From contig NZ_JRKM01000001.1 of NCBI RefSeq assembly GCF_000768065.1, positions 1,426,001 through 1,490,000 of the forward strand: DNA of 64,000 nt, in the 5' to 3' direction. The notes below the pieces were generated by a model. That model worked only from the letters and a program-made list of their open reading frames with translations. It was not told the origin of the DNA and ran no database searches. This DNA comes from Aquabacterium sp. NJ1 (GTDB taxonomy: Bacteria; Pseudomonadota; Gammaproteobacteria; Burkholderiales; Burkholderiaceae_C). The translations under genes were made by a program, and so were the position numbers. This document shows, one piece after another, positions 1 through 64,000 of this stretch (positions are counted from its first letter, which is position 1; each line of letters opens with the position of its first letter).

Positions 1-1
1 C

Positions 2-1237
2 GTGAACCAGACCCTGCCTGCGCCCTTCAGCCAGTACGTGGTCGAGGGCGGCGCCGAATTCATCGGGCCCACGCAGGACCGCATGTACAGCCTGGTGCAG
101 CAACTGGGCATCAAGACCTTCCCCGCCTACAACACCGGCAAGCAGGTCAACTACGTGAACGGCAAGCGCGCCACCTACAGCGGCGTGCTGCCCTGGACGG
201 GCCTGTTCTCCACCGCCGAGATCGGCATCGCCATGCTGCGCATCGACGACATGGCCAAGACGGTGCCACTGGACGCCCCCTGGAACGCCAGCAAGGCCGT
301 GCAGTGGGACAACCAGAGCGTGCAGACCTGGATGGACGCCAACTTGCTGACGGCCGACGCCAAGTCGCTGTTGCGCCTGGCCGTGCTGGCGCTGTTGTCG
401 GTCGAACCGCGCGACATCTCCCTGCTCTACATGCTGTTCTACATCCATGCAGGCGGTGGCCTCACCACCATGCTGAGCACGGCTGGCGGAGCCCAGCAGG
501 ATCGCATCGTGGGTGGCTCGCAATCCATCGCACTGGGCATGGCGCGGGAGCTGGGCACGCGCATCCTCTACAACTCGCCAGCCCGGCAGATCAAGCAGGA
601 CGACTACGACATCACGGTCTCGGGTGATGGCTTCACGGTGCGCGCGCAGCATGCCGTGATGGCCATGTCGCCCTGGATGGCCTCGCGACTGAACTACGAG
701 CCACTGGACGGCCCGACGCAATACCGCCTGCAGATGATGCAACGCGTGCCCATGGGCTCGATCTGGAAGGTGCATTGCGTGTATGACAAGCCCTTCTGGC
801 GTGACGCCGGCCTGAGCGGCCAGGTCACCAGCGACGCCTACCTGCCCAAGGTCGTGTTCGACAACACCCCACCGGAGCCCGGTGCGCCCGGCGTGCTGAT
901 GGGCTTCATCGATGGCCAGGACGCCCGCGACGCGGTGTTGATGACACCCGAAGCCCGCAAGGCCAATGTGCTCAAGGCCATGAGCGTCTACTTCGGCCCG
1001 CAAGCGGCCACGCCCCTGGCCTACACCGAGAACAACTGGCAGTCGGAGAACCTCAGCGGCGGCGGCCCCACCGGCGTCTTCCCGCCCGGCGTGCTCACCG
1101 GCTTTGGCGCGGCCTTGCGGGCCCCCATTGGCCGCCTGCACTGGGCCGGCACGGAAACATCGACCATCTGGGCCGGCTACATGGACGGTGCCGTGCGCTC
1201 CGGCGAGCGTGCCGCCAACGAGATTCTGGGGCGCTGA
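2..1237 (+). CDS. flavin amine oxidase (monoamine oxidase family), N-terminally truncated by window edge
   Basis: This is the C-terminal 411 residues of an FAD-dependent amine oxidase, which oxidises an amine to an imine/aldehyde with release of hydrogen peroxide. The N-terminal dinucleotide-binding GxGxxG strand is missing because the gene begins left of the window, so the GTG at base 2 is probably not the true start. Visible family signatures are GGAEFIGPTQ near the visible start, a substrate-domain middle section, and the C-terminal FAD-contacting stretch HWAGTETSTIWAGYMDGAVR. The stop lies two bases before the next gene's ATG, so the two oxidoreductases are almost certainly co-transcribed. 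The substrate cannot be read from the sequence. Confidence 0.85.
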   Translation: MNQTLPAPFSQYVVEGGAEFIGPTQDRMYSLVQQLGIKTFPAYNTGKQVNYVNGKRATYSGVLPWTGLFSTAEIGIAMLRIDDMAKTVPLDAPWNASKAVQWDNQSVQTWMDANLLTADAKSLLRLAVLALLSVEPRDISLLYMLFYIHAGGGLTTMLSTAGGAQQDRIVGGSQSIALGMARELGTRILYNSPARQIKQDDYDITVSGDGFTVRAQHAVMAMSPWMASRLNYEPLDGPTQYRLQMMQRVPMGSIWKVHCVYDKPFWRDAGLSGQVTSDAYLPKVVFDNTPPEPGAPGVLMGFIDGQDARDAVLMTPEARKANVLKAMSVYFGPQAATPLAYTENNWQSENLSGGGPTGVFPPGVLTGFGAALRAPIGRLHWAGTETSTIWAGYMDGAVRSGERAANEILGR

Positions 1238-1239
1238 GC

Positions 1240-2370
1240 ATGCAACAGCCTGAGCAAACCGACACCCTCATCGTCGGCGCGGGGCCAGCCGGCCTGGCGG
1301 TGGCCGCCTGCCTTCAGCGCGAAGGCAAACCATTCGTGATGGTGGAGCGCCAGCCCCAGCTGGGCCACGCCTGGCGCACCCATTACGACCGGCTGCACCT
1401 GCACACCGACAAGGCGCACTCCTCGCTGCCCTACTTCAAGCTGCCACCGCATTACCCTCGCTACCCCTCCAGGCAGCAGGTGGTGGACTACCTCGAAGCG
1501 TACGCGCGCCACTTCAACCTGCACCCGCGTTGTGATGAAGAAGTCCTGGACGCGCACAGGCAGGGCACGCATTGGGATGTCACCACCAGCCAGGGGCACT
1601 ATCGGGCGCGCTCCCTGGTGGTGGCCAGCGGCTACAACAACGAGCCGCAGATCCCGACCTGGCCGGGGCAAGCCCAGTACCAGGGCCAGATCCTGCACAG
1701 CAAACACTACCGCAATGGCTCGGCCTTCAAAGGCAAGGACGTGCTCGTGGTCGGCCTGGGCAACTCCGGCGGCGAGATGCTGATCGACCTGCACGAACAC
1801 GGCGCCCGCCCCTGCATCGCCGTGCGCAGCCCCGTCAACGTGATCCCGCGCGAGATCATGGGCGTGCCCTTCCTCACCATGGGCATCTTGCAGCGCAACA
1901 TGCCCTCGCGCCTGGTCGACAAGCTCAATGCGCCCATCACCAACGCCATCATCGGCGATCTGCGGCCTTATGGCCTGCGACGACCTGCAGAAGGGCCCAT
2001 CACCCAGATCCGCGAGCAGGGGCGCGTGCCCTTCATCGATGTCGGCACCATCCAGCTGATCAAGCAAGGGCATGTCACCGTCTACCCCAACATCGAGTGC
2101 TTCACGCCAGACGGCGTGATGTTCGTGGACGGCCGCCAGCAGAAGGTGGACGCTGTGGTGCTGGCCACGGGCTTTCGGCCTGCCGTGCACCGCTGGCTGC
2201 ACACCTCGCGCGACGCGGTCGACGAACACGGCACGCCCCGCTTCAGCGGCTCTGTCGTGGCGGGCCAGCACCTCTACTTCTGCGGCTTCTATATTTCACC
2301 CACCGGGATGCTGCGGGAGATCGCCATCGAGGCCAAGGCCATCGCCCAGGACATTGCCAGGGCCGCTTGA
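1240..2370 (+). CDS. YUCCA-like flavin-dependent monooxygenase
   Basis: A 376-residue class B flavin monooxygenase that would use NADPH and O2 to oxygenate a small substrate. The FAD-binding GAGPAG motif is at residues 13-18, an FMO-type YQGQILHSKHY segment at about 147-157, the NADPH-binding GLGNSG motif at about 172-177, and the ATGF motif near residue 310. As I recall the plant YUCCA enzymes, which make indole-3-acetic acid from indole-3-pyruvate, the resemblance runs through the whole chain, including RYPSRQQVVDYLEAYA and GLGNSGGEM. It starts two bases after the amine oxidase stop. Whether it acts on an indolic substrate is inference; many bacterial homologues have other or unknown substrates. 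Confidence 0.85.
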   Translation: MQQPEQTDTLIVGAGPAGLAVAACLQREGKPFVMVERQPQLGHAWRTHYDRLHLHTDKAHSSLPYFKLPPHYPRYPSRQQVVDYLEAYARHFNLHPRCDEEVLDAHRQGTHWDVTTSQGHYRARSLVVASGYNNEPQIPTWPGQAQYQGQILHSKHYRNGSAFKGKDVLVVGLGNSGGEMLIDLHEHGARPCIAVRSPVNVIPREIMGVPFLTMGILQRNMPSRLVDKLNAPITNAIIGDLRPYGLRRPAEGPITQIREQGRVPFIDVGTIQLIKQGHVTVYPNIECFTPDGVMFVDGRQQKVDAVVLATGFRPAVHRWLHTSRDAVDEHGTPRFSGSVVAGQHLYFCGFYISPTGMLREIAIEAKAIAQDIARAA

Positions 2371-2485
2371 TGCCACACATCTCGGGCTGAAGCGAGAGAA
2401 AAGTCGCTCATCCGCGAATCCGTGAATTGGCCGGCATCAAGATTCGCCCGACCCGACCGACTAAACCAAAAAGGTCGGCGCTTCG

Positions 2486-3760
2486 GTGCCGGCTCTTGTG
2501 CTGCCCTGCTTTGGTCTGGTCGTCTCCATGCTTTCTGCCCCGAATCCACAGCCCCCGGCGCCCTTGCCGAGCAGGATGGCATCGCTCCCCGTGTCGCCGC
2601 CTGGCGCCGAGGCGCCTGAACACTCGCAGCAGTCCCGCAACCAGGCCCTGATCGACACCACCTCCCGCATCATGGGCGCGATGTACGTCTACGTCGCCTT
2701 GTGGCTGGTGATCACGCTGGTCGCAGGCCTGCAAAAGGCGCATCCGCAACTGGTCTGGGGCACCACCGCCTGGCTGGGTGTGATCGCGGCAACCCGCGCC
2801 CTGGTCGCGCATCAACTCCAGAACCTGCTGGACCACAGCCCGGCCCTGGCCCACCGCCTCACCGTCGGGCTGGTGCTGGTCAATGGCCTGACCTGGGGCT
2901 TGCTGACCGCAGCCAGCGTCTACCTGCCCTCGCTCGAACCCATCCGCACGTCCATGCTGCTGGTCAGTGTCGGCCTGAGCTCCGGTGGCACCGTGGCCAT
3001 GGCCATCAACCCGACGCTCAAGATGTGGTTCCCCGTGTCGGTGATCGCACCGGTGGCCCTTGCCACCGCTGCCCACGCCACGGACGGCAACTTCATGCTG
3101 GCCAGCCTGATGGTGATCTACACCGTGTACATCATGCACGCGGCCCGAACCGTGAGCCAGGACTACTGGCGTGCGCAAGAGGCCTTCCGCGCGCTGGAAC
3201 ACGTCAGCCTGACCGACCCGCTCACGCAGGTCCCCAACCGCCTGCACTTCGAGCGGCAATACCAGACCGAGTGGCGCCGCGCCTGCAGGCTGAACACCCG
3301 CCTGGCCGTGATGATCGTGGACCTGGACCATTTCAAACACGTCAACGACGAGCACGGCCACCCAGCCGGTGACATCGTCCTGCAGGAGGCCGCCAAGGCC
3401 ATGGGCCAGGCCATCATGCGGCCATGCGACGTGCTGGCGCGCTACGGTGGCGAAGAGTTCGTCGTGCTGCTGCCCGACATCACCGAGGAGGGCGTGCAGG
3501 TTGTGGCAGAGCGCCTGCGTACCCAGGTTGAAAACCTGGCGATCACCTTGCCGTCCGGCGTCATCCGGGTCACCTGCAGCGTCGGATACGCCTGCGTCAT
3601 ACCGGGCCATGAGCTGGATACGGACGACCTGATCCGACAGGCCGATGAAGCGCTGTACCACGCCAAGGTGGGGGGGAGGAACTGCAGCCGCAGGTGGGCT
3701 GCGCCCCAGACCCAGCCCCCTCAGGCGCAGCGGGATGAGCCCATCAACGCACTCACGTGA
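2486..3760 (+). CDS. membrane-bound diguanylate cyclase (GGDEF)
   Basis: Makes the second messenger c-di-GMP from two GTP. Residues about 65-220 form a hydrophobic region of several membrane helices of no recognised sensor family. The GGDEF domain spans about 240-400, with an intact GGEEF active site at 321-325. An RxxD product-inhibition site (R312, D315) lies five residues upstream, so the enzyme should be active and feedback-limited. The start is uncertain: GTG at 2486 gives 424 residues, while an ATG at 2528 gives 410 and is equally plausible, since neither has a strong ribosome site. The tail after residue 405 is Pro/Gln-rich. The chemoreceptor gene follows 142 bases downstream on the same strand. 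Confidence 0.85.
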
Positions 3761-3902
3761 TGCGAGCGACAGGCCAGAGCGCACCTTGAACGCCAAGCCC
3801 CAAGCGGCCTTCACTCAAGATTTTCGGAAAGGGGCCGATACCCGGGTAAAGGCCCTGCACGCAGCCCGAGTAATCGCGTGCAATCTGCCCAAGGGAAAGC
3901 CC

Positions 3903-5492
3903 ATGTCGAGCGTACACGCCCTGCCCATCGCGCAAAGGATGGGATTGATCATCGTCAGTGCCCTGCTGGGAGTCGTCGCGCTCGCCGCCACCTTCCTCAC
4001 ATCGGAAAGGACCTTGATCATGGCCGAGCGCGAACGCAGCGTTCGGCAGACGGTCGAGGTGGCTCACTCGCTGGTCAAACACTTTCATCAGGAAGTGGTC
4101 TCGGGGCACATGAACGAGGAAGAAGGCAAGCGACAAGCGCTGGCGGCCATCAAGGGCCTGCGTTACAGCGAAACAGAGTATTTCTGGGTCAACGACATGC
4201 AGCCTCGCATGGTGATGCACGCCACGAAGCCTGAACTGGATGGCCAGGATCTCGGCAGCATCAAAGACCCGAACGGTGTGCCTATCTTCGTCGAATTCGT
4301 GCGTACGGTGAAAGCAAGCGGGTCGGGCATCGTCAGCTATATGTGGCCACGACCAGGCAGCGACACCCCCGTACCCAAGGTATCTTATGTCGTCGGCTTC
4401 GCGCCGTGGGGTTGGGTGATCGGCTCGGGCCTGTACGTGGATTCCGTTGCTGCAACGGTCTGGGATCGCACGCTCAAATTTTCCATGGGCACCATGGCGC
4501 TGGCTCTGCTCATGCTGAGCGTGGGCCTGGTGATCTCGCGTGGGCTGCTCAAACAACTTGGTGGCGAGCCCGCTTACGCCGTGGCTTTGACCCATCAACT
4601 GGCTGCAGGCGATCTCAGCGTGGATGTTGCGCTCAAGCCTGACGACCACGACAGCCTGCTGCATGCGATCAAGTCGATGCGGGACAGCTTTGCCAGCATC
4701 GTGAGCCAGGTACGTCGAAGCTCCGACTCGGTGGCCATCGCCAGCACCGAAATTGCCCATGGCAATCAAGACCTGTCGGCTCGCACGGAGAATCAGGCCA
4801 GCGCACTCGAACAGACCGCAGCGTCCATGGAGCAACTCAGCTCGACAGTCAAGCAAAACGCCGACAACGCCAGGCAGGCCAACCAACTTGCCATCGGCGC
4901 ATCGTCCGTCGCGGTCAAGGGCGGTGAGGTCGTAAGCCAAGTGGTGGACACCATGCGCGAAATCAACGACTCTTCGAAGAAGATTGTCGACATCATTGGC
5001 GTGATTGACAGCATCGCCTTCCAGACCAATATCCTGGCGTTGAACGCTGCCGTTGAAGCGGCGCGAGCCGGCGAGCAGGGCCGAGGCTTTGCGGTTGTGG
5101 CTGCCGAGGTCCGGACACTGGCTGTACGCTCAGCTGGCGCAGCCAAAGAGATCAAAACCCTCATCAACGATAACGTGCAACGTGTTGGTCAAGGCACCGA
5201 CATGGTCGATCAGGCAGGCTCGACCATGAACGAAGTGGTTCACGCCATCCGGCGCGTCACCGACATCATGGGGGAAATCAGTTCGGCCAGCCAGGAGCAA
5301 AGCACCGGTGTGGCACAGATCGGTCAGGCTGTCACCCAGATGGACCAGGCAACGCAACAGAACGCGGCCATGGTTGAACAGATGGCTGCTGCGGCCAGCA
5401 GCCTGCAAACGCAAGCTGCAGACCTGGTGAGCGCGATCTCCGCCTTTACCGTTACGCGAGCCACTGGCGCAGACCAGCCATCCAGGCCCTGA
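3903..5492 (+). CDS. methyl-accepting chemotaxis protein with a single periplasmic Cache domain
   Basis: A 529-residue transmembrane chemoreceptor. I chose the ATG at 3903 because AAGGGAAAG precedes it and the protein then begins with a short cytoplasmic tail and a first membrane helix (about 13-35). The periplasmic part (about 40-190) looks like an sCache_2 ligand-binding domain, with the typical EYFWVND and [13 protein letters not shown] segments. A second helix, a HAMP-like linker and the cytoplasmic signalling hairpin follow; the hairpin tip is conserved ([20 protein letters not shown]). No NWETF-type CheR/CheB docking pentapeptide is present at the C-terminus. Cache domains of this class often bind small organic acids, but the ligand here is unknown. 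Confidence 0.92.
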
Positions 5493-5591
5493 TCGACGCC
5501 TGCCCCGCCAGTACGTCAAACAACGTATTGGCCACCGCCCCTGTGGTTTCCACAATGAACCTCGTCACAGGTTCATCTACAGGAGCGCACC

Positions 5592-6632
5592 ATGCTTCAC
5601 GGCGATATTTCCAGCAGCGACGACACCGTTGGCGTCGCGGTCGTCAACTACAAAATGCCCCGGCTGCACACCAAGGCCGAGGTGCTCGAGAACGCGCACA
5701 AGATCCGCCAGATGATCGAGGGCATGAAGCTGGGCCTGCCCGGCCTGGACCTCGTCATCTTCCCCGAGTACAGCACGCACGGGATCATGTACGACAAGCA
5801 GGAGATGATGGACACGGCCTCCACCATCCCCGGCGACGAGACCGAGATCTTTGCGCAAGCCTGCCGCAACGCCAAGGTCTGGGGCGTGTTCTCGTTGACC
5901 GGCGAGCGGCACGAAGAGCACCCCAGGAAGGTGCCCTACAACACGCTGATCCTCATGAACCCCGAGGGCGAGATCGTCCAGAAGTACCGCAAGATCATGC
6001 CGTGGACCCCGATTGAGGGCTGGTACCCGGGCGACAAGACCTATGTGTCCGATGGCCCCAAGGGCATGAAGATCAGCCTGATCATCTGCGACGACGGCAA
6101 CTACCCCGAGATCTGGCGCGACGTGACCATGAAGGGCGCCGAGCTGGTCGTGCGTTGCCAGGGTTATATGTACCCTGCCAAGGACCAGCAGGTGCTCATG
6201 GCCAAGGCCATGGCCTGGGCCAACAACACGTATGTGGCCGTGGCCAATGCCTCTGGCTTCGACGGTGTCTACAGCTACTTCGGTCACTCGGCCATCATCG
6301 GCTTTGATGGGCGCACCCTGGGCGAATGCGGCGAAGAAGACTACGGCATCCAGTACGCGCAACTGAGCAAGCGCCTGATCCGTGATGCGCGCAGCACCGG
6401 GCAATCGCAGAACCACTTGTTCAAGCTGCTGCACCGCGGCTACACCGGCATGATCAATTCGGGCGAGGGCGACAAGGGCGTGGCCACCTGCCCTTACGAG
6501 TTCTACGAGAAGTGGATCAAGGACCCCGAGGGGACAAGAGCGATGGTCGAGGCACTGACCCGGCCCACCGTGGGCACGGCCGAATGCCCGATCGAAGGCA
6601 TCCCCAACGATGCTCGGCTGAAGTACGAGTAG
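5592..6632 (+). CDS. amiE: aliphatic amidase
   Basis: Hydrolyses short aliphatic amides such as acetamide to the acid and ammonia, in the cytoplasm. The 346-residue length equals that of Pseudomonas AmiE, and the N-terminus ([20 protein letters not shown]) is almost the same. The nitrilase-superfamily catalytic triad sits at the expected positions: E59 (FPEY), K134 (KYRK) and C166 ([10 protein letters not shown]). AGGAG at 5581-5585 precedes the ATG by six bases. No amiR/amiC regulators are adjacent. It is convergent with the glycosyltransferase, whose stop is only eight bases away, so no separate terminator fits between them. Confidence 0.96.
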
Positions 6633-6640
6633 CGCAGGCC

Positions 6641-7834
6641 TCAGCGGCCCGGCTTGCGCCGCATGCCGAATACTTCCATCGCCTCGATGAAGGACTCGGC
6701 CGTGCGGTCGATCAGGAAGCGCTGGTTGAAGCAGGCTTTGGCATTGGCGCGCATGCGTGCCCATCGGTCAGACGGCGTGCTCAACCATTGCTCGATGAGC
6801 CGCTCCGTGCCGGCTTGCGTGTCCACATCGATCAGGCCACCTTCGGCCTGCTGGATCTCGCGCCAGATGTTGACCTGGTTGGAGATCAGCACCGGCAGGC
6901 TGCAGGCCATGGCCTCGGCCACCGCGATGCCAAAGTTCTCCTGATGCGAAGGTAGGATGAAGGCCTCGGCTGACCGGAAGGCGCCCCACTTGACATCACC
7001 GCTGACCATGCCCGTCCACGTCACCTGATCGTCGATGCCCAGCTCCTTGACGAGGGCCTGCATGCGCTGACCATAGTCGTGGTCATGCGGCCCGGCCATC
7101 ACCAGCTGCACGTCGCGCACCAGCTCAGGCTGCCGCTGGCGCAAGGCCGCAAAAGCCTTGAACAACAGATCCGGGCCCTTCTTCTCGTGCACCCGGCCCA
7201 GAAACAGCAAGCCCTTCTTGCCCTGCAACTGTGGGAATCGCTCGTAAAAGGCCTGGCGCTGCTGCGCCTCGTCGGTGGGCGGCGCGCTCGTGCCATAGCT
7301 GATCACGAACTCATCACACTTGTAGAGCCAGAACGATTGCCGAGCCAGCCGGCGCTCGTCTTCGCAGGTGAACATCACGGCCGTGGCGTCACGCAGCACG
7401 CGGTACTCGGCCCAGGGCCAGAACAACCACTTCTTGAGGTGCTTGAGCGGGTAGGTGCGCTTGAACCAGGGGTCCAGCATGCCATGGGTGAACACAAAGT
7501 ACGGTGTCTTGGTGCCACGCAAGGCGCGCCAGACACCAAAGGCGTGGTACTGCCAGATGCCATTGACGATCACGGCGTCATAACGATGGGCATTGGCTTT
7601 CAGCCAGGGCACCCAGCGCGGGCTGTACTGGTAGTTGCCGATGTAGGTCGGCCCCATGGCATGGCAAACCAGCGGGCAATCCTTGACCCAGGGGTCCTCC
7701 GGCTTGTCCAGCGTCAAGACCTCGACCACGTGGCCTTGCTGCTGGTTGACCGCCGACAGTTGCTTGAGCCCCTCGATCGGGCCGCCCTTCTTGGGGTCGA
7801 CCGAAGAGATGCAATGAAGAATGCGAAACGACAT
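6641..7834 (-). CDS. GT4-family glycosyltransferase, probably exopolysaccharide related
   Basis: A 397-residue GT-B-fold glycosyltransferase that would move a sugar from a nucleotide-sugar donor to a lipid-linked or saccharide acceptor. The N-terminus (RILHCISSVDPKKGGP) has the glycine-rich acceptor-side loop of the family. The donor half contains LLFLGRVHEKKGPDLL and the E-x7-E type motif in HQENFGIAVAEAMACSLPV that contacts the nucleotide-sugar. No membrane helices are seen. It is the last gene of a minus-strand run (araC, DUF2804, membrane protein, this gene) with a 21-base gap to the previous one. The sugar and acceptor are not predictable. Confidence 0.85.
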   Translation of the reverse strand: MSFRILHCISSVDPKKGGPIEGLKQLSAVNQQQGHVVEVLTLDKPEDPWVKDCPLVCHAMGPTYIGNYQYSPRWVPWLKANAHRYDAVIVNGIWQYHAFGVWRALRGTKTPYFVFTHGMLDPWFKRTYPLKHLKKWLFWPWAEYRVLRDATAVMFTCEDERRLARQSFWLYKCDEFVISYGTSAPPTDEAQQRQAFYERFPQLQGKKGLLFLGRVHEKKGPDLLFKAFAALRQRQPELVRDVQLVMAGPHDHDYGQRMQALVKELGIDDQVTWTGMVSGDVKWGAFRSAEAFILPSHQENFGIAVAEAMACSLPVLISNQVNIWREIQQAEGGLIDVDTQAGTERLIEQWLSTPSDRWARMRANAKACFNQRFLIDRTAESFIEAMEVFGMRRKPGR

Positions 7835-7855
7835 GGAATCAGACAGACTGGGAAC

Positions 7856-8497
7856 TCAACTGGCCTGCTCGGCCGAATACCGGTAAGCCGCGCGCGCATA
7901 GCCTCGGCGCGCGCAATCCGGGCAGACCTTCTGGTGCAGTTCCGCCCCGCCAAACTCGCGCAGATAGTCATCAACCGTGCGCCAGTAGCCATCCGTGCCC
8001 GCCAGACGATGGCATTGCCCACAAGCGGCCATCTGCCCTGAGAACGCCTCGATCTGACGCAACAGGGCGCGTTGCCTGGCCCGCAAATAGCGGATGGCGG
8101 CCACGGCCAGGATGAAGCACACCATGCGGTTGAAGGCGTTGATGTACAGGATCCAGGCCCGGCTGTAGACATGGCCGCTGTGCAGATCGGCCATGACCCA
8201 CACCGCCGTGGCCGCCATGGCGGTCAACAGGCCAGCCGCCGTCCCCAGACGCCGTGTGGCCAGCGCCACCGGCGCCGTGTAGAGCAGGAAGACGGACACC
8301 TCGTAGCCCGTCACCATGTCGACATAACCAACGGCCGCAAGGCTGAGCACCACCCAGGCAAGGTGGCGCTGCCATCCATCGCCTGGGCCGCGAAGCGCAC
8401 GCTCGCCCTTCTCTGGATTTCTCATGATGCTTGGTGGAACCATCTGAACATGGTCCATATGCTGCGCCGCCGCCATGGCACGGGCGTGCCGAGACAT
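7856..8497 (-). CDS. four-helix membrane protein with CxxC...CxxC zinc-ribbon-like tail
   Basis: A protein of up to 213 residues that I do not recognise by name. About four hydrophobic segments lie at roughly 45-135. They are followed by a charged coil (RYLRARQRALLRQIEAF) and a cytoplasmic tail with cysteines at 159, 162, 192 and 195, in the pattern CGQC...GYW...DYL...VCPDC. As I recall, the same pattern occurs as a short C-terminal extension on many PAS or response-regulator proteins (CxxC-x-RxxxGYW...HGICPDC). Here it hangs on a membrane domain without a kinase, which suggests a metal- or redox-sensing accessory protein; that is inference. An internal ATG at 8425 is an alternative start. 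It lies 21 bases upstream of the glycosyltransferase. Confidence 0.65.
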   Translation of the reverse strand: MSRHARAMAAAQHMDHVQMVPPSIMRNPEKGERALRGPGDGWQRHLAWVVLSLAAVGYVDMVTGYEVSVFLLYTAPVALATRRLGTAAGLLTAMAATAVWVMADLHSGHVYSRAWILYINAFNRMVCFILAVAAIRYLRARQRALLRQIEAFSGQMAACGQCHRLAGTDGYWRTVDDYLREFGGAELHQKVCPDCARRGYARAAYRYSAEQAS

Positions 8498-8551
8498 GAT
8501 CCAAACGGATCACACCAAAGGTAAAAATCGGTTCGGCCGCCGATGCCGCGC

Positions 8552-9571
8552 TTACCAGCGGGAGCGGTGGTCTTCGGTCACACCGAGCAGGTTCTCCACC
8601 CGCACGGGCACGCCACCCTGGGTGCGCCGGACCGTTCCTTGAAAGGTACCGACCGGCTGGATGTAGTAGCTGGCCGCGATCAGCACATCCCGGTCATCGC
8701 TGCGCGCGCCCTCCGGCTGAAAGACGAGATCCAGCAAGCCATCGTCGGTGCGGATACGCCAGGGTGCCAGCGGCTGCTGGGCATCGAACTCGAAGTGTGC
8801 AGCGCCCAGGGGGATCAGCTCGCCGTTGAGCCACAGCACGTTTTCCTGGCCACCAAAGTAGCCTTGCTGCAAATTGAAACCCACCTCGGCGCTGTGCGCA
8901 CAGGCCCAGCGCCATTCGGTGTCACGCGCCAGCAAGCCATTGGAGCTGTCCAGGCAGGCCACGGCCTGCGTCAGGTCCCAACGCTCGTCCTCGACTTCCA
9001 CCCAGCCCCGCACCGGCAGTGCCGAAGATTTCTGGGTGGCGTGCGCCACCCCACCCTCGATCGGCCCCACGGCCAGCAGGAAGGGCGCGCATTGCCCCAG
9101 TGGAAGCTCGACCTGCAGCGCCATGACCGGCGTCCGCACCTTCAGCCGCATGATGTCGCCGGCCTCGTGCAACAGCGACAAGGCCGCGCCCGGCCCTCGG
9201 AACCTGGCCTTTGCCCCTTGCACAGGCTGGTCGGACACCCCGCCAGACAAACCGGGCAGGCCATCCTGCGCCCAATCGGCGATCACCCGCTTGCGCAAGC
9301 GGTCGAACACATACGCAAAGGCCGTGACACTCCAGCCCAGGTCCACGATGGCCACGCCCACATAGACCTCGCTGGAGCCGATGCCCACGTACTGCCAACG
9401 CTTGTGGTGCAGGCTTCGCCACAAACGCGAGCGGCTGTGGGTGCCTGCAAGCCTGGACCAGTCGATGGCATCGATGCGGCCTGCATAACGCCCATGCAAG
9501 GGCTCACCGCGTTCAACCACCTGCGGCGGCACGCCGGGCAGGGCCTCGGCGCAAGCAGCCAGTGCCGTCAT
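8552..9571 (-). CDS. DUF2804 family protein
   Basis: A soluble protein of about 339 residues matching the DUF2804 pattern: an early RYAGRID-like segment, KRWQYVGI followed by a VDLGWSVTAFAYVFD strand, and the characteristic GFNLQQGYFGGQENVLWLNG and PWRIRTDDGLLDLVFQPEG segments. The fold and function are not established to my knowledge; the alternating strands suggest a beta-rich, possibly lipid-binding structure. I chose the ATG at 9571 because it overlaps the TGA of the upstream araC gene in an ATGA arrangement, indicating translational coupling, with AAGG about 12 bases upstream. A longer start at 9601 would lie inside araC. The downstream membrane protein begins about 55 bases later. Confidence 0.8.
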   Translation of the reverse strand: MTALAACAEALPGVPPQVVERGEPLHGRYAGRIDAIDWSRLAGTHSRSRLWRSLHHKRWQYVGIGSSEVYVGVAIVDLGWSVTAFAYVFDRLRKRVIADWAQDGLPGLSGGVSDQPVQGAKARFRGPGAALSLLHEAGDIMRLKVRTPVMALQVELPLGQCAPFLLAVGPIEGGVAHATQKSSALPVRGWVEVEDERWDLTQAVACLDSSNGLLARDTEWRWACAHSAEVGFNLQQGYFGGQENVLWLNGELIPLGAAHFEFDAQQPLAPWRIRTDDGLLDLVFQPEGARSDDRDVLIAASYYIQPVGTFQGTVRRTQGGVPVRVENLLGVTEDHRSRW

Positions 9572-10602
9572 ACCTCGGCCTTGAGCTGATGGCGGCGCCA
9601 CTGTGCGGGCGCCAGGCCCGTCCAGGAGCGGAACGCGCGGGTGAACGCGCTTTGTTCGGAGTACCCCAGCAGCAAGGCGATCTCGGCCAGATCCAGCTTG
9701 GCATCACGCAGATGCCCCTCGGCCAGATGCTGGCGGGTGTTGTCCAGCAACTGCTGGAAGCTGGTGCCCTGCTCGGCCAGCCGCCTCTGCAAACTGCGCG
9801 GGCTGGTGTGATGCGCCTGTGCCAGCGCGGCCAGCGAGGTCTTGCCCTCGCGGATCAGCGGCACCAGGGTCTTGCGCCAGGACTCCACGATGGCGGGCAC
9901 CGCCGCCACCTGCTGCAACAGCGCTTCGGCTTGCTGATCCAGCAGCGACAACAAGGCCGGGTCGGACTTGCGCAGCGGCAAGGCCAGGTACTCATGCGCG
10001 AACACCAGGCGGGTCACGGGCGCGCCAAACACCACATGTCCACCAAAGAAGTCCTCATAGGGCTGGGTGCTCAAAGGCGCGGGGTTGACGAAGCTGACCG
10101 ACTGCATGGGCCAGTAACGGCCCGTCATGTCACGCGCCAGTTGCACCAGTGAGGCAATGGCCGTTTCATCCACCAGCGCGCCGGGGCGCCCGCGCTCGAC
10201 ACCCCACTCGATGGCCACACCCTCCGGCGTGTTCGTGATCTTGGCCGGATTCACGTCGTAAACCGACGCGTGATAGCGCTCCAGCCGCTGCAAAGCATCA
10301 GCCAGCGTCCCGCAAGCCAGCGCGGCATAACCGACCACGCCAAAATGCCGCGGGCTGACGCATTCCGCAATGCGCAAAGCCAGCGCTGGACGCTTCTCGT
10401 AGGCGTCAACCCGGCGCAGCCAGGTTTGCCAGTCGCTCATGGGCACGAAATGCTGGGCCTGATCCGGCCGCGGCGTGCCCAGCACCTGCACAGGGTCAAG
10501 CCCCTGGTTCTCCAGATACTCGTAGAGCAGCAATGCGTAGGATGCGGCGACGCGGTTTTCGGCCATGGGTACTTCACCAAGCTGACCCATGATGATGCCC
10601 AT
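9568..10602 (-). CDS. AraC-family transcriptional regulator (OruR/PF12625 type)
   Basis: A one-component regulator with an N-terminal ligand-binding half (about 20-210) of the arabinose-binding-like PF12625 class, including the segment SPRHFGVVGYAALACGTLADAL. A C-terminal AraC double helix-turn-helix follows (about 240-340), with SPRSLQRRLAEQGTSFQQLL and the second helix LDLAEIALLLGYSEQSAFTR. Several in-frame ATGs exist (10614, 10602, 10590, 10566). I give 10602 because AGGTG lies just upstream, but 10566 is also possible. It is divergent from the fatty-acid-hydroxylase gene, so it may control both that gene and its own downstream partners. The stop overlaps the DUF2804 start by four bases. 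Confidence 0.85.
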   Translation of the reverse strand: MGIIMGQLGEVPMAENRVAASYALLLYEYLENQGLDPVQVLGTPRPDQAQHFVPMSDWQTWLRRVDAYEKRPALALRIAECVSPRHFGVVGYAALACGTLADALQRLERYHASVYDVNPAKITNTPEGVAIEWGVERGRPGALVDETAIASLVQLARDMTGRYWPMQSVSFVNPAPLSTQPYEDFFGGHVVFGAPVTRLVFAHEYLALPLRKSDPALLSLLDQQAEALLQQVAAVPAIVESWRKTLVPLIREGKTSLAALAQAHHTSPRSLQRRLAEQGTSFQQLLDNTRQHLAEGHLRDAKLDLAEIALLLGYSEQSAFTRAFRSWTGLAPAQWRRHQLKAEV

Positions 10603-10744
10603 CGAACACCTCATTGCCCATTCGGGCTACACGGGAGCCACGACCCGCGAATTTGGCGCAAAACGTCAAGAAACTGACCATAAAGATCAAGCCAGAAAAC
10701 ATCAAACGGATCAAGATCAGTCCGGTTTCCCAAAGCCGTGTCCC

Positions 10745-11707
10745 ATGCCTGATCTCGATCGTTTCCTCGCCCTGGCCCTGCACTGGGCCACCCAGACCGA
10801 TTTGAAGGACTGGGCGCTGGTCCTGTTGTCCCCGCTGTTTTTCCTGACGGTGATGCTGGAGTGGCTGCACTTTCGGCGCGCGGACAAACAAGGCAGCAAG
10901 CCCATCTACGAACTGCGTGATTCGCTGGACAGCATGACGCTGGGCGGGGTCTACACCTTCCTGGATGTGCTCATCGTGATCACCCTGGTGCTGCCGGCCA
11001 TGATGTGGGCGCACCAGCACCGCCTGGCCACCATCGACATCACACCCTGGAGCTTTGCGGCGCTCTACCTGGGTGTGGAGTTCTGCTACTACGGGTTCCA
11101 CCGCGCCAGCCACCGCATCCGCTGGTTCTGGTGTGCCCACGTGGTGCACCATGCCTCCGAGCACATGAACTTCACCACCGCCATGCGCCAGAGCTGGCTC
11201 TACAGCTTCGCCGGCAACTGGCTGTTCTACACGCCCATGGTGCTGATCGGCTTCGAGCCACGCTGGGTGTTGTTCGCCTTGTCGCTGAACCTGGCCTATC
11301 AGTTCTTCGTGCACACGCAATGGGTCGACAAGCTGCCCGCCCCCATCGAGTTCATCTTCAACACCCCCTCGCACCACCGCGCCCACCACGGCCGCAACCC
11401 GCGTTACATCGACAAGAACTACGGCGGCACGCTGATCGTGTTCGACCGCCTGTTCGGCACCTTTGTCGAAGAGACCGAAACGCCCGATTACGGCCTGGTG
11501 CGGCAGGTACACAGCCACAACCCCATCTGGCTGACCATCCACGAATGGGTGGCCATGGTCCGTGACATGCTGCGCCCCGGCCCCCTGAATCAGCGCCTCA
11601 AGCACCTGTGGGCCCCACCCGAGTGGGAGCGGGTGGCCGCTACGCGGGATAATCCCCCCCATGCACCCGAACGCTCTTCTCGACCTCACCACGCAACTCG
11701 TCCGTGA
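10745..11707 (+). CDS. sterol desaturase / fatty acid hydroxylase superfamily membrane protein
   Basis: A 320-residue integral membrane di-iron oxygenase-type protein. The histidine clusters of the superfamily are present: HRASH, HVVHH and HHRAHH, set among about four to five hydrophobic helices. It would hydroxylate or desaturate a lipid; bacterial members act on varied lipids and the substrate here is unknown. I chose the ATG at 10745 (MPDLDRF), where the homologous region begins; upstream in-frame ATGs from 10589 would overlap the divergent araC start. The last 47 bases overlap the rsmB-like gene in another frame, and the overlapping tail is Arg/Pro-rich and looks non-conserved. Confidence 0.85.
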   Translation: MPDLDRFLALALHWATQTDLKDWALVLLSPLFFLTVMLEWLHFRRADKQGSKPIYELRDSLDSMTLGGVYTFLDVLIVITLVLPAMMWAHQHRLATIDITPWSFAALYLGVEFCYYGFHRASHRIRWFWCAHVVHHASEHMNFTTAMRQSWLYSFAGNWLFYTPMVLIGFEPRWVLFALSLNLAYQFFVHTQWVDKLPAPIEFIFNTPSHHRAHHGRNPRYIDKNYGGTLIVFDRLFGTFVEETETPDYGLVRQVHSHNPIWLTIHEWVAMVRDMLRPGPLNQRLKHLWAPPEWERVAATRDNPPHAPERSSRPHHATRP

Positions 11708-12926
11708 GGTTCTCAAGCTCGACGCCCCGGCCGACAGCATCGTTTCCTACTTTTTCCGCAGCCACAGGGACCTGGGCCAGCGTGAACGCCACGCCCTGGC
11801 CGAAACGGCCTACGCCGTGCTGCGCCAGCGCCTGCTGTGGGCCCACCTGGCCCAATCCGGCCACGGCCCCATGGAGCGCCGCCTGGCCCTGCTGGCCTGG
11901 CAAGGCCAGCCCCACGTCCTGAAAAACGGCATCACCACGGACGAAGGCCAGTGGCTGGAACGCACCGCCATGATCGACCGCAGCACCCTGCAGGACAAGC
12001 TGCGCCACAACCTGCCAGACTGGATTTCCAACAGCCTGCGCCAGCAACTGGGCGAAGAAGACTTCTGGAAACTGGTCGACACCTTCTCGGCCGGCGCCCC
12101 GCTGGACTTGCGCGTCAACGCCGTCAAGGCCAAGCGCGAAGCCGTGCTGGAGACGCTGGTCGCTGCCGGCATCCCGGCCGTGCCCACCCCTTATTCGCCC
12201 ATCGGCATCCGCATCGAAGGCAAGCCCGCCTTGCAGAAGATGCCGATCTACACCGAAGGCCATGTCGAGGTGCAGGACGAAGGCAGCCAGTTGCTGGCCC
12301 TGCTGACCGGCGCCAAACGCGGCGAGATGGTGGTGGACTTCTGTGCCGGCGCGGGTGGCAAGACCCTGGCCCTGGGCGCCATGATGCGCAACACCGGCCG
12401 CCTGTACGCCTTTGACGTCTCAGGCCATCGCCTGGACAACCTCAAGCCCCGCCTGGCGCGCAGCGGCCTGTCCAATGTGTACGCCACGCAGATCGCCCAC
12501 GAAAACGACGATCGCATCAAGCGCCTGCGCGGCAAGATCGACCGCGTGCTGGTGGACGCGCCCTGCTCCGGCCTGGGTACGCTGCGCCGCAACCCCGATT
12601 TGAAATGGCGCCAGAGCCCCAAGGCCATCGAGGAATTGCAGGCCAAGCAAAAGGCCATCCTCAACAGCGCGGCGCGCCTGCTCAAACCGGGCGGCCGGCT
12701 GGTCTACGCGACCTGCAGCCTGATGCCGGCGGAGAACGAGGTCATCGCCAATGCCTTCACGGCGGAACACGAGGATTTTGTGCAGCTGGATGCCCGCGAG
12801 AAGCTGGAGCAAGCTGGCGTGACGCAGGCCGAATCGCTGGTCACCCCGGCAGGCCACGTCAGGTTGTGGCCTCACCGGCACGCCACCGACGGGTTCTACG
12901 CTGTGGCGTGGGAAAAGAAGGCCTGA
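11661..12926 (+). CDS. rsmB: RsmB/NOP-family 16S rRNA (cytosine-C5) methyltransferase
   Basis: A 421-residue SAM-dependent RNA m5C methyltransferase. The N-terminal part (about 1-130) resembles the NusB-like helical region of RsmB. The SAM-binding motif is DFCAGAGGKTLALGAMM. The two catalytic cysteines of the family are visible in DAPCSGLGTLRRNPDLKW (motif IV) and ATCSLMPAENE (motif VI). In this family the second cysteine attacks the base and the first helps release product. It overlaps the upstream hydroxylase gene by 47 bases. Its stop codon lies inside a perfect 12-bp hairpin. The exact target cytosine (C967 in E. coli RsmB) is assumed, so the symbol is given on family grounds. Confidence 0.9.
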   Translation: MHPNALLDLTTQLVREVLKLDAPADSIVSYFFRSHRDLGQRERHALAETAYAVLRQRLLWAHLAQSGHGPMERRLALLAWQGQPHVLKNGITTDEGQWLERTAMIDRSTLQDKLRHNLPDWISNSLRQQLGEEDFWKLVDTFSAGAPLDLRVNAVKAKREAVLETLVAAGIPAVPTPYSPIGIRIEGKPALQKMPIYTEGHVEVQDEGSQLLALLTGAKRGEMVVDFCAGAGGKTLALGAMMRNTGRLYAFDVSGHRLDNLKPRLARSGLSNVYATQIAHENDDRIKRLRGKIDRVLVDAPCSGLGTLRRNPDLKWRQSPKAIEELQAKQKAILNSAARLLKPGGRLVYATCSLMPAENEVIANAFTAEHEDFVQLDAREKLEQAGVTQAESLVTPAGHVRLWPHRHATDGFYAVAWEKKA

Positions 12927-12942
12927 CACCTCAGGCCTTCTT
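12915..12942. terminator. strong hairpin at the convergent rsmB/epsE ends
   Basis: A perfect 12-bp inverted repeat, AAGAAGGCCTGA / TCAGGCCTTCTT, around a CACC loop. The left arm contains the last codons and the TGA of rsmB, and the right arm lies before the polysaccharide export gene on the other strand. There is no long T-run on either side. It is the only candidate terminator for both convergent genes. Confidence 0.7.
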
Positions 12943-12956
12943 GTTCAGGGCAGCAT

Positions 12957-13772
12957 TTAGAAAATGCTTTCCTTGACGTAGATGACGTCGCCGGGCTGCA
13001 TCTTGTCATTCAGGTCGGGTGTCAGCACCTGGACCACGCCGTTTTCATCGCGGCGGTGCACACGGATACCGCGTTGCGTACCACGCAGGGTCAGGCCGCC
13101 ACCGGTGGCCAGGGCCTGCAGCAAGGTCATGTCGCGCTGCAGGGCCTGAGGGCCAGGGCGCTGCACTTCACCATAGATGTAGATCATGGGCGCGCGGTCC
13201 ACCCAGATGTTGTCGCCATTGGCCAGCACCAGGTCTTCGGCTGGGTTCTTGGCGGCAAACACGCGGGGGAAGTCGATTTCCTTGCGGAAGGCCTTGCCAT
13301 CACGCTTGCCCGTCACCACCACGATGTCGGTGCCACCGCCATTGACGATGCCACCGGCCTGCGCCAGCACTTCGCTGAGCTTGTTGCCACCCGCACCGGC
13401 ACCCAGGGCATAGCGCCCGGGCTTGAGCACCTGGCCCAGCACGGACACCAGATTGGCCTTCATGTCCATCACCAGAATGGACACCTGGGGCTGCTTCAGG
13501 AAGTTGCCGTCCTTCAGGCCACTGGCCAGCTTCTTCTCGGCATCCGACACCGTCAGGCCGCCGAGCTTGACCACACCCAGCAAGGGGTAGGAGATGGTGC
13601 CGCTTTCGTTGATACGGGCATCCAGTTGCAGGTCCGGGTTCTGGAACACGAAGATCCGGATCTGGTCACCCGCGCCCAGCACGTAATCGTTCTGAGCCGC
13701 ATGGGCGTTCAAGCCGACTGCCAGGAACATGGTGGCCAGCAACCACCGAGCCATGTCACGCATCCACTTCAT
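12957..13772 (-). CDS. epsE: polysaccharide export protein (Wza/EpsE type)
   Basis: A 271-residue periplasmic or outer-membrane-associated export protein. I chose the start at 13772 because AGAGGACC precedes it and the chain then opens with a signal peptide (about 1-26, ending AHA). The Poly_export domain follows (DYVLGAGDQIRIFVFQNPDL, about 30-110) and then SLBB-type repeats (VSVLGQVLKPGRYAL and IYIYGEVQRPGPQAL), ending in PGDVIYVKESIF. No lipobox cysteine is visible, unlike classical Wza. Such proteins form the secretion channel of exopolysaccharide machines, usually with a Wzc-type chain-length regulator. None is adjacent, so this copy is isolated from an eps cluster. The epsE symbol is by resemblance only. 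Confidence 0.85.
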   Translation of the reverse strand: MKWMRDMARWLLATMFLAVGLNAHAAQNDYVLGAGDQIRIFVFQNPDLQLDARINESGTISYPLLGVVKLGGLTVSDAEKKLASGLKDGNFLKQPQVSILVMDMKANLVSVLGQVLKPGRYALGAGAGGNKLSEVLAQAGGIVNGGGTDIVVVTGKRDGKAFRKEIDFPRVFAAKNPAEDLVLANGDNIWVDRAPMIYIYGEVQRPGPQALQRDMTLLQALATGGGLTLRGTQRGIRVHRRDENGVVQVLTPDLNDKMQPGDVIYVKESIF

Positions 13773-13964
13773 ATGAAAAGGTCCTCTGGTAAAAAAATAG
13801 CGCGCGCCCCGGTAAGGGGTGCACAACGCTGATTGCGCAATGTATCACCCAGGCATGACGCCCTTGTCACAGGCTGGGGACGGACGCAACAGGCGATGGT
13901 AGATCCGGCTGGCGGCCCCAGGTTCCCCAGGGCTTGCCCTGATCCGGCTGATCCATGCAGTCGA

Positions 13965-16346
13965 TCAGAGCGCGGCAATGCTGGTGCGATCCAGGTAGGC
14001 CGGCACGTCCGCACCCGGCATGGGGCGCGCGATCAGGTAACCCTGTACGTCGTCGCACCCCAGCGCCCGCAGCATGACCAGCTGCTCGGCGGTTTCGATG
14101 CCCTCGGCCGTGGTTTCCAGGCGCAGCGCCCTCGCCAGGCTGATGATGGCCGTGACCACGGCTTGTGCCCCCGGGTCGCAATCGAGCGAGCGCACGAACA
14201 TGCCGTCGATCTTGAGCTTGTCCAGGGGGAAGCGCCGCAGATAAGCCAGCGAGGAGTAGCCGGTGCCGAAGTCGTCCATCGCCACGCGGATGCCCCGGCT
14301 GCGCAGCGCCACCAGGGTGGCCTGGGCGCCGTCATGGTCTTCGATCAGGGCGGACTCGGTGATCTCCAGCTCCAGGCGTTCGGGTTCCAGGCCGCTCTCG
14401 GTGAGGGCCTCGTCCACCAGATCGATGACGGATGAACTGCGGAACTGCACGGCCGACAGGTTGACGGCCACCCGCAAGTTGGAAGGCCACTTGGCCGCGG
14501 CCTTACAGGCCTCGCGCAACACCCAGTTGCCCAGCAGCACGATCTGGCCGGTTTCCTCGGCCACGGGGATGAACTCGCCAGGGCCGATCAGGCCGCGCTC
14601 AGAGTGCTGCCAGCGCACCAGCGCCTCGAAACCGATCACCTCGCTGTTGTCCAGGCGCATCTGGGGCTGGAAGTAGAGGGTGAACTGGTTGGCTGTGAGC
14701 GCCTGCCCCAGCTCGTGCTGCAGGCGCACCCGGGCCCGCGCGCTCTCGGCCATTTCCAGATCGAAGAAGCGGTAGGTGTTGCGGCCCGCCGCCTTGGCCG
14801 CGTACAAGGCCAGGTCAGCACATTGCAGCAGCGATTGCGGGTCACGCCCATCGCGGGGGGCCAGCGCCACGCCAATGCTGGCACGCACCTCCACCATGGC
14901 ATCGTCCAGCTGGCAAGGCTCGCTGAGCAGAACGATCAGTCGCTCGGCCAATGCGGCGGCTTCCTCGTGGGTGGCGTAGCGCCAGCTCAGCAGGGCGAAT
15001 TCGTCGCCACCCAGCCGCGCCAGCAGATCCCCCTCGACCACACAGCCCTTCAGCCGCGCGCCCACGCGGCGCAGCAACTGGTCGCCCACGCCGTGCCCGA
15101 GGGAATCGTTGATGTTCTTGAAGTTGTCCAGATCCAGAAACAGCAGGGCACAAGGGCGGCCTGGTGTGGTGGGGTCGGCGGCCAGCTTGCTCAACTCCGA
15201 GCTGAAGCGGTGGCGGTTGGCCAGGCCGGTGAGCGCATCGAAATTGGCCAGGCGGGCCAGCTCGTCACGCGAGCGGCGGGTGTGGGTGATGTCCGAGCCC
15301 ACGCCGCGCCAGCCGGCCGAGCGCCCGGTTTCGTCCAGCAAGGGCTTGGCCGTGAGCGACCAGCAACGCACCTCGTGCCCCACCTCGACCGGGATTTCCA
15401 GATCACGGAAAGGCTGCCCCATGCGGATGCAGGACGTCAACTGCGCCAGGGCCTTGCGCGCCTCCTCGTCATTGGGCGGCAACATCGTCGACAGCAGCTC
15501 GATGAACGAACGCTGCAGCAGGTGCTTGGTCGACATGCCGAAAGTCTGTGCCAGGCGGGCCGACACGTGCCGCAAGTGCCCGGTGGGTGAGATCTCCCAC
15601 AACCAGTCGGACGCATGCTCTTCGAAATCGCGCAGCAGCAGGTCGATCAGCTGCTTCTGGCGCTCGGTTTCGGCCTCGGCGCGCAGGCGGCTCATGAAGA
15701 CGCGGCCATTGGTGAAGCTCACCCCGCTCATGATGACCATGTAAACCACCAGGGCGATCATCAACGCCTGGCTGGTGGCGTAATTCGAGCTCATCAGCCC
15801 GATCACACAGGTCAGGCACATGGTGATCACATAAGCCAATGCGGCCGGCACCAGCGGGCTGAGCATGAAGGCCCCGCCGCAGATGGTGCCCACCACCACG
15901 GTGGCCACGAGCATGGCGCCGTTGTGATCGGCGCTGGGAAACACCACCAGGGGCAGCACGGACCACAACGCTGCGAAAAAGATCACATGCCCCACGATGA
16001 TGTGGTGCGCCACGCGCGTCGCCAGCACGCGCGCCCCGTTCGTCAGCAGCATGCGCCACCAGACGGCCGCCACCGGCAGGCTGGCGATCACCAGAAAGCC
16101 CCACAGGCTCAGGCCCAGCTTGTCCACCTTGCCCCAGAACACCCAGCAGATCACCAGGGTGTTGATGGCATTGCCCGTCATGATCAGCGGCAACAGGCGG
16201 ATGAGTGCCTGGATCTGGCGCCCACGGAAATAGGCAGCCTGCGGCCCGTCGACGGACTCGCGCGACACCACTGCACCAACCAATTCCTCGAACCGCTGCT
16301 TGAACGTCGAGCCGTGATTTTCTTTGGAGAGAGACATCCCCGCCAT
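13965..16346 (-). CDS. membrane PAS-GGDEF-EAL c-di-GMP regulator
   Basis: A 793-residue bifunctional c-di-GMP protein. Hydrophobic helices occupy about 50-215, a PAS domain about 235-355 (DWLWEISPTGHLRHVS through GWRGVGSDITHTRR), a GGDEF domain about 365-535 with an intact GGDEF motif at 446-450, and an EAL domain about 545-785 with EAL at 574-576. Other conserved catalytic elements of the phosphodiesterase are visible: ELEITESAL, DDFGTGYSSLAYL, KLKIDGMF and AEGIET. The position of the inhibitory RxxD site reads VEGD, so product inhibition of the cyclase half is probably absent. Both halves look catalytically competent; the net direction cannot be read. The start may be 16346 or the ATG at 16337. 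Confidence 0.9.
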   Translation of the reverse strand: MAGMSLSKENHGSTFKQRFEELVGAVVSRESVDGPQAAYFRGRQIQALIRLLPLIMTGNAINTLVICWVFWGKVDKLGLSLWGFLVIASLPVAAVWWRMLLTNGARVLATRVAHHIIVGHVIFFAALWSVLPLVVFPSADHNGAMLVATVVVGTICGGAFMLSPLVPAALAYVITMCLTCVIGLMSSNYATSQALMIALVVYMVIMSGVSFTNGRVFMSRLRAEAETERQKQLIDLLLRDFEEHASDWLWEISPTGHLRHVSARLAQTFGMSTKHLLQRSFIELLSTMLPPNDEEARKALAQLTSCIRMGQPFRDLEIPVEVGHEVRCWSLTAKPLLDETGRSAGWRGVGSDITHTRRSRDELARLANFDALTGLANRHRFSSELSKLAADPTTPGRPCALLFLDLDNFKNINDSLGHGVGDQLLRRVGARLKGCVVEGDLLARLGGDEFALLSWRYATHEEAAALAERLIVLLSEPCQLDDAMVEVRASIGVALAPRDGRDPQSLLQCADLALYAAKAAGRNTYRFFDLEMAESARARVRLQHELGQALTANQFTLYFQPQMRLDNSEVIGFEALVRWQHSERGLIGPGEFIPVAEETGQIVLLGNWVLREACKAAAKWPSNLRVAVNLSAVQFRSSSVIDLVDEALTESGLEPERLELEITESALIEDHDGAQATLVALRSRGIRVAMDDFGTGYSSLAYLRRFPLDKLKIDGMFVRSLDCDPGAQAVVTAIISLARALRLETTAEGIETAEQLVMLRALGCDDVQGYLIARPMPGADVPAYLDRTSIAAL

Positions 16347-16521
16347 TCAATCCAATGTGGATAACCCTCTGGAAATCGGCATTTAACCCCGGAACTTGAT
16401 ATCGCCAGGCGAAATGACACCCCCTGATCGTGAGGCATCCCCGGCTTGCGGCATACCTGTCCCAGTAATTTGGTGCGTCATTTGGCTTACCATCTCCGCC
16501 CTTGCTGAGCGAAAAACCATC

Positions 16522-18828
<2,307 letters not shown>

Positions 18829-18848
18829 TCACCTCTGACCTCAGGCAA

Positions 18849-18883
18849 AAACGGCGTGAACTGGGTTGCCAGTCACGCCGTTT
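18849..18883 (+). terminator. hairpin terminator after maeB
   Basis: An inverted repeat with arms AAACGGCGTGA and TCACGCCGTTT that continues as CTGG/CCAG across a GTTG loop, with one bulged A. The sequence GTTTTGG follows. It lies 20 bases after the maeB stop and 16 bases before the end of the convergent immunity gene, so it probably terminates maeB and may work in both directions. Confidence 0.8.
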
Positions 18884-18898
18884 GTTTTGGTACTCAGA

Positions 18899-19600
18899 CT
18901 ACTTGCAGACGGACAACGCTTTGCGGGCTGATGCGAGATCTTTGAATCCGTTGGGATTTCCTAGACAAGTATCGTCTTGCTCAATTGATACCTTGCCGTC
19001 CTGTTCACGCAACTTCAACAGCACGGTCATGTACCGCCAACCAGCACCGATGTCCTGAGGGTTCTTTGCCAGAGGTTTGTCGGTCAGGTAGTAGCTGATG
19101 GAGAACAGCAGGGCATCTTGCCCCTTCACCCGTGCAAGGGCGCGCGCACCATTGCACCAAGTATGACCGTCGGCTTCGTTGAGTTTGATGTCGTGCTTTG
19201 CAGCTTGCTTCAGATCTTTGTCATAGACAAAGAGGGTACAGATGCCGCCGCCAGGAATCGGAATGGAGTGCTTGTTTCGCGCCAGTGCAGCATCTCGCAC
19301 GGCATTTTGTTCCTTTGACCTGATCTGTGCTCCTGCAACGTAATACACCTTTTCGTTCCAAAGCATGCGGAAAAAATTGATTGTCTCGTAGTAGTCCTCT
19401 TCCTCAAACCCCTGAGCAACTTGATCGCGGTTGATCGCAGCTTCAAGACTATGGACGCCTTGAAGCCTGAAACCCACCTCCTGCTCAGTCCACGGAAATT
19501 TGCGGTCCAGAGAAATCTCCGCATGTGATCCGGATGAGCACAAGCAAAGCGCCACGACCGCACCGGTCCAGTTATGTCTTCTGAGAAGCAAATTTTTCAT
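18899..19600 (-). CDS. exported protein, putative immunity partner of the muramidase effector
   Basis: About 233 residues, no family recognised. It starts with a signal peptide (KNLLLRR, then a hydrophobic stretch ending GSHA, about residue 27), so the mature protein should be periplasmic. Cysteines occur in the mature part (GICTLF, HTWCNG, DDTCLG and the C-terminal SVCK), which could form disulfides. The ATG at 19600 lies inside the last codons of the effector gene, giving a 29-base overlap; an ATG at 19609 is an alternative. Because the effector is a predicted peptidoglycan hydrolase behind vgrG, a periplasmic protein encoded immediately after it is the expected place for a cognate immunity factor. 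The role is inferred from context only. Base composition is lower in G+C than the surroundings. Confidence 0.7.
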   Translation of the reverse strand: MKNLLLRRHNWTGAVVALCLCSSGSHAEISLDRKFPWTEQEVGFRLQGVHSLEAAINRDQVAQGFEEEDYYETINFFRMLWNEKVYYVAGAQIRSKEQNAVRDAALARNKHSIPIPGGGICTLFVYDKDLKQAAKHDIKLNEADGHTWCNGARALARVKGQDALLFSISYYLTDKPLAKNPQDIGAGWRYMTVLLKLREQDGKVSIEQDDTCLGNPNGFKDLASARKALSVCK

Positions 19601-20825
19601 ACGCTGCATGCATCTTGGTGTCGTAGGCATTTTTTTTGTAGCCACCGCCGTTGTAGTAAAGAGCAATATTCGCCCAATCCTTGCCTTGCACAGCGCTCCA
19701 AAGCTTGCCATTAGCCTTATGTCGGATAAAACCTGCCAACAACCTAATCTGACCTGCCTCTCCGCCACACATGATCGTAACCATGTCCGAGGCAGAAGGT
19801 TGTCCACAGTTCTTAAACTCACCGCCCATGATCTGGAACTTCCCCCATGAGCAAGACGCCAGCGCTGCTTCTGGATCAAGTCGATATGCATTGATCAATC
19901 GAAGGTAACTGGTGGAATGTGAACCATAGCGATCCGCTGCCGCCGCCTCTTTACTGGAGGTATAGGCTGGACCAGAAATGTCGGGATGTGTTTTGTCATA
20001 GGCACCCTTGGTCAATCGCTTGAACCAATGGCGCTCAAACAGAATGCTGGGGACTTGCTTGCCATCAACTGCGTTGAGCCTCCAGAAGGAGGCGCCCTTG
20101 GTTTCGACGTCTGCAATGGCCTTGAGCACGGCGACTTCGCAAGACAAGCTTTCGGCAGCGTCTTCCCACTGCTTTTCCGAAATGCGCGCATCCTTGTACG
20201 AGTCAAAGAGCGTAATCAACCCTTGTGGTATCTCTATCCCTACCTGAATGATCGCCTGGCCATTCTTGCCCTTGGTTTTCTTCGTGTTCACGTTCGGGTT
20301 GTTTTTGTCGGGCCCTCCCTTGCCTTCTCCTTTCTTCCTCCCGTCCGAGCCTGGTTTACCGGGCGCGTCTTGAGGGTGGGGTTGGGTTAAGCCATTGAAC
20401 ACCAATGCCCCGCTTACCAAAGTGATCAGTTTGTGGCCATAGTCCGAAGCGGTCCGGCACACATTGATCCACTCGCCTTGCAGATCCTGCACCGATACCT
20501 CCACGCGGGACTTGGCGTCTTTCGTTGTTACCCTCTTGGCGGCGCCATTCGCTGACGTTTGGCCAGCACTGGTCTGCCCATCAAACTTGATCTTGTAGCG
20601 AAGATTTTCAATTGGGTGTCGCAGAGCATCGAGAAACAGCACGCTGACCCCAAATGCCGTTTCCTTTGACAGATACAGTGTCTGCCCAACTTCAAGCAAG
20701 TTTGGGTTGCTGAGTTTATTCAGCGCACGCAAGTCCTGCACGGACTTGCCACAACGCTTTGCAATCATGCCAAGGGTGTCGCCTCGGCGGACCAGATATG
20801 GGTCTTGAACGGACTGCTCAGTCAT
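19572..20825 (-). CDS. putative type VI secretion effector: LysM + N-acetylmuramidase (DUF3380-like)
   Basis: A 417-residue protein. Residues 9-52 form a LysM peptidoglycan-binding domain (YLVRRGDTLGMIAKRCGKSV...LEVGQTLYL). A middle region about 55-145 is unassigned, and residues about 148-192 are a Lys/Gly/Pro-rich linker. Residues about 205-415 match the PF11860 N-acetylmuramidase family: VLKAIADVETKGASFW with probable catalytic E241, ILFERHWFKRLT, HPDISGPAY, CSWGKFQIMG and IALYYNGGGYKKNAYDTKM. It would cut the glycan strands of a rival's cell wall. The ATG at 20825 overlaps the vgrG stop (ATGACTGA) and has GGAAGG upstream. No signal peptide is present, as expected for VgrG-delivered cargo. 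An endolysin-like origin is possible, but no phage genes are nearby. Confidence 0.85.
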   Translation of the reverse strand: MTEQSVQDPYLVRRGDTLGMIAKRCGKSVQDLRALNKLSNPNLLEVGQTLYLSKETAFGVSVLFLDALRHPIENLRYKIKFDGQTSAGQTSANGAAKRVTTKDAKSRVEVSVQDLQGEWINVCRTASDYGHKLITLVSGALVFNGLTQPHPQDAPGKPGSDGRKKGEGKGGPDKNNPNVNTKKTKGKNGQAIIQVGIEIPQGLITLFDSYKDARISEKQWEDAAESLSCEVAVLKAIADVETKGASFWRLNAVDGKQVPSILFERHWFKRLTKGAYDKTHPDISGPAYTSSKEAAAADRYGSHSTSYLRLINAYRLDPEAALASCSWGKFQIMGGEFKNCGQPSASDMVTIMCGGEAGQIRLLAGFIRHKANGKLWSAVQGKDWANIALYYNGGGYKKNAYDTKMHAAYEKFASQKT

Positions 20826-23800
20826 TGCTGCCTTCCCCATCATGTGCATCGTCATCCAAGTCGTCGTTCATAGCTATTTCGATGCCTTGCTCGACAGACC
20901 ATCCGTGCCCAATGGTCAATGCGTATGTGATCTGCTTCGCGTCAGTCGTAAACAGACTTGCCGTGAATTCATCTGCAGGCCCCGCTGAAAGACCAGCAAT
21001 CTGCTTTGTGCCTTCATATGCCACCACCTTCTTGGAACCACCAAACGGAAGCCACGCCTGGGGATAGTCAGTGAAGCCTATCGCCTCACTGTAGAGTGGT
21101 GATTCCAATGAAGGTTTGATACTCGGCGCCGGCACACTTGCAGCCAAGCCATCCGGCAACGCCATCAAATTCGCCGAGCCCCCGCCCCCACTTCCCCACG
21201 CATGCGCCGCCCCCTTCACCGTCCACGTTCCCGGGCAGGTGAAGGTGATGTCGCCACCCTTGATCACGATCTGGCCCTGGCCGGCTGTGAGGGTGATGCT
21301 GTCGCTGGCCTGGATGCGGATTTCGTCGGTGGTGCTTTGCACGGTCAGGTCTTTGTCTGACCAGATCTGCTGGGCGTCGGTGTGGGCGCGCAGGCTCAGG
21401 GCGGCATTGGCGGTGATGGCCTTGATGCCACCGGCATGGGTGTAGAGGCTGGTGGTCTGGCCGCTGACGCTGCTGAGGGTGTGAGCGCTGGTGAGCTGGG
21501 CGTCGCCCTGGGTGGTCAGGCTGGTGTCCTGGCCGCTGAACAGGCTGATGCTGCTGGGCGTGACGAAGGCGGCCGTGGTGGGGGTGTCCAGGTGCAGCAG
21601 CGGTTTGGCGAAGCGCTCGACCGGGTCGCTCAAGGTGCGGCCGTTGGCTTTGCGCGCTTCGTGGCCTTGCACAGGGCCGTTGTATTGGCCCTGGGTTTGC
21701 GGGTCCATGGCGTCGGCGTGTTGCTGCATGGCCTGTTGGGCATCGTGGCTGGTCAGGCCTTGGGCACCTTGCTGGCGGGCGCTCTGGCTCAGTGCGTCGC
21801 CCAGTTGGCGGGCGGCTTTGAGCTGGCCCACGGCTTCAGCGGCGTCCATCTGGGTGCCGTTGACGCTTGCGCCTTGTGCGCTGCGGGCGGTGGTGCTCAT
21901 GAGCAGGCCTTCGCCAGCGCGGACCATGGCCCACCCTTCGGTGTGGCCGTAGAAGCCTTCGCCCAGCCATTGGCCGCGTTGGGCGCTGCCACCACCGCCC
22001 TGCCCGCTTTGCTGGATGATGCGGCCCAGCGTCAGCTCGCTCCAGCCGGTAGCCGCGCTGTGGCTGGCCAGGCGCATGCGCAGCTGGCCGGTGGCGTCAT
22101 CGATCAGCCACTGGTTGGCACCTTGTTCGTCCAGGTGGGGGTTGTGCCAGCCGGAGATGGTGCCGGGGTGGTTGGCGCCGGAGTCCGCACCCGCGGGCCA
22201 GGGCAGGTCGTGCTGGCCATTGTGCAGTTGACCCACCACAAGGGGGCGGTCGATGTCACCGTCGACAAAATCCACCAACACTTCGGTGCCCGCGCGGGGG
22301 GTGAAGACGGCACCCCAGTTGGGGCCGGCCACGCCTTGGGCCACGCGCACCCAGGTGCCGCTTTGGGCGTTGCCGGGGGCATGGCCGGTGTCGGCACCAC
22401 CGATGGTTTGCGGGGCGCTCAAGGCACCAGCCAAGGGGGCCGCACCGCGCTGCCAGCCGAACTGGATGCGGATGCGGTGGTCGCGATCGGTGGTCAGTGG
22501 CTCGCCTTCATTGGTCACGACCACGGCGGTCTGCAGACCGGGCGCGGTGGGTTGCCGCGGCGGCATGGGGACCAGGCGGGCGCTGGCGGGAACGGCCTCG
22601 AACGTGTTGCGGTAAGTGCCCTCTTCCACATCGGTGCGCTGCAGGAGCTGCGCAGCCTCATGGCCCAGGTTGTTGGCCGCCTCGTGCGTGATGCGAGTAG
22701 CACAGAAGGCGTTGTCCGCGCCCGTGCCCAGGTCTTGCGTGTACAGGCTGTGCTCGGTGAGCTGGAAGGTGGCACCCGGGCGCAGCACGCGCACGGCGCT
22801 TTGGCCGCTTGCGCGCACCTGGTTCAACTGGTGGGCTGCCATCAGCGCTTGCGCGCGGGCGTCGGCGGCCTTGCTGCTGGCGGGCTGGGGTGTGCCCACG
22901 CGGCCGTCGGCAAAGCGGCGCTCGCCTTGGCCGATGTAGTGCTCCAGCGTGGGTTGTTGGCCGAGGGCGATGTCCGCCGCCGCGTTGGCGCTCACGCCGG
23001 CCAGCTGGCGTTCGTCCCAGGCGGCCAGGGTCACGGCATTGGTGCCGATGTGCTGACCCACGCTCCAGGCGGTGATGGTGTCCTGCGTTTGCCCCAGGCC
23101 CAGGCCCGATGCCACACCGGACAGCCCCACGGCGTTGGCGACACTCGCCAGCAAACTGCCGCCACCCGACCCGCCTCGCAGGTCGGGCTTGCCAAAGCGC
23201 AGGGCGCCAAGGTCCGCGCGCTTGGCCAGTTGATCGAAGATGACCAGCGTGTGTTTGGCGGCACGCGGGCCAGCCAGGGCACCTGCGGCCACGCCGTCGT
23301 GCTCCAGGCGCCAGCTCCAGCCTTCGCGGGCCATCAGCCGGGTCACAAACTGCCAGTCGGTCTCGCGGTACTGCGTGGTGATCTCGTGCACAGGGCCCGG
23401 GTCGGCCACGTCGAGCTTGAAGTTGGCTTGCGGGTAGGCCGCCAGCACGCTGCTGATGATGTCGGCGCTGGTGGCGTCTTGAAAGATGCGGCTGTCACGG
23501 CGTTGCTTGAGCCAGTGTGTGAAGCCGTAGAGCGTGATGCGGAAGGCGCCTGCGCCGCCGTCGCTACCCAGTTGGGCGACCTGACCGGCGTAACCGTGCC
23601 AGTTGCGCCAGTGGCCATCGGCCTGCATCAAACGCAGGGTGACTTGCTCGCCGGTCAGGGCCTTGAGTTCAAGGAAGGCGCTGGTGCTGAGGCAGTCGAT
23701 CTCGGCGTGCAGGGGCTCGTCTGCATGCACCGATTCAACAAGGCGGAAGTGCGTCACCACCAGGGTGCCCGACGCCATGGGCGTCTCGAGCTGGATCAGG

Positions 23801-23892
23801 CGCGTGGCCTGCCCAATGCCCAGTGCAGCTTTGAGGCGGGACAGCAATGGAGCGTCCAGGCCTTGCAGGCCACCTGAAAGCGGAAAATTCAT
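20818..23892 (-). CDS. vgrG: type VI secretion system spike protein VgrG with C-terminal extension
   Basis: A 1024-residue needle-tip protein that trimerises on the Hcp tube and carries effectors into target cells. The gp27-like part spans about 30-400 (THFRLVESVHADEPL, ITTQYRETDWQFVTRLMARE). The OB-fold/gp5 part is around 480-620 (DHRIRIQFGW, WVRVAQGVAGPNWGAVFTPR, GTEVLVDFVDGDIDRPLVVG). A DUF2345 region follows to about 920, with repeated polar beta-strand segments (FTCPGTWTVKG). The last roughly 100 residues (from SIKPSLESPLYSEAIGF) are an extra tail with lower G+C codons, a likely cargo adaptor for the effector encoded next. No T6SS sheath or membrane-complex genes are in the window, so this is an orphan vgrG island. 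Confidence 0.93.
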   Translation of the reverse strand: MNFPLSGGLQGLDAPLLSRLKAALGIGQATRLIQLETPMASGTLVVTHFRLVESVHADEPLHAEIDCLSTSAFLELKALTGEQVTLRLMQADGHWRNWHGYAGQVAQLGSDGGAGAFRITLYGFTHWLKQRRDSRIFQDATSADIISSVLAAYPQANFKLDVADPGPVHEITTQYRETDWQFVTRLMAREGWSWRLEHDGVAAGALAGPRAAKHTLVIFDQLAKRADLGALRFGKPDLRGGSGGGSLLASVANAVGLSGVASGLGLGQTQDTITAWSVGQHIGTNAVTLAAWDERQLAGVSANAAADIALGQQPTLEHYIGQGERRFADGRVGTPQPASSKAADARAQALMAAHQLNQVRASGQSAVRVLRPGATFQLTEHSLYTQDLGTGADNAFCATRITHEAANNLGHEAAQLLQRTDVEEGTYRNTFEAVPASARLVPMPPRQPTAPGLQTAVVVTNEGEPLTTDRDHRIRIQFGWQRGAAPLAGALSAPQTIGGADTGHAPGNAQSGTWVRVAQGVAGPNWGAVFTPRAGTEVLVDFVDGDIDRPLVVGQLHNGQHDLPWPAGADSGANHPGTISGWHNPHLDEQGANQWLIDDATGQLRMRLASHSAATGWSELTLGRIIQQSGQGGGGSAQRGQWLGEGFYGHTEGWAMVRAGEGLLMSTTARSAQGASVNGTQMDAAEAVGQLKAARQLGDALSQSARQQGAQGLTSHDAQQAMQQHADAMDPQTQGQYNGPVQGHEARKANGRTLSDPVERFAKPLLHLDTPTTAAFVTPSSISLFSGQDTSLTTQGDAQLTSAHTLSSVSGQTTSLYTHAGGIKAITANAALSLRAHTDAQQIWSDKDLTVQSTTDEIRIQASDSITLTAGQGQIVIKGGDITFTCPGTWTVKGAAHAWGSGGGGSANLMALPDGLAASVPAPSIKPSLESPLYSEAIGFTDYPQAWLPFGGSKKVVAYEGTKQIAGLSAGPADEFTASLFTTDAKQITYALTIGHGWSVEQGIEIAMNDDLDDDAHDGEGSND

Positions 23893-23970
23893 GAGGACTC
23901 ACCTGATCGATTTTTAGGTATAGCGGGCGATTGTCGGCGGTCCGCGCCGAGGGGGCCGCCCCGCTTGCGA

Positions 23971-23997
23971 GGGGATATTGCAAGCAGTTGTATCCCC
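23971..23997. promoter_or_regulatory. inverted repeat upstream of vgrG
   Basis: GGGGATA and TATCCCC form a 7-bp inverted repeat with a 13-base spacer, 79 to 105 bases upstream of the vgrG start and before the divergent exporter gene. It could be an operator or just a chance hairpin. No clear promoter boxes were identified around it. Confidence 0.3.
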
Positions 23998-24050
23998 AAC
24001 GGAATCCCCACGCCGGATGGTGACTCCCAGCGCGGGCTAGACTGGCCGCC

Positions 24051-24953
24051 ATGCCCACCGCCGCTGCTGCCCAACCATCCACCCACCCGTCTGTTTTACA
24101 GGGCTACCTGGCCGGGTTGGGCACGGTATTCATCTGGGCAGGTTTCATCCTGATTTCCCGGCTGGGCGGCAAGACAGCGCTGACCGGCTGGGACATCGTG
24201 GCCCTGCGCCTGGGCACGGCCTCGCTGTTCCTGCTGCCCTTCTCGCTCAAGCTGCCGGCCGGCACCTGGCGTGACAAGCGCTTGTGGACCATGGCCCTGT
24301 TTGGCGGCCTGTTGTTCCTGGTGCTGGTGTACGCGGGGTTCAAGCGAGCACCGGCGGCCCACGGCGGCATCTTGCTACCCGGCATGCAACCGTTTCTGGT
24401 CACGGCCCTGGCGTGGGTACTGATGGGTGCGCGGCCTTCGCGTCTGCGCCTGTTTGGCCTGATCCCGATTGCGGCGGGCGTGGCTTGTGTGGCCATGCCG
24501 CAGATCCTGGGCGCCCATGAAGGGCCGAGCACCTTGGCCGGTGACGCGCTGTTATTTGGTGGCTCGGTCGCCTGGGCGATCTACAGCGTGCTGGTCAAGA
24601 AGTGGGCCGTGGACGCCTGGCTGCTCACGCGCTTCGTGGCGCTGGCGTCCTGCCTGGTCTTCATGCCCGTGTACCTGGCCTTCCTGCCCAAGGGCATCGA
24701 TCAGGTGCCGATGTCGATGTTGCTGCTGCAGGGGCTGTACCAGGGCCTGGGGCCCACGATCGTGGCCATGCTGTTGTTCCTGCGGGCGGTGGCCATCCTG
24801 GGTGCGGAGCGCACGGGGGCCATGGTGGCGCTGGTGCCCGTCATGGCTGGCCTGGGTGCAGTGCCCTTGCTGGGCGAGCCTCTGACGGGCTGGCTGGTGG
24901 CAGGCCTGTTGCTGGTGTCAGGCGGGGCCTTTCTATCGGCCCGGCTGAAGTAA
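24051..24953 (+). CDS. EamA-family (DMT superfamily) membrane transporter
   Basis: A 300-residue integral membrane protein with ten predicted hydrophobic helices arranged as two EamA repeats (about 15-145 and 165-295). It belongs to the drug/metabolite transporter superfamily, whose members export amino acids, nucleosides or metabolites. Family hallmarks are the FIWAGFILISRL start of the first repeat and LLFGGSVAWAIYSVLVKKW at the start of the second. It is divergent from vgrG and convergent with the EAL-CBS-GGDEF gene, so no partner gene indicates its substrate. Confidence 0.88.
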   Translation: MPTAAAAQPSTHPSVLQGYLAGLGTVFIWAGFILISRLGGKTALTGWDIVALRLGTASLFLLPFSLKLPAGTWRDKRLWTMALFGGLLFLVLVYAGFKRAPAAHGGILLPGMQPFLVTALAWVLMGARPSRLRLFGLIPIAAGVACVAMPQILGAHEGPSTLAGDALLFGGSVAWAIYSVLVKKWAVDAWLLTRFVALASCLVFMPVYLAFLPKGIDQVPMSMLLLQGLYQGLGPTIVAMLLFLRAVAILGAERTGAMVALVPVMAGLGAVPLLGEPLTGWLVAGLLLVSGGAFLSARLK

Positions 24954-24964
24954 GGATCAGGCAA

Positions 24965-24994
24965 CAGGCTCAAACAGGTTCAAACAGGTTCAGT
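24965..24994. repeat. three tandem 10-bp repeats between convergent genes
   Basis: Three consecutive decamers, CAGGCTCAAA, CAGGTTCAAA and CAGGTTCAGT, fill the short space between the exporter stop and the end of the EAL-CBS-GGDEF gene. The last copy covers that gene's stop codon at 24990-24992. It probably arose by replication slippage; no function is suggested. Confidence 0.7.
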
Positions 24995-26804
24995 TGGCCC
25001 GCTGGTCCACATAGACGCCGGTGGCCAGTTGCTTGGCCTTGTGCTTGGCCGCGGCTGCAGCGGTCGCCACCGATTCGGCGCGGTTGAAGTCACCCGGCAA
25101 CACGCGCATGACACCGGCTGACAAGGTGGTCAGCGGGAAGAAGCGCTGCACGCCATCGCGGTCTTCGGCCTCAATGCCACCACGCGCCTTTGCGGTGTCG
25201 TCAAACAGCTCGCAGGCGGCCGCATTGAAGGCGGCCACGGCAGCCTCGATGCGCTGCATCCAGTCCTCGCTCTGGAACAGGATGACGAAGTCGTCGCCGC
25301 CCACATGGCCGATGAAGTCGCGCCGCACATCGCAATGCGCCACCAAGGTGTTGGACAAGAGGCGGATCATCTCGTCGCCGCGCCAGTAGCCGTAGTAATC
25401 GTTGAAGGGCTTGAAGTGGTTGAGGTCGGCGTAACAGGCAACAAACGAGGCGCCGCTGCCGAGCAGGCGTGAGATGTGCATCGTCAGCGGGATGTTGCCA
25501 GGCAGGAAGGTCAGCGGGTTGGCGTGGCGCGCGGCCTCGATGCGCAGCTCGGTCACGGCGCGCACCAGGCGCTCGCCGGTGCCCATGCCCTGGTAGAGGC
25601 CGTCCCGAGTGAGGATGAAGCCTTCGGTGAGGTAGCGCTGGTCTTCGGATGTGAGCACCTCGGTGAGCTCGTCCAGGCCCATGTGCACGTCCAGCTGCAT
25701 GGGCTGCGTGTTGGCAAACAGCAGGCAGGTCTTGTGGTCGTACAGCTCCTTGAAATAGGCCTTGGCGTAGTGGTTGAAGAAGCCCTGGCGGTTGATCAGG
25801 CCAATTGGCTTGCCGTCCTTGACCACGGCCAGGGCCTTGAGCGTTTCGTCATCATGAAAGCGCTGGGCCACCTGCTTGTGCGTGGCGTCGGCCCCCAGCG
25901 GTGCCACACGCAGCATGAGCTCGCCCACAGTGAAATCACTGCGACCGCTGCGGGTCTTGCTGGGCAGGACGGAGATCTCGCGGCTGGCGATCACCTCGCG
26001 TGCAGCAGGCAGCAGGCTGCTCACGAGATCGGCCTGGGGCCGCCCCAGCAGATAGCCCTGCCCCAGTTCGATGCCGAGGTCACGCAGCACGCGCAGTTCA
26101 TCAGCGGTCTCCAGGCCTTCGGCCACCATCTGCGTGCCGAAGGTTTCGGCAATGCGCCTGAGCGCCGTGATGGTCTGGACCTTGTCCGGGTGTGAGGAGA
26201 TGTCCTTGGCAAAGTACTTGTCGATCTTGACGTAATCGGGTTTCAGCTCGGCCCACAGGCGCAGGCTGGATCGGCCGTCGCCAAAATCATCCAGCGCCAG
26301 TTGCACGCCGTATTGGCGAAGCGCGGCCACCGCTTGCTGAAGGCGCGGCAGGTGCTCGACGCGTTCGTGCTCGGTGACTTCGACCACGAGGCGAGCCGTG
26401 GTGATCTGGTGGTCCTTGATCAGGCCGAGGATGCCGTGCGCCACCGGGTGGGCCATGAGGGCCGCCAATGCGCTCGCACTGAGGTTGACGAGCAGACGCC
26501 CGCTCATGCCCTGCCTGGCCCAGTGCATCAAGGCCAGCTTGACACAGTGCACTTCCAGGTCGAAGTGGACGCCTTGTTCGCGGGCCGCAGCAAAGAGCGC
26601 ATCCGGTGCGGCCAGTGCGTGCCCTTTGGGGCCACGCACCAAGGCCTCGTGCCCGAACACTTCGCCATTGTGCAGGCGGCCCAGTGGCTGGAAGTGGGTG
26701 GTGAGCAGGCCGCAGGCCATGATGTCCTGCACCGTCATCAGCTGAAGGTCGGCGCAGCCTTCAGTGTCTTGCTCATACGCGGTGTAATGCGCCGAAACCG
26801 TCAT
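24990..26804 (-). CDS. EAL-CBS-GGDEF c-di-GMP protein
   Basis: A 604-residue cytoplasmic protein with no membrane helices. The N-terminal EAL phosphodiesterase domain (about 25-270) keeps EALVR at 53-57, EVTEHERV, DDFGDGRSS, YVKIDKYF and AEGLET, so it is probably active. A CBS-type pair lies at about 295-420 (LKALAVVKDGKPIGLINRQG), a likely adenine-nucleotide sensor. The C-terminal GGDEF domain (about 430-600) has GGDDF in place of GGDEF; a bound-GTP regulatory role or weak activity are both possible. Domain order EAL first, GGDEF last is the reverse of the common arrangement. It is convergent with the exporter and follows the acyl-CoA dehydrogenase on the same strand. Confidence 0.88.
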   Translation of the reverse strand: MTVSAHYTAYEQDTEGCADLQLMTVQDIMACGLLTTHFQPLGRLHNGEVFGHEALVRGPKGHALAAPDALFAAAREQGVHFDLEVHCVKLALMHWARQGMSGRLLVNLSASALAALMAHPVAHGILGLIKDHQITTARLVVEVTEHERVEHLPRLQQAVAALRQYGVQLALDDFGDGRSSLRLWAELKPDYVKIDKYFAKDISSHPDKVQTITALRRIAETFGTQMVAEGLETADELRVLRDLGIELGQGYLLGRPQADLVSSLLPAAREVIASREISVLPSKTRSGRSDFTVGELMLRVAPLGADATHKQVAQRFHDDETLKALAVVKDGKPIGLINRQGFFNHYAKAYFKELYDHKTCLLFANTQPMQLDVHMGLDELTEVLTSEDQRYLTEGFILTRDGLYQGMGTGERLVRAVTELRIEAARHANPLTFLPGNIPLTMHISRLLGSGASFVACYADLNHFKPFNDYYGYWRGDEMIRLLSNTLVAHCDVRRDFIGHVGGDDFVILFQSEDWMQRIEAAVAAFNAAACELFDDTAKARGGIEAEDRDGVQRFFPLTTLSAGVMRVLPGDFNRAESVATAAAAAKHKAKQLATGVYVDQRAN

Positions 26805-26820
26805 CGTGACTCCATGAGTG

Positions 26821-26844
26821 ATGCGGCCTTATCGGAGGCCGCAT
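26821..26844 (-). terminator. hairpin between acyl-CoA dehydrogenase and EAL-CBS-GGDEF genes
   Basis: A perfect 8-bp inverted repeat, ATGCGGCC / GGCCGCAT, with an 8-base loop. It lies about 87 bases beyond the dehydrogenase stop and 17 bases before the start of the next minus-strand gene. There is no T-run, so it may be a weak terminator or a leader structure of the downstream gene. Confidence 0.35.
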
Positions 26845-26930
26845 GGCGCCACTTGAATGAAGTTTTTGTGACAGCTCAGGGCATTGCGGACATGGCCGCA
26901 GCCGTGATCACAAGCCCCGTCACAGGCCCA

Positions 26931-28085
26931 TCACAGCCCCATCTGCTTGGAGATGATCTCGTTCATGATCTCGTGCGTGCCGCCGCCGATCGAGAGGATG
27001 CGGTTGTCGCGGTAGAGGCGCTCGACCACGGACTCGCGCATATAGCCCATGCCACCGAAGATCTGTACGGCTTCGTACGTCACGAAGTCGGCCACCTCGG
27101 TGGCGAAGTTTTTGGCCATGGACACCTCTTGAATCGCCGTCTTGCCGGCCTGCATGCGGGCGGCCACGCGGTAGGCGTACTCACGGGCCACATCCACCTT
27201 GGTGGCCATCTCGGCCAGCTTGTGGCGGATCACCTGATGCTTGCTCAAGGGCTTGCCGAAGGTGACGCGGTCCTTCACATAGTCCATGCAGGCTTCGAGC
27301 GCCATCTGCGCGGTCATGTAGGCCATCACGGCCAGAGCCAGGCGCTCAGCCTGGAAGTTGGCCATGATCAGCATGAAACCGGCGTTTTCGGGGCCGATGA
27401 GATTGCCCGCGGGCACGCGCACGTTCTCGAAGAACAGCTCGGCCGTGTCCGAGGCCCACCAGCCCATCTTCTGCAGATTGCGCCCGACGGTGAAGCCCGG
27501 CGTGCCCTTCTCGATCAGCAGCAGCGAGACGCCGGCATAACCTTCGCCGCCAGTGCGCACGGCCACGGTGTAGTAGTCGGCGCGCACGCCGGAGGTGATG
27601 AAGGTCTTGGAACCGTTGACGATGTAGTGGTCGCCCTCACGCACGGCGCGGGTGCGCAGGTTGGCCACGTCGGAGCCGCCACCGGGCTCGGTGATGGCCA
27701 GCGCGGCGATCTTGTCGCCGGCCAGCACGGCAGGCACCACGCGTTGCTGCAATTCGGGCGAGGCGCCACGCCACACAGGCGGGATGCCGATGTCCAGCGA
27801 GCCCAGGCTGGCCACGAGGCCGCCGGAGGTGCTGCGCATCAGTTCTTCGCTGACAGCCAGCTTGAGGAAGACGTCGTCAGGGCTGCTGCCGCCCAGGTGC
27901 TCGGGGTGGCCGATACCCAGGATACCCAGGTCGCCCGCCTTCTTGTACAACTCGCGAGGGAAGCTGCCGTCTTCTTCCCATTGCGCAATGTGGGGTTTGA
28001 TTTCCTGCTCCACGAAGCGGCGCGCGGTGGCGCGGGCCATGTCGTGGGTTTCATTGAAGTACGAGGCGAAGGGGCTGGCGGTCAT
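26931..28085 (-). CDS. acyl-CoA dehydrogenase
   Basis: A 384-residue flavoprotein that introduces the alpha-beta double bond into an acyl-CoA during beta-oxidation or branched-chain catabolism, passing electrons to ETF. The N-terminal helical domain, the FAD-site segment AITEPGGGSDVANLRTRA and the C-terminal bundle with YEAVQIFGGMGYMRES and RLYRDNRILSIGGGTHEI are all present. I chose the ATG at 28085 because AGGAGA lies upstream; the longer in-frame start at 28151 has no such site. It is divergent from the reductase gene, sharing a 165-base control region that contains a possible LiuR-type operator. Chain-length or branch specificity is not predictable; citronellyl-CoA or short-chain substrates are possible. 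Confidence 0.92.
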   Translation of the reverse strand: MTASPFASYFNETHDMARATARRFVEQEIKPHIAQWEEDGSFPRELYKKAGDLGILGIGHPEHLGGSSPDDVFLKLAVSEELMRSTSGGLVASLGSLDIGIPPVWRGASPELQQRVVPAVLAGDKIAALAITEPGGGSDVANLRTRAVREGDHYIVNGSKTFITSGVRADYYTVAVRTGGEGYAGVSLLLIEKGTPGFTVGRNLQKMGWWASDTAELFFENVRVPAGNLIGPENAGFMLIMANFQAERLALAVMAYMTAQMALEACMDYVKDRVTFGKPLSKHQVIRHKLAEMATKVDVAREYAYRVAARMQAGKTAIQEVSMAKNFATEVADFVTYEAVQIFGGMGYMRESVVERLYRDNRILSIGGGTHEIMNEIISKQMGL

Positions 28086-28171
28086 GGGGTGTCTCCTGTG
28101 GCGGCTGCCATCCAGGGGCAACCTTGTTTGCATGCCCAATACTACAATCAATTTACCAAGACGACCACCAA

Positions 28172-28187
28172 TTGACGTAAACGTAAG
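28172..28187. promoter_or_regulatory. possible LiuR-like operator
   Basis: TTGACGTAAACGTAAG lies in the divergent control region of the acyl-CoA dehydrogenase and reductase genes. From memory, it matches the proposed LiuR (MerR family) recognition sequence TTTACGTAAACGTAAA at 14 of 16 positions. LiuR controls branched-chain amino acid and fatty acid breakdown in proteobacteria, which fits both flanking genes. No liuR gene is in the window. Confidence 0.45.
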
Positions 28188-28250
28188 GCACCGCTAAAGT
28201 CGGCACCATCCGTTTTCCATACCATCCAGATTCCGAGGACGACACCCATC

Positions 28251-29129
28251 ATGAGCGCGCAACAGCATTACGACAGCATCTTCCGCCCCGGCCTGTTTGC
28301 CGGGCAGGTCCATGTGGTGACGGGCGGCGGCAGCGGCATCGGCCGTTGCGTGGCGCATGAGCTGGCCGCCCTGGGTGCCACCGTGGTGATCACGGGCCGC
28401 AATGAAGAGAAACTGGCACGCGTGGTGGCCGAGATCACCGAAGACGGCGGCAAAGCCGATTCAGTGGCCTTCGACATCCGTGATGAAGACCAGGTCAAGG
28501 CGGCCGTGGCCGGCATCGTGGCCAAGCACGGCCAGATCCACGGCCTGGTGAACAACGCGGGCGGGCAGTTCCCCTCGCCGGTAGCGGCCATCTCCAAGCG
28601 CGGTTTTGAAGCGGTCGTGGCCAACAACCTCACCGGCGGCTTCCTGATGATGCGCGAGGCCTACAACCAGAGCATGGCCAAACACGGCGGCGCCGTCGTG
28701 AACATGACGGCCGACATGTGGAATGGCATGCCCGGCATGGCGCACTCGGGCGCGGCACGCGCCGGCATGGCCAACCTGACCAAGACGGCCGCTTACGAGT
28801 GGGCGGCATCGCACGTGCGCGTCAACGCCGTGGCACCCGGCTGGATCGCGTCCAGCGGCATGGACGCTTACGGCCCGGCCATGGCCCCCATGATCCGCGT
28901 GCTGAAAGACAACCTGCCGGCCAAACGCCTGGGGCTGGAAGCCGAAGTCAGCTCGGTGATCTGCTTCCTGCTGAGCCCGGGGGCTTCGTTCGTCACCGGC
29001 ATCACGGTGGCCATCGACGGTGGTGCGCCGCTGCACAGCCCGGTCATGCCCACGGCCAACCACGCCGGCGCACCGAGCTATGACGGCTTCCACCGTTCGT
29101 CGGTGCCCAAGGTGCTGCAGGACGTCTGA
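28251..29129 (+). CDS. short-chain dehydrogenase/reductase, trans-2-enoyl-CoA reductase (PECR)-like
   Basis: A 292-residue Rossmann-fold oxidoreductase. The nucleotide-binding loop is TGGGSGIG (about 23-30) and NNAGGQF is the conserved central motif. From memory, the chain resembles animal peroxisomal trans-2-enoyl-CoA reductase, especially HSGAARAGMANLTK, PAKRLG...EVSSVICFLLSP and SFVTG. In that alignment the usual catalytic YxxxK is replaced by HSGAAR, as in PECR-type enzymes, so the classical SDR tyrosine is absent. It probably reduces or handles an enoyl-CoA, consistent with the divergent acyl-CoA dehydrogenase. A hairpin lies 48 bases after the stop. Confidence 0.87.
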   Translation: MSAQQHYDSIFRPGLFAGQVHVVTGGGSGIGRCVAHELAALGATVVITGRNEEKLARVVAEITEDGGKADSVAFDIRDEDQVKAAVAGIVAKHGQIHGLVNNAGGQFPSPVAAISKRGFEAVVANNLTGGFLMMREAYNQSMAKHGGAVVNMTADMWNGMPGMAHSGAARAGMANLTKTAAYEWAASHVRVNAVAPGWIASSGMDAYGPAMAPMIRVLKDNLPAKRLGLEAEVSSVICFLLSPGASFVTGITVAIDGGAPLHSPVMPTANHAGAPSYDGFHRSSVPKVLQDV

Positions 29130-29176
29130 AGCGACACCGGTCGGCACCCTACCGGCATCAGTCAGCAAGACCGCAC

Positions 29177-29198
29177 GCCCGTCAGGTGAATGACGGGC
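29177..29198 (+). terminator. hairpin after the reductase gene
   Basis: A perfect 8-bp stem, GCCCGTCA / TGACGGGC, with a GGTGAA loop, between the reductase stop (29129) and the next start (29245). It lacks a T-run, so it may instead be part of the next gene's leader. Confidence 0.45.
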
Positions 29199-29244
29199 TG
29201 CATAGAATCGGCTGCATCCTTGTCTGACTTCCCCTCGAAGTGCC

Positions 29245-29997
29245 ATGTCGATTCGCCTGGCCGCCGTGACGCTGGCCCTGATCCTGTTGAACGCTCAGGC
29301 CGAAGCGGCCCGCGTGGTGGGCTATGTGCGCGATGCAGCCACGCAGCGCTACCTCTACACCGAGGTGCATGAGCAGAACCTCGCGCCGGACGGCTCGGTG
29401 CAGACGGGCGTCACCACCTACTTCGACGCCCAGGGCCGCGAGATCGCGCGCAAGACGCTGGACTACCGCGGCAACCGCACGGTGCCCATCTACCGCATGG
29501 ACATCCCGGCCGTGCGCTACGCCGAAGGCATCAGCAGCAACACCCCTCAGGCCCTCGTGTTCAAACGCGATGGCGACAAGGAAGAACGCAAGGCGCTGCC
29601 GCTGGACGATGGCCTGGTTGCGGCAGATGCGGGCTTCAACCAGTTGCTGCAGGACCAGCTGGAGGCCATCCGCAAGGGTGACACGGTCAAGTTCGGGTTG
29701 ATCGTGGCCGGCCACACCAACCGTTATGGCTTTCGCGCCAGGAAGGTTGACGAGCAAAAGCTCGATGGGCAGACGGTCTTGCGGGTGCTGGTGGAGCCCG
29801 ACTCCCTGCTGCGACTGGTGGTGCCGGCCATTGCCCTGAGCTACGAGCCCAGGACGAAACGCCTGTTGAGCTACCAGGGCGTATCCAACATCATCGACCC
29901 GGACACCGGCAAGGTCTACAAGCAGATCAGCATCAGCTATGGCGGCACGCCACCTGCCGATGCGCGCCTGCCGGCCATCGCGGTAGAAGCTCGCTGA
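29245..29997 (+). CDS. exported protein of unknown function
   Basis: A 250-residue protein with a signal peptide (about 1-21, ending AEA), so it is probably periplasmic. I do not recognise the family. The mature chain is rich in beta-strand-like, Tyr/Arg-containing segments (GYVRDAATQRYLYTEVHEQ, VTTYFDAQGREIARKTLDY, YGFRARKV), with no cysteines or obvious catalytic motif. The succession of short beta-hairpin-like repeats suggests a beta-rich, possibly lipid-contacting fold; that is a guess. It is followed 180 bases later by another exported, START-domain protein, which may be a functional neighbour. Confidence 0.7.
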   Translation: MSIRLAAVTLALILLNAQAEAARVVGYVRDAATQRYLYTEVHEQNLAPDGSVQTGVTTYFDAQGREIARKTLDYRGNRTVPIYRMDIPAVRYAEGISSNTPQALVFKRDGDKEERKALPLDDGLVAADAGFNQLLQDQLEAIRKGDTVKFGLIVAGHTNRYGFRARKVDEQKLDGQTVLRVLVEPDSLLRLVVPAIALSYEPRTKRLLSYQGVSNIIDPDTGKVYKQISISYGGTPPADARLPAIAVEAR

Positions 29998-30177
29998 CGG
30001 CCAGGCCTAGCCAGGCGGCGCAACACGTTGCGACCCGGCACAACACGGGGCTGGATGCGGCGCAGGTCGCCAAAGGCTCCCTGACGGGCCTCAGCGTTTG
30101 CGCGAGCTCAAACCTGCTGGCGCCTGTCGACTTAAGCTGCGCCAACCCGGGGTCTCAACTCGGGATGGAGACGCCCC

Positions 30178-30879
30178 ATGGCCAAGCCCTTGCGCGCAAC
30201 GATCACGGCCGTCAGCCTCGCCGGCCTGATGCTGCCGGCCCATGCAGGCAACGAATGGGAGCCCGTCCGGCAAGGCCAGGGGCGCGAAGACATCGGCACC
30301 TGGGTACGCAGTGTCGATGGCATGGCCGTCAAGGCCTTCAAAGGCGTGACCGAGGTGCACCAGACCACCTTGACCGTGCTGGCACTGCTCGCCGACATCC
30401 CCGGCCTGAGCCACTGGGTGTACCAGTGCCAGAGCAGCATCCAGCCCGACCAGTACAGCGCCGACCACACGTACGCGCGCTTCAAGGGCATCTGGCCCGC
30501 ATCCGACCGGGATGTGCTGTTTCGTTCGACCGTGACGCAGCAAGCCGATGGTTCGGTGCTGGTGGACTCCTTGCAGGTGGAGGGCTACCCACCGCAGGAT
30601 GGCTTTGTGCGCATGCCCTATCTGCACAACACCTTCCGCCTGGTGCCGCTCAAGGGGCAGTGGACGCGGGTGGAGTTCGAGACGCAGGTGGACCTGGGTG
30701 GCCTGGTGCCCACCTGGCTGGCCAATGCCGTGTCGACCAAGGCGCCTTTGGTGACGCTGGAAGGGCTCAAGGCACAAGTGGGCCAGGCGCGCTATCAGAT
30801 CAAGTCGGTTCAGGACTTGCCGGCCTATTATCACAAGGGCAAGTTGATCGACCTGCCTGCCTGGCACCTGCAGCCGTGA
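30178..30879 (+). CDS. exported START-domain lipid-binding protein
   Basis: A 233-residue protein with a signal peptide (about 1-23, ending AHA) followed by a START-like domain (about 35-225). Recognisable features are VKAFKGVTEVHQTTLTVLALL, the W-P-x-SDRDVLF segment common to START proteins, and the C-terminal helix region WLANAVSTKAPLVTLEGLK that closes the hydrophobic pocket. START domains bind sterols or phospholipids; bacterial exported members are poorly characterised. GGAG lies just upstream of the ATG. It is convergent with the hybrid kinase gene. Confidence 0.8.
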   Translation: MAKPLRATITAVSLAGLMLPAHAGNEWEPVRQGQGREDIGTWVRSVDGMAVKAFKGVTEVHQTTLTVLALLADIPGLSHWVYQCQSSIQPDQYSADHTYARFKGIWPASDRDVLFRSTVTQQADGSVLVDSLQVEGYPPQDGFVRMPYLHNTFRLVPLKGQWTRVEFETQVDLGGLVPTWLANAVSTKAPLVTLEGLKAQVGQARYQIKSVQDLPAYYHKGKLIDLPAWHLQP

Positions 30880-30912
30880 GTGGTTTGCGGGGTGGCATCA
30901 GGGCGGTATCGG

Positions 30913-30929
30913 GGCGGCATCAAGCCGCC
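30913..30929. terminator. short GC-rich hairpin at convergent gene ends
   Basis: GGCGGC / GCCGCC with an ATCAA loop covers the stop codon of the hybrid kinase and lies about 34 bases past the START-gene stop. It has no T-run and is only a weak terminator candidate. Confidence 0.35.
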
Positions 30930-33634
30930 ATCAGGTTGTCGATGCCGGCGAGCACCTGGTTGATTTCGCGCGACAACTCACCCAGCGCCTGCTCGATGAC
31001 CTCGGGAGAAGCCTGAGCCTGCACGTCCGCCCTCAACTGTTGACACGCCTGTGAGACCCCCAGCGCACCCAGCGTCGCCGCCACGCCGTGCATGGTGTGC
31101 AACATGCGTTCAACCGTGCCTTGGTCTCCATGCACGTAGGCCAGGCGCCAGTCACGCACGAAGTCCCGCTCGCGTTGCGCGAACATCCGCAGCATGCGCA
31201 TGTACAGCGCGTCGTTGTTGAGCGTGCGGGCGCGGCCCAGGGCCATGTCCAGGCCTGGCAAGGCGGTCGGGCTGGCGGCCGCCTGCAGCACTGCGGCCTG
31301 GCCGTCAGCGTGGTGTCGGGCACTGGCCCAACGGCTCAGCGCCCGGTAGAGATCCTCCACGTCGATGGGCTTGGCCACATGGTCGTTCATGCCGGCAGCC
31401 AGGGCCTTTTCGCGGTCACCCAGCAAGGCATTGGCCGTCATGGCGATCACGGGCAGCTCACGCCAGGCGGGGTTCTCGCGGATGCGCCGGGTCGCGGTGT
31501 AGCCATCCATGCCGGGCATCTGGCAGTCCATCAACACCATGTCGAAGTGCTGCTCGCCCAGTTGCTGCAGCGCGCTTTGCCCATCGCGGGCCACGGTCAC
31601 CGAGATGCCCACACGCTGCAACAACTCGATGGCCAGCTCCTGGTTGATCTCGTTGTCTTCGGCCAGCAGCACGCGCAAGCCACGCAAGCGGGCCTGGTGA
31701 TCAGGCAAGGCCGGCCTGGCTTCCAACGCCACCGCGGCATCGGCCCTGGGCTGCAAGACGCGCTGGCAGGCATCGTGCAGCGAAGACGGTGTCACCGGCT
31801 TGGTCAGGATGGCCCGCACCTCGACCCGCTCCTGCCGCATGCGCCGCAATACTTCGTCGCGACTGAAGGCCGTCACCATCAGCACCTGGGGCCGGTCATG
31901 CCCGGCCTGGATCAGGCGGCGTGCACAACCGACGCCATCGAGGCCCGGCATCTTCCAGTCCAGCAAGACGAGCTGGAACGGCCTGCCCGCGTCCCTGGCA
32001 TCGTTGACCATGCGCAGCGCCTGTTCGCCATCGTGGGCCTCGTCGACCTGGAAGCCCAGGTGCACGGCCATGTTGACCAGCACCTGGCGAGCCGCGGCGT
32101 TGTCGTCCACCACAAGCAGGCGCCCGCCGGCAGGCCAGGGCAAGGCGCTGGCCTGGGCCGCTGCTGCGGTGGCCAGGTTCAGGCGCAGGTTGAAATAGAA
32201 GGTGCTGCCTTGGCCCTCGTGGCTGTCCACCTCGATGCTGGAGCCCATCATGCGCACCAGGCGCTGGCTGATGGCCAGGCCCAGGCCGGTACCACCAAAG
32301 CGCCGCGCGGTGGACATCTCGGCCTGTGTGAAGGGCGTGAACAAGCGCGCTTGCTGGGCCTCGCTCATGCCCAGGCCGGTGTCTTTCACCCAGAAGCGCA
32401 AGACGATGGCACCGGCACTGCGCTCGACCTCGTCCACCCCCACGATGACCTCGCCCTGGCTGGTGAACTTCACCGCGTTGGACGCCAGGTTCACCAGCAC
32501 CTGGTGCAATCGCAAGGGATCGCCCATGAACCGGTCAGGCAGCTCGGGCGACTGCACGATCAGCAGCTCCAGGTTCTTCTCTTCTGCCTTCAGGCCGATG
32601 AGGTCGGCCAGGCCACCGAGCAAGTCGTTGAGGCTGAATTCGACCGACTCGATGTCCAGCTTGCCCGCCTCGATCTTGGAGAAGTCCAGGATGTCGTTGA
32701 TGATGCCCAGCAGCAACTTGGCCGAGGTGTGCACCTTCTGGACGTAGTTGCGCTGCCGCTCATCCAGCCCGCTTTGCAGCGCCAGCTCGGACATGCCGAT
32801 GATGGCGTTCATCGGTGTGCGGATCTCGTGGCTCATGTTCGCCAGGAACTCGCTCTTGGCCTCGTTGGCCAGCACGGCCGCTTCCTTCTCGATGGTCAGT
32901 TGCTGGCTGCGCGACTCGACCTCGCGCCGCTTGCCGATCTCGTTCATCAGGGACAGGCGCATGCCGTTGATGGATTCGACCAGCGCGTCGATCTCGTCCG
33001 GCCTGTGCGCCTGGCGCTGGGGCAGCATCAGCGGGGTGTCGAGGTTGTCGATGGACAGGCGCGAAGAGAACACGGCGATCCGCGTAAGGTGGCGCGTGAT
33101 CAGCAGGCGCATGCCCATGATGAGGGCAAAGGCCAGGATGGTGGTGCGCACGACCTCGGCCACCACGATGGTGAAGGCCGTCTCTTTCAGGCGCGCATAC
33201 AAGCCCGCCAGCGACACTTCGACCCGCAGCTGGCCAATGGGCTGATGCTGATCGGGGTGCAAAGGATCGGTGTAGATCAGGGGGTAGACATGGCTGAGCG
33301 TGGGGGCACCAAAACGCACCGCCTCGGACTGCGCCTGCGCATGCCCCATGGGCTTGACCTGGAAAGGCAGGTCGCCGATGACACCGGCATAGGTGATGTC
33401 GGGCAACTGGGCGATGCCTTCAAGCTGTTTTTCGATCAGTGGCTGATCCAGCAGCCAGACATTGGCCGTCAGGGTCGGCACATGGCTGAACTCGATCTGG
33501 CGCAGGTTGTCCTGTACGGCACGCAAGCCCGCGCGGTAGCCCCCGTAGATCTGGTACGCGGCGGCCAGCAAGGCAATGATCAGGCTGATCGTGAGGACCA
33601 GCACGGTCATGCGGCGCGTGATGGAGTAGGTCAT
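30920..33634 (-). CDS. four-part hybrid sensor histidine kinase (HK-REC-REC-HPt)
   Basis: A 904-residue membrane phosphorelay protein. Two membrane helices (about 8-28 and 155-178) flank a periplasmic sensor of about 125 residues with no recognised family. A HAMP-like region follows, then HisKA with phospho-acceptor H269 ([12 protein letters not shown]) and a HATPase domain (NASNAVKF-type N box, [16 protein letters not shown]). The first receiver domain has [11 protein letters not shown], the second has [11 protein letters not shown] and [11 protein letters not shown], and a C-terminal HPt domain carries [14 protein letters not shown]. The whole His-Asp-His relay is in one chain, so a separate response regulator must take the output; none is adjacent. 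The upstream gene, 13 bases away, encodes an exported solute-binding protein that probably feeds it a signal. Confidence 0.92.
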
Positions 33635-33647
33635 ACAGCCAGACTCC

Positions 33648-34409
33648 TCACGGCTGCAGTTCTTGCTTGAACGCCCGCATCATGCGGTCATAGTCACCGT
33701 TGGCCTTGATGGCCTGCAGGCCCTTCTCGAACACCTCGGACATGCGCTTGCCATCGGGGTGCGTGCGCGAAAAACTCACCCAGAAACTGTCCATCCGGAT
33801 GGCGCCCAAGCGTTTGATCTGCCCCTTCAGTGCCGGCTCGGACTTGATGCGGTAGTAGCCCGGCATGGTGTTGAGCAGGATGTAGTTCACCCGCCGGGCC
33901 ACCAGCATCTTGACCAGGTTGCCGTCGGAGGTGGCACTGAGCTTGAAGATGCGCGGGTTCTGCATGAAATCCGTCGGGTAGGTGTAGCCGATGGTCACCC
34001 CGACGGTCTGCCCCTCCAGATCCTTTTGTGTCAGTTCGCGAACGGGCGCGTCGGCACGACCGAAGATGGCCAGTTCTTCCCGGAACAAGGGTGTGGGGTG
34101 CCAGTAGAACCGGTCCTTGTTGACCCTGGTTCGGGTGGTGTCGAAGCAACCGACCACGCGGCCCTTTTCCGCGTAGTGCAGGCAACGCGAGAACGGCACG
34201 ACCTCGAAGCGGACGTCCACGTCCTGCGTCTTGAACGCTGCCTTGACCAGCGCCGGCGCCAGACCCTCCGGGCCGGAGCGGTCCGCGCGCATCGCGGAGT
34301 AAGGCGCCCAGTCGTCTTCGGCCGCCACGGTGACCACCTCGGTGGCCATCGCGCTGGCACACAGTCCCGCCCACACCAGCAGCATCGACCATGTTGTCCG
34401 AATACCCAT
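33648..34409 (-). CDS. periplasmic solute-binding protein (SBP_bac_3 type), likely sensor partner of the kinase
   Basis: A 253-residue family 3 extracellular solute-binding protein. The start at 34409 has AGGAGG upstream and gives a signal peptide ending SAMA. Family segments are [35 protein letters not shown] and the C-terminal [21 protein letters not shown]. Such proteins usually bind amino acids or small organic ions. No ABC permease or ATPase gene is next to it; it sits one base after the Ada-like gene and 13 bases before the hybrid kinase. The most economical reading is that it presents its ligand to the kinase rather than to a transporter. Confidence 0.87.
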
Positions 34410-34410
34410 C

Positions 34411-35262
34411 TCAGGCCTCCTGAGCGGCCACTTTAGCGCTTTCCTCCGCTTCTCGATACAACAGGATACGTTTTCGCTCGATGCCCCAACGGTAGCCCGA
34501 TAAAGCGCCATCGTGGCGGACCACGCGGTGGCAGGGGATGGCCACGGCCAGCGGGTTGGCAGCACAGGCGCCGGCCACCGCCCGCACGGCTTGCGGCGAG
34601 CCGATGCGCCTGGCGATCTCCGTGTAGCTGACCGTCTGGCCCGCTGGTATGCCCCGTAGGGCTTGCCACACGCGTTGCTGGAAAGCGGTGCCGCGGATGT
34701 CCAGCGGCAGAGCCAGGCCCACCTGGGGGGACTCGATCAAGCCGACCACCTGGGCCACCCATTGCTCGAAACCGCGGTCGGCGCCGATGAGGCGGGCCGT
34801 GCGGAAGCGGTCTTGCAGATCGCAGACCAGCGCCTGCGGGTCGTCGCCCAGCAGGATGGCGCACACGCCTTGCGCACTGGCGGCCACCAGCACCGCCCCC
34901 AGCGAGCATTGCCCCACCGCGAAGCGGATGTCCTGCGACGCCCCGCCCGCCTTGAACTGGCTGGGCGTCATGCCCAGCACCGCCGTGGACTCTTCATAAA
35001 AACGCCCGCTGGACGAATAGCCGGCGTCATACATGGCCTGCGTCACCGCCGCGCCCTGCGCCAGTTGTTCGCGCACACGGCGAGCCCGCTGCGCGGCGGC
35101 ATAGGCGCGGGGCGTCAGCCCGGTGTGGGCCTTGAACACCCGCAACAGGCGGCTGGGCCCCATGCCGGCCATGGTGGCCAGCTCATCCAGGTGCGGCGGG
35201 GCGGCGGCGGCCTCGATGTACCGGCACAAGGCCACCACCATGTCTGTGTCTGCGTCCGACAT
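34411..35262 (-). CDS. Ada-like AraC regulator / O6-methylguanine-DNA methyltransferase lacking the Zn domain
   Basis: A 283-residue fusion of an AraC-type DNA-binding domain (about 5-105, with LDELATMAGMGPSRLLRVFKA) and a suicidal DNA alkyltransferase (about 110-275). The latter has the IPCHRVV active-site cysteine at C244, AVAGACAANP and YTEIARRIG. It removes methyl groups from O6-methylguanine. The N-terminal zinc domain of E. coli Ada, whose cysteine takes methyl groups from phosphotriesters and switches on transcription, is missing, so the regulatory trigger must differ. Its stop is followed one base later by the solute-binding protein start, forming one operon with that gene and the hybrid kinase. 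Confidence 0.9.
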   Translation of the reverse strand: MSDADTDMVVALCRYIEAAAAPPHLDELATMAGMGPSRLLRVFKAHTGLTPRAYAAAQRARRVREQLAQGAAVTQAMYDAGYSSSGRFYEESTAVLGMTPSQFKAGGASQDIRFAVGQCSLGAVLVAASAQGVCAILLGDDPQALVCDLQDRFRTARLIGADRGFEQWVAQVVGLIESPQVGLALPLDIRGTAFQQRVWQALRGIPAGQTVSYTEIARRIGSPQAVRAVAGACAANPLAVAIPCHRVVRHDGALSGYRWGIERKRILLYREAEESAKVAAQEA

Positions 35263-35459
35263 GTCGGTCAGAAAGTGTTGTGAAGGCCCTCACTGTAGCC
35301 ACATGCGAGGGCGGCCACACTCCGTTTTTGTCGTCCAGCCATGCACGCGCCCAAAATCGCCTGTTGGGCGGTCCGTGATGGTTGCGCACGGCAACGGCCC
35401 ACATTCGATTTGCAGAAATAACCTGGCGTTCGGTCAATCTGCGGCCATCATTTCACCTC

Positions 35460-36272
35460 ATGTCCACCCATCAATCCTCGCCCACTCTGACCGTCTGGAT
35501 CGCCCATCTCGACGAATGCGTGACACCAGGCGCACTGGCGGCCTGCAGCCGGTTGCTGACGCCGGCCGAAGCCGAGCGGGCCAGGCGCTTTCACTTCCAG
35601 CGTGACCGTGATCGCCATGTGGTGACGCGTGCCTTGCTGCGCACCGTGCTGGCCTCGATCGTGGGCGAGCACCCCGAGCAGTTGCAGTTCGCCACGGGGC
35701 CGCACGGCAAGCCCTTCCTCCAGCATGACAGCGACATCGGGCGCAGGCTCTCGTTCAGCCTGTCCCACACCGATGACCTCGTCATGCTCGGCGTGACACA
35801 GGATCACGCCTTGGGCATCGACGTTGAAAACACGACCCGGCTGGCCCCGCTGGACGTGGCGCACCGCCAATTCGCCGAAGTGGAAGTCAAGGCCTTTCAA
35901 GCGCTGACACAAGCGCAGCAGCAAACCGATCTGTTCTGGTCTTGCTGGACGCTCAAGGAAAGCCTGATCAAGGCGACCGGCGAAGGCCTGCACACCCCGC
36001 TGGACCGTTTCGGGTTCAGCTTTGACACGGACGATCGCGTCACGCTGCATGCCTCGCCAGGCACGGCCGAGGGCGCGGGGCACTGGTGGGTGGGCCAGTG
36101 GGCCCCCACCGAACACCATCTGGCCGCCTTGTGCATGGCCTGGCCAGCCGCGACCTCGCCGGACGGCACCCAGGCGCCTGCCGTGCGCGCGCGCCGCATC
36201 GTCCCGCTGCAAGGTGAAACCGATCTGTCGATCCAGTTCCTGCGCAGCACGACGGGGCGCCACCCCGCCTGA
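35460..36272 (+). CDS. Sfp-type 4'-phosphopantetheinyl transferase
   Basis: A 270-residue enzyme that moves the phosphopantetheine arm of coenzyme A onto the carrier-domain serine of peptide synthetases. The magnesium-binding motif GIDVEN (D121, E123) and the W-x2-KES motif (WTLKES, K166, E167) are both present, and the length is that of the Sfp/EntD-like class rather than the short AcpS class. ATG 35460 is chosen over the in-frame ATG at 35382 because conservation begins at TVWIAHLDE. It is divergent from the Ada-like gene and lies 212 bases upstream of the giant synthetase on the same strand, whose eight carrier domains it very probably activates. Confidence 0.93.
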   Translation: MSTHQSSPTLTVWIAHLDECVTPGALAACSRLLTPAEAERARRFHFQRDRDRHVVTRALLRTVLASIVGEHPEQLQFATGPHGKPFLQHDSDIGRRLSFSLSHTDDLVMLGVTQDHALGIDVENTTRLAPLDVAHRQFAEVEVKAFQALTQAQQQTDLFWSCWTLKESLIKATGEGLHTPLDRFGFSFDTDDRVTLHASPGTAEGAGHWWVGQWAPTEHHLAALCMAWPAATSPDGTQAPAVRARRIVPLQGETDLSIQFLRSTTGRHPA

Positions 36273-36370
36273 TCCAGGCACGCCCACCAATGCCCGGTGC
36301 GCCGCCCGGGGCATGTCGCGATTGAACCCCTATTTCCGGCCCATGGCGCCATGCCTCATGACAAACCCTC

Positions 36371-36404
36371 TGCAAAGATGACATGTATGTTTGTCAACAT
36401 TGCA
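36371..36404. promoter_or_regulatory. 34-bp imperfect inverted repeat upstream of the peptide synthetase
   Basis: Left arm TGCAAAGATGACA (36371-36383) and right arm TGTCAACATTGCA (36392-36404) are reverse complements at 11 of 13 positions around an 8-base AT-rich spacer. It lies between the phosphopantetheinyl transferase stop and the synthetase ATG, 80 bases before the latter. Low G+C arms without a T-run argue for a dimeric-regulator operator rather than a terminator. No clear -35/-10 pair was identified next to it. Confidence 0.5.
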
Positions 36405-36484
36405 GTGTCGCCCCCCTGAACGGCCTGCACACCCTCCCGCGCGACGCCCATTGATTGATTTGTGTGCGTCTTGGCTTCACGCGT

Positions 36485-39400
36485 ATGGATGGTTCTGTTG
36501 TCGATTCCTTCGAGCAAGTTGGACGTGCCTTGCCCGCCTTGATCCCCTTGTCTGCTGCACAAGGCGTGATCTGGCTGGATCAGATGGTGAACGCCGGCCT
36601 GCCCTGCTACCAGATCGGCATGTGCGTGGACATCCAGGGCCCATTGGATGTGGCGATCCTCAAGCGCGCGATCGAGCACGTTGCCCAGTGCCACGATGCC
36701 TTGCGGCTCGCGCTTGCGCCGGCGGACGCGGGCTCACCGGCATCCCAGGGGCAGCCTCAGTGGTGCGTGCTCGACACCGTGGCCGTGCACATGCCCGTGG
36801 TGGACCTGCGCGAACAGCCTGTGGCCGCCATGGCCGCCGAGCCTGGCCAACCAGACCGCGACCGTGCACTCGCCTTGGTGCAGCGCACATTCAGCAGCCC
36901 CGCCCCTTTGCACGCCGGCATCCCGCCCTGGGACATGCTGGTGGTGCGTTATGCCGAGGCGGGTTATCTCTGGATGCACCGCTACCACCATCTGGTCATC
37001 GACGGCTACGGTGTGCCCATGGCGGGGCAAGCCATGGTGGAGGCCTACAACCGGCTGCTGGCCGGCCAGTCGCTGGCTGGGCATGAGGCACCGTCCTACA
37101 CCGAGCTGCTACCGGCAGAGCAGGCCTACCGCACCTCTGCCCGCCACGACAAGGATCTGGCCTTCTGGCGCCAACGCTATGCCGTGCTGCCCCCGGCGCT
37201 GCTGCCGGCGCGCCATGCCCAGGCGTCTGGCGAAGCCCCCGGCAGCGGCAAACAGGTATGGCAACTGCCCCGCGCCCTGTACGACCAGGTGACGGCCCAT
37301 GCGGCCGCACGCGGGTTCACCGTTTCGCACTTCCTGCTGGCCCTGATCCACACGGGCCTGTCGCGCATGCACGCGGTCGACGAGATCGTCATCGGCGTGC
37401 CCGTGCACAACCGCACCACGCCGCGCCAGCGCCAGACCATCGGCATGTTCGCGTCGATGAACCCCATCGGCGTGCCGGTGGACCTGCAGCGGGACTTCAC
37501 CGCGCAGATGCAGGCCGTGGCCGATGAGCTGCGGCGCTGCCTGCGCCACCAGCGCCTGCCCATCGCCGACATCAACCGCGCGGTGCAACTCGGCGCCACG
37601 GGCCGGCGGCAGATCTTCGATGTGAGCTTCTCTTTCGAGGCCTTCGATGCAGATGTGAGCATGGGCCCTGCGCGCCCGCGCTTCTGGACGCTGCACAACG
37701 GCCATGAGCCAACACCCCTGGCCATCGCGGCCAAGGACTACCACCGTGATGAAGGCCTGCTGCTGGAGTTCGTCTTCAACCGGGCGCACCTGGATGAAGG
37801 CGAAGTACAACGCTTGATCGGGCGGCTGGAGACAGCCTGCCTGGCCGTGCTCGACGGCTTCCAGGGCCCGGTCGCCAGGCTGCCACTCATCCCGCAGGCC
37901 GAGGCCCATTTGCTGCAGCGCTTCAACGACACCAGCGTGCCGTTTGAGGATGATGTGGCCATCCACACGCTGTTCGAGCGCTGCGTGGCCCGGCATCCCG
38001 ATCGCATCGCGCTGGTGTGCGATGGCGCGCAACTCAGCTACGCCGACCTGGATGCCCGCGCCAATCAACTGGCCTGCCAGTTGCAGCAAGGATGTGTGCA
38101 AGCCAACAGCCTGGTGGCCATCGTCATGGGGCGCAGCACCGAGCTGGTGGTGGCCTTGCTGGGCGTGCTCAAGGCCGGTGCCGCCTACGTGCCGCTGGAC
38201 CCGGATCACCCCCAGGCACGCCAGGCCGAGTTGCTCGATGAAGTCTCGCCCAGCATGGTGCTGGTGCAGGAGGCCTGCCTGTCAGCCCTGCCTGATTGTG
38301 GCTACCCGATCATGGTGCTGCCACCGGCAAAGCCCGATGCAACCACCGAAGCGTTGCCACAGGCTTACCCCGCGGCAAGCGATGCATTTAGCGCACGCAG
38401 CCTGGCCTATGTCATCTTCACCTCGGGCTCCACAGGGCGCCCCAAGGGCGTGATGAACGAACACCGTGCCGTCGTCAACCGGCTGGTGTGGATGCAAAAG
38501 GCCTATGGGCTGGAAGCCGACGACAGCGTGCTCCAGAAGACCCCCTATGGCTTTGACGTGTCGGTCTGGGAGTTCTTCTGGCCCTTGACCACAGGTGCCA
38601 GGCTGATCATGGCCAGGCCCGACGGGCACCAGGACCCGGCCTACATCGCGCACGTGATCGAAAGCAGTGGAGTCACCACCGTGCACTTCGTGCCCTCGAT
38701 GCTGCAGGTTTTTCTGGCCGACCCGGCTGCGGCCCGCTGTACCGGCCTGCGCCGCGTGATCTGCAGCGGTGAGGCTCTGCCCTGGGCCCTGCAGCAGGAG
38801 GTGCTGTCGCGCTGGCCCGGCACACAGCTCCACAACCTGTATGGCCCCACGGAAGCGGCCATCGACGTCACGGCGTGGCCATGCCGCCCTGCGCCTGCGC
38901 CGCGTCCTGATCAACTGGTGCCCCGCGTGCCGCGTGTGCCCATCGGCAAGCCCATCGACAACATCCGCATCCACATCCTGGACGACCTGGGGCAAGTCGT
39001 GCCCATCGGGGTGCCGGGGGAGATCCACATCGGCGGTGTGGGTGTGGCGCGCGGCTATCTGGGGCAGCCCGAGCTGACGCAAGCGCGGTTCATCCCTGAT
39101 CCCTGGGCCAATTCATTGACCGGGCCATCGGCGCCCGACGCCCAGGGCAGCCGCCTGTACAAGACCGGCGACATCGGCTGCTGGCGCGAGGATGGGGCCA
39201 TCGACTACCTGGGGCGTGCAGACCACCAGGTCAAGATACGCGGCCAGCGCGTGGAGCTTGGCGAGATCGAGCACCATCTGCTCAAGCACCCTGGCGTCAG
39301 TGATGCGGTGGTGGTGGCTCACACCGCCGCAGCCGATGGCACACCGGGTGAGCAGCGCCTGGTGGCCTACGTCGTGCCCCAGGCAGGCACGCAGCACCAA

Positions 39401-39790
39401 GAGCTGATACCCAGCCTGCGAGCCACACTGCGCGCCACCCTGCCTGCCCACATGGTGCCCAGCGCCCTGGTGCAGCTGCCCGCCCTGCCGCTCAATGCCA
39501 ATGGCAAGCTGGACCGCAAGGCCCTGCCGGTCCCCACGGATGCCGACCTGGCCCATGCGACATTCGAAGCGCCACAAGGTGCACTGGAAGAAGCCGTGGC
39601 GACCGCATGGCGGGCGCTGCTGGGCGTCGAAACCCTGGGCCGGCACGACAACTTCTTCGACCTGGGCGGGCACTCGCTGCTGGCCATCCGCTTGAGCGAG
39701 CAACTGCGCACCATGGGTTGGCAGGCCGACATGCGCCTGGTGTTTGAAGCGCCCACGCTGGCCCGGTTCGCCCAAGCCTTGAGTGAACGT
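36485..39790 (+). other. NRPS module 1: starter-like C, serine A, T
   Basis: The N-terminal condensation domain ([15 protein letters not shown], active site HHLVIDG at residues 168-174) resembles the first domain of EntF and of acyl-accepting starter domains. The A domain is also EntF-like ([26 protein letters not shown]). The ten pocket residues read DVWHISLIDK, essentially the serine code. The carrier serine is S1064. An N-acyl or N-aryl serine is predicted. Confidence 0.85.
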
Positions 39791-42700
39791 GGGCAGCAGG
39801 CGCCTGAATCCACGCAGGTCTGGCCGGCATCCAGCATCCCGCCGGGGTGTACACGCATCACGCCGGACATGCTGCCACTCATCGAGCTGAGCCAGGGCGC
39901 CATCGACCACATCGTGGCGGCCGTGGGTGGCGATGCCAGCCGCATCCAGGACATCTACCCCCTGGCCCCACTGCAGGAAGGCATGCTGTTCCACCACGCG
40001 AGCCTGGCACGTGATCAGAACGGCCGGCCTTTGCGCGGCGACCCTTACGTGATGCCCATGCTGCTGCGGCTGGAAGGCCCGGCACAACAACAGGCCCTGC
40101 TCGCGGCACTGCAGCGCATACTGGGGCGGCACGACGCGCTTCGCACCGCCGTGGTCTGGCAAGGCTTGCCACAAGCGGTGCAGGTGGTGATGCGCGAAGT
40201 GGCCTTGCCCGTACAAGCCGTGGCGCTGACGCCCACCAGCGATGTGCTTGCGCAATTGCAAGCGCGCATGGCACCGCAGCAGCTGCACATGGACCTGAGC
40301 CAGGCGCCGCTGCTCAGGCTGGAGCTGGCAGCACTGCCCGGCACGCAAGGCGCCGGGCACAGCACGTACGCCATCATCTACCTGCACCATCTGGTGGACG
40401 ACAACCAGTCCCTGCAAGTTGTGCGCGACGAGTTGCGGGCCTTGGTGCGCGACGAAGCCAGTGCCTTGCCGACGGCGGCACCCTATCGGGATTTCGTGGC
40501 CCGCACACGCGCACTGAGCGCCAGCGGGCGCGATGAACCCTTCTTCCAGGCCAGGCTCGCCGACGTGAGCGAGCCCACCTCACCCTTTGGTTTGATGGAC
40601 GTGCATGGTGATGGCAGTGATGTCGTCGAGCACGTGGCACGCTTGCCCGACGAGTTGAGCCAGCGCATCGTGCAGCAAGCACGGCAGCACGGCGTGGTAC
40701 CAGCCGCGCTGCTGCATCTGGCCTGGGGCATGGTTGTGGCACAGGCCAGCGGGCGCGACGATGTGGTCTTTGGCACCGTGCTCAGTGGCCGCGTGCATGG
40801 GCAGGGCTCCGCGCACACCGTGGGCGCCTTCATCAACACCTTGCCGCTTCGCATGAAGCTGGCAGGCAAGGCCGTGGCGCAACGGGCGGCCGAGACCCAG
40901 GCAGAACTGCTGGCGCTGCTCGCACACGATCACGCACCACTGGCGCTGGCCCAGCGTTGCAGCGCCATGCCGGCGGGCACCCCCTTGTTCACCTCCGTGC
41001 TCAATGTGCGGCACCCACAGGCGCAAGGCATCCTGGAGGCCGATGCCGAACTCGCGCCCGGCATGGTGGTGTTGTCAGCACAGGAGCGCAGCAACTACCC
41101 GTTGGTCATGTCGGTGGACGACCTGGGAGGCGACTTCGTGTTGCGCGCGCAGGCCAGTGCACACGCGTCGACCGGGCGCGATGAACTCGCCGCGCGCTGC
41201 AACCGCTGGATGACACAGGCCCTGGACGTGCTGGCGCGCGCGCTCGAGCGCACGCCGCAAACCCTGATGAACAAGCTCAGCGCCCTGCCCGCGGAAGAAA
41301 GCGCCCAGGTGCTTGGTGCGTTCAACAACTGCCAGGCGCCAGCGCCGCGTCAGATCCTCGTGCACCAACTGGTCGAGGAGCAGGCCCGGATCAGGCCCGA
41401 TACGCCGGCCATCAGCATGGGTGCACAGCAGCTGAGCTACGCCGAGCTCAACCAGCAGGCCAATCAATGGGCCCATCTGCTTCAACAACAGGGCCTGGGG
41501 CGAGGTGACCTGGTCGGCTTGTGCATGCCGCGCAGCCCGGCGCTGCTGATCGGCCTGCTGGCCATCCTGAAGGTCGGCGCCGCCTATGTGCCGCTGGACC
41601 CTGTCTACCCCCGCCAGCGCCTGGCGCACATGGTGGCTGACAGCCGCATGCGCCTGATCCTCACTGCACAGGGGCTGCACACCGAGGCCTGGTCTGGCGA
41701 GGTGCCCGTGCTCGACATGGACGCCAGTCGGGCCCTGTGGTCAGGCCAGCCGCCTGGTGACCTGGATACGCTGGCGCTGGCCGGCGAAGACCCGGCGTAC
41801 GCGATCTACACCTCGGGCTCCACCGGCACGCCCAAGGGGGTGCTAGTCAGCCACGCCAACCTGGCCAATCTGGCCACCGTTCAGCAAACCGATCTGGAGG
41901 CTGCCGCCCACAGCCGGGTGCTGCAATTCGCCTCCATCAGCTTCGACGCCAGCATCTGGGAATGCCTGCTGGCCTGGGGTGCCGGTGCCTGCCTGGTCAT
42001 GGCCGAGCGTGAGGCCCTGCTGCCAGGCCAGGCGCTGTACGACACCCTGCGCGACGAGCGCATCACCCACGCGCTTTTGCCACCCGTGGCCGTCAGCATG
42101 ATGCCCACGCATGAAGGCCTGAGTGCCCTGCGAGTGCTGTGCGTGGGTGGCGAAGCCTGCCCGCCGGGGCTGGCGCGCCTATGGGCTGACCCGCAGCAAG
42201 GCCGCAGCCTGGTCAACCTGTACGGGCCCACCGAAGCCACCGTGTGCGCCACCAGCTACGAGTGCCTGCCGGATGACAGCGGCCCTGTGCCGATTGGGCA
42301 GCCCTTGCCGCACGCACAGGTCTACATCCTGGATGCCCACATGCGGCCTGCGGGCCTGGGCATCGCGGGTGAAATCTACATTGGTGGTGCCGGCGTGGCG
42401 CTGGGTTATCTGCACCGCCCCGCACTCACGGCTGAACGCTTCGTGCCCGATCCCTTCGGCGAGCCCGGTGGCCGCCTGTACCGAACCGGTGACCTGGGCC
42501 GCTGGCGCGAAGACGGCCGCATCGACTACCTGGGCCGCAATGACCACCAGATCAAGCTGCGCGGCATGCGCATCGAACTGGGTGAAATCCAGGCCGCCCT
42601 GATGAAGCAGCCAGGGGTGCGCGAGGCCGTGGTCCTGCTGGACGAAGATGCCAGCCCAGCACGTCTGTTGGCCTACGTCACCGGGCCAGAGGCCATGGAC

Positions 42701-45700
42701 GCGCGCACCATCCGCCAGGGCCTGCGGGCGGATCTGCCCGAGTTCATGCTGCCTGCGAGCGTGACCGTGCTGGATGCCCTGCCGCTGAGCCCCAACGGCA
42801 AACTCGACCGGGCCCGTTTGCCTACCGTGCAAGAGGCACCACGCGCTGAGGCCGGTGCGCCTCAAGGCCCGGTGGAGACCGCACTGGCGGCGATCTGGGC
42901 CAGTTTGCTGCACACACCGCACGTCCACCGGCACGACAATTTCTTCGACCTGGGCGGGCATTCCTTGCTGGTGGTGCAGATGATGGACCAGCTGCGCGCC
43001 ATGCAGCTGGAGGTCGATGTGCGCCGCATCTTTGCCGCGCGCGATCTGGCCGACCTGGCCGAGTGCATCACGGCACCAAGCCCTGAAGATGAGCCCGCGG
43101 TGCTCCCCCACATCCCGCCAGGCTGCACCCACATCACGCCAGCTCACCTGGAGCCCTTGCTGTCATGGGATCAAGCCACCATCGACACCTTGGTCCAGCA
43201 GGTGCCTGGTGGCGCGGCCAATGTGCAGCAGGTCTACCCGCTGACACCGGTTCAGCAGGGCATGCTGTTTCACCGCCTGCTGCATCCGCAGGCGGGCGAC
43301 GCTTATGTCCTGCCCTTGCTGCTGGATTTCGAATCGCCAGCGCGCCTGGCGGTCTTCACCGATGCGCTGAGGCAGGTGGTGGCCCGGCACGATGCCTTGC
43401 GCACGGCACTGGCCTGGTCCGACCTGCCCGAGCCCGTGCAAGTGGTCTGGCGTGAGGCGCCACTGCTGCTGGCGCAGGCCCCGATTCAACCGCCGGCGCA
43501 ATGTGGCCGCAGTGTGGCCGAACAGATGCAAGCCCTGATGGACCCGGCTTCGGCGCGCATCGACCTGAGCAGGGCACCCTTGCTGCGCCTGCAAGCCGCA
43601 CCGGCCCAGTGGCACGCCGACGGCCCGGACGCCCAAGGGCCCTGCCTCCTGCTGCTCAGCGTGCACCACAGTGTGTGCGACCACGTCTCGCTGGAGCTGG
43701 TGCTGCGCGAGGTGGCCACCTGCATGGCGGGCCAGGCCCACAGCTTGCCGGCCGCCGCCAGCTACAGCACCTTGGTGGCCCGGTCCCGATCCGGCTCGCG
43801 CGAGGCTACAGCCCAGGCGTACTTCCGCCGCCGCCTGGCCGATGTGGACGAGCCCTGCACCCCGTTTGACCTGGCCGACGTGCATGGTGATGGCACGGGC
43901 TTCAACGAAGCGCGCCAGCCACTGGCGCCGGCCAGCGTGAGCCGCTTGCGCCAGCAGGCACGCTCATTGGGCGTGAGTGTGGCCGCGCTGGTGCATGTGG
44001 CCTGGTCGCTGGTCGTGGCACGCTGCACCCCTGGCAGCCGTGCGCAAAACGGCAGCGTGGTGTTTGGCACCGTGCTGTCTGGCCGCCTGCAAGCGGGCCC
44101 CGCGGCCCACGCGCTGGGCCTGTTCGTGAACACCTTGCCCGTGCGCGTGGACCTGGTCGACCAGGACTTGCCCACGCTGGTGCGCCACACCCACGCGGAC
44201 CTGCTTGAACTGGTGACGCATGAACACGCCTCGCTCGCGCTGGCGCAACGTTGCAGCGGCCTGCCGCCTGAGCAGCCCTTGTTCAGCGCGGTGCTCAACT
44301 ACCGGCACAGCAGCGGCGAGACGGAGGGCCTGGCCGCGCTCGACGGCATGCGCGTGATCGCCAGCCAGGAGCGCACCAACTACCCGCTCACCGTATCAGT
44401 TGACGACTATGCCCAAGGCGGCCTCAGCCTGAGCACACAGGCCCGTTCACCGGCCAGTGCGATGCACATCAACACCTGCCTGGCACACGCCATCGAGGTG
44501 CTGTTGAATGCGCTGGAAGGAACGCATTACGCCGTGTACGCGGACGAACTGGACATCCTGCCCAACGCCATGCGCGAGCAGTTGCGCCAATGGTCGCAAG
44601 GGCGGGCGACAGACGATCCGCATGCGCCGCTGCAAGGCCCCACACCCGGCCTGGCCCATGCCTGGTTCGAAGCGCAGGCACACCGTCGCCCTCAGGCCCT
44701 GGCCATGACCCATGGCGAGCAGCACTGGTGCTATGGCGAGCTGGAGGCCCAAGCCAACCGCCTGGCACGCCATCTGCGTGCGCAAGGCGTGAAGCCCGAC
44801 AGCCTGGTGGCCATTGCCGTGGAACGCGGCCCCGCCATGGTCATCGGCTTGCTGGCCACCCTCAAGGCCGGTGGCGCCTACCTGCCCATCGATCCGAACT
44901 ATCCGCCGGACCGCATCCGCTACATGCTGGCCGATGCGCGCCCCGCCGTGCTGTTGCTCAGCGAAGGCACCGTCGCCTTGGCCGAGGTTCTGACCAATGC
45001 CCACGATCAGGCCGGCACCAGCCGCATCGTCAACCTCGACGACGTGCACACCCGACAGGCGCTGACCCGGCAAGAGGCCCATCCGCTGCGGGCCGAGGAG
45101 ACAGGCGTCCTGCCGACGCACCTGGCTTATGTGATCTACACCTCTGGCTCCACCGGCCAGCCCAAGGGCGTGATGATCGAGCACCGCGGCGCCTGCAACC
45201 TGCTGCGCGCCTCGCTGGCGCCGCTGGGTCTGCACGAGCAGGCACGTGTGCTGCAGTACGCATCCTTCAGCTTCGACGCCTCGGTGTGGGAATGGCTGAT
45301 GGCACTGGGCTCGGGCGCCAGCCTGCACCTGGCCGACCAGGCCGACTTGCTGCCCGGCACGCCCTTGCAGCAGACCCTGCGCCGCCTGGCCATCACGCAC
45401 GTGCTGCTGTCGCCGGCCGTGCTGAGCGCCTGGCCTTTGGGTGACGCCGCGGCCAGCCTGCAAACGTTGATCGCAGGCGGCGACGTTTGCCCCGCCGAAT
45501 TGGCAAGCCAATATGCGGGCCTGCCCCGCTTCATCAATGCGTATGGGCCAACGGAGGCCTCCGTGTGCGTGAGCCTGGATGTGCTCGCTCAAGGCGCCGA
45601 TCAGCCCGAGGACGGCCCATCGGCCCTGTCCATCGGCCGCCCGCTGCCCGGCACACGGGTGCACATCCTCGATGAACACATGCGCCCCGTGCCGCCCGGC

Positions 45701-48700
45701 GTGCCCGGCGAGATCTGCATCGGTGGCATGGGCGTGGCGCGAGGCTACCTCCATCGCCCGGAGCTCACCGCTGAACGGTTCGTGCCGGATGCCGAAGCAC
45801 CCGAGGCCAACGCCCGGCTCTACCGCACAGGGGATCTGGGCCGCTGGCGCGCAGACGGCCGCATCGACTACCTCGGGCGCAATGACCAGCAAGTCAAGGT
45901 ACGCGGCTTCCGCATTGAACTGGGCGAAATCGAAGCCAGCTTGCGCGCCTTGGCCGGCGTGCAGGCGGCCGCCGTGCTGGCCGACAAGGGTGCACGCGGC
46001 CACCAGCGTCTGGTCGCCTTTGTGGCGCTGCATGCCGCTGGCCCGGGCACCGCGCCTGATGCCCACAGCCTGAAGGCCCAACTCCAGCACACGCTGCCCG
46101 AGCACATGCTGCCCTCGTCCATCATCGTGCTGGACAGTTTGCCCCTGGGCACCAGTGGCAAGGTGGACCGCAAGGCCTTGGCTCTGCACCTGTCTTCGGA
46201 CGCAGGGCACGCCCATCAGGACGCACTGTCACGCAGCGAGGCCCACAGCGCTGGAGCAGGCTTCGAGGCGCCCGTGGGCGCCGTCGAACAAGCCCTGGCC
46301 GCGATCTGGTCATCTCTGCTGGGCATGGCCCGCATCAGCCGCCATGACCGCTTCTTCGACCTGGGCGGCCATTCGCTGCTGGTGGTGCAGATGGCAGAAC
46401 GCCTGCGGCAACACGGCTGGGTCGTGCAAGTGCGCGACGTGCTGCTGGCCCACAGCCTGGCGGACCTCGCACGCAACGCCACGCCCGCACGCCCCCAAGA
46501 TGCGCGTGATGCGTGGTCGCACAGCCAGATCCCCCCCGCCTGTGAGCGCATCACACCGGACATGGTGCCGCTGGCACGCGACGCGGGGATCACGCCCTCG
46601 CACATCGACACCATCGTCGCGGCCGTACCGGGTGGTGCCGCGCAGGTGCAAGACATCTACCCTCTGGCCCCCCTGCAGGAAGGGCTGCTGTTTCACCGTT
46701 TGATGGATGGCGAGGCGCGTGGCGCCCAGGCCCCTGCCCGCGACGATTACCTGCTGCCGATGGTCTTTGCTGCCAGCAGCCGCGCCCACCTGGATCGTTT
46801 CACCGAAGCGCTGCAGGTCCTGGTCGAACGGCACGACGTGCTGCGCACCGCCATCTTGTGGCAAGGCCTGCCCCAGCCCATGCAAGTGGTCTGGCGCACA
46901 GCCCGGCTGCCGGTGCTGTCCTCTTCGGCAGACCCTGGCCTGCTGCCACTGGACCGCGCGCCGCTGGGCCGCGCCTTGATCGTCCCGCCGCACGCGCCCT
47001 TGCCGCCCAGCTGTGCGCACCTGAACGCCAGCGAGCCGGCTGATGCGCAAGGCGAGCCAGGCTGGCGCATCATCGTGCAGATGCACCACCTGGTGTGCGA
47101 CCACGTGTCTCAAGAGGTGCTGCTGCAAGAGCTGCAAACCTTGCTGGCCGATGCCGAGCGCCCGATGCAGCAAGCCGCTGCCACGCTGCCACCGCCCGTG
47201 CCTTACCGGGGCTTCGTCGCCCAAGCGCGGGCCTTGCAGGCCGATGCTGCCGCCCGCCAGCACTTCCGTGACACGCTGGGCGACATCGACGAACCCACCC
47301 TGCCTTTCGGACTGAACCCTGGCCTGACCCCCAGCCCGGCACAAGACGAGCAGCACCGTGTGGCAGAACACCGCACGGCCCTGGAAACCAGCCTGGCTCG
47401 AACGCTGCGCACCCAGGCCAGACACCTGGGCGTGACGCCTGCCGCGCTGTTTCATGCGGCCTGGGCCCGTGTGCTCGGTGCCTGCAGTGGCCGCCAGGAC
47501 GTGGCCTTCGGCACGGTGCTGTCCGGCCGGCTGCAAGGGCTGCACGCCGCTGGTGACACAAACGTGGCCGGGGTGGACCGCGCCATGGGCCTGTTCATCA
47601 ACACCCTGCCCGTGCGCGTCCAACTGGGCGAGCACCACGCTGCGACGGCCCTGGTGCGCGCCTTGCACCGCCAATTGCTGGCACTCCTGCCTCACGAGCA
47701 GGCACCGCTTGTTGACGCGTTGCGCAGCACGGCCCTGCCTGCGGGCACGCCCCTGTTCAGCGCGGTGCTGAACTACCGTCATACCGTGCCCGAGGTGTTG
47801 GCCCCGCGCCTGGGTGGCATGACCCTGCTGCACAGCCAGGAGCGCAGCAACTACCCCTTTGCCTTGCTGGTGGACGACCTGGGCGAGGGCTTCATGCTCA
47901 GCACCCAGACGCGCACACCCAGCAGCCACGGTGCGCTGGATGGCGTGCAGCCGCACCGCCTGAGCGCCTACGTGCTCACCGCCCTGCAAGCCCTGTGCGA
48001 CGCGCTGGCGCACGACGACCGCCCCGCATCCAGCTGGCCCTTGCTGCCCGAGCCCGAACAACGGCAACTGCAGGCCTTCAACCCACCGCCCTCGCCTTAC
48101 CGTGACCAGGCGCTGATCCACGAGCTCTTCGAGGAGCAGGCCGCGCGCACGCCAGACGCCCCCGCCATGCGCATGGGCGCTGATTGCCTGAGCTATGCAC
48201 AGCTCAACGCGCGAGCCGATGAGCTGGCAGGCAGGCTGCGGCCCGCGCTGGATGCGATGCGCCCCTCGGGCCCTGTCGTGGTCGCCCTGCTGCTGCCACG
48301 CAGTCTGGACGCCTTCATCGCCAAGCTGGCCGTGCTGAAAGCGGGCACGGCCTACCTGGCCATCGACCCCGGCTACCCCGCCTCACGCATTGGCCTGATG
48401 CTGGAGGACGCCCAGCCCGGCCTCGTGATCAGCCAACGTGGCCTGGCGCCGTGCCTCGATCAAGCCATCGGGCATGGTGTCCCGACACCCTGGCCCACAC
48501 TCTGGGTGGATGCGCCCGAGTTGGATGACGGGCGCATCAGCCATGGCGGCACGGGCTTGAGCGCGCGCCCACGGCCCGGCCCTGATCACCTTGCCTACGT
48601 CGTCTACACATCCGGTTCCACCGGCCGCCCCAAAGGGGTCATGGTCACGCATCGGGGGCTGTGCAACCTGTCGGCTGCACAAGGCCAGGCCCTGCAACTG

Positions 48701-51700
48701 GGCCCCGGGCACCGGGTGCTGCAGTTTGCGGCCTATGGCTTCGATGCCTGCGCCTGGGAGTGGGTGATGGCGCTCACGCATGGCGCCACGCTGCACCTGG
48801 CCACCCAGGATGAGCTCATGCCAGGCGAGCCACTGCAGGCACTGCTGCGTCAACAGGCCATCAGCCACGTGACCTTGCCGCCCGTTGCCCTGGACGCGAT
48901 GGACGCCGGCCCCCCGTTGCCTGACCTTCAAACCGTGATCGTGGCCGGCGAAGCCTGCCCACCGGCCCTGGCCCGGCGTTGGGCACCCGGCCGCCGCTTC
49001 ATCAATGCCTATGGGCCCAGCGAGGCCACGGTCTGCGCCACCATGTACCGCTGGCAAGCTGAGGCCGATGCCGCCGGGCACGCGGCCACGGTGCCCATCG
49101 GCCAACCCATCGCCAACACCCAGGTCCATGTGCTGGACCAGGCCCTGCAGCCCCTGCCGATCGGTGTGGCCGGCGAGATCTGCATCGGCGGCGAAGGTGT
49201 CGCCCTGGGCTACCTGCGCCGTGACGAACTGAATGCGGACCGCTTCGTCCATGTGCCCGCCCTGGGTGGCCAACGCGTTTACCGAACCGGTGACCTGGGC
49301 CGCTGGCGCCCGGACGGCCAGCTGGAATTCATGGGCCGTCTGGACCATCAAGTCAAGCTGCGCGGCTTCCGCATCGAACTGGGCGAAATCGAGTCGCGCC
49401 TGACGCAATGCGCCGGCGTGCACGAAAGCCTGGTCCTGCTGCTCCCGCACACGCCCCATGCGCCCCACGGCGCCACCGCTGACGCACAACTGGTGGCCTA
49501 CGTCACCGCACCGCCTGGTTCGCCCCTGCCCGATCCATCGGCCCTGCGTGCAACGCTGCAGGCCGAACTGCCCGCCTACATGGTGCCGGCCGCCATCATG
49601 CCCTTGCGCAACTGGCCGCTCACACCCCATGGCAAGGTCGATCGCCAGGCCCTGCCCCGGGCCAGGTATGCTCACGCCGATCAGGACGCGAGCCCGCTGA
49701 GCCCGACGGAAAGCCGCCTGCGTGCCCTGTGGGTGGACGTGCTGGCCCTGCCGCATGATGGCCAGCTCGGCAGGCAGGCCCACTTCTTTGAACTGGGTGG
49801 CCACTCGCTGCGCACGGTGCAACTGGTGGCCCGCATGCGCCAGCACTTTGGTGTGGTCATGCCACTGCGGCAAGTGTTCGACGGGCCGACCCTGGCCGCC
49901 ATGGCCAGCTGGCTGGACGCCCAGCCCCTCGCACCTGCCAGCCCAGCCGATCCGGGCAGCCCGGCATCGGCGATCCTGCCTGCGCCCAGAAGCACCACCA
50001 TGCCGTTGTCCTGGTCACAACAGCGCATGTGGTTCCTGGACCAGTTCCCCGGTGCGGCAGCGGCCTATGTGCTGCCGCTGGCGCTGCGCATGCAGGGGCC
50101 ATGGGGCGCCGCGCAACAAGTGGCCCTGCAAACCAGCCTGGACGCCTTGCTGGCGCGCCACGAGGCACTGCGTGCCCGCTTCAACATGGTCAACGGCGTA
50201 CCAGTTCAGCACATCGCCCCACCTTCCGGCTTGCACATCGAGCAGGTCCAGGCCGGGCCAGAAGCCCCCGATCTGGCCCACCTGCTGCACGAACACGGCC
50301 AGTCCATCCAGGCGCCATTCGATCTGGCTCGGGGGCCGCTGGTGCGGGCTCGCCTCATCGAGGTGTCGGGCACCGATCACATCCTGCTTCTGGCCCTGCA
50401 CCACATCGTGGCGGACGGCTGGTCATTGGGCGTGTTGACGCGCGAGCTGGCGCAGCTGTATGCCGCGGCCATCGCCAACGAAGCGGCCAGCCTGCCACCC
50501 CTGAGCCTCCAGTATGCGGACTACGCCCACTGGCAACAGGGTACGCAGGCCGAGGCGCTCCTGGCCGATCAACTGGCTTTCTGGCAGGCCACCCTGGCCG
50601 GCGCCCCGGCCCTGCTTGACCTGCCGACAGACCACCCTCGCCCCGCCGTTCAACACCATGCCGGCGACCTGATCAGCCTCACGGTGCCCGCCTCGATCAC
50701 GGCCAGGCTGCAAGCGCTGGCGGCCCACCACGATGCCACGCTCTACATGGTGCTGCTCACCGCATGGGCCATGCTCATGTCGCGGCTGAGCGGCCAGAGC
50801 GACGTGGTCATCGGCACACCGGTGGCCAACCGCACGCGCCCCGAACTGGAAGGCGTGGTGGGCTGCTTCATCAACATGCTGGCCGTGCGAGTGCAACTGC
50901 ATCCACAAGACAGCCTGGGCGCCGTTCTGGCCCGGGCGCGCAGCCAGGCACTGGCCGCGCTGGCCCACCAGGAGCTGCCCTTTGACCGCGTGGTGGACGC
51001 CATTGCCCCCACACGCAGCCTCAGCCACAGCCCGGTTTTCCAGACCACGCTGAACCTGCTCAACACGCCAGACACCACGCTCACCCTGGGTGAGCTCACG
51101 CTCAGCACCATCGATGTCCCGCGCCTGGGCTCGCCGTTTGACCTCAACCTCAGCCTGCGTGAAGAAGGCGGTGCGCTGGTGGGCGCGATCGAATACGCCA
51201 CTGCCCTGTTCGAGCGTGCCACCGTGCAGCGCTGGGTGGACAGCTTCCTGACGCTGCTGGATGGCATCGCGCCAGCAGATCAGCCGGACCAGCGCGCCAA
51301 CACAAGCTGGCGCGCCCTGGCCTGGTTGCCACCAGCCCAGGTGGCGCAGTTGCAGGCCTTCAACCCGCCCCCACAAGCATGGCCGCCCGTGCGGCTGGAG
51401 CAGCTGTTCGAAGCCCAGGTTGCGCGCACCCCGGATGCGCCGGCCCTGGTGGCCGACGCCACAACGCTGAGCTACGCCGAACTCGATGCGCAGGCCAGCG
51501 CCATGGCAGCACGGCTGCAAGCACAGGGCCTTGCACAGCAGGGGCTCGTTGCCATCCTGCTGGAGCGCTGCCCTGAAGCATTCGTGGCCGTGCTGGCCAC
51601 GCTCAAGTCAGGCGCTGCTTACCTCCCGCTCGATCCAGCCTACCCGGCCGCCCGCCTGGCCTACATGCTGGCCGACGCGCAGCCGCAGCTCATCGTCACA

Positions 51701-54700
51701 CAGCGCAGCCTGCAACACCTGCTGGAAGGCGTGGATGCAGGCAAGGCCGCCCAGGTGCTGCTGGTGGACGACACCACCTTGCTCGCCCAAAGGCGCCCGA
51801 CGCCGCAGCGCGATGCGGCTGCATCTCGACCGAGCGAAGACGACCTCGCCTACGTGATCTACACCTCGGGTTCAACCGGCAAGCCCAAGGGCGTGATGGT
51901 GAGCCACCGCGGGCTGTGCAACCTGGCCCAGGTGTCCGCCGATTCGCTGGGCTTGAACGCCCGCAGCCGGGTGCTGCAGTTTGCCTCCCCCAGCTTCGAC
52001 GCCTGCGCCTGGGAATGGATCATGGCGCTCACCACCGGCGCCAGCCTGCACCTCGCACCGCGAGAGGCCTTGCTGCCGGGCCCGAATCTGCAGGCCACCT
52101 TGCACACGCGCGGCATCACGCACGCCTTGCTGTCGCCTTCAGCACTGGCCGCAGCCCCACTGGGCATGGGCACAGCCAGCCTGCGCACCCTGATCGTGGG
52201 CGGCGAAGCCTGCCCCACTGCGGTGATCGAGCCCTACCTGCGTGCCGGCCTGCGCGTCGTCAATGCCTATGGCCCCACGGAGGCCTCGGTGTGCGTCACG
52301 CTGCACGCCTGCAGCCTGCCCGACCAGCCAACCGAGGTGGGCGGCACACCCGCCACGGTGAGCATCGGCCACCCCTTGCGCAATGCCCGCCTGCACGTGC
52401 TGGACGAGGCCTTGCAGCCTGTGGGCATCGGCGTCGTCGGCGAAATCTACATCGGTGGCATCGGCCTCGCCCGCGGTTACCTCGACCGAGACGCCTTGAC
52501 TGCCGAGCGCTTCGTCACCGGTGCGCCCCACGGCTGGCCTGAAAGGCTGTACCGCACAGGCGATCTGGCCTGCTGGCGACCCGATGGCAGCCTGGACTAC
52601 AAGGGCCGCTGTGATGATCAGGTCAAGCTGCGGGGCTTCCGCATCGAGCTGGGTGAAATCGAAGGGCAGTTGCTGCGCTGCCCGGGCGTGCGTGAAGCCG
52701 CCGCGCTGGTCCGCGAAGACCTCGCCGGCCAGAAGCGCCTGGTGGCCTATGTGGCCAAGGGGCAGCCTGAGCGCGAGCATGACAGCGCACCGCTGGCGCC
52801 AGATGCCCTTCGCCAGCAGCTCAAGGCCGTGCTGCCCGAGCACATGCTGCCCGCCGCCATCGTCGTGCTGGACACGCTGCCCCAGACCCCCAATGGCAAG
52901 CTGGACCGCCAGGCCCTGCCACCGCCCGCGCCAGCTGATGCCACGGACATCACCGCCGGCTTCGCAGCCCCCGAGGGCCCGATAGAAACCGCCGTGGCGA
53001 GGATATGGGCCACGCTGCTGGAGCGCCAGCACATCGGCCGCGATGACAGCTTCTTCGACCTGGGTGGCCACTCTCTGCTGGTGATGCAGATGATCGAGGC
53101 TCTGGGCCACGTGGGCTTGCATGCCAGCGTACACATGGTGTTCGCCGCGCACAGCCTGCGCGAGCTGGCTGCCGCCTTGGCCGATCAGGCAACAGGCTCA
53201 CCCGGCGACACCCTGCTGCCCGAGTTGCTGCACACCATCCCAGGCGGCTGCACACGCATCACGCCTGACATGCTCCCCTTGGCCACGCTGAGCCAGGCGC
53301 AGATCGATGCGCTGGTCGCCAGCGTCCCCGGTGGCACGGGCAATGTGCAGGACATCTACCCCTTGACCGCCTTGCAAGAAGGCATGCTGTTCCACCATCA
53401 GCTCAGCGCGGGTGCCGGCGACGCCTACATCCTGCCCGTGGCCCTGAAGCTGCAAGACCCGCTCACGCTGACACGCTTCCTTGAAGCACTGCAAACCGTG
53501 GTCGACCGCCATGAAGTGCTGCGCACCGCCATCGCCTGGCATGGTCTGCCCCAGGCCATGCAGATCGTCTGGCGCCACGCACCGGTGCGCGTCGAACACG
53601 TTCAGCCGGGTGAGCACCATGCCGACATGACCGAGCAGCTCACCTCGGCCATGGCCGTCGACCGGTTGCACATGGACCTTGGCCGTGCCCCTCTGTTGAA
53701 GGTACAGCAATGGCCGTGTCCATCGGATGAAGCAGGCCCGCGTTACCTGTTGCTGCAGCTGCACCACATCGTGTGCGATCACATCTCGCTGGAGGTGGTG
53801 CTGGCCGAAGTGGCCACGCTCATGTCAGCGCGGGTGTCGGCACAGATGTCGGCACAGGTGTCGGGCCAGCATGAGGTGCTGCCGCCACCCGCCTCCTTCA
53901 AGGCCTTCGTGGCCCACAGCCTCGCTCAACGCGACGATGCCGCCGCACAAGCCTTCTTCCAGTCCCGCCTCGGCGACTTCACGGAGTGCAGCGCGCCCTT
54001 TGGCCTGACCGATACACAAGGGCATGGCACCGCGTTCACCGCGCACACCCAGCCCCTGGACGAGACCTTGTCCACCAGGCTGCGCCAGGTGGCCCAGACC
54101 CACGGCGTGAGCCCCGCTGCCCTGTTCCATCTTGCCTGGGCACTGGTGGTGGGCCGGTGCAGCGCGCGGGATGATGTGGTCTTTGGCAGTGTCATGTCCG
54201 GGCGGCTCAACGATGCCGCGACCCGCGCCGGCGCCCAACGCACGCCGGGCCTGTTCGTCAACACCTTGCCCATGCGGGTGCCCCGTGAGACGGCAGCCGC
54301 GGCCGTCCACGAAGCCCTGCAGCAGGTGCACCACGCGTTGCTGGACCTGGTTCGCTTCGAGCAGACCCCCTTGTCCCTGGCCTTGCGTTGCAGCGGTGTG
54401 CCCGCAGGCTCGCCGCTGTTCACCGCCATGCTCAACTACCGCCACAGCGCACCAGCGGCGGCCGGCGCAAACTGGCACGGTATCGAGGTGCTGGCCAGCG
54501 AGGAACGCAGCCACTACCCCGTCTCGCTGTCGGTGGACGACACGGGCGAGGGCTTCACCTTGTCTGCGGAGGTGCAAGCACCGGCGCAGGCCTGGCGCAT
54601 CCCTGCCTACATGGCCTGCGCACTCGACGGGCTGGTGGACGCACTGGAAAAGCACGCCCGCCACGGCACCCGCACGGCGCTGGCGCACATCAACATGCTC

Positions 54701-57700
54701 CCGGCTGAAGAGCAGCAACTGCTGGAGGCGACGCCCCTGGCGCCATCCTTCACCCCCGTTCACGAGCAGATCGCCGCCATGGCCCGGCGGCAACCCGATG
54801 CGCTGGCCGTGAGCAGCACCGCCGAGGCCGCGCCTACCGCCACGCTGAGCTACCGCGAACTGGATCAGCGTGCCACCCAGTTGGCCAAGCAGCTGCAAGC
54901 CGCAGGCGTGGGCTCCGAGCAGCTCGTGGGCATCGGCATGGCGCGCAGCCCCGAGCTGATCGTGGCGCTGCTGGCCATCCTCAAAGCCGGAGGCGCCTAC
55001 CTGCCCCTGGACGCCGCCTATCCGGATCAGCGCCTGAGCCAGATGTTGACGCAGGCACGCCCGCACTGGATGCTGGTCGATCTGCACACGCAAACGCGCA
55101 TGGCCGACCTTGTCCAGCAGCACGCCTTGGGCACGCAGCTGATGGCCGTGCACGACATCGCCTCGCACGAACCGGGCGGGCTTGATGCCAACGCCGCCCC
55201 CACACCGCCACGGAGACCGACCCAGGGCGAGCAACTGGCTTATGTGATCTTCACCTCCGGCTCCACCGGGCAACCCAAGGGCGTGATGATCGAGCACCGC
55301 AACCTGTCGGCCTATGTGAGCGCCGCGGTGCAAGCCTATGGCCTGGTGGCGCAAGACCGGGTGCTGCAGTTCGCCTCCATCAGCTTTGATGCGGCGGTGG
55401 AAGAGATTTTTGCCCCGCTGGCCATCGGTGCCACCGTGGTCCTGCGCCATGAAGAGATGCTGGCCTCGCCGCGCCATTTCATGGCTGCCTGCGTGCAACA
55501 CCGCCTGACGGTGCTGCCCTTGCCGACGGCCTACTGGCGCGTGCTGGCCACCGCCAGCGACGAAGAACTGTTGCAGCCCTTGCAGGCCACGCAGCCTGGC
55601 ACCCTCGATGTGGCGCCCCCCTGGCGGCTCGCGGTCATTGGCGGGGAAGCCGCCTCACCAGCCGCCTTGCAACGCTGGCAAGCACGCTTTGGCCAGCACG
55701 CCAGGCTGATCAACAGCTACGGCCCCACCGAGACCACCGTGGTGGCCACCGTGGCCGAAGTGCCGGCCAGCTACAAGGCCGGCGTCGCCCATGCTGCCAC
55801 GCACGAAGCGGTCAGCATCGGCCGGCCACTTGCCGGCACCACCATCCGCATCCTGGATGCCCAGCAGCGCCCAGTTCCCATCGGTGTCACCGGGGAGATC
55901 CACATCGGCGGCGCCCAGGTCGGCCGAGGCTACCTCGGGCAGCCCGAGTTGACGGCCACCCGTTTCATCGCCGACCCGAGCCACCCAGCGCAAGCCGGCC
56001 AGCGCCTGTACCGAACCGGTGACCTCGGTCGCTGGACGGCGCGCGGCGACATCGAGCACCTCGGCCGCAATGACGACCAGGTCAAGCTGCGCGGCTTCCG
56101 CATCGAGCTGGGTGAGATCGAGGCCCGCCTGGTGCAGGCACCCGGTGTGCGCGATGCCGTGGTGGCCTTGCGCCCGGCAAGCGACGGCCCTGGCGACGAT
56201 CAGCGCGGCGCCCAACTGGTGGCCTACGTGGTGCCCCATGCGCCCCAGATTGACACGGCGCAGATGCGTCGCGAGCTCCGCGCGCAACTGGCCGCCTGCC
56301 TGCCCGACTACATGCAGCCTCATGCCCTGGTGCTGATGCCCGCACTGCCCCTGTCACCCAATGGCAAGGTGGACAGACGTGCCCTACCCGCACCTGGTGT
56401 CGAGGCCCTGGCCAGCCACGCATTCGAGGCGCCCATCAACGAACGCGAACAGTTGCTGGCCCGCATCTGGGCCGAGGTGCTGCATCTGCCTGCCGACCAC
56501 CGCATTGGCCGGCAAGACAGCTTCTTCGCGCTGGGGGGCCATTCGCTGCTGGTGATGCAGTTGATCGAGCGCCTACGCCAGGCTGGCTGGGTGGTGCCCT
56601 TGCGCAAAGTCTTCGAACATGCGCGCCTGGCCGAGCTGTCGGCGGCCTTGCAAGCGCTGGCCGACGCACCCGCATCCCCGGCAGAGCGCGAAAACAGCCT
56701 CATTCCACCGGGCGCCCCCAGCATCACGCCCGACATGCTGGACCTGTGTACCCTCACGCCCACGCAGATCGATCGCATCGTGGCCACCGTGCCGGGTGGC
56801 GCCCCCAACATCCAGGACATCTACCCGCTGGCCCCCTTGCAGGAAGGCATCCTGTTCCATCACCTCTATGCGGGTGATGCAGACCCGGCGGCCCGGCAGG
56901 ATGACCCCTACATCCTGCCCTCCATCCTGAAACTGGACAGCCGCGCCCACCTGGACGCGCTGCTGCTGGCCTTGCAAGGCGTGATCGCACGGCACGACGC
57001 ACTGCGCACGGCCATCGTCTGGCGCGCCTTGCGTGACATCAACCCGGAGCAAGGCCTCGCCGTGCAGGTGGTCTGGCGCCATGCCGACCTGCCCGTACAC
57101 GAGTTGCCGCGGGCACCCGGTGAGGACGCCCTGGCCCGCCTGCAACAGGCCTTGAGCGGCCCGCAACACATGGACCTGGAACAGGCGCCCCTGATGCGGA
57201 TCTCGCTGGCCACATCGGGCACGGCGTGCTACGTGGCGATTCAGGTCCACCACATCATCAGCGACCACGTGTCGCAAGACATCGTGCTGCAAGAGGTGCA
57301 GGCCCATCTCGCCGGCATGGCGGCAAGCCTGCCCCGGCCTGTCTCTTATCGGCGCTTCATCGCCCATGCGCAGCGGTCGGCGTCGTCATCGGCCGCGCGC
57401 CAGTTCTTCACCGACATGCTGCAGGACGTGGACGAACCAACGGCCCTGTTCGGGTACACCGACGTCCACCACAAGGCCGCACAACAGACCGCCCCTCAGG
57501 AGGCGCAGCAAGCCGTCCCCGACGCGCTGAACAAGCGCATCAGGGCGCAGGCCAGCCTGCTCGGCATCAGCCCCGCGGCCCTCATGCACGCAGCCTGGAG
57601 CCTTGTGGTCGCGCGCTGCAGCAACCGTCAGGATGTGGTGTTCGGCAGCATCCTGTCTGGCCGGCTGCAAGGCATCGCCGGGGCCGACCGCATGATCGGC

Positions 57701-60700
57701 ATGTTCATCAACACCCTGCCCATGCGCGTGCCGCTCGCCGGTGCCAGCGCCCGGTCGCTGGTGCAAATGGTGCACACCGGCCTGCTCGATCTCCTGGCCC
57801 ATGAACAGGCGCCGCTCACCCTGGCGCAAGGTTGCGCCGGTGTGCCCGGCACGCTGCCGTTGTTCACCGCCGTGATGAACTACCGCCACAGCGCCGGCGG
57901 CCAGCAAGCGGCAGAAGACCAAGCCCTGCAGGGCATCGAGCTGATCTCCAGCCAGGAGCGGACCAACTACCCCTTCGCCCTGTCGGTGGACGACCTGGGT
58001 GAAGCCTTCCGCCTGACGCTGCAAGCGCAAACCAGCGTGGGCATCCCCATGGCCGACACCCTGGCCGCGCGCCTGCTGGCCTTCATGCTCGAGGCCTTGG
58101 GCTCGCTCACCGAAGCCCTTGAACACGCGCCGGACACGCCCGCGACCTCACTGCCCGTGCTGCCCGCATCCGAGCACGCGAAGCTGAAGCAGGCGGGCCA
58201 AGGCCCCGCCCTCACAGGCCGGCATCAACAGCCCATCCATGCGCTGTTCGAGCAGCAGGCTCGCCTGCAACCGCAGGCCACCGCCATCATCGACGGCGCA
58301 CGCCAGTGCAGTTATGCCGAGCTGGACGCACGCGCCGATCAACTCTCACGCCATCTGCAAAGCCTGGGCCTGCAAGCAGGCCAGCCTGTCGTGCTGTGGA
58401 TGGGCAGAAGCCTGGACATGGTCGTGGCCCAGCTGGCCACCCTGAAAGCCGGCGCCTATTACCTGCCCATCGCCCCGGACACCCCCAACGAACGCGCGGA
58501 TTTCATGCGGCGTGATGGCGACGCACGCCTCGTGCTCACCAGGCTGCATCTCGGCAGTGCGATGCCATCCGCACCTTGGCTGACGGGCTGCGAACTGGTC
58601 GACATGGCCATGCTCGACGCATCGCCCATCCCCGCAGAGCACGCGCCCCAGCACACCGCAACCAAGGCCCCGCAGGTCAGCACCGAGTCCATCGCCTATG
58701 TGATGTACACCTCGGGCTCAACCGGCCAGCCCAAGGGCGTGGTCGTGCCGCATCGAGGCGTCACCCGCGTGGCGGTGGACAACGGCTACGCGCACATCGG
58801 CCCGCATGACCGTGTGGCCCACATCAGCAACCCCGCCTTCGATGCGGCCACATTTGAAGTGTGGGGCGCCCTGCTCAATGGCGCCTGCCTGGTCGTGATC
58901 GACGCCGACACCGTGTTGAGCCCGCCTGCCTTGTGCCACACGCTCATGGATCGCGGCGTCTCGGTCATGTTCATGACCACGGCGCTGTTCAGCCTGCATG
59001 CCCGCGCGCTGACACCGGCCTTTGCCCGCTTGAACTACCTGCTGTTTGGCGGTGAAACCCTGGACCCGGCGCCCGTGCGCCACGTGCTGCAGCACGGCCG
59101 GCCGCGCCACCTGCTGCACGTCTACGGCCCCACCGAAACCACCACCTTCGCCACCGCCCATGAGATCCGGCTACTGGGTGATGCCGATGCCACCGTGCCC
59201 ATCGGCCATGCCATTGCCGGCACGCACATCCATGTGCTGGATGAAGACCAACGCCCCGTGCCCATGGGCGTTTGCGGCGAGATCTACATTGGTGGCGCCG
59301 GCGTGGCGCTGGGCTACCTGAACCGCCCTGACTTGAGCCACGAGCGCTTCATTCACCTGAACGGCGACATGCTCTACCGCACCGGCGACCTAGGCCGCTG
59401 GCGCGAACCCGGCGTGCTGGACTACATGGGCCGCAATGACCAGCAAGTCAAGATCCGGGGCTTCCGCATCGAGCCTGCTGAAATCGAAGCCTGCCTGTTG
59501 CAAGACCAGCGGGTGAAGGAAGCTGTTGTCATGGCCCGTGAAGACCAGCCCGGCCAACGCCGTCTGGTGGCCTACGTGGCCGGGCATGCACCCTCATCCC
59601 CATCGGACGCCCACGCACTGCGCGCCCACCTCAAAGCGCATCTCAAGGCGCGTCTGCCCGAGTACATGGTCCCGGCCGATATCGTGGCCGTGGACGCCTG
59701 GCCGCTCACGCCCAACGGCAAACTCGACCGCCGCGCCCTGCCCGCGCCTGACCACGCCAACACGGCGCCCGACGCACAAGAGGTACCACACGCCGGCATC
59801 GAGCAGGCCATGGCCACCATCTGGTCCAGCCTGCTCAACCGCGAAGGCTTGCGCCGTGAAGATGACTTCTTCGAACTGGGCGGCCACTCCCTGCTGGCCG
59901 TGCAACTCGTCAACAGGGTGCGAGACCAATGGCATGTGACGCTGCCTTTGCGCCGTGTTTTCGAATCCCCCAGGCTGGCGGACCTGGCCCAGGCTGTGCT
60001 CGACTTGCGCTCGCAGCAAGCGCCCTTGCTTGCAGAAGCCGGCATGCCCCAAGCGCCCATCCCCCGCGCCGATCGCAGCCAGCGCCTGCCCCTGTCGCTG
60101 GCCCAGCAACGCCTGTGGTTCCTGGATCAGATCGAGGGGCTTGCGTCCGCCTACGTGATCCCGGTGGCACTGCGCCTGCAAGGCGAGCTGGATGTACCGG
60201 CCTTGACCGCCGCATGCCATGCCTTGATCCAGCGGCACGAATCCCTGCGCACGGTCTTCCCGGCCGTGGATGGCCAGCCCGAGCAACGCGTGCTGCCCGT
60301 GCAGGAGATGGCCTTGACCCTCTCGGACCAGGCATCGCACGAACGCGAGCGCGACGCCGTGTTCCAGCAGCCCTTCGACCTGGTCCATGGCCCGCTGGTG
60401 CGCGGCGCCCTGGTCCGCGTGAAGCAGGACGAGCACCTGCTGTTCATCGCCATGCACCACATCATCTCGGATGGCTGGTCCATGGGCGTGGCGGTGCGCG
60501 AACTGGTGCAGCTGTACGCCATGCACAGGCAGGGCATGCCGCTCTCGCTGCCGCCACTGCCCATTCAGTATGCTGATTACGCGGCCTGGCAACGCAGCGC
60601 ATTGGGTGATGCCACCCTGCGCGAGCAAGCTGCCTTCTGGCGCACCACCCTGGCCGGCGCCCCGGCCCTGCTGGCCTTGCCCACAGACAGGCCCCGCCCC

Positions 60701-63700
60701 GCACAAGCCAGCCATGCAGCCCGGCGCAGCACGGTGGCGCTCGGCCCAGCCTTGAGCGCCGAACTCCAGCGCTGCGCACAACGCCACGGCATCACGCTGC
60801 ACATGCTCTTGCTGTCGACCTGGGCCCTGCTGATGGCACGCCTGAGCGGGCAAAACGACATCGTCATCGGCACCCCCGTGGCCAACCGGCCACGCCAGGA
60901 ACTCGAAGGCCTGGTGGGCTTCTTCGTCAACACCCTGCCCTTGCGCCTGACGCTGGCAGACGACGCCACCGTGCAGCAATGGCTGCACACCGCGCGCACA
61001 GCCACCCTGGCCGCCTACGCCCACCAGGACCTGCCCTTCGATCGCATCGTCGAAGCCCTGCAGCCGCCCCGCAGCCTGGCTCATGCGCCGGTCTTCCAGG
61101 TGCTCTTCAGCCTCAACAACACGCCAGCCGCATCCGGCAGCCTGCCCGACCTCACCGTCAGCCCGCTGGAGGTGGAGACCCCTCACACCCAGTTCGACCT
61201 GGCCCTCAGCCTGCAAGAGCACGAAGGTGACATCACCGGCACGCTGGAGCACGCCAGTGAGCTGTTTGACACCGACACCATCGAACGCTGGCTGCAGCAC
61301 TGGGCCGTGATGCTGCAAGCTGTCTGCCAGGCCGCGCCCGAGCAACCCTGCCAGACACTAGACTGGCTGACCGAGGCCGACCGGCAGCAACTGCGGCACT
61401 TCGCGCAAGGCCCGGCCCCCGCCGCCGATGCCACCCAGCGGCTGGCCCACGAGCGCTTCGATGATCAGGCGCGCCTGCAACCTCTGGCCTGCGCCTTGCA
61501 CTTCGACGGGCAAGCCATCACTTACGCCGAACTGCAGCGCCGCAGCGATGCCCTGGCCCGGTCACTGCGCATGGCCATGCCACAGGCCAGCGACAACGAC
61601 AACGAGCGCATCGTGGCGGTGCTGCTCCCCCGCGGCATCGAGATGATGGTCGCTGTGCTGGCCACGCTCAAGGCCGGCTGTGCCTACCTGCCGCTGGACC
61701 CGAGCTACCCACCCAGCCGCCTGCGCTTCATGTGCGACGATGCCCAGCCGCTGGCACTGCTGACCCAGGCATCCTTGCTGGATCTCGCCCAGGACTTCGC
61801 CCAGCACATGGCCCCGGCATGCGCACCAGCGCCGGGCCTCGAAGGGCCGCACACTGAGGGCAGCCACATCGTGGTGATGGCCAACAAGGCGGCATCCCCG
61901 GCCTCAACGCCGGCCTCGTCCGCAAAGCGGCCGGGCCCTGCCGACCCTGCCTACGTCATCTACACCTCCGGTTCCACAGGGCGGCCCAAAGGCGTGGTGC
62001 TGACCCATGGCGGCCTGCAGAACCTGGCCAGCTGGCAGCAGCAGTATTTCACCGTGGGCCCTGGTGACCGCGTCCTGCAATTCGCCTCCTTCAGCTTTGA
62101 TGCCTGCACCTGGGAATGGGTCATGGCCCTGTGCCATGGCGCCAGCTTGTACCTGGCCACGAGCGAGGCACTCATGCCCGGCGACGCGCTGTACCGCACC
62201 CTGGTCGAGCAGCGCATCACCCACGCCACCTTGCCCCCGGTTGCACTCAGCGCCATGGCCGACCAGGCCCACGCGGCCACGACCCAGGGCGCACCCTTGC
62301 TGCCCGAGCTGCAAACCCTGATCGTGGCGGGTGAAGCCTGCCCCGCCAGCGTGCTGGCCACCTGGGCCCGAGGCCGGCGCTTCGTCAATGCCTACGGCCC
62401 GACCGAAACCACCATCTGCGCAAGCGCCCATGAATGCCATGCCGACACACCCGATGGCCTCGTGCCCATCGGGCGCCCCATCGCCGGCACCCACATCCAC
62501 GTGCTCAACCAGCATGGCCAGCCACAAGCCATCGGAGTCACCGGCGAGCTGTACATCGGCGGCTCGGGCGTGGCGCGTGCCTACCTCCGGCGCCCCGAGC
62601 TGGATGCCGAACGCTTCGTGCCCGATCCCTTTGCCGCGCATCCGGGTGAGCGCCTGTACCGTACCGGTGACCTCGCCTGCTGGCGCCAGGATGGGTCGCT
62701 GATTTACCTGGGCCGCAACGACCACCAGATCAAGCTGCGCGGCCTGCGGATCGAGTTGGGCGAGATCGAAGCCTGCCTGCGTCAGCACCCCGATGTGCGC
62801 GACGCGGTGGTGTTGCCCCAAGCGGCATCCGCAGCGTCAGGCGATGGCAGCGCGCAACCGGATCTGCGCCTGGTCGCGTTCGTCGTGCCCAGGGCGCAGG
62901 CCGACGCAGCCGCAACGCCGCAAGGGCTGCAACAGGATCTGTACCAAAGCCTGCGCCAGGCCTTGCCCACCCACATGCTGCCGAGTGGCATCCTCACCGT
63001 TCCCAGCCTGCCGCTGACCCCCAATGGCAAGGTGGACCGCGCGGCCCTGCTCGAAGCCAGCCAGCAAGCCCATCAAGCCGCCCCTGCCCGCACACCAGAA
63101 GACAGCCCCCGCAACGAGCTGGAGCGCGCGCTGTGCCTGATTTGGCAAGACACCCTGGGCCTGGATACCCCATGCGGCCGCCATGCAGACTTCTTCGCCC
63201 TGGGTGGCCACTCGCTGGCTGCGGCCCGGCTGATGAGCCGGGTCAGCGCGCTGGGCGTCCACCTGCCGCTCGCCCAGCTGTTCCTGAACCCGACGCCCGC
63301 TTTGCTCGCGGCAAGCGCCAGCGCACACACGCAGCCTGCGCATGAGGCCTCCCCCACATTGGCCTTGCGCGCACAAGGCCACAAGCCCGCCCTGTTCCTG
63401 CTGCCTGATCTGGCCGGTTCGGGCTTGCCTTACGTGGCACTCAGCCGCCTCATCGACACGGACCGGCCGGTTCATGCCCTCACGCTGCCCCGCCATGAAC
63501 AATCGGGCCAAGCAGCCTTCAGCTCGCTGACCCAACTGGCCGAGCTGCACGCACAAGCCATCCAGCAGGTACAAGCACACGGCCCCTATCACCTGGCGGG
63601 TTGGTCCGCGGGTGGGGTGCTGGCCTACGCCACGGCGGCACGCCTCGTGGCGCTGGGCGAGACGGTTGCCTACCTCGGTCTCATCGACGCGCCCTGCCCG

Positions 63701-64000
63701 GCCCCTTCTCCCACCACCACGCCAGGCGCCACGGCCGCCACACCACGCGAGGTGCTCCTGGCCTACCTGGCCAGCACCATCGACCTGGAAGCCCCCACGC
63801 ACCGCGCCCAACTGCAACGCTGGTCTGACACCCACGCCACGCCCCGCATCGAGCAAATCATCGACGAAGCCCATCGCGCCCGGCTGCTGCCAGCAGAACT
63901 CGATGCCCAAGCCATCGGCCCTCTGCTGGCCCAGGCCAGCACGCTCGCCCACCTCGTGCAGCACAGCCCCTTGCCGCCGCTGGCCATGGCGGGCCCGCTG
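36485..64000 (+). CDS. giant eight-module nonribosomal peptide synthetase with C-terminal thioesterase, 3' end beyond window
   Basis: A single open frame of 9172 visible codons assembling a peptide of eight residues by the thiotemplate mechanism. Domain order is C-A-T repeated eight times, then thioesterase. All eight adenylation domains have the TSGSTG phosphate loop (residues 646, 1776, 2886, 4042, 5127, 6257, 7409, 8494). All eight carrier serines lie in LGGHS (1064, 2160, 3297, 4441, 5530, 6687, 7802, 8910). Every module was checked to lie in the same frame, and all T-C joints read through without a stop. There is no separate epimerization domain. ATG 36485 is the first ATG after an in-frame stop at 36452; it has no strong ribosome site, and GTG 36464 is an alternative. 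The window ends inside the thioesterase, so a second, tandem one cannot be excluded. A lipo- or arylpeptide product is likely. Confidence 0.96.
39791..43080 (+). other. NRPS module 2: dual-type C, hydrophobic A, T
   Basis: The C domain begins [17 protein letters not shown] and is of the dual epimerization/condensation type. The active-site motif reads HHLVDDN (residues 1301-1307), unlike HHxxxDH in its sisters. A-domain pocket residues read DAWLCGLVCK, a hydrophobic pocket with no sure assignment. The carrier serine is S2160. Confidence 0.8.
43081..46480 (+). other. NRPS module 3: dual-type C, hydrophobic A, T
   Basis: The C domain begins [17 protein letters not shown] and has HHSVCDH at residues 2394-2400. 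Pocket residues read DAWLIGAVCK, identical to module 5, suggesting the same hydrophobic amino acid (leucine-like or aromatic; not settled). The carrier serine is S3297. Confidence 0.8.
46481..49930 (+). other. NRPS module 4: dual-type C, phenylalanine A, T
   Basis: The C domain begins [17 protein letters not shown] and has HHLVCDH from residue 3534. Pocket residues read DAWTIAAVCK, a phenylalanine code close to that of gramicidin S synthetase GrsA. The carrier motif is FFELGGHSL with S4441. Confidence 0.82.
49931..53190 (+). other. NRPS module 5: LCL-type C, hydrophobic A, T
   Basis: The C domain begins [16 protein letters not shown] with HHIVADG from residue 4639, the ordinary LCL type, so residue 4 should enter as the L form. 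Pocket residues read DAWLIGAVCK, the same as module 3. The carrier serine is S5530. Confidence 0.8.
53191..56670 (+). other. NRPS module 6: dual-type C, unassigned A, T
   Basis: The C domain begins [17 protein letters not shown], followed by QLSAGAGD, and has HHIVCDH from residue 5760. The A domain is of a different lineage ([19 protein letters not shown]) with pocket residues DAEPVGSVVK. The glutamate at the third position recalls lysine-type codes such as DAESIGSVCK, but no firm call is possible. The carrier motif is FFALGGHS, S6687. Confidence 0.78.
53822..53869 (+). repeat. four in-frame 12-bp repeats inside the module 6 condensation domain
   Basis: Four consecutive 12-base units encode [12 protein letters not shown] and VSGQ in a loop after the HHIVCDH motif. 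The second and third units differ by one base. It looks like a recent slippage expansion in a surface loop. Confidence 0.75.
56671..60020 (+). other. NRPS module 7: dual-type C, Ile/Val A, T
   Basis: The C domain begins [17 protein letters not shown] and has HHIISDH from residue 6922. Pocket residues read DAFFLGVTFK, an isoleucine-like code with valine as the alternative. The carrier motif is FFELGGHSL with S7802. Confidence 0.8.
60021..63320 (+). other. NRPS module 8: LCL-type C, phenylalanine A, T
   Basis: The C domain begins [16 protein letters not shown] with HHIISDG from residue 7991, the LCL type, so residue 7 should be L. Pocket residues read DAWTIAAICK, identical to the GrsA phenylalanine code. 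The carrier serine is S8910. Confidence 0.84.
63340..64000 (+). other. NRPS C-terminal thioesterase domain (partial)
   Basis: An alpha/beta-hydrolase release domain starting [16 protein letters not shown], with the nucleophile serine in GWSAGG (S9041) and a catalytic-acid candidate in LGLIDAP. The histidine region lies beyond the window. It would hydrolyse or cyclise the finished peptide. Confidence 0.88.

Follow-up and report, generated by a model that had tools for sequence, protein, structure and literature searches.

We analysed a stretch of 64,000 nucleotides from Aquabacterium sp. NJ1 (the window; genome G000) in which a giant nonribosomal peptide synthetase (NRPS) gene is preceded by a short inverted repeat of low G+C content. 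A search with the N-terminal 400 residues of the synthetase against 61 genomes found two orthologous synthetases of similar size in the same genus, in G003 (68%) and G019 (61%); the best synthetases outside the genus were those of G043 (43%), G696 (42%) and G658 (39%). The features at the locus are as follows.

34411-35262, minus strand: gene with an AraC-type helix-turn-helix and an O6-methylguanine methyltransferase part (Ada-like), which in G003 adjoins the element in divergent orientation.
35382-36272, plus strand: 4'-phosphopantetheinyl transferase gene, absent from this place in G003.
36356-36406, plus strand: block conserved with G003, 49 of 51 positions identical.
36363-36396, plus strand (towards the synthetase gene): composite cis-element AAACCCTCTG-N6-TGAC-N10-GTCA, with the same layout in G003, in G019 and at 15 lipase genes.
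36363-36372, plus strand: AAACCCTCTG box, in which AAACCC and the final TG are invariant in 18 of 18 collected sites.
36370-36405, no strand: inverted repeat of the earlier note, as delimited by repeat detection in the window.
36379-36396, no strand: TGACA-N8-TGTCA dyad, the proposed TetR dimer site, with TGAC-N10-GTCA intact at 3/3 synthetase promoters.
36485-64000, plus strand: nonribosomal peptide synthetase gene, which runs past the window end and encodes a terminal thioesterase domain.

The start codon of the synthetase gene (ATG at 36485) agrees with those in G003 and G019, and the product contains four plus four AMP-binding stretches together with condensation and carrier domains ahead of the thioesterase. 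The earlier note had described a gene of 27 kb; it is indeed giant but longer than that, with an open frame of 9553 codons that ends ~1.1 kb beyond the window.

The inverted repeat consists of two arms of 14 nt each (36370-36383, CTGCAAAGATGACA, and 36392-36405, TGTCAACATTGCAG) separated by a gap of 8 nt and complementary at 12 of 14 positions (86%), which bears out the earlier description of 13-bp arms with 11 of 13 matches around an 8-bp spacer. The distance of 80 bases to the synthetase start also holds, as the interval 36371-36404 ends 80 bases 5' of the ATG, and so does the claim of low G+C, which is 35% in this interval against 66% for the window and is matched by only 0.1% of 34-bp segments. 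Symmetry alone is no proof, because shuffled sequence of 64 kb gives palindromes of equal quality as often: with arms of 13, at least 11 matches and a spacer of 8, we observed 3 repeats in the window against 2.3 ± 1.0 in 30 first-order Markov shuffles of the 64 kb, and with the same arms and spacers of 0-20 we observed 42 against 49 ± 10. When the 212-bp intergenic region alone was shuffled 2000 times, such a repeat arose in 0.2% of cases at a spacer of exactly 8 and in 3.9% at a spacer of 0-20. Significance of the palindrome by itself was therefore rejected, as over the window it is no rarer than chance, and we take the repeat as real because it is conserved, not because it is palindromic.

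Both orthologous synthetases found carry the repeat upstream, which is the comparison that the earlier note had proposed. In G003 the conserved block stands between diverged flanks, the neighbouring segments agreeing with the window at 12/40, 21/40, 15/40 and 4/37 positions (counted in ungapped register and hence a lower bound), and in G019 the upstream copy is diverged but recognisable and retains AAACCCTCTGACAAGTTGACAAGTGAATTGGTCAACATC. The three genomes share AAACCCTCTG-N6-TGAC-N10-GTCAACAT, the element ending 88, ~91 and 128 bp ahead of the start codon. The conserved site runs from 36363 to 36396, and to 36400 among the synthetases, so that it overlaps the interval first proposed (36371-36404) with its borders shifted. 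The outer CTGCA/TGCAG arms were rejected as part of an operator, one being broken in G003 and both in G019, and the AAACCCTCTG box, which precedes the dyad by 6 bp, is conserved as well as the dyad itself. The two synthetase upstream regions of G043 contain no such block.

The transferase gene upstream offers a further comparison. In G003 the element sits between the divergent Ada-like gene and the synthetase gene, with no phosphopantetheinyl transferase gene there, and the synthetase therefore requires its own promoter in this genome; this bears on the objection, raised in the earlier note against the site, that transcription might start upstream of the transferase gene. A scan of positions 36200-36520 found no sigma-70-like promoter and no terminator.

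The earlier note also pointed to regulator genes nearby and to a TetR-, LysR- or LuxR-like dimer as the binding protein. The gene order NRPS, tetR, MacB/FtsX permease is found in 3/3 genomes (G000, G003 and G019), with the TetR gene directly behind the synthetase in each. In G000 the tetR ATG lies near 1491130 on G000:C1, ~14 bp past the NRPS stop codon, just outside the window and ~29 kb downstream of the site. The G000 TetR shares 86% identity with its counterpart in G003 and 50% with that in G019, the helix-turn-helix segments of all three are near-identical, and TetR_N (PF00440) is recognised with 35.5, 35.6 and 24.6 bits against a cut-off of 24. A LysR gene follows macB in G000; the proteins scanned downstream in G003 (3) and G019 (6) included none, and no LuxR or LuxI was found among the flanking proteins scanned. 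TetR is the best of the three candidates, its gene being conserved behind the synthetase, and the site is a predicted operator for it. With this TetR as query at E 1e-25, matches among 399 genomes of the order came from two genomes (G000 and G039, up to 6 candidates being scored per genome), and a plasmid collection gave 22 records, with identities of at most 31.6% among the 20 listed.

Some further genes of these clusters deserve mention. The MacB/FtsX-type permease (L037:3923-5086) has no ABC ATPase domain in the same protein, and the ten ORFs scanned downstream gave none either. An 843-aa ORF (L037:8416-10944) downstream of the operon combines a flavin monooxygenase-like half with an alpha/beta hydrolase half; a CHAT-domain gene (L037:13424-17068) is found downstream of the G000 cluster, and a C13/caspase-like peptidase gene (L039:10002-10943) near the end of the G019 cluster.

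The element is also found away from synthetases. We collected TetR homologues in 42 genomes of the genus and fetched 40 stretches covering 48 matches; AAACCCTCTG was found beside several of these homologues, and a scan with AAACCCTCTG-N17-TTTGTCA gave the same spacing. Behind these elements lie genes for secreted lipases (two were scanned and match PF03583, the rest were assigned by similarity). In a set of 36 close lipases from 27 genomes, 56-100% identical to the G004 query, the element precedes 15 genes with at most 2 mismatches in 17. Five others have a variant with 4-5 mismatches that is without GTCA (G020, G028, G000 and the second lipases of G003 and G019), and the remaining 16 have at least six mismatches, near the 7-8 of mononucleotide shuffles. 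Nine of the 15 element-bearing lipases directly adjoin a TetR homologue, divergently in G004, G014, G016, G035, G062, G022, G003 and G019 and on the same strand in G032; each of the five G004-type genomes has a second copy, which accounts for five more, and the last (G010) lies on another contig in a genome with a TetR related to that of G032. Where read, the element stands ~67-82 bp before the lipase start.

A fitted pattern, derived from the very sites it recovers, gave 19 matches at up to one mismatch in the 42 genus genomes, 18 of them known sites and the other a one-mismatch match at G005:C14. In total there are 18 sites in 11 genomes, before two unrelated types of target. A window-type pattern at up to one mismatch found only the window's own match in 399 genomes of the family, of which six belong to the genus (G000 included), and none in the 393 genomes of other genera. 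AAACCC, TG and TCA do not vary across the 18 sites, nor do orientation and internal spacing; the element is asymmetric and faces its target gene in every case. G004-type sites have a weak left dyad half (TGCT/TGCG, 2/4 matches). Several lipase promoters have a TAATCG/TATCGA-like stretch ~16-17 bp after TTGTCA, from which it follows that GTCA could overlap a -35. At a TetR paralogue in G000 the adjoining lipase is gone and the element has 5 mismatches, a decay that is expected if the element serves the lipase. There, at L062:6531-6700 (G000:C1 near 3149030), the element and a remnant lipase leader are recognisable beside the TetR gene, and an acyl-CoA dehydrogenase-like ORF follows on the opposite strand.

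Other matches were set aside. The combination GAAACCTCTG...TTTGTCA in G004, G016, G035 and G062 (L132, L134-L136) was taken as a coincidence, as it lies in another inverted repeat with no lipase behind it; that repeat, GAAACCTCTGCACACC...GCAGAGGGTTTC after TGTGGATAA, is conserved in the four genomes (L132, L134, L135, L136). Matches at G000:C1:605236, G036:C30 (one mismatch), G036:C9, G033:C123, G003:C28, G032:C1 and G018:C26 do not stand before a lipase or NRPS gene.

The dyad recurs in another branch of the TetR group. Seven of the 48 TetR homologues, all of one other branch, are immediately preceded by a pair of exact TGACA-N8-TGTCA sites spaced 27 bp apart, where ~0.007 exact sites would be expected over 120 bp at 48 loci from the rate in their own genomes. 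These pairs are an independent hint that TGAC-N10-GTCA is the sequence recognised by TetRs of this group. In G000 the pair (G000:C1:3923813-3923857, L064) lies before a TetR gene (G000:C1:3923893-3924543) that is divergent from a flavin monooxygenase-like gene, and the same-branch TetR in six other genomes has the same pair. This locus resembles the synthetase promoter in having the exact TGACA-N8-TGTCA before a gene and differs in having two sites, placed before tetR itself, with no AAACCCTCTG found nearby. In a second branch, sites with one mismatch occur at five loci (TGACAATGGTCAATTTCA at four of them, a variant at the fifth, in G025) and may represent a different arrangement; one more one-mismatch site occurs at G003:C5. 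The homologues closest to the TetR of the window have no TGACA-N8-TGTCA at up to one mismatch upstream of their own start. At L062, L065, L066, L067 and L085, two or three TetR homologues lie within a few kb, one of them with a second-branch site.

To relate the element to the regulator phylogeny, we compared the TetR branches with the presence of the element. The synthetase TetRs share a clade (support 0.99) with the TetRs of the element-bearing lipases of G022, G003 and G019. The G004-type TetRs are elsewhere in the tree; their 5 genomes hold 10 of the 15 lipase elements, 5 of which have the TetR beside them. The TetRs of G032 and G010 form a further branch, so that element-linked loci span at least three TetR branches. 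In a close sister clade of the lipase TetRs (G001, G017, G029, G034, G063) no element was found in the fetched stretches, and element-free lipases lie ~2-5.5 kb from other-branch TetR homologues at G001:C6, G029:C15, G030:C2 and G008:C84. These three observations speak against a simple pairing of element and regulator. Among the 27 lipase genomes, element-bearing lipases occur in 10/12 with the linked TetR branches against 0/15 without them (Fisher p = 8e-6), or in 10/16 against 0/11 (p = 0.001) if the sister clade is counted in; these P values are a guide only, because the groups were defined post hoc in a set of related genomes.

In autoregulated operons, operators of the TetR family are palindromic dyads at the promoter, and the operon encodes the TetR along with a transport-type protein. 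The synthetase locus is similar in both respects, with a dyad at the promoter and an operon containing a TetR and a transport-type protein, and differs in that the dyad is combined with AAACCCTCTG and the regulator gene lies ~29 kb downstream, behind the giant NRPS gene. The site has the dyad symmetry of an operator at the target promoter, with TGAC-N10-GTCA kept in the orthologs, and tetR lies inside or beside the operon that would be controlled (3/3 for the NRPS and 9/15 for the element-bearing lipases). That two unrelated targets, NRPS and lipase, both have a TetR of this group as neighbour counts for a TetR operator. On this comparative evidence we consider it probable that the repeat forms the core of a TetR-family operator, the gene of the regulator being second in the controlled operon. 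A TetR dimer would most likely occupy TGAC-N10-GTCA, at a position that overlaps the promoter or precedes it, and would block transcription of NRPS, tetR and macB, presumably a single operon, until a ligand releases it; the position of tetR inside the controlled operon would create a feedback loop. Related TetRs of the genus would use the same composite element before secreted PF03583 lipases. If TetR binds, the balance leans towards repression, the usual behaviour of the family, and activation retains an appreciable chance in view of the constant orientation and the AAACCCTCTG box. By analogy, from the lipase link and a weak resemblance to FasR, the ligand may be lipid-like. Among the papers listed, titles and abstract openings gave no description of the site, an absence that is not proof that it is unpublished.

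The conservation of AAACCCTCTG equals that of the dyad, and a dimer on the dyad leaves it unexplained, which counts against a simple TetR model, as do the weak left half-sites of the G004 type and the GTCA-less variant at five lipases. As a tentative extension drawn from sequence comparison, the element might be a two-part switch, in which a TetR dimer on TGAC-N10-GTCA is combined with an obligatory second contact at AAACCCTCTG, made by a second TetR dimer or a co-activator. It would define a genus-specific regulon, joined by the NRPS cluster with its own copy of the regulator, in which related and possibly lipid-responsive TetRs control both the secreted lipases and the NRPS product.

A variant of the operator reading, sharing its probability, has TetR bind as an activator with AAACCCTCTG as the second contact. 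PMC7382501 describes FasR as a mycobacterial TetR-family activator of fas-acpS that senses long acyl-CoA and acts through inverted repeats that it binds. FasR is the best NCBIfam match for 4/5 TetRs scanned (35.8-45.8 bits), though far below the cut-off, and ranks fifth for the other (29.2 bits); the FasR equivalog (NF053731, cut-off 330 bits) is reached neither by the TetR of G000 (40.7 bits) nor by that of G019 (45.8 bits), which speaks against a FasR proper. The likeness thus extends to the TetR family, the weak best match, inverted repeats at a promoter and a possible lipid context, and the targets differ. The lack of a good -10/-35 in 36200-36520 and the constant orientation and internal spacing favour activation, but the vast majority of TetR regulators are repressors according to the same paper (PMC7382501), and we regard this variant as possible but doubtful.

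We judge it unlikely that the element is a promoter or activator site of an unlinked factor (another sigma factor, or a quorum or global exoproduct regulator) serving lipases and synthetase, with the TetR as a passenger. Such a factor would suit an asymmetric, target-pointing element whose invariant AAACCC, TG and TCA recall a composite promoter more than a pure palindrome, the possibility that GTCA belongs to a -35, and the linkage to TetRs of more than one branch. It is opposed by the two unrelated target types, which have in common both the element and a TetR of this group next door, by the contrast between lipase genomes with and without the linked TetR branches, and by the other TetR branch, whose genes are immediately preceded by dyads of the same geometry. 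That the palindrome arose by chance and has no function, as the shuffled sequences would allow, is contradicted by its conservation in G003 and G019 and by its distribution across the genus, and is very improbable.

The element, read as a TetR operator, is of an ordinary kind, and its comparative support is unusually good for a single palindrome. An isolated palindrome becomes a small predicted regulon of 18 sites in 11 genomes, with two unrelated targets and one regulator group. It provides a concrete way towards activating an uncharacterised synthetase, which has eight adenylation-domain matches, and it gives a hint that the product of this synthetase may be made under the same kind of signal as the secreted lipases.
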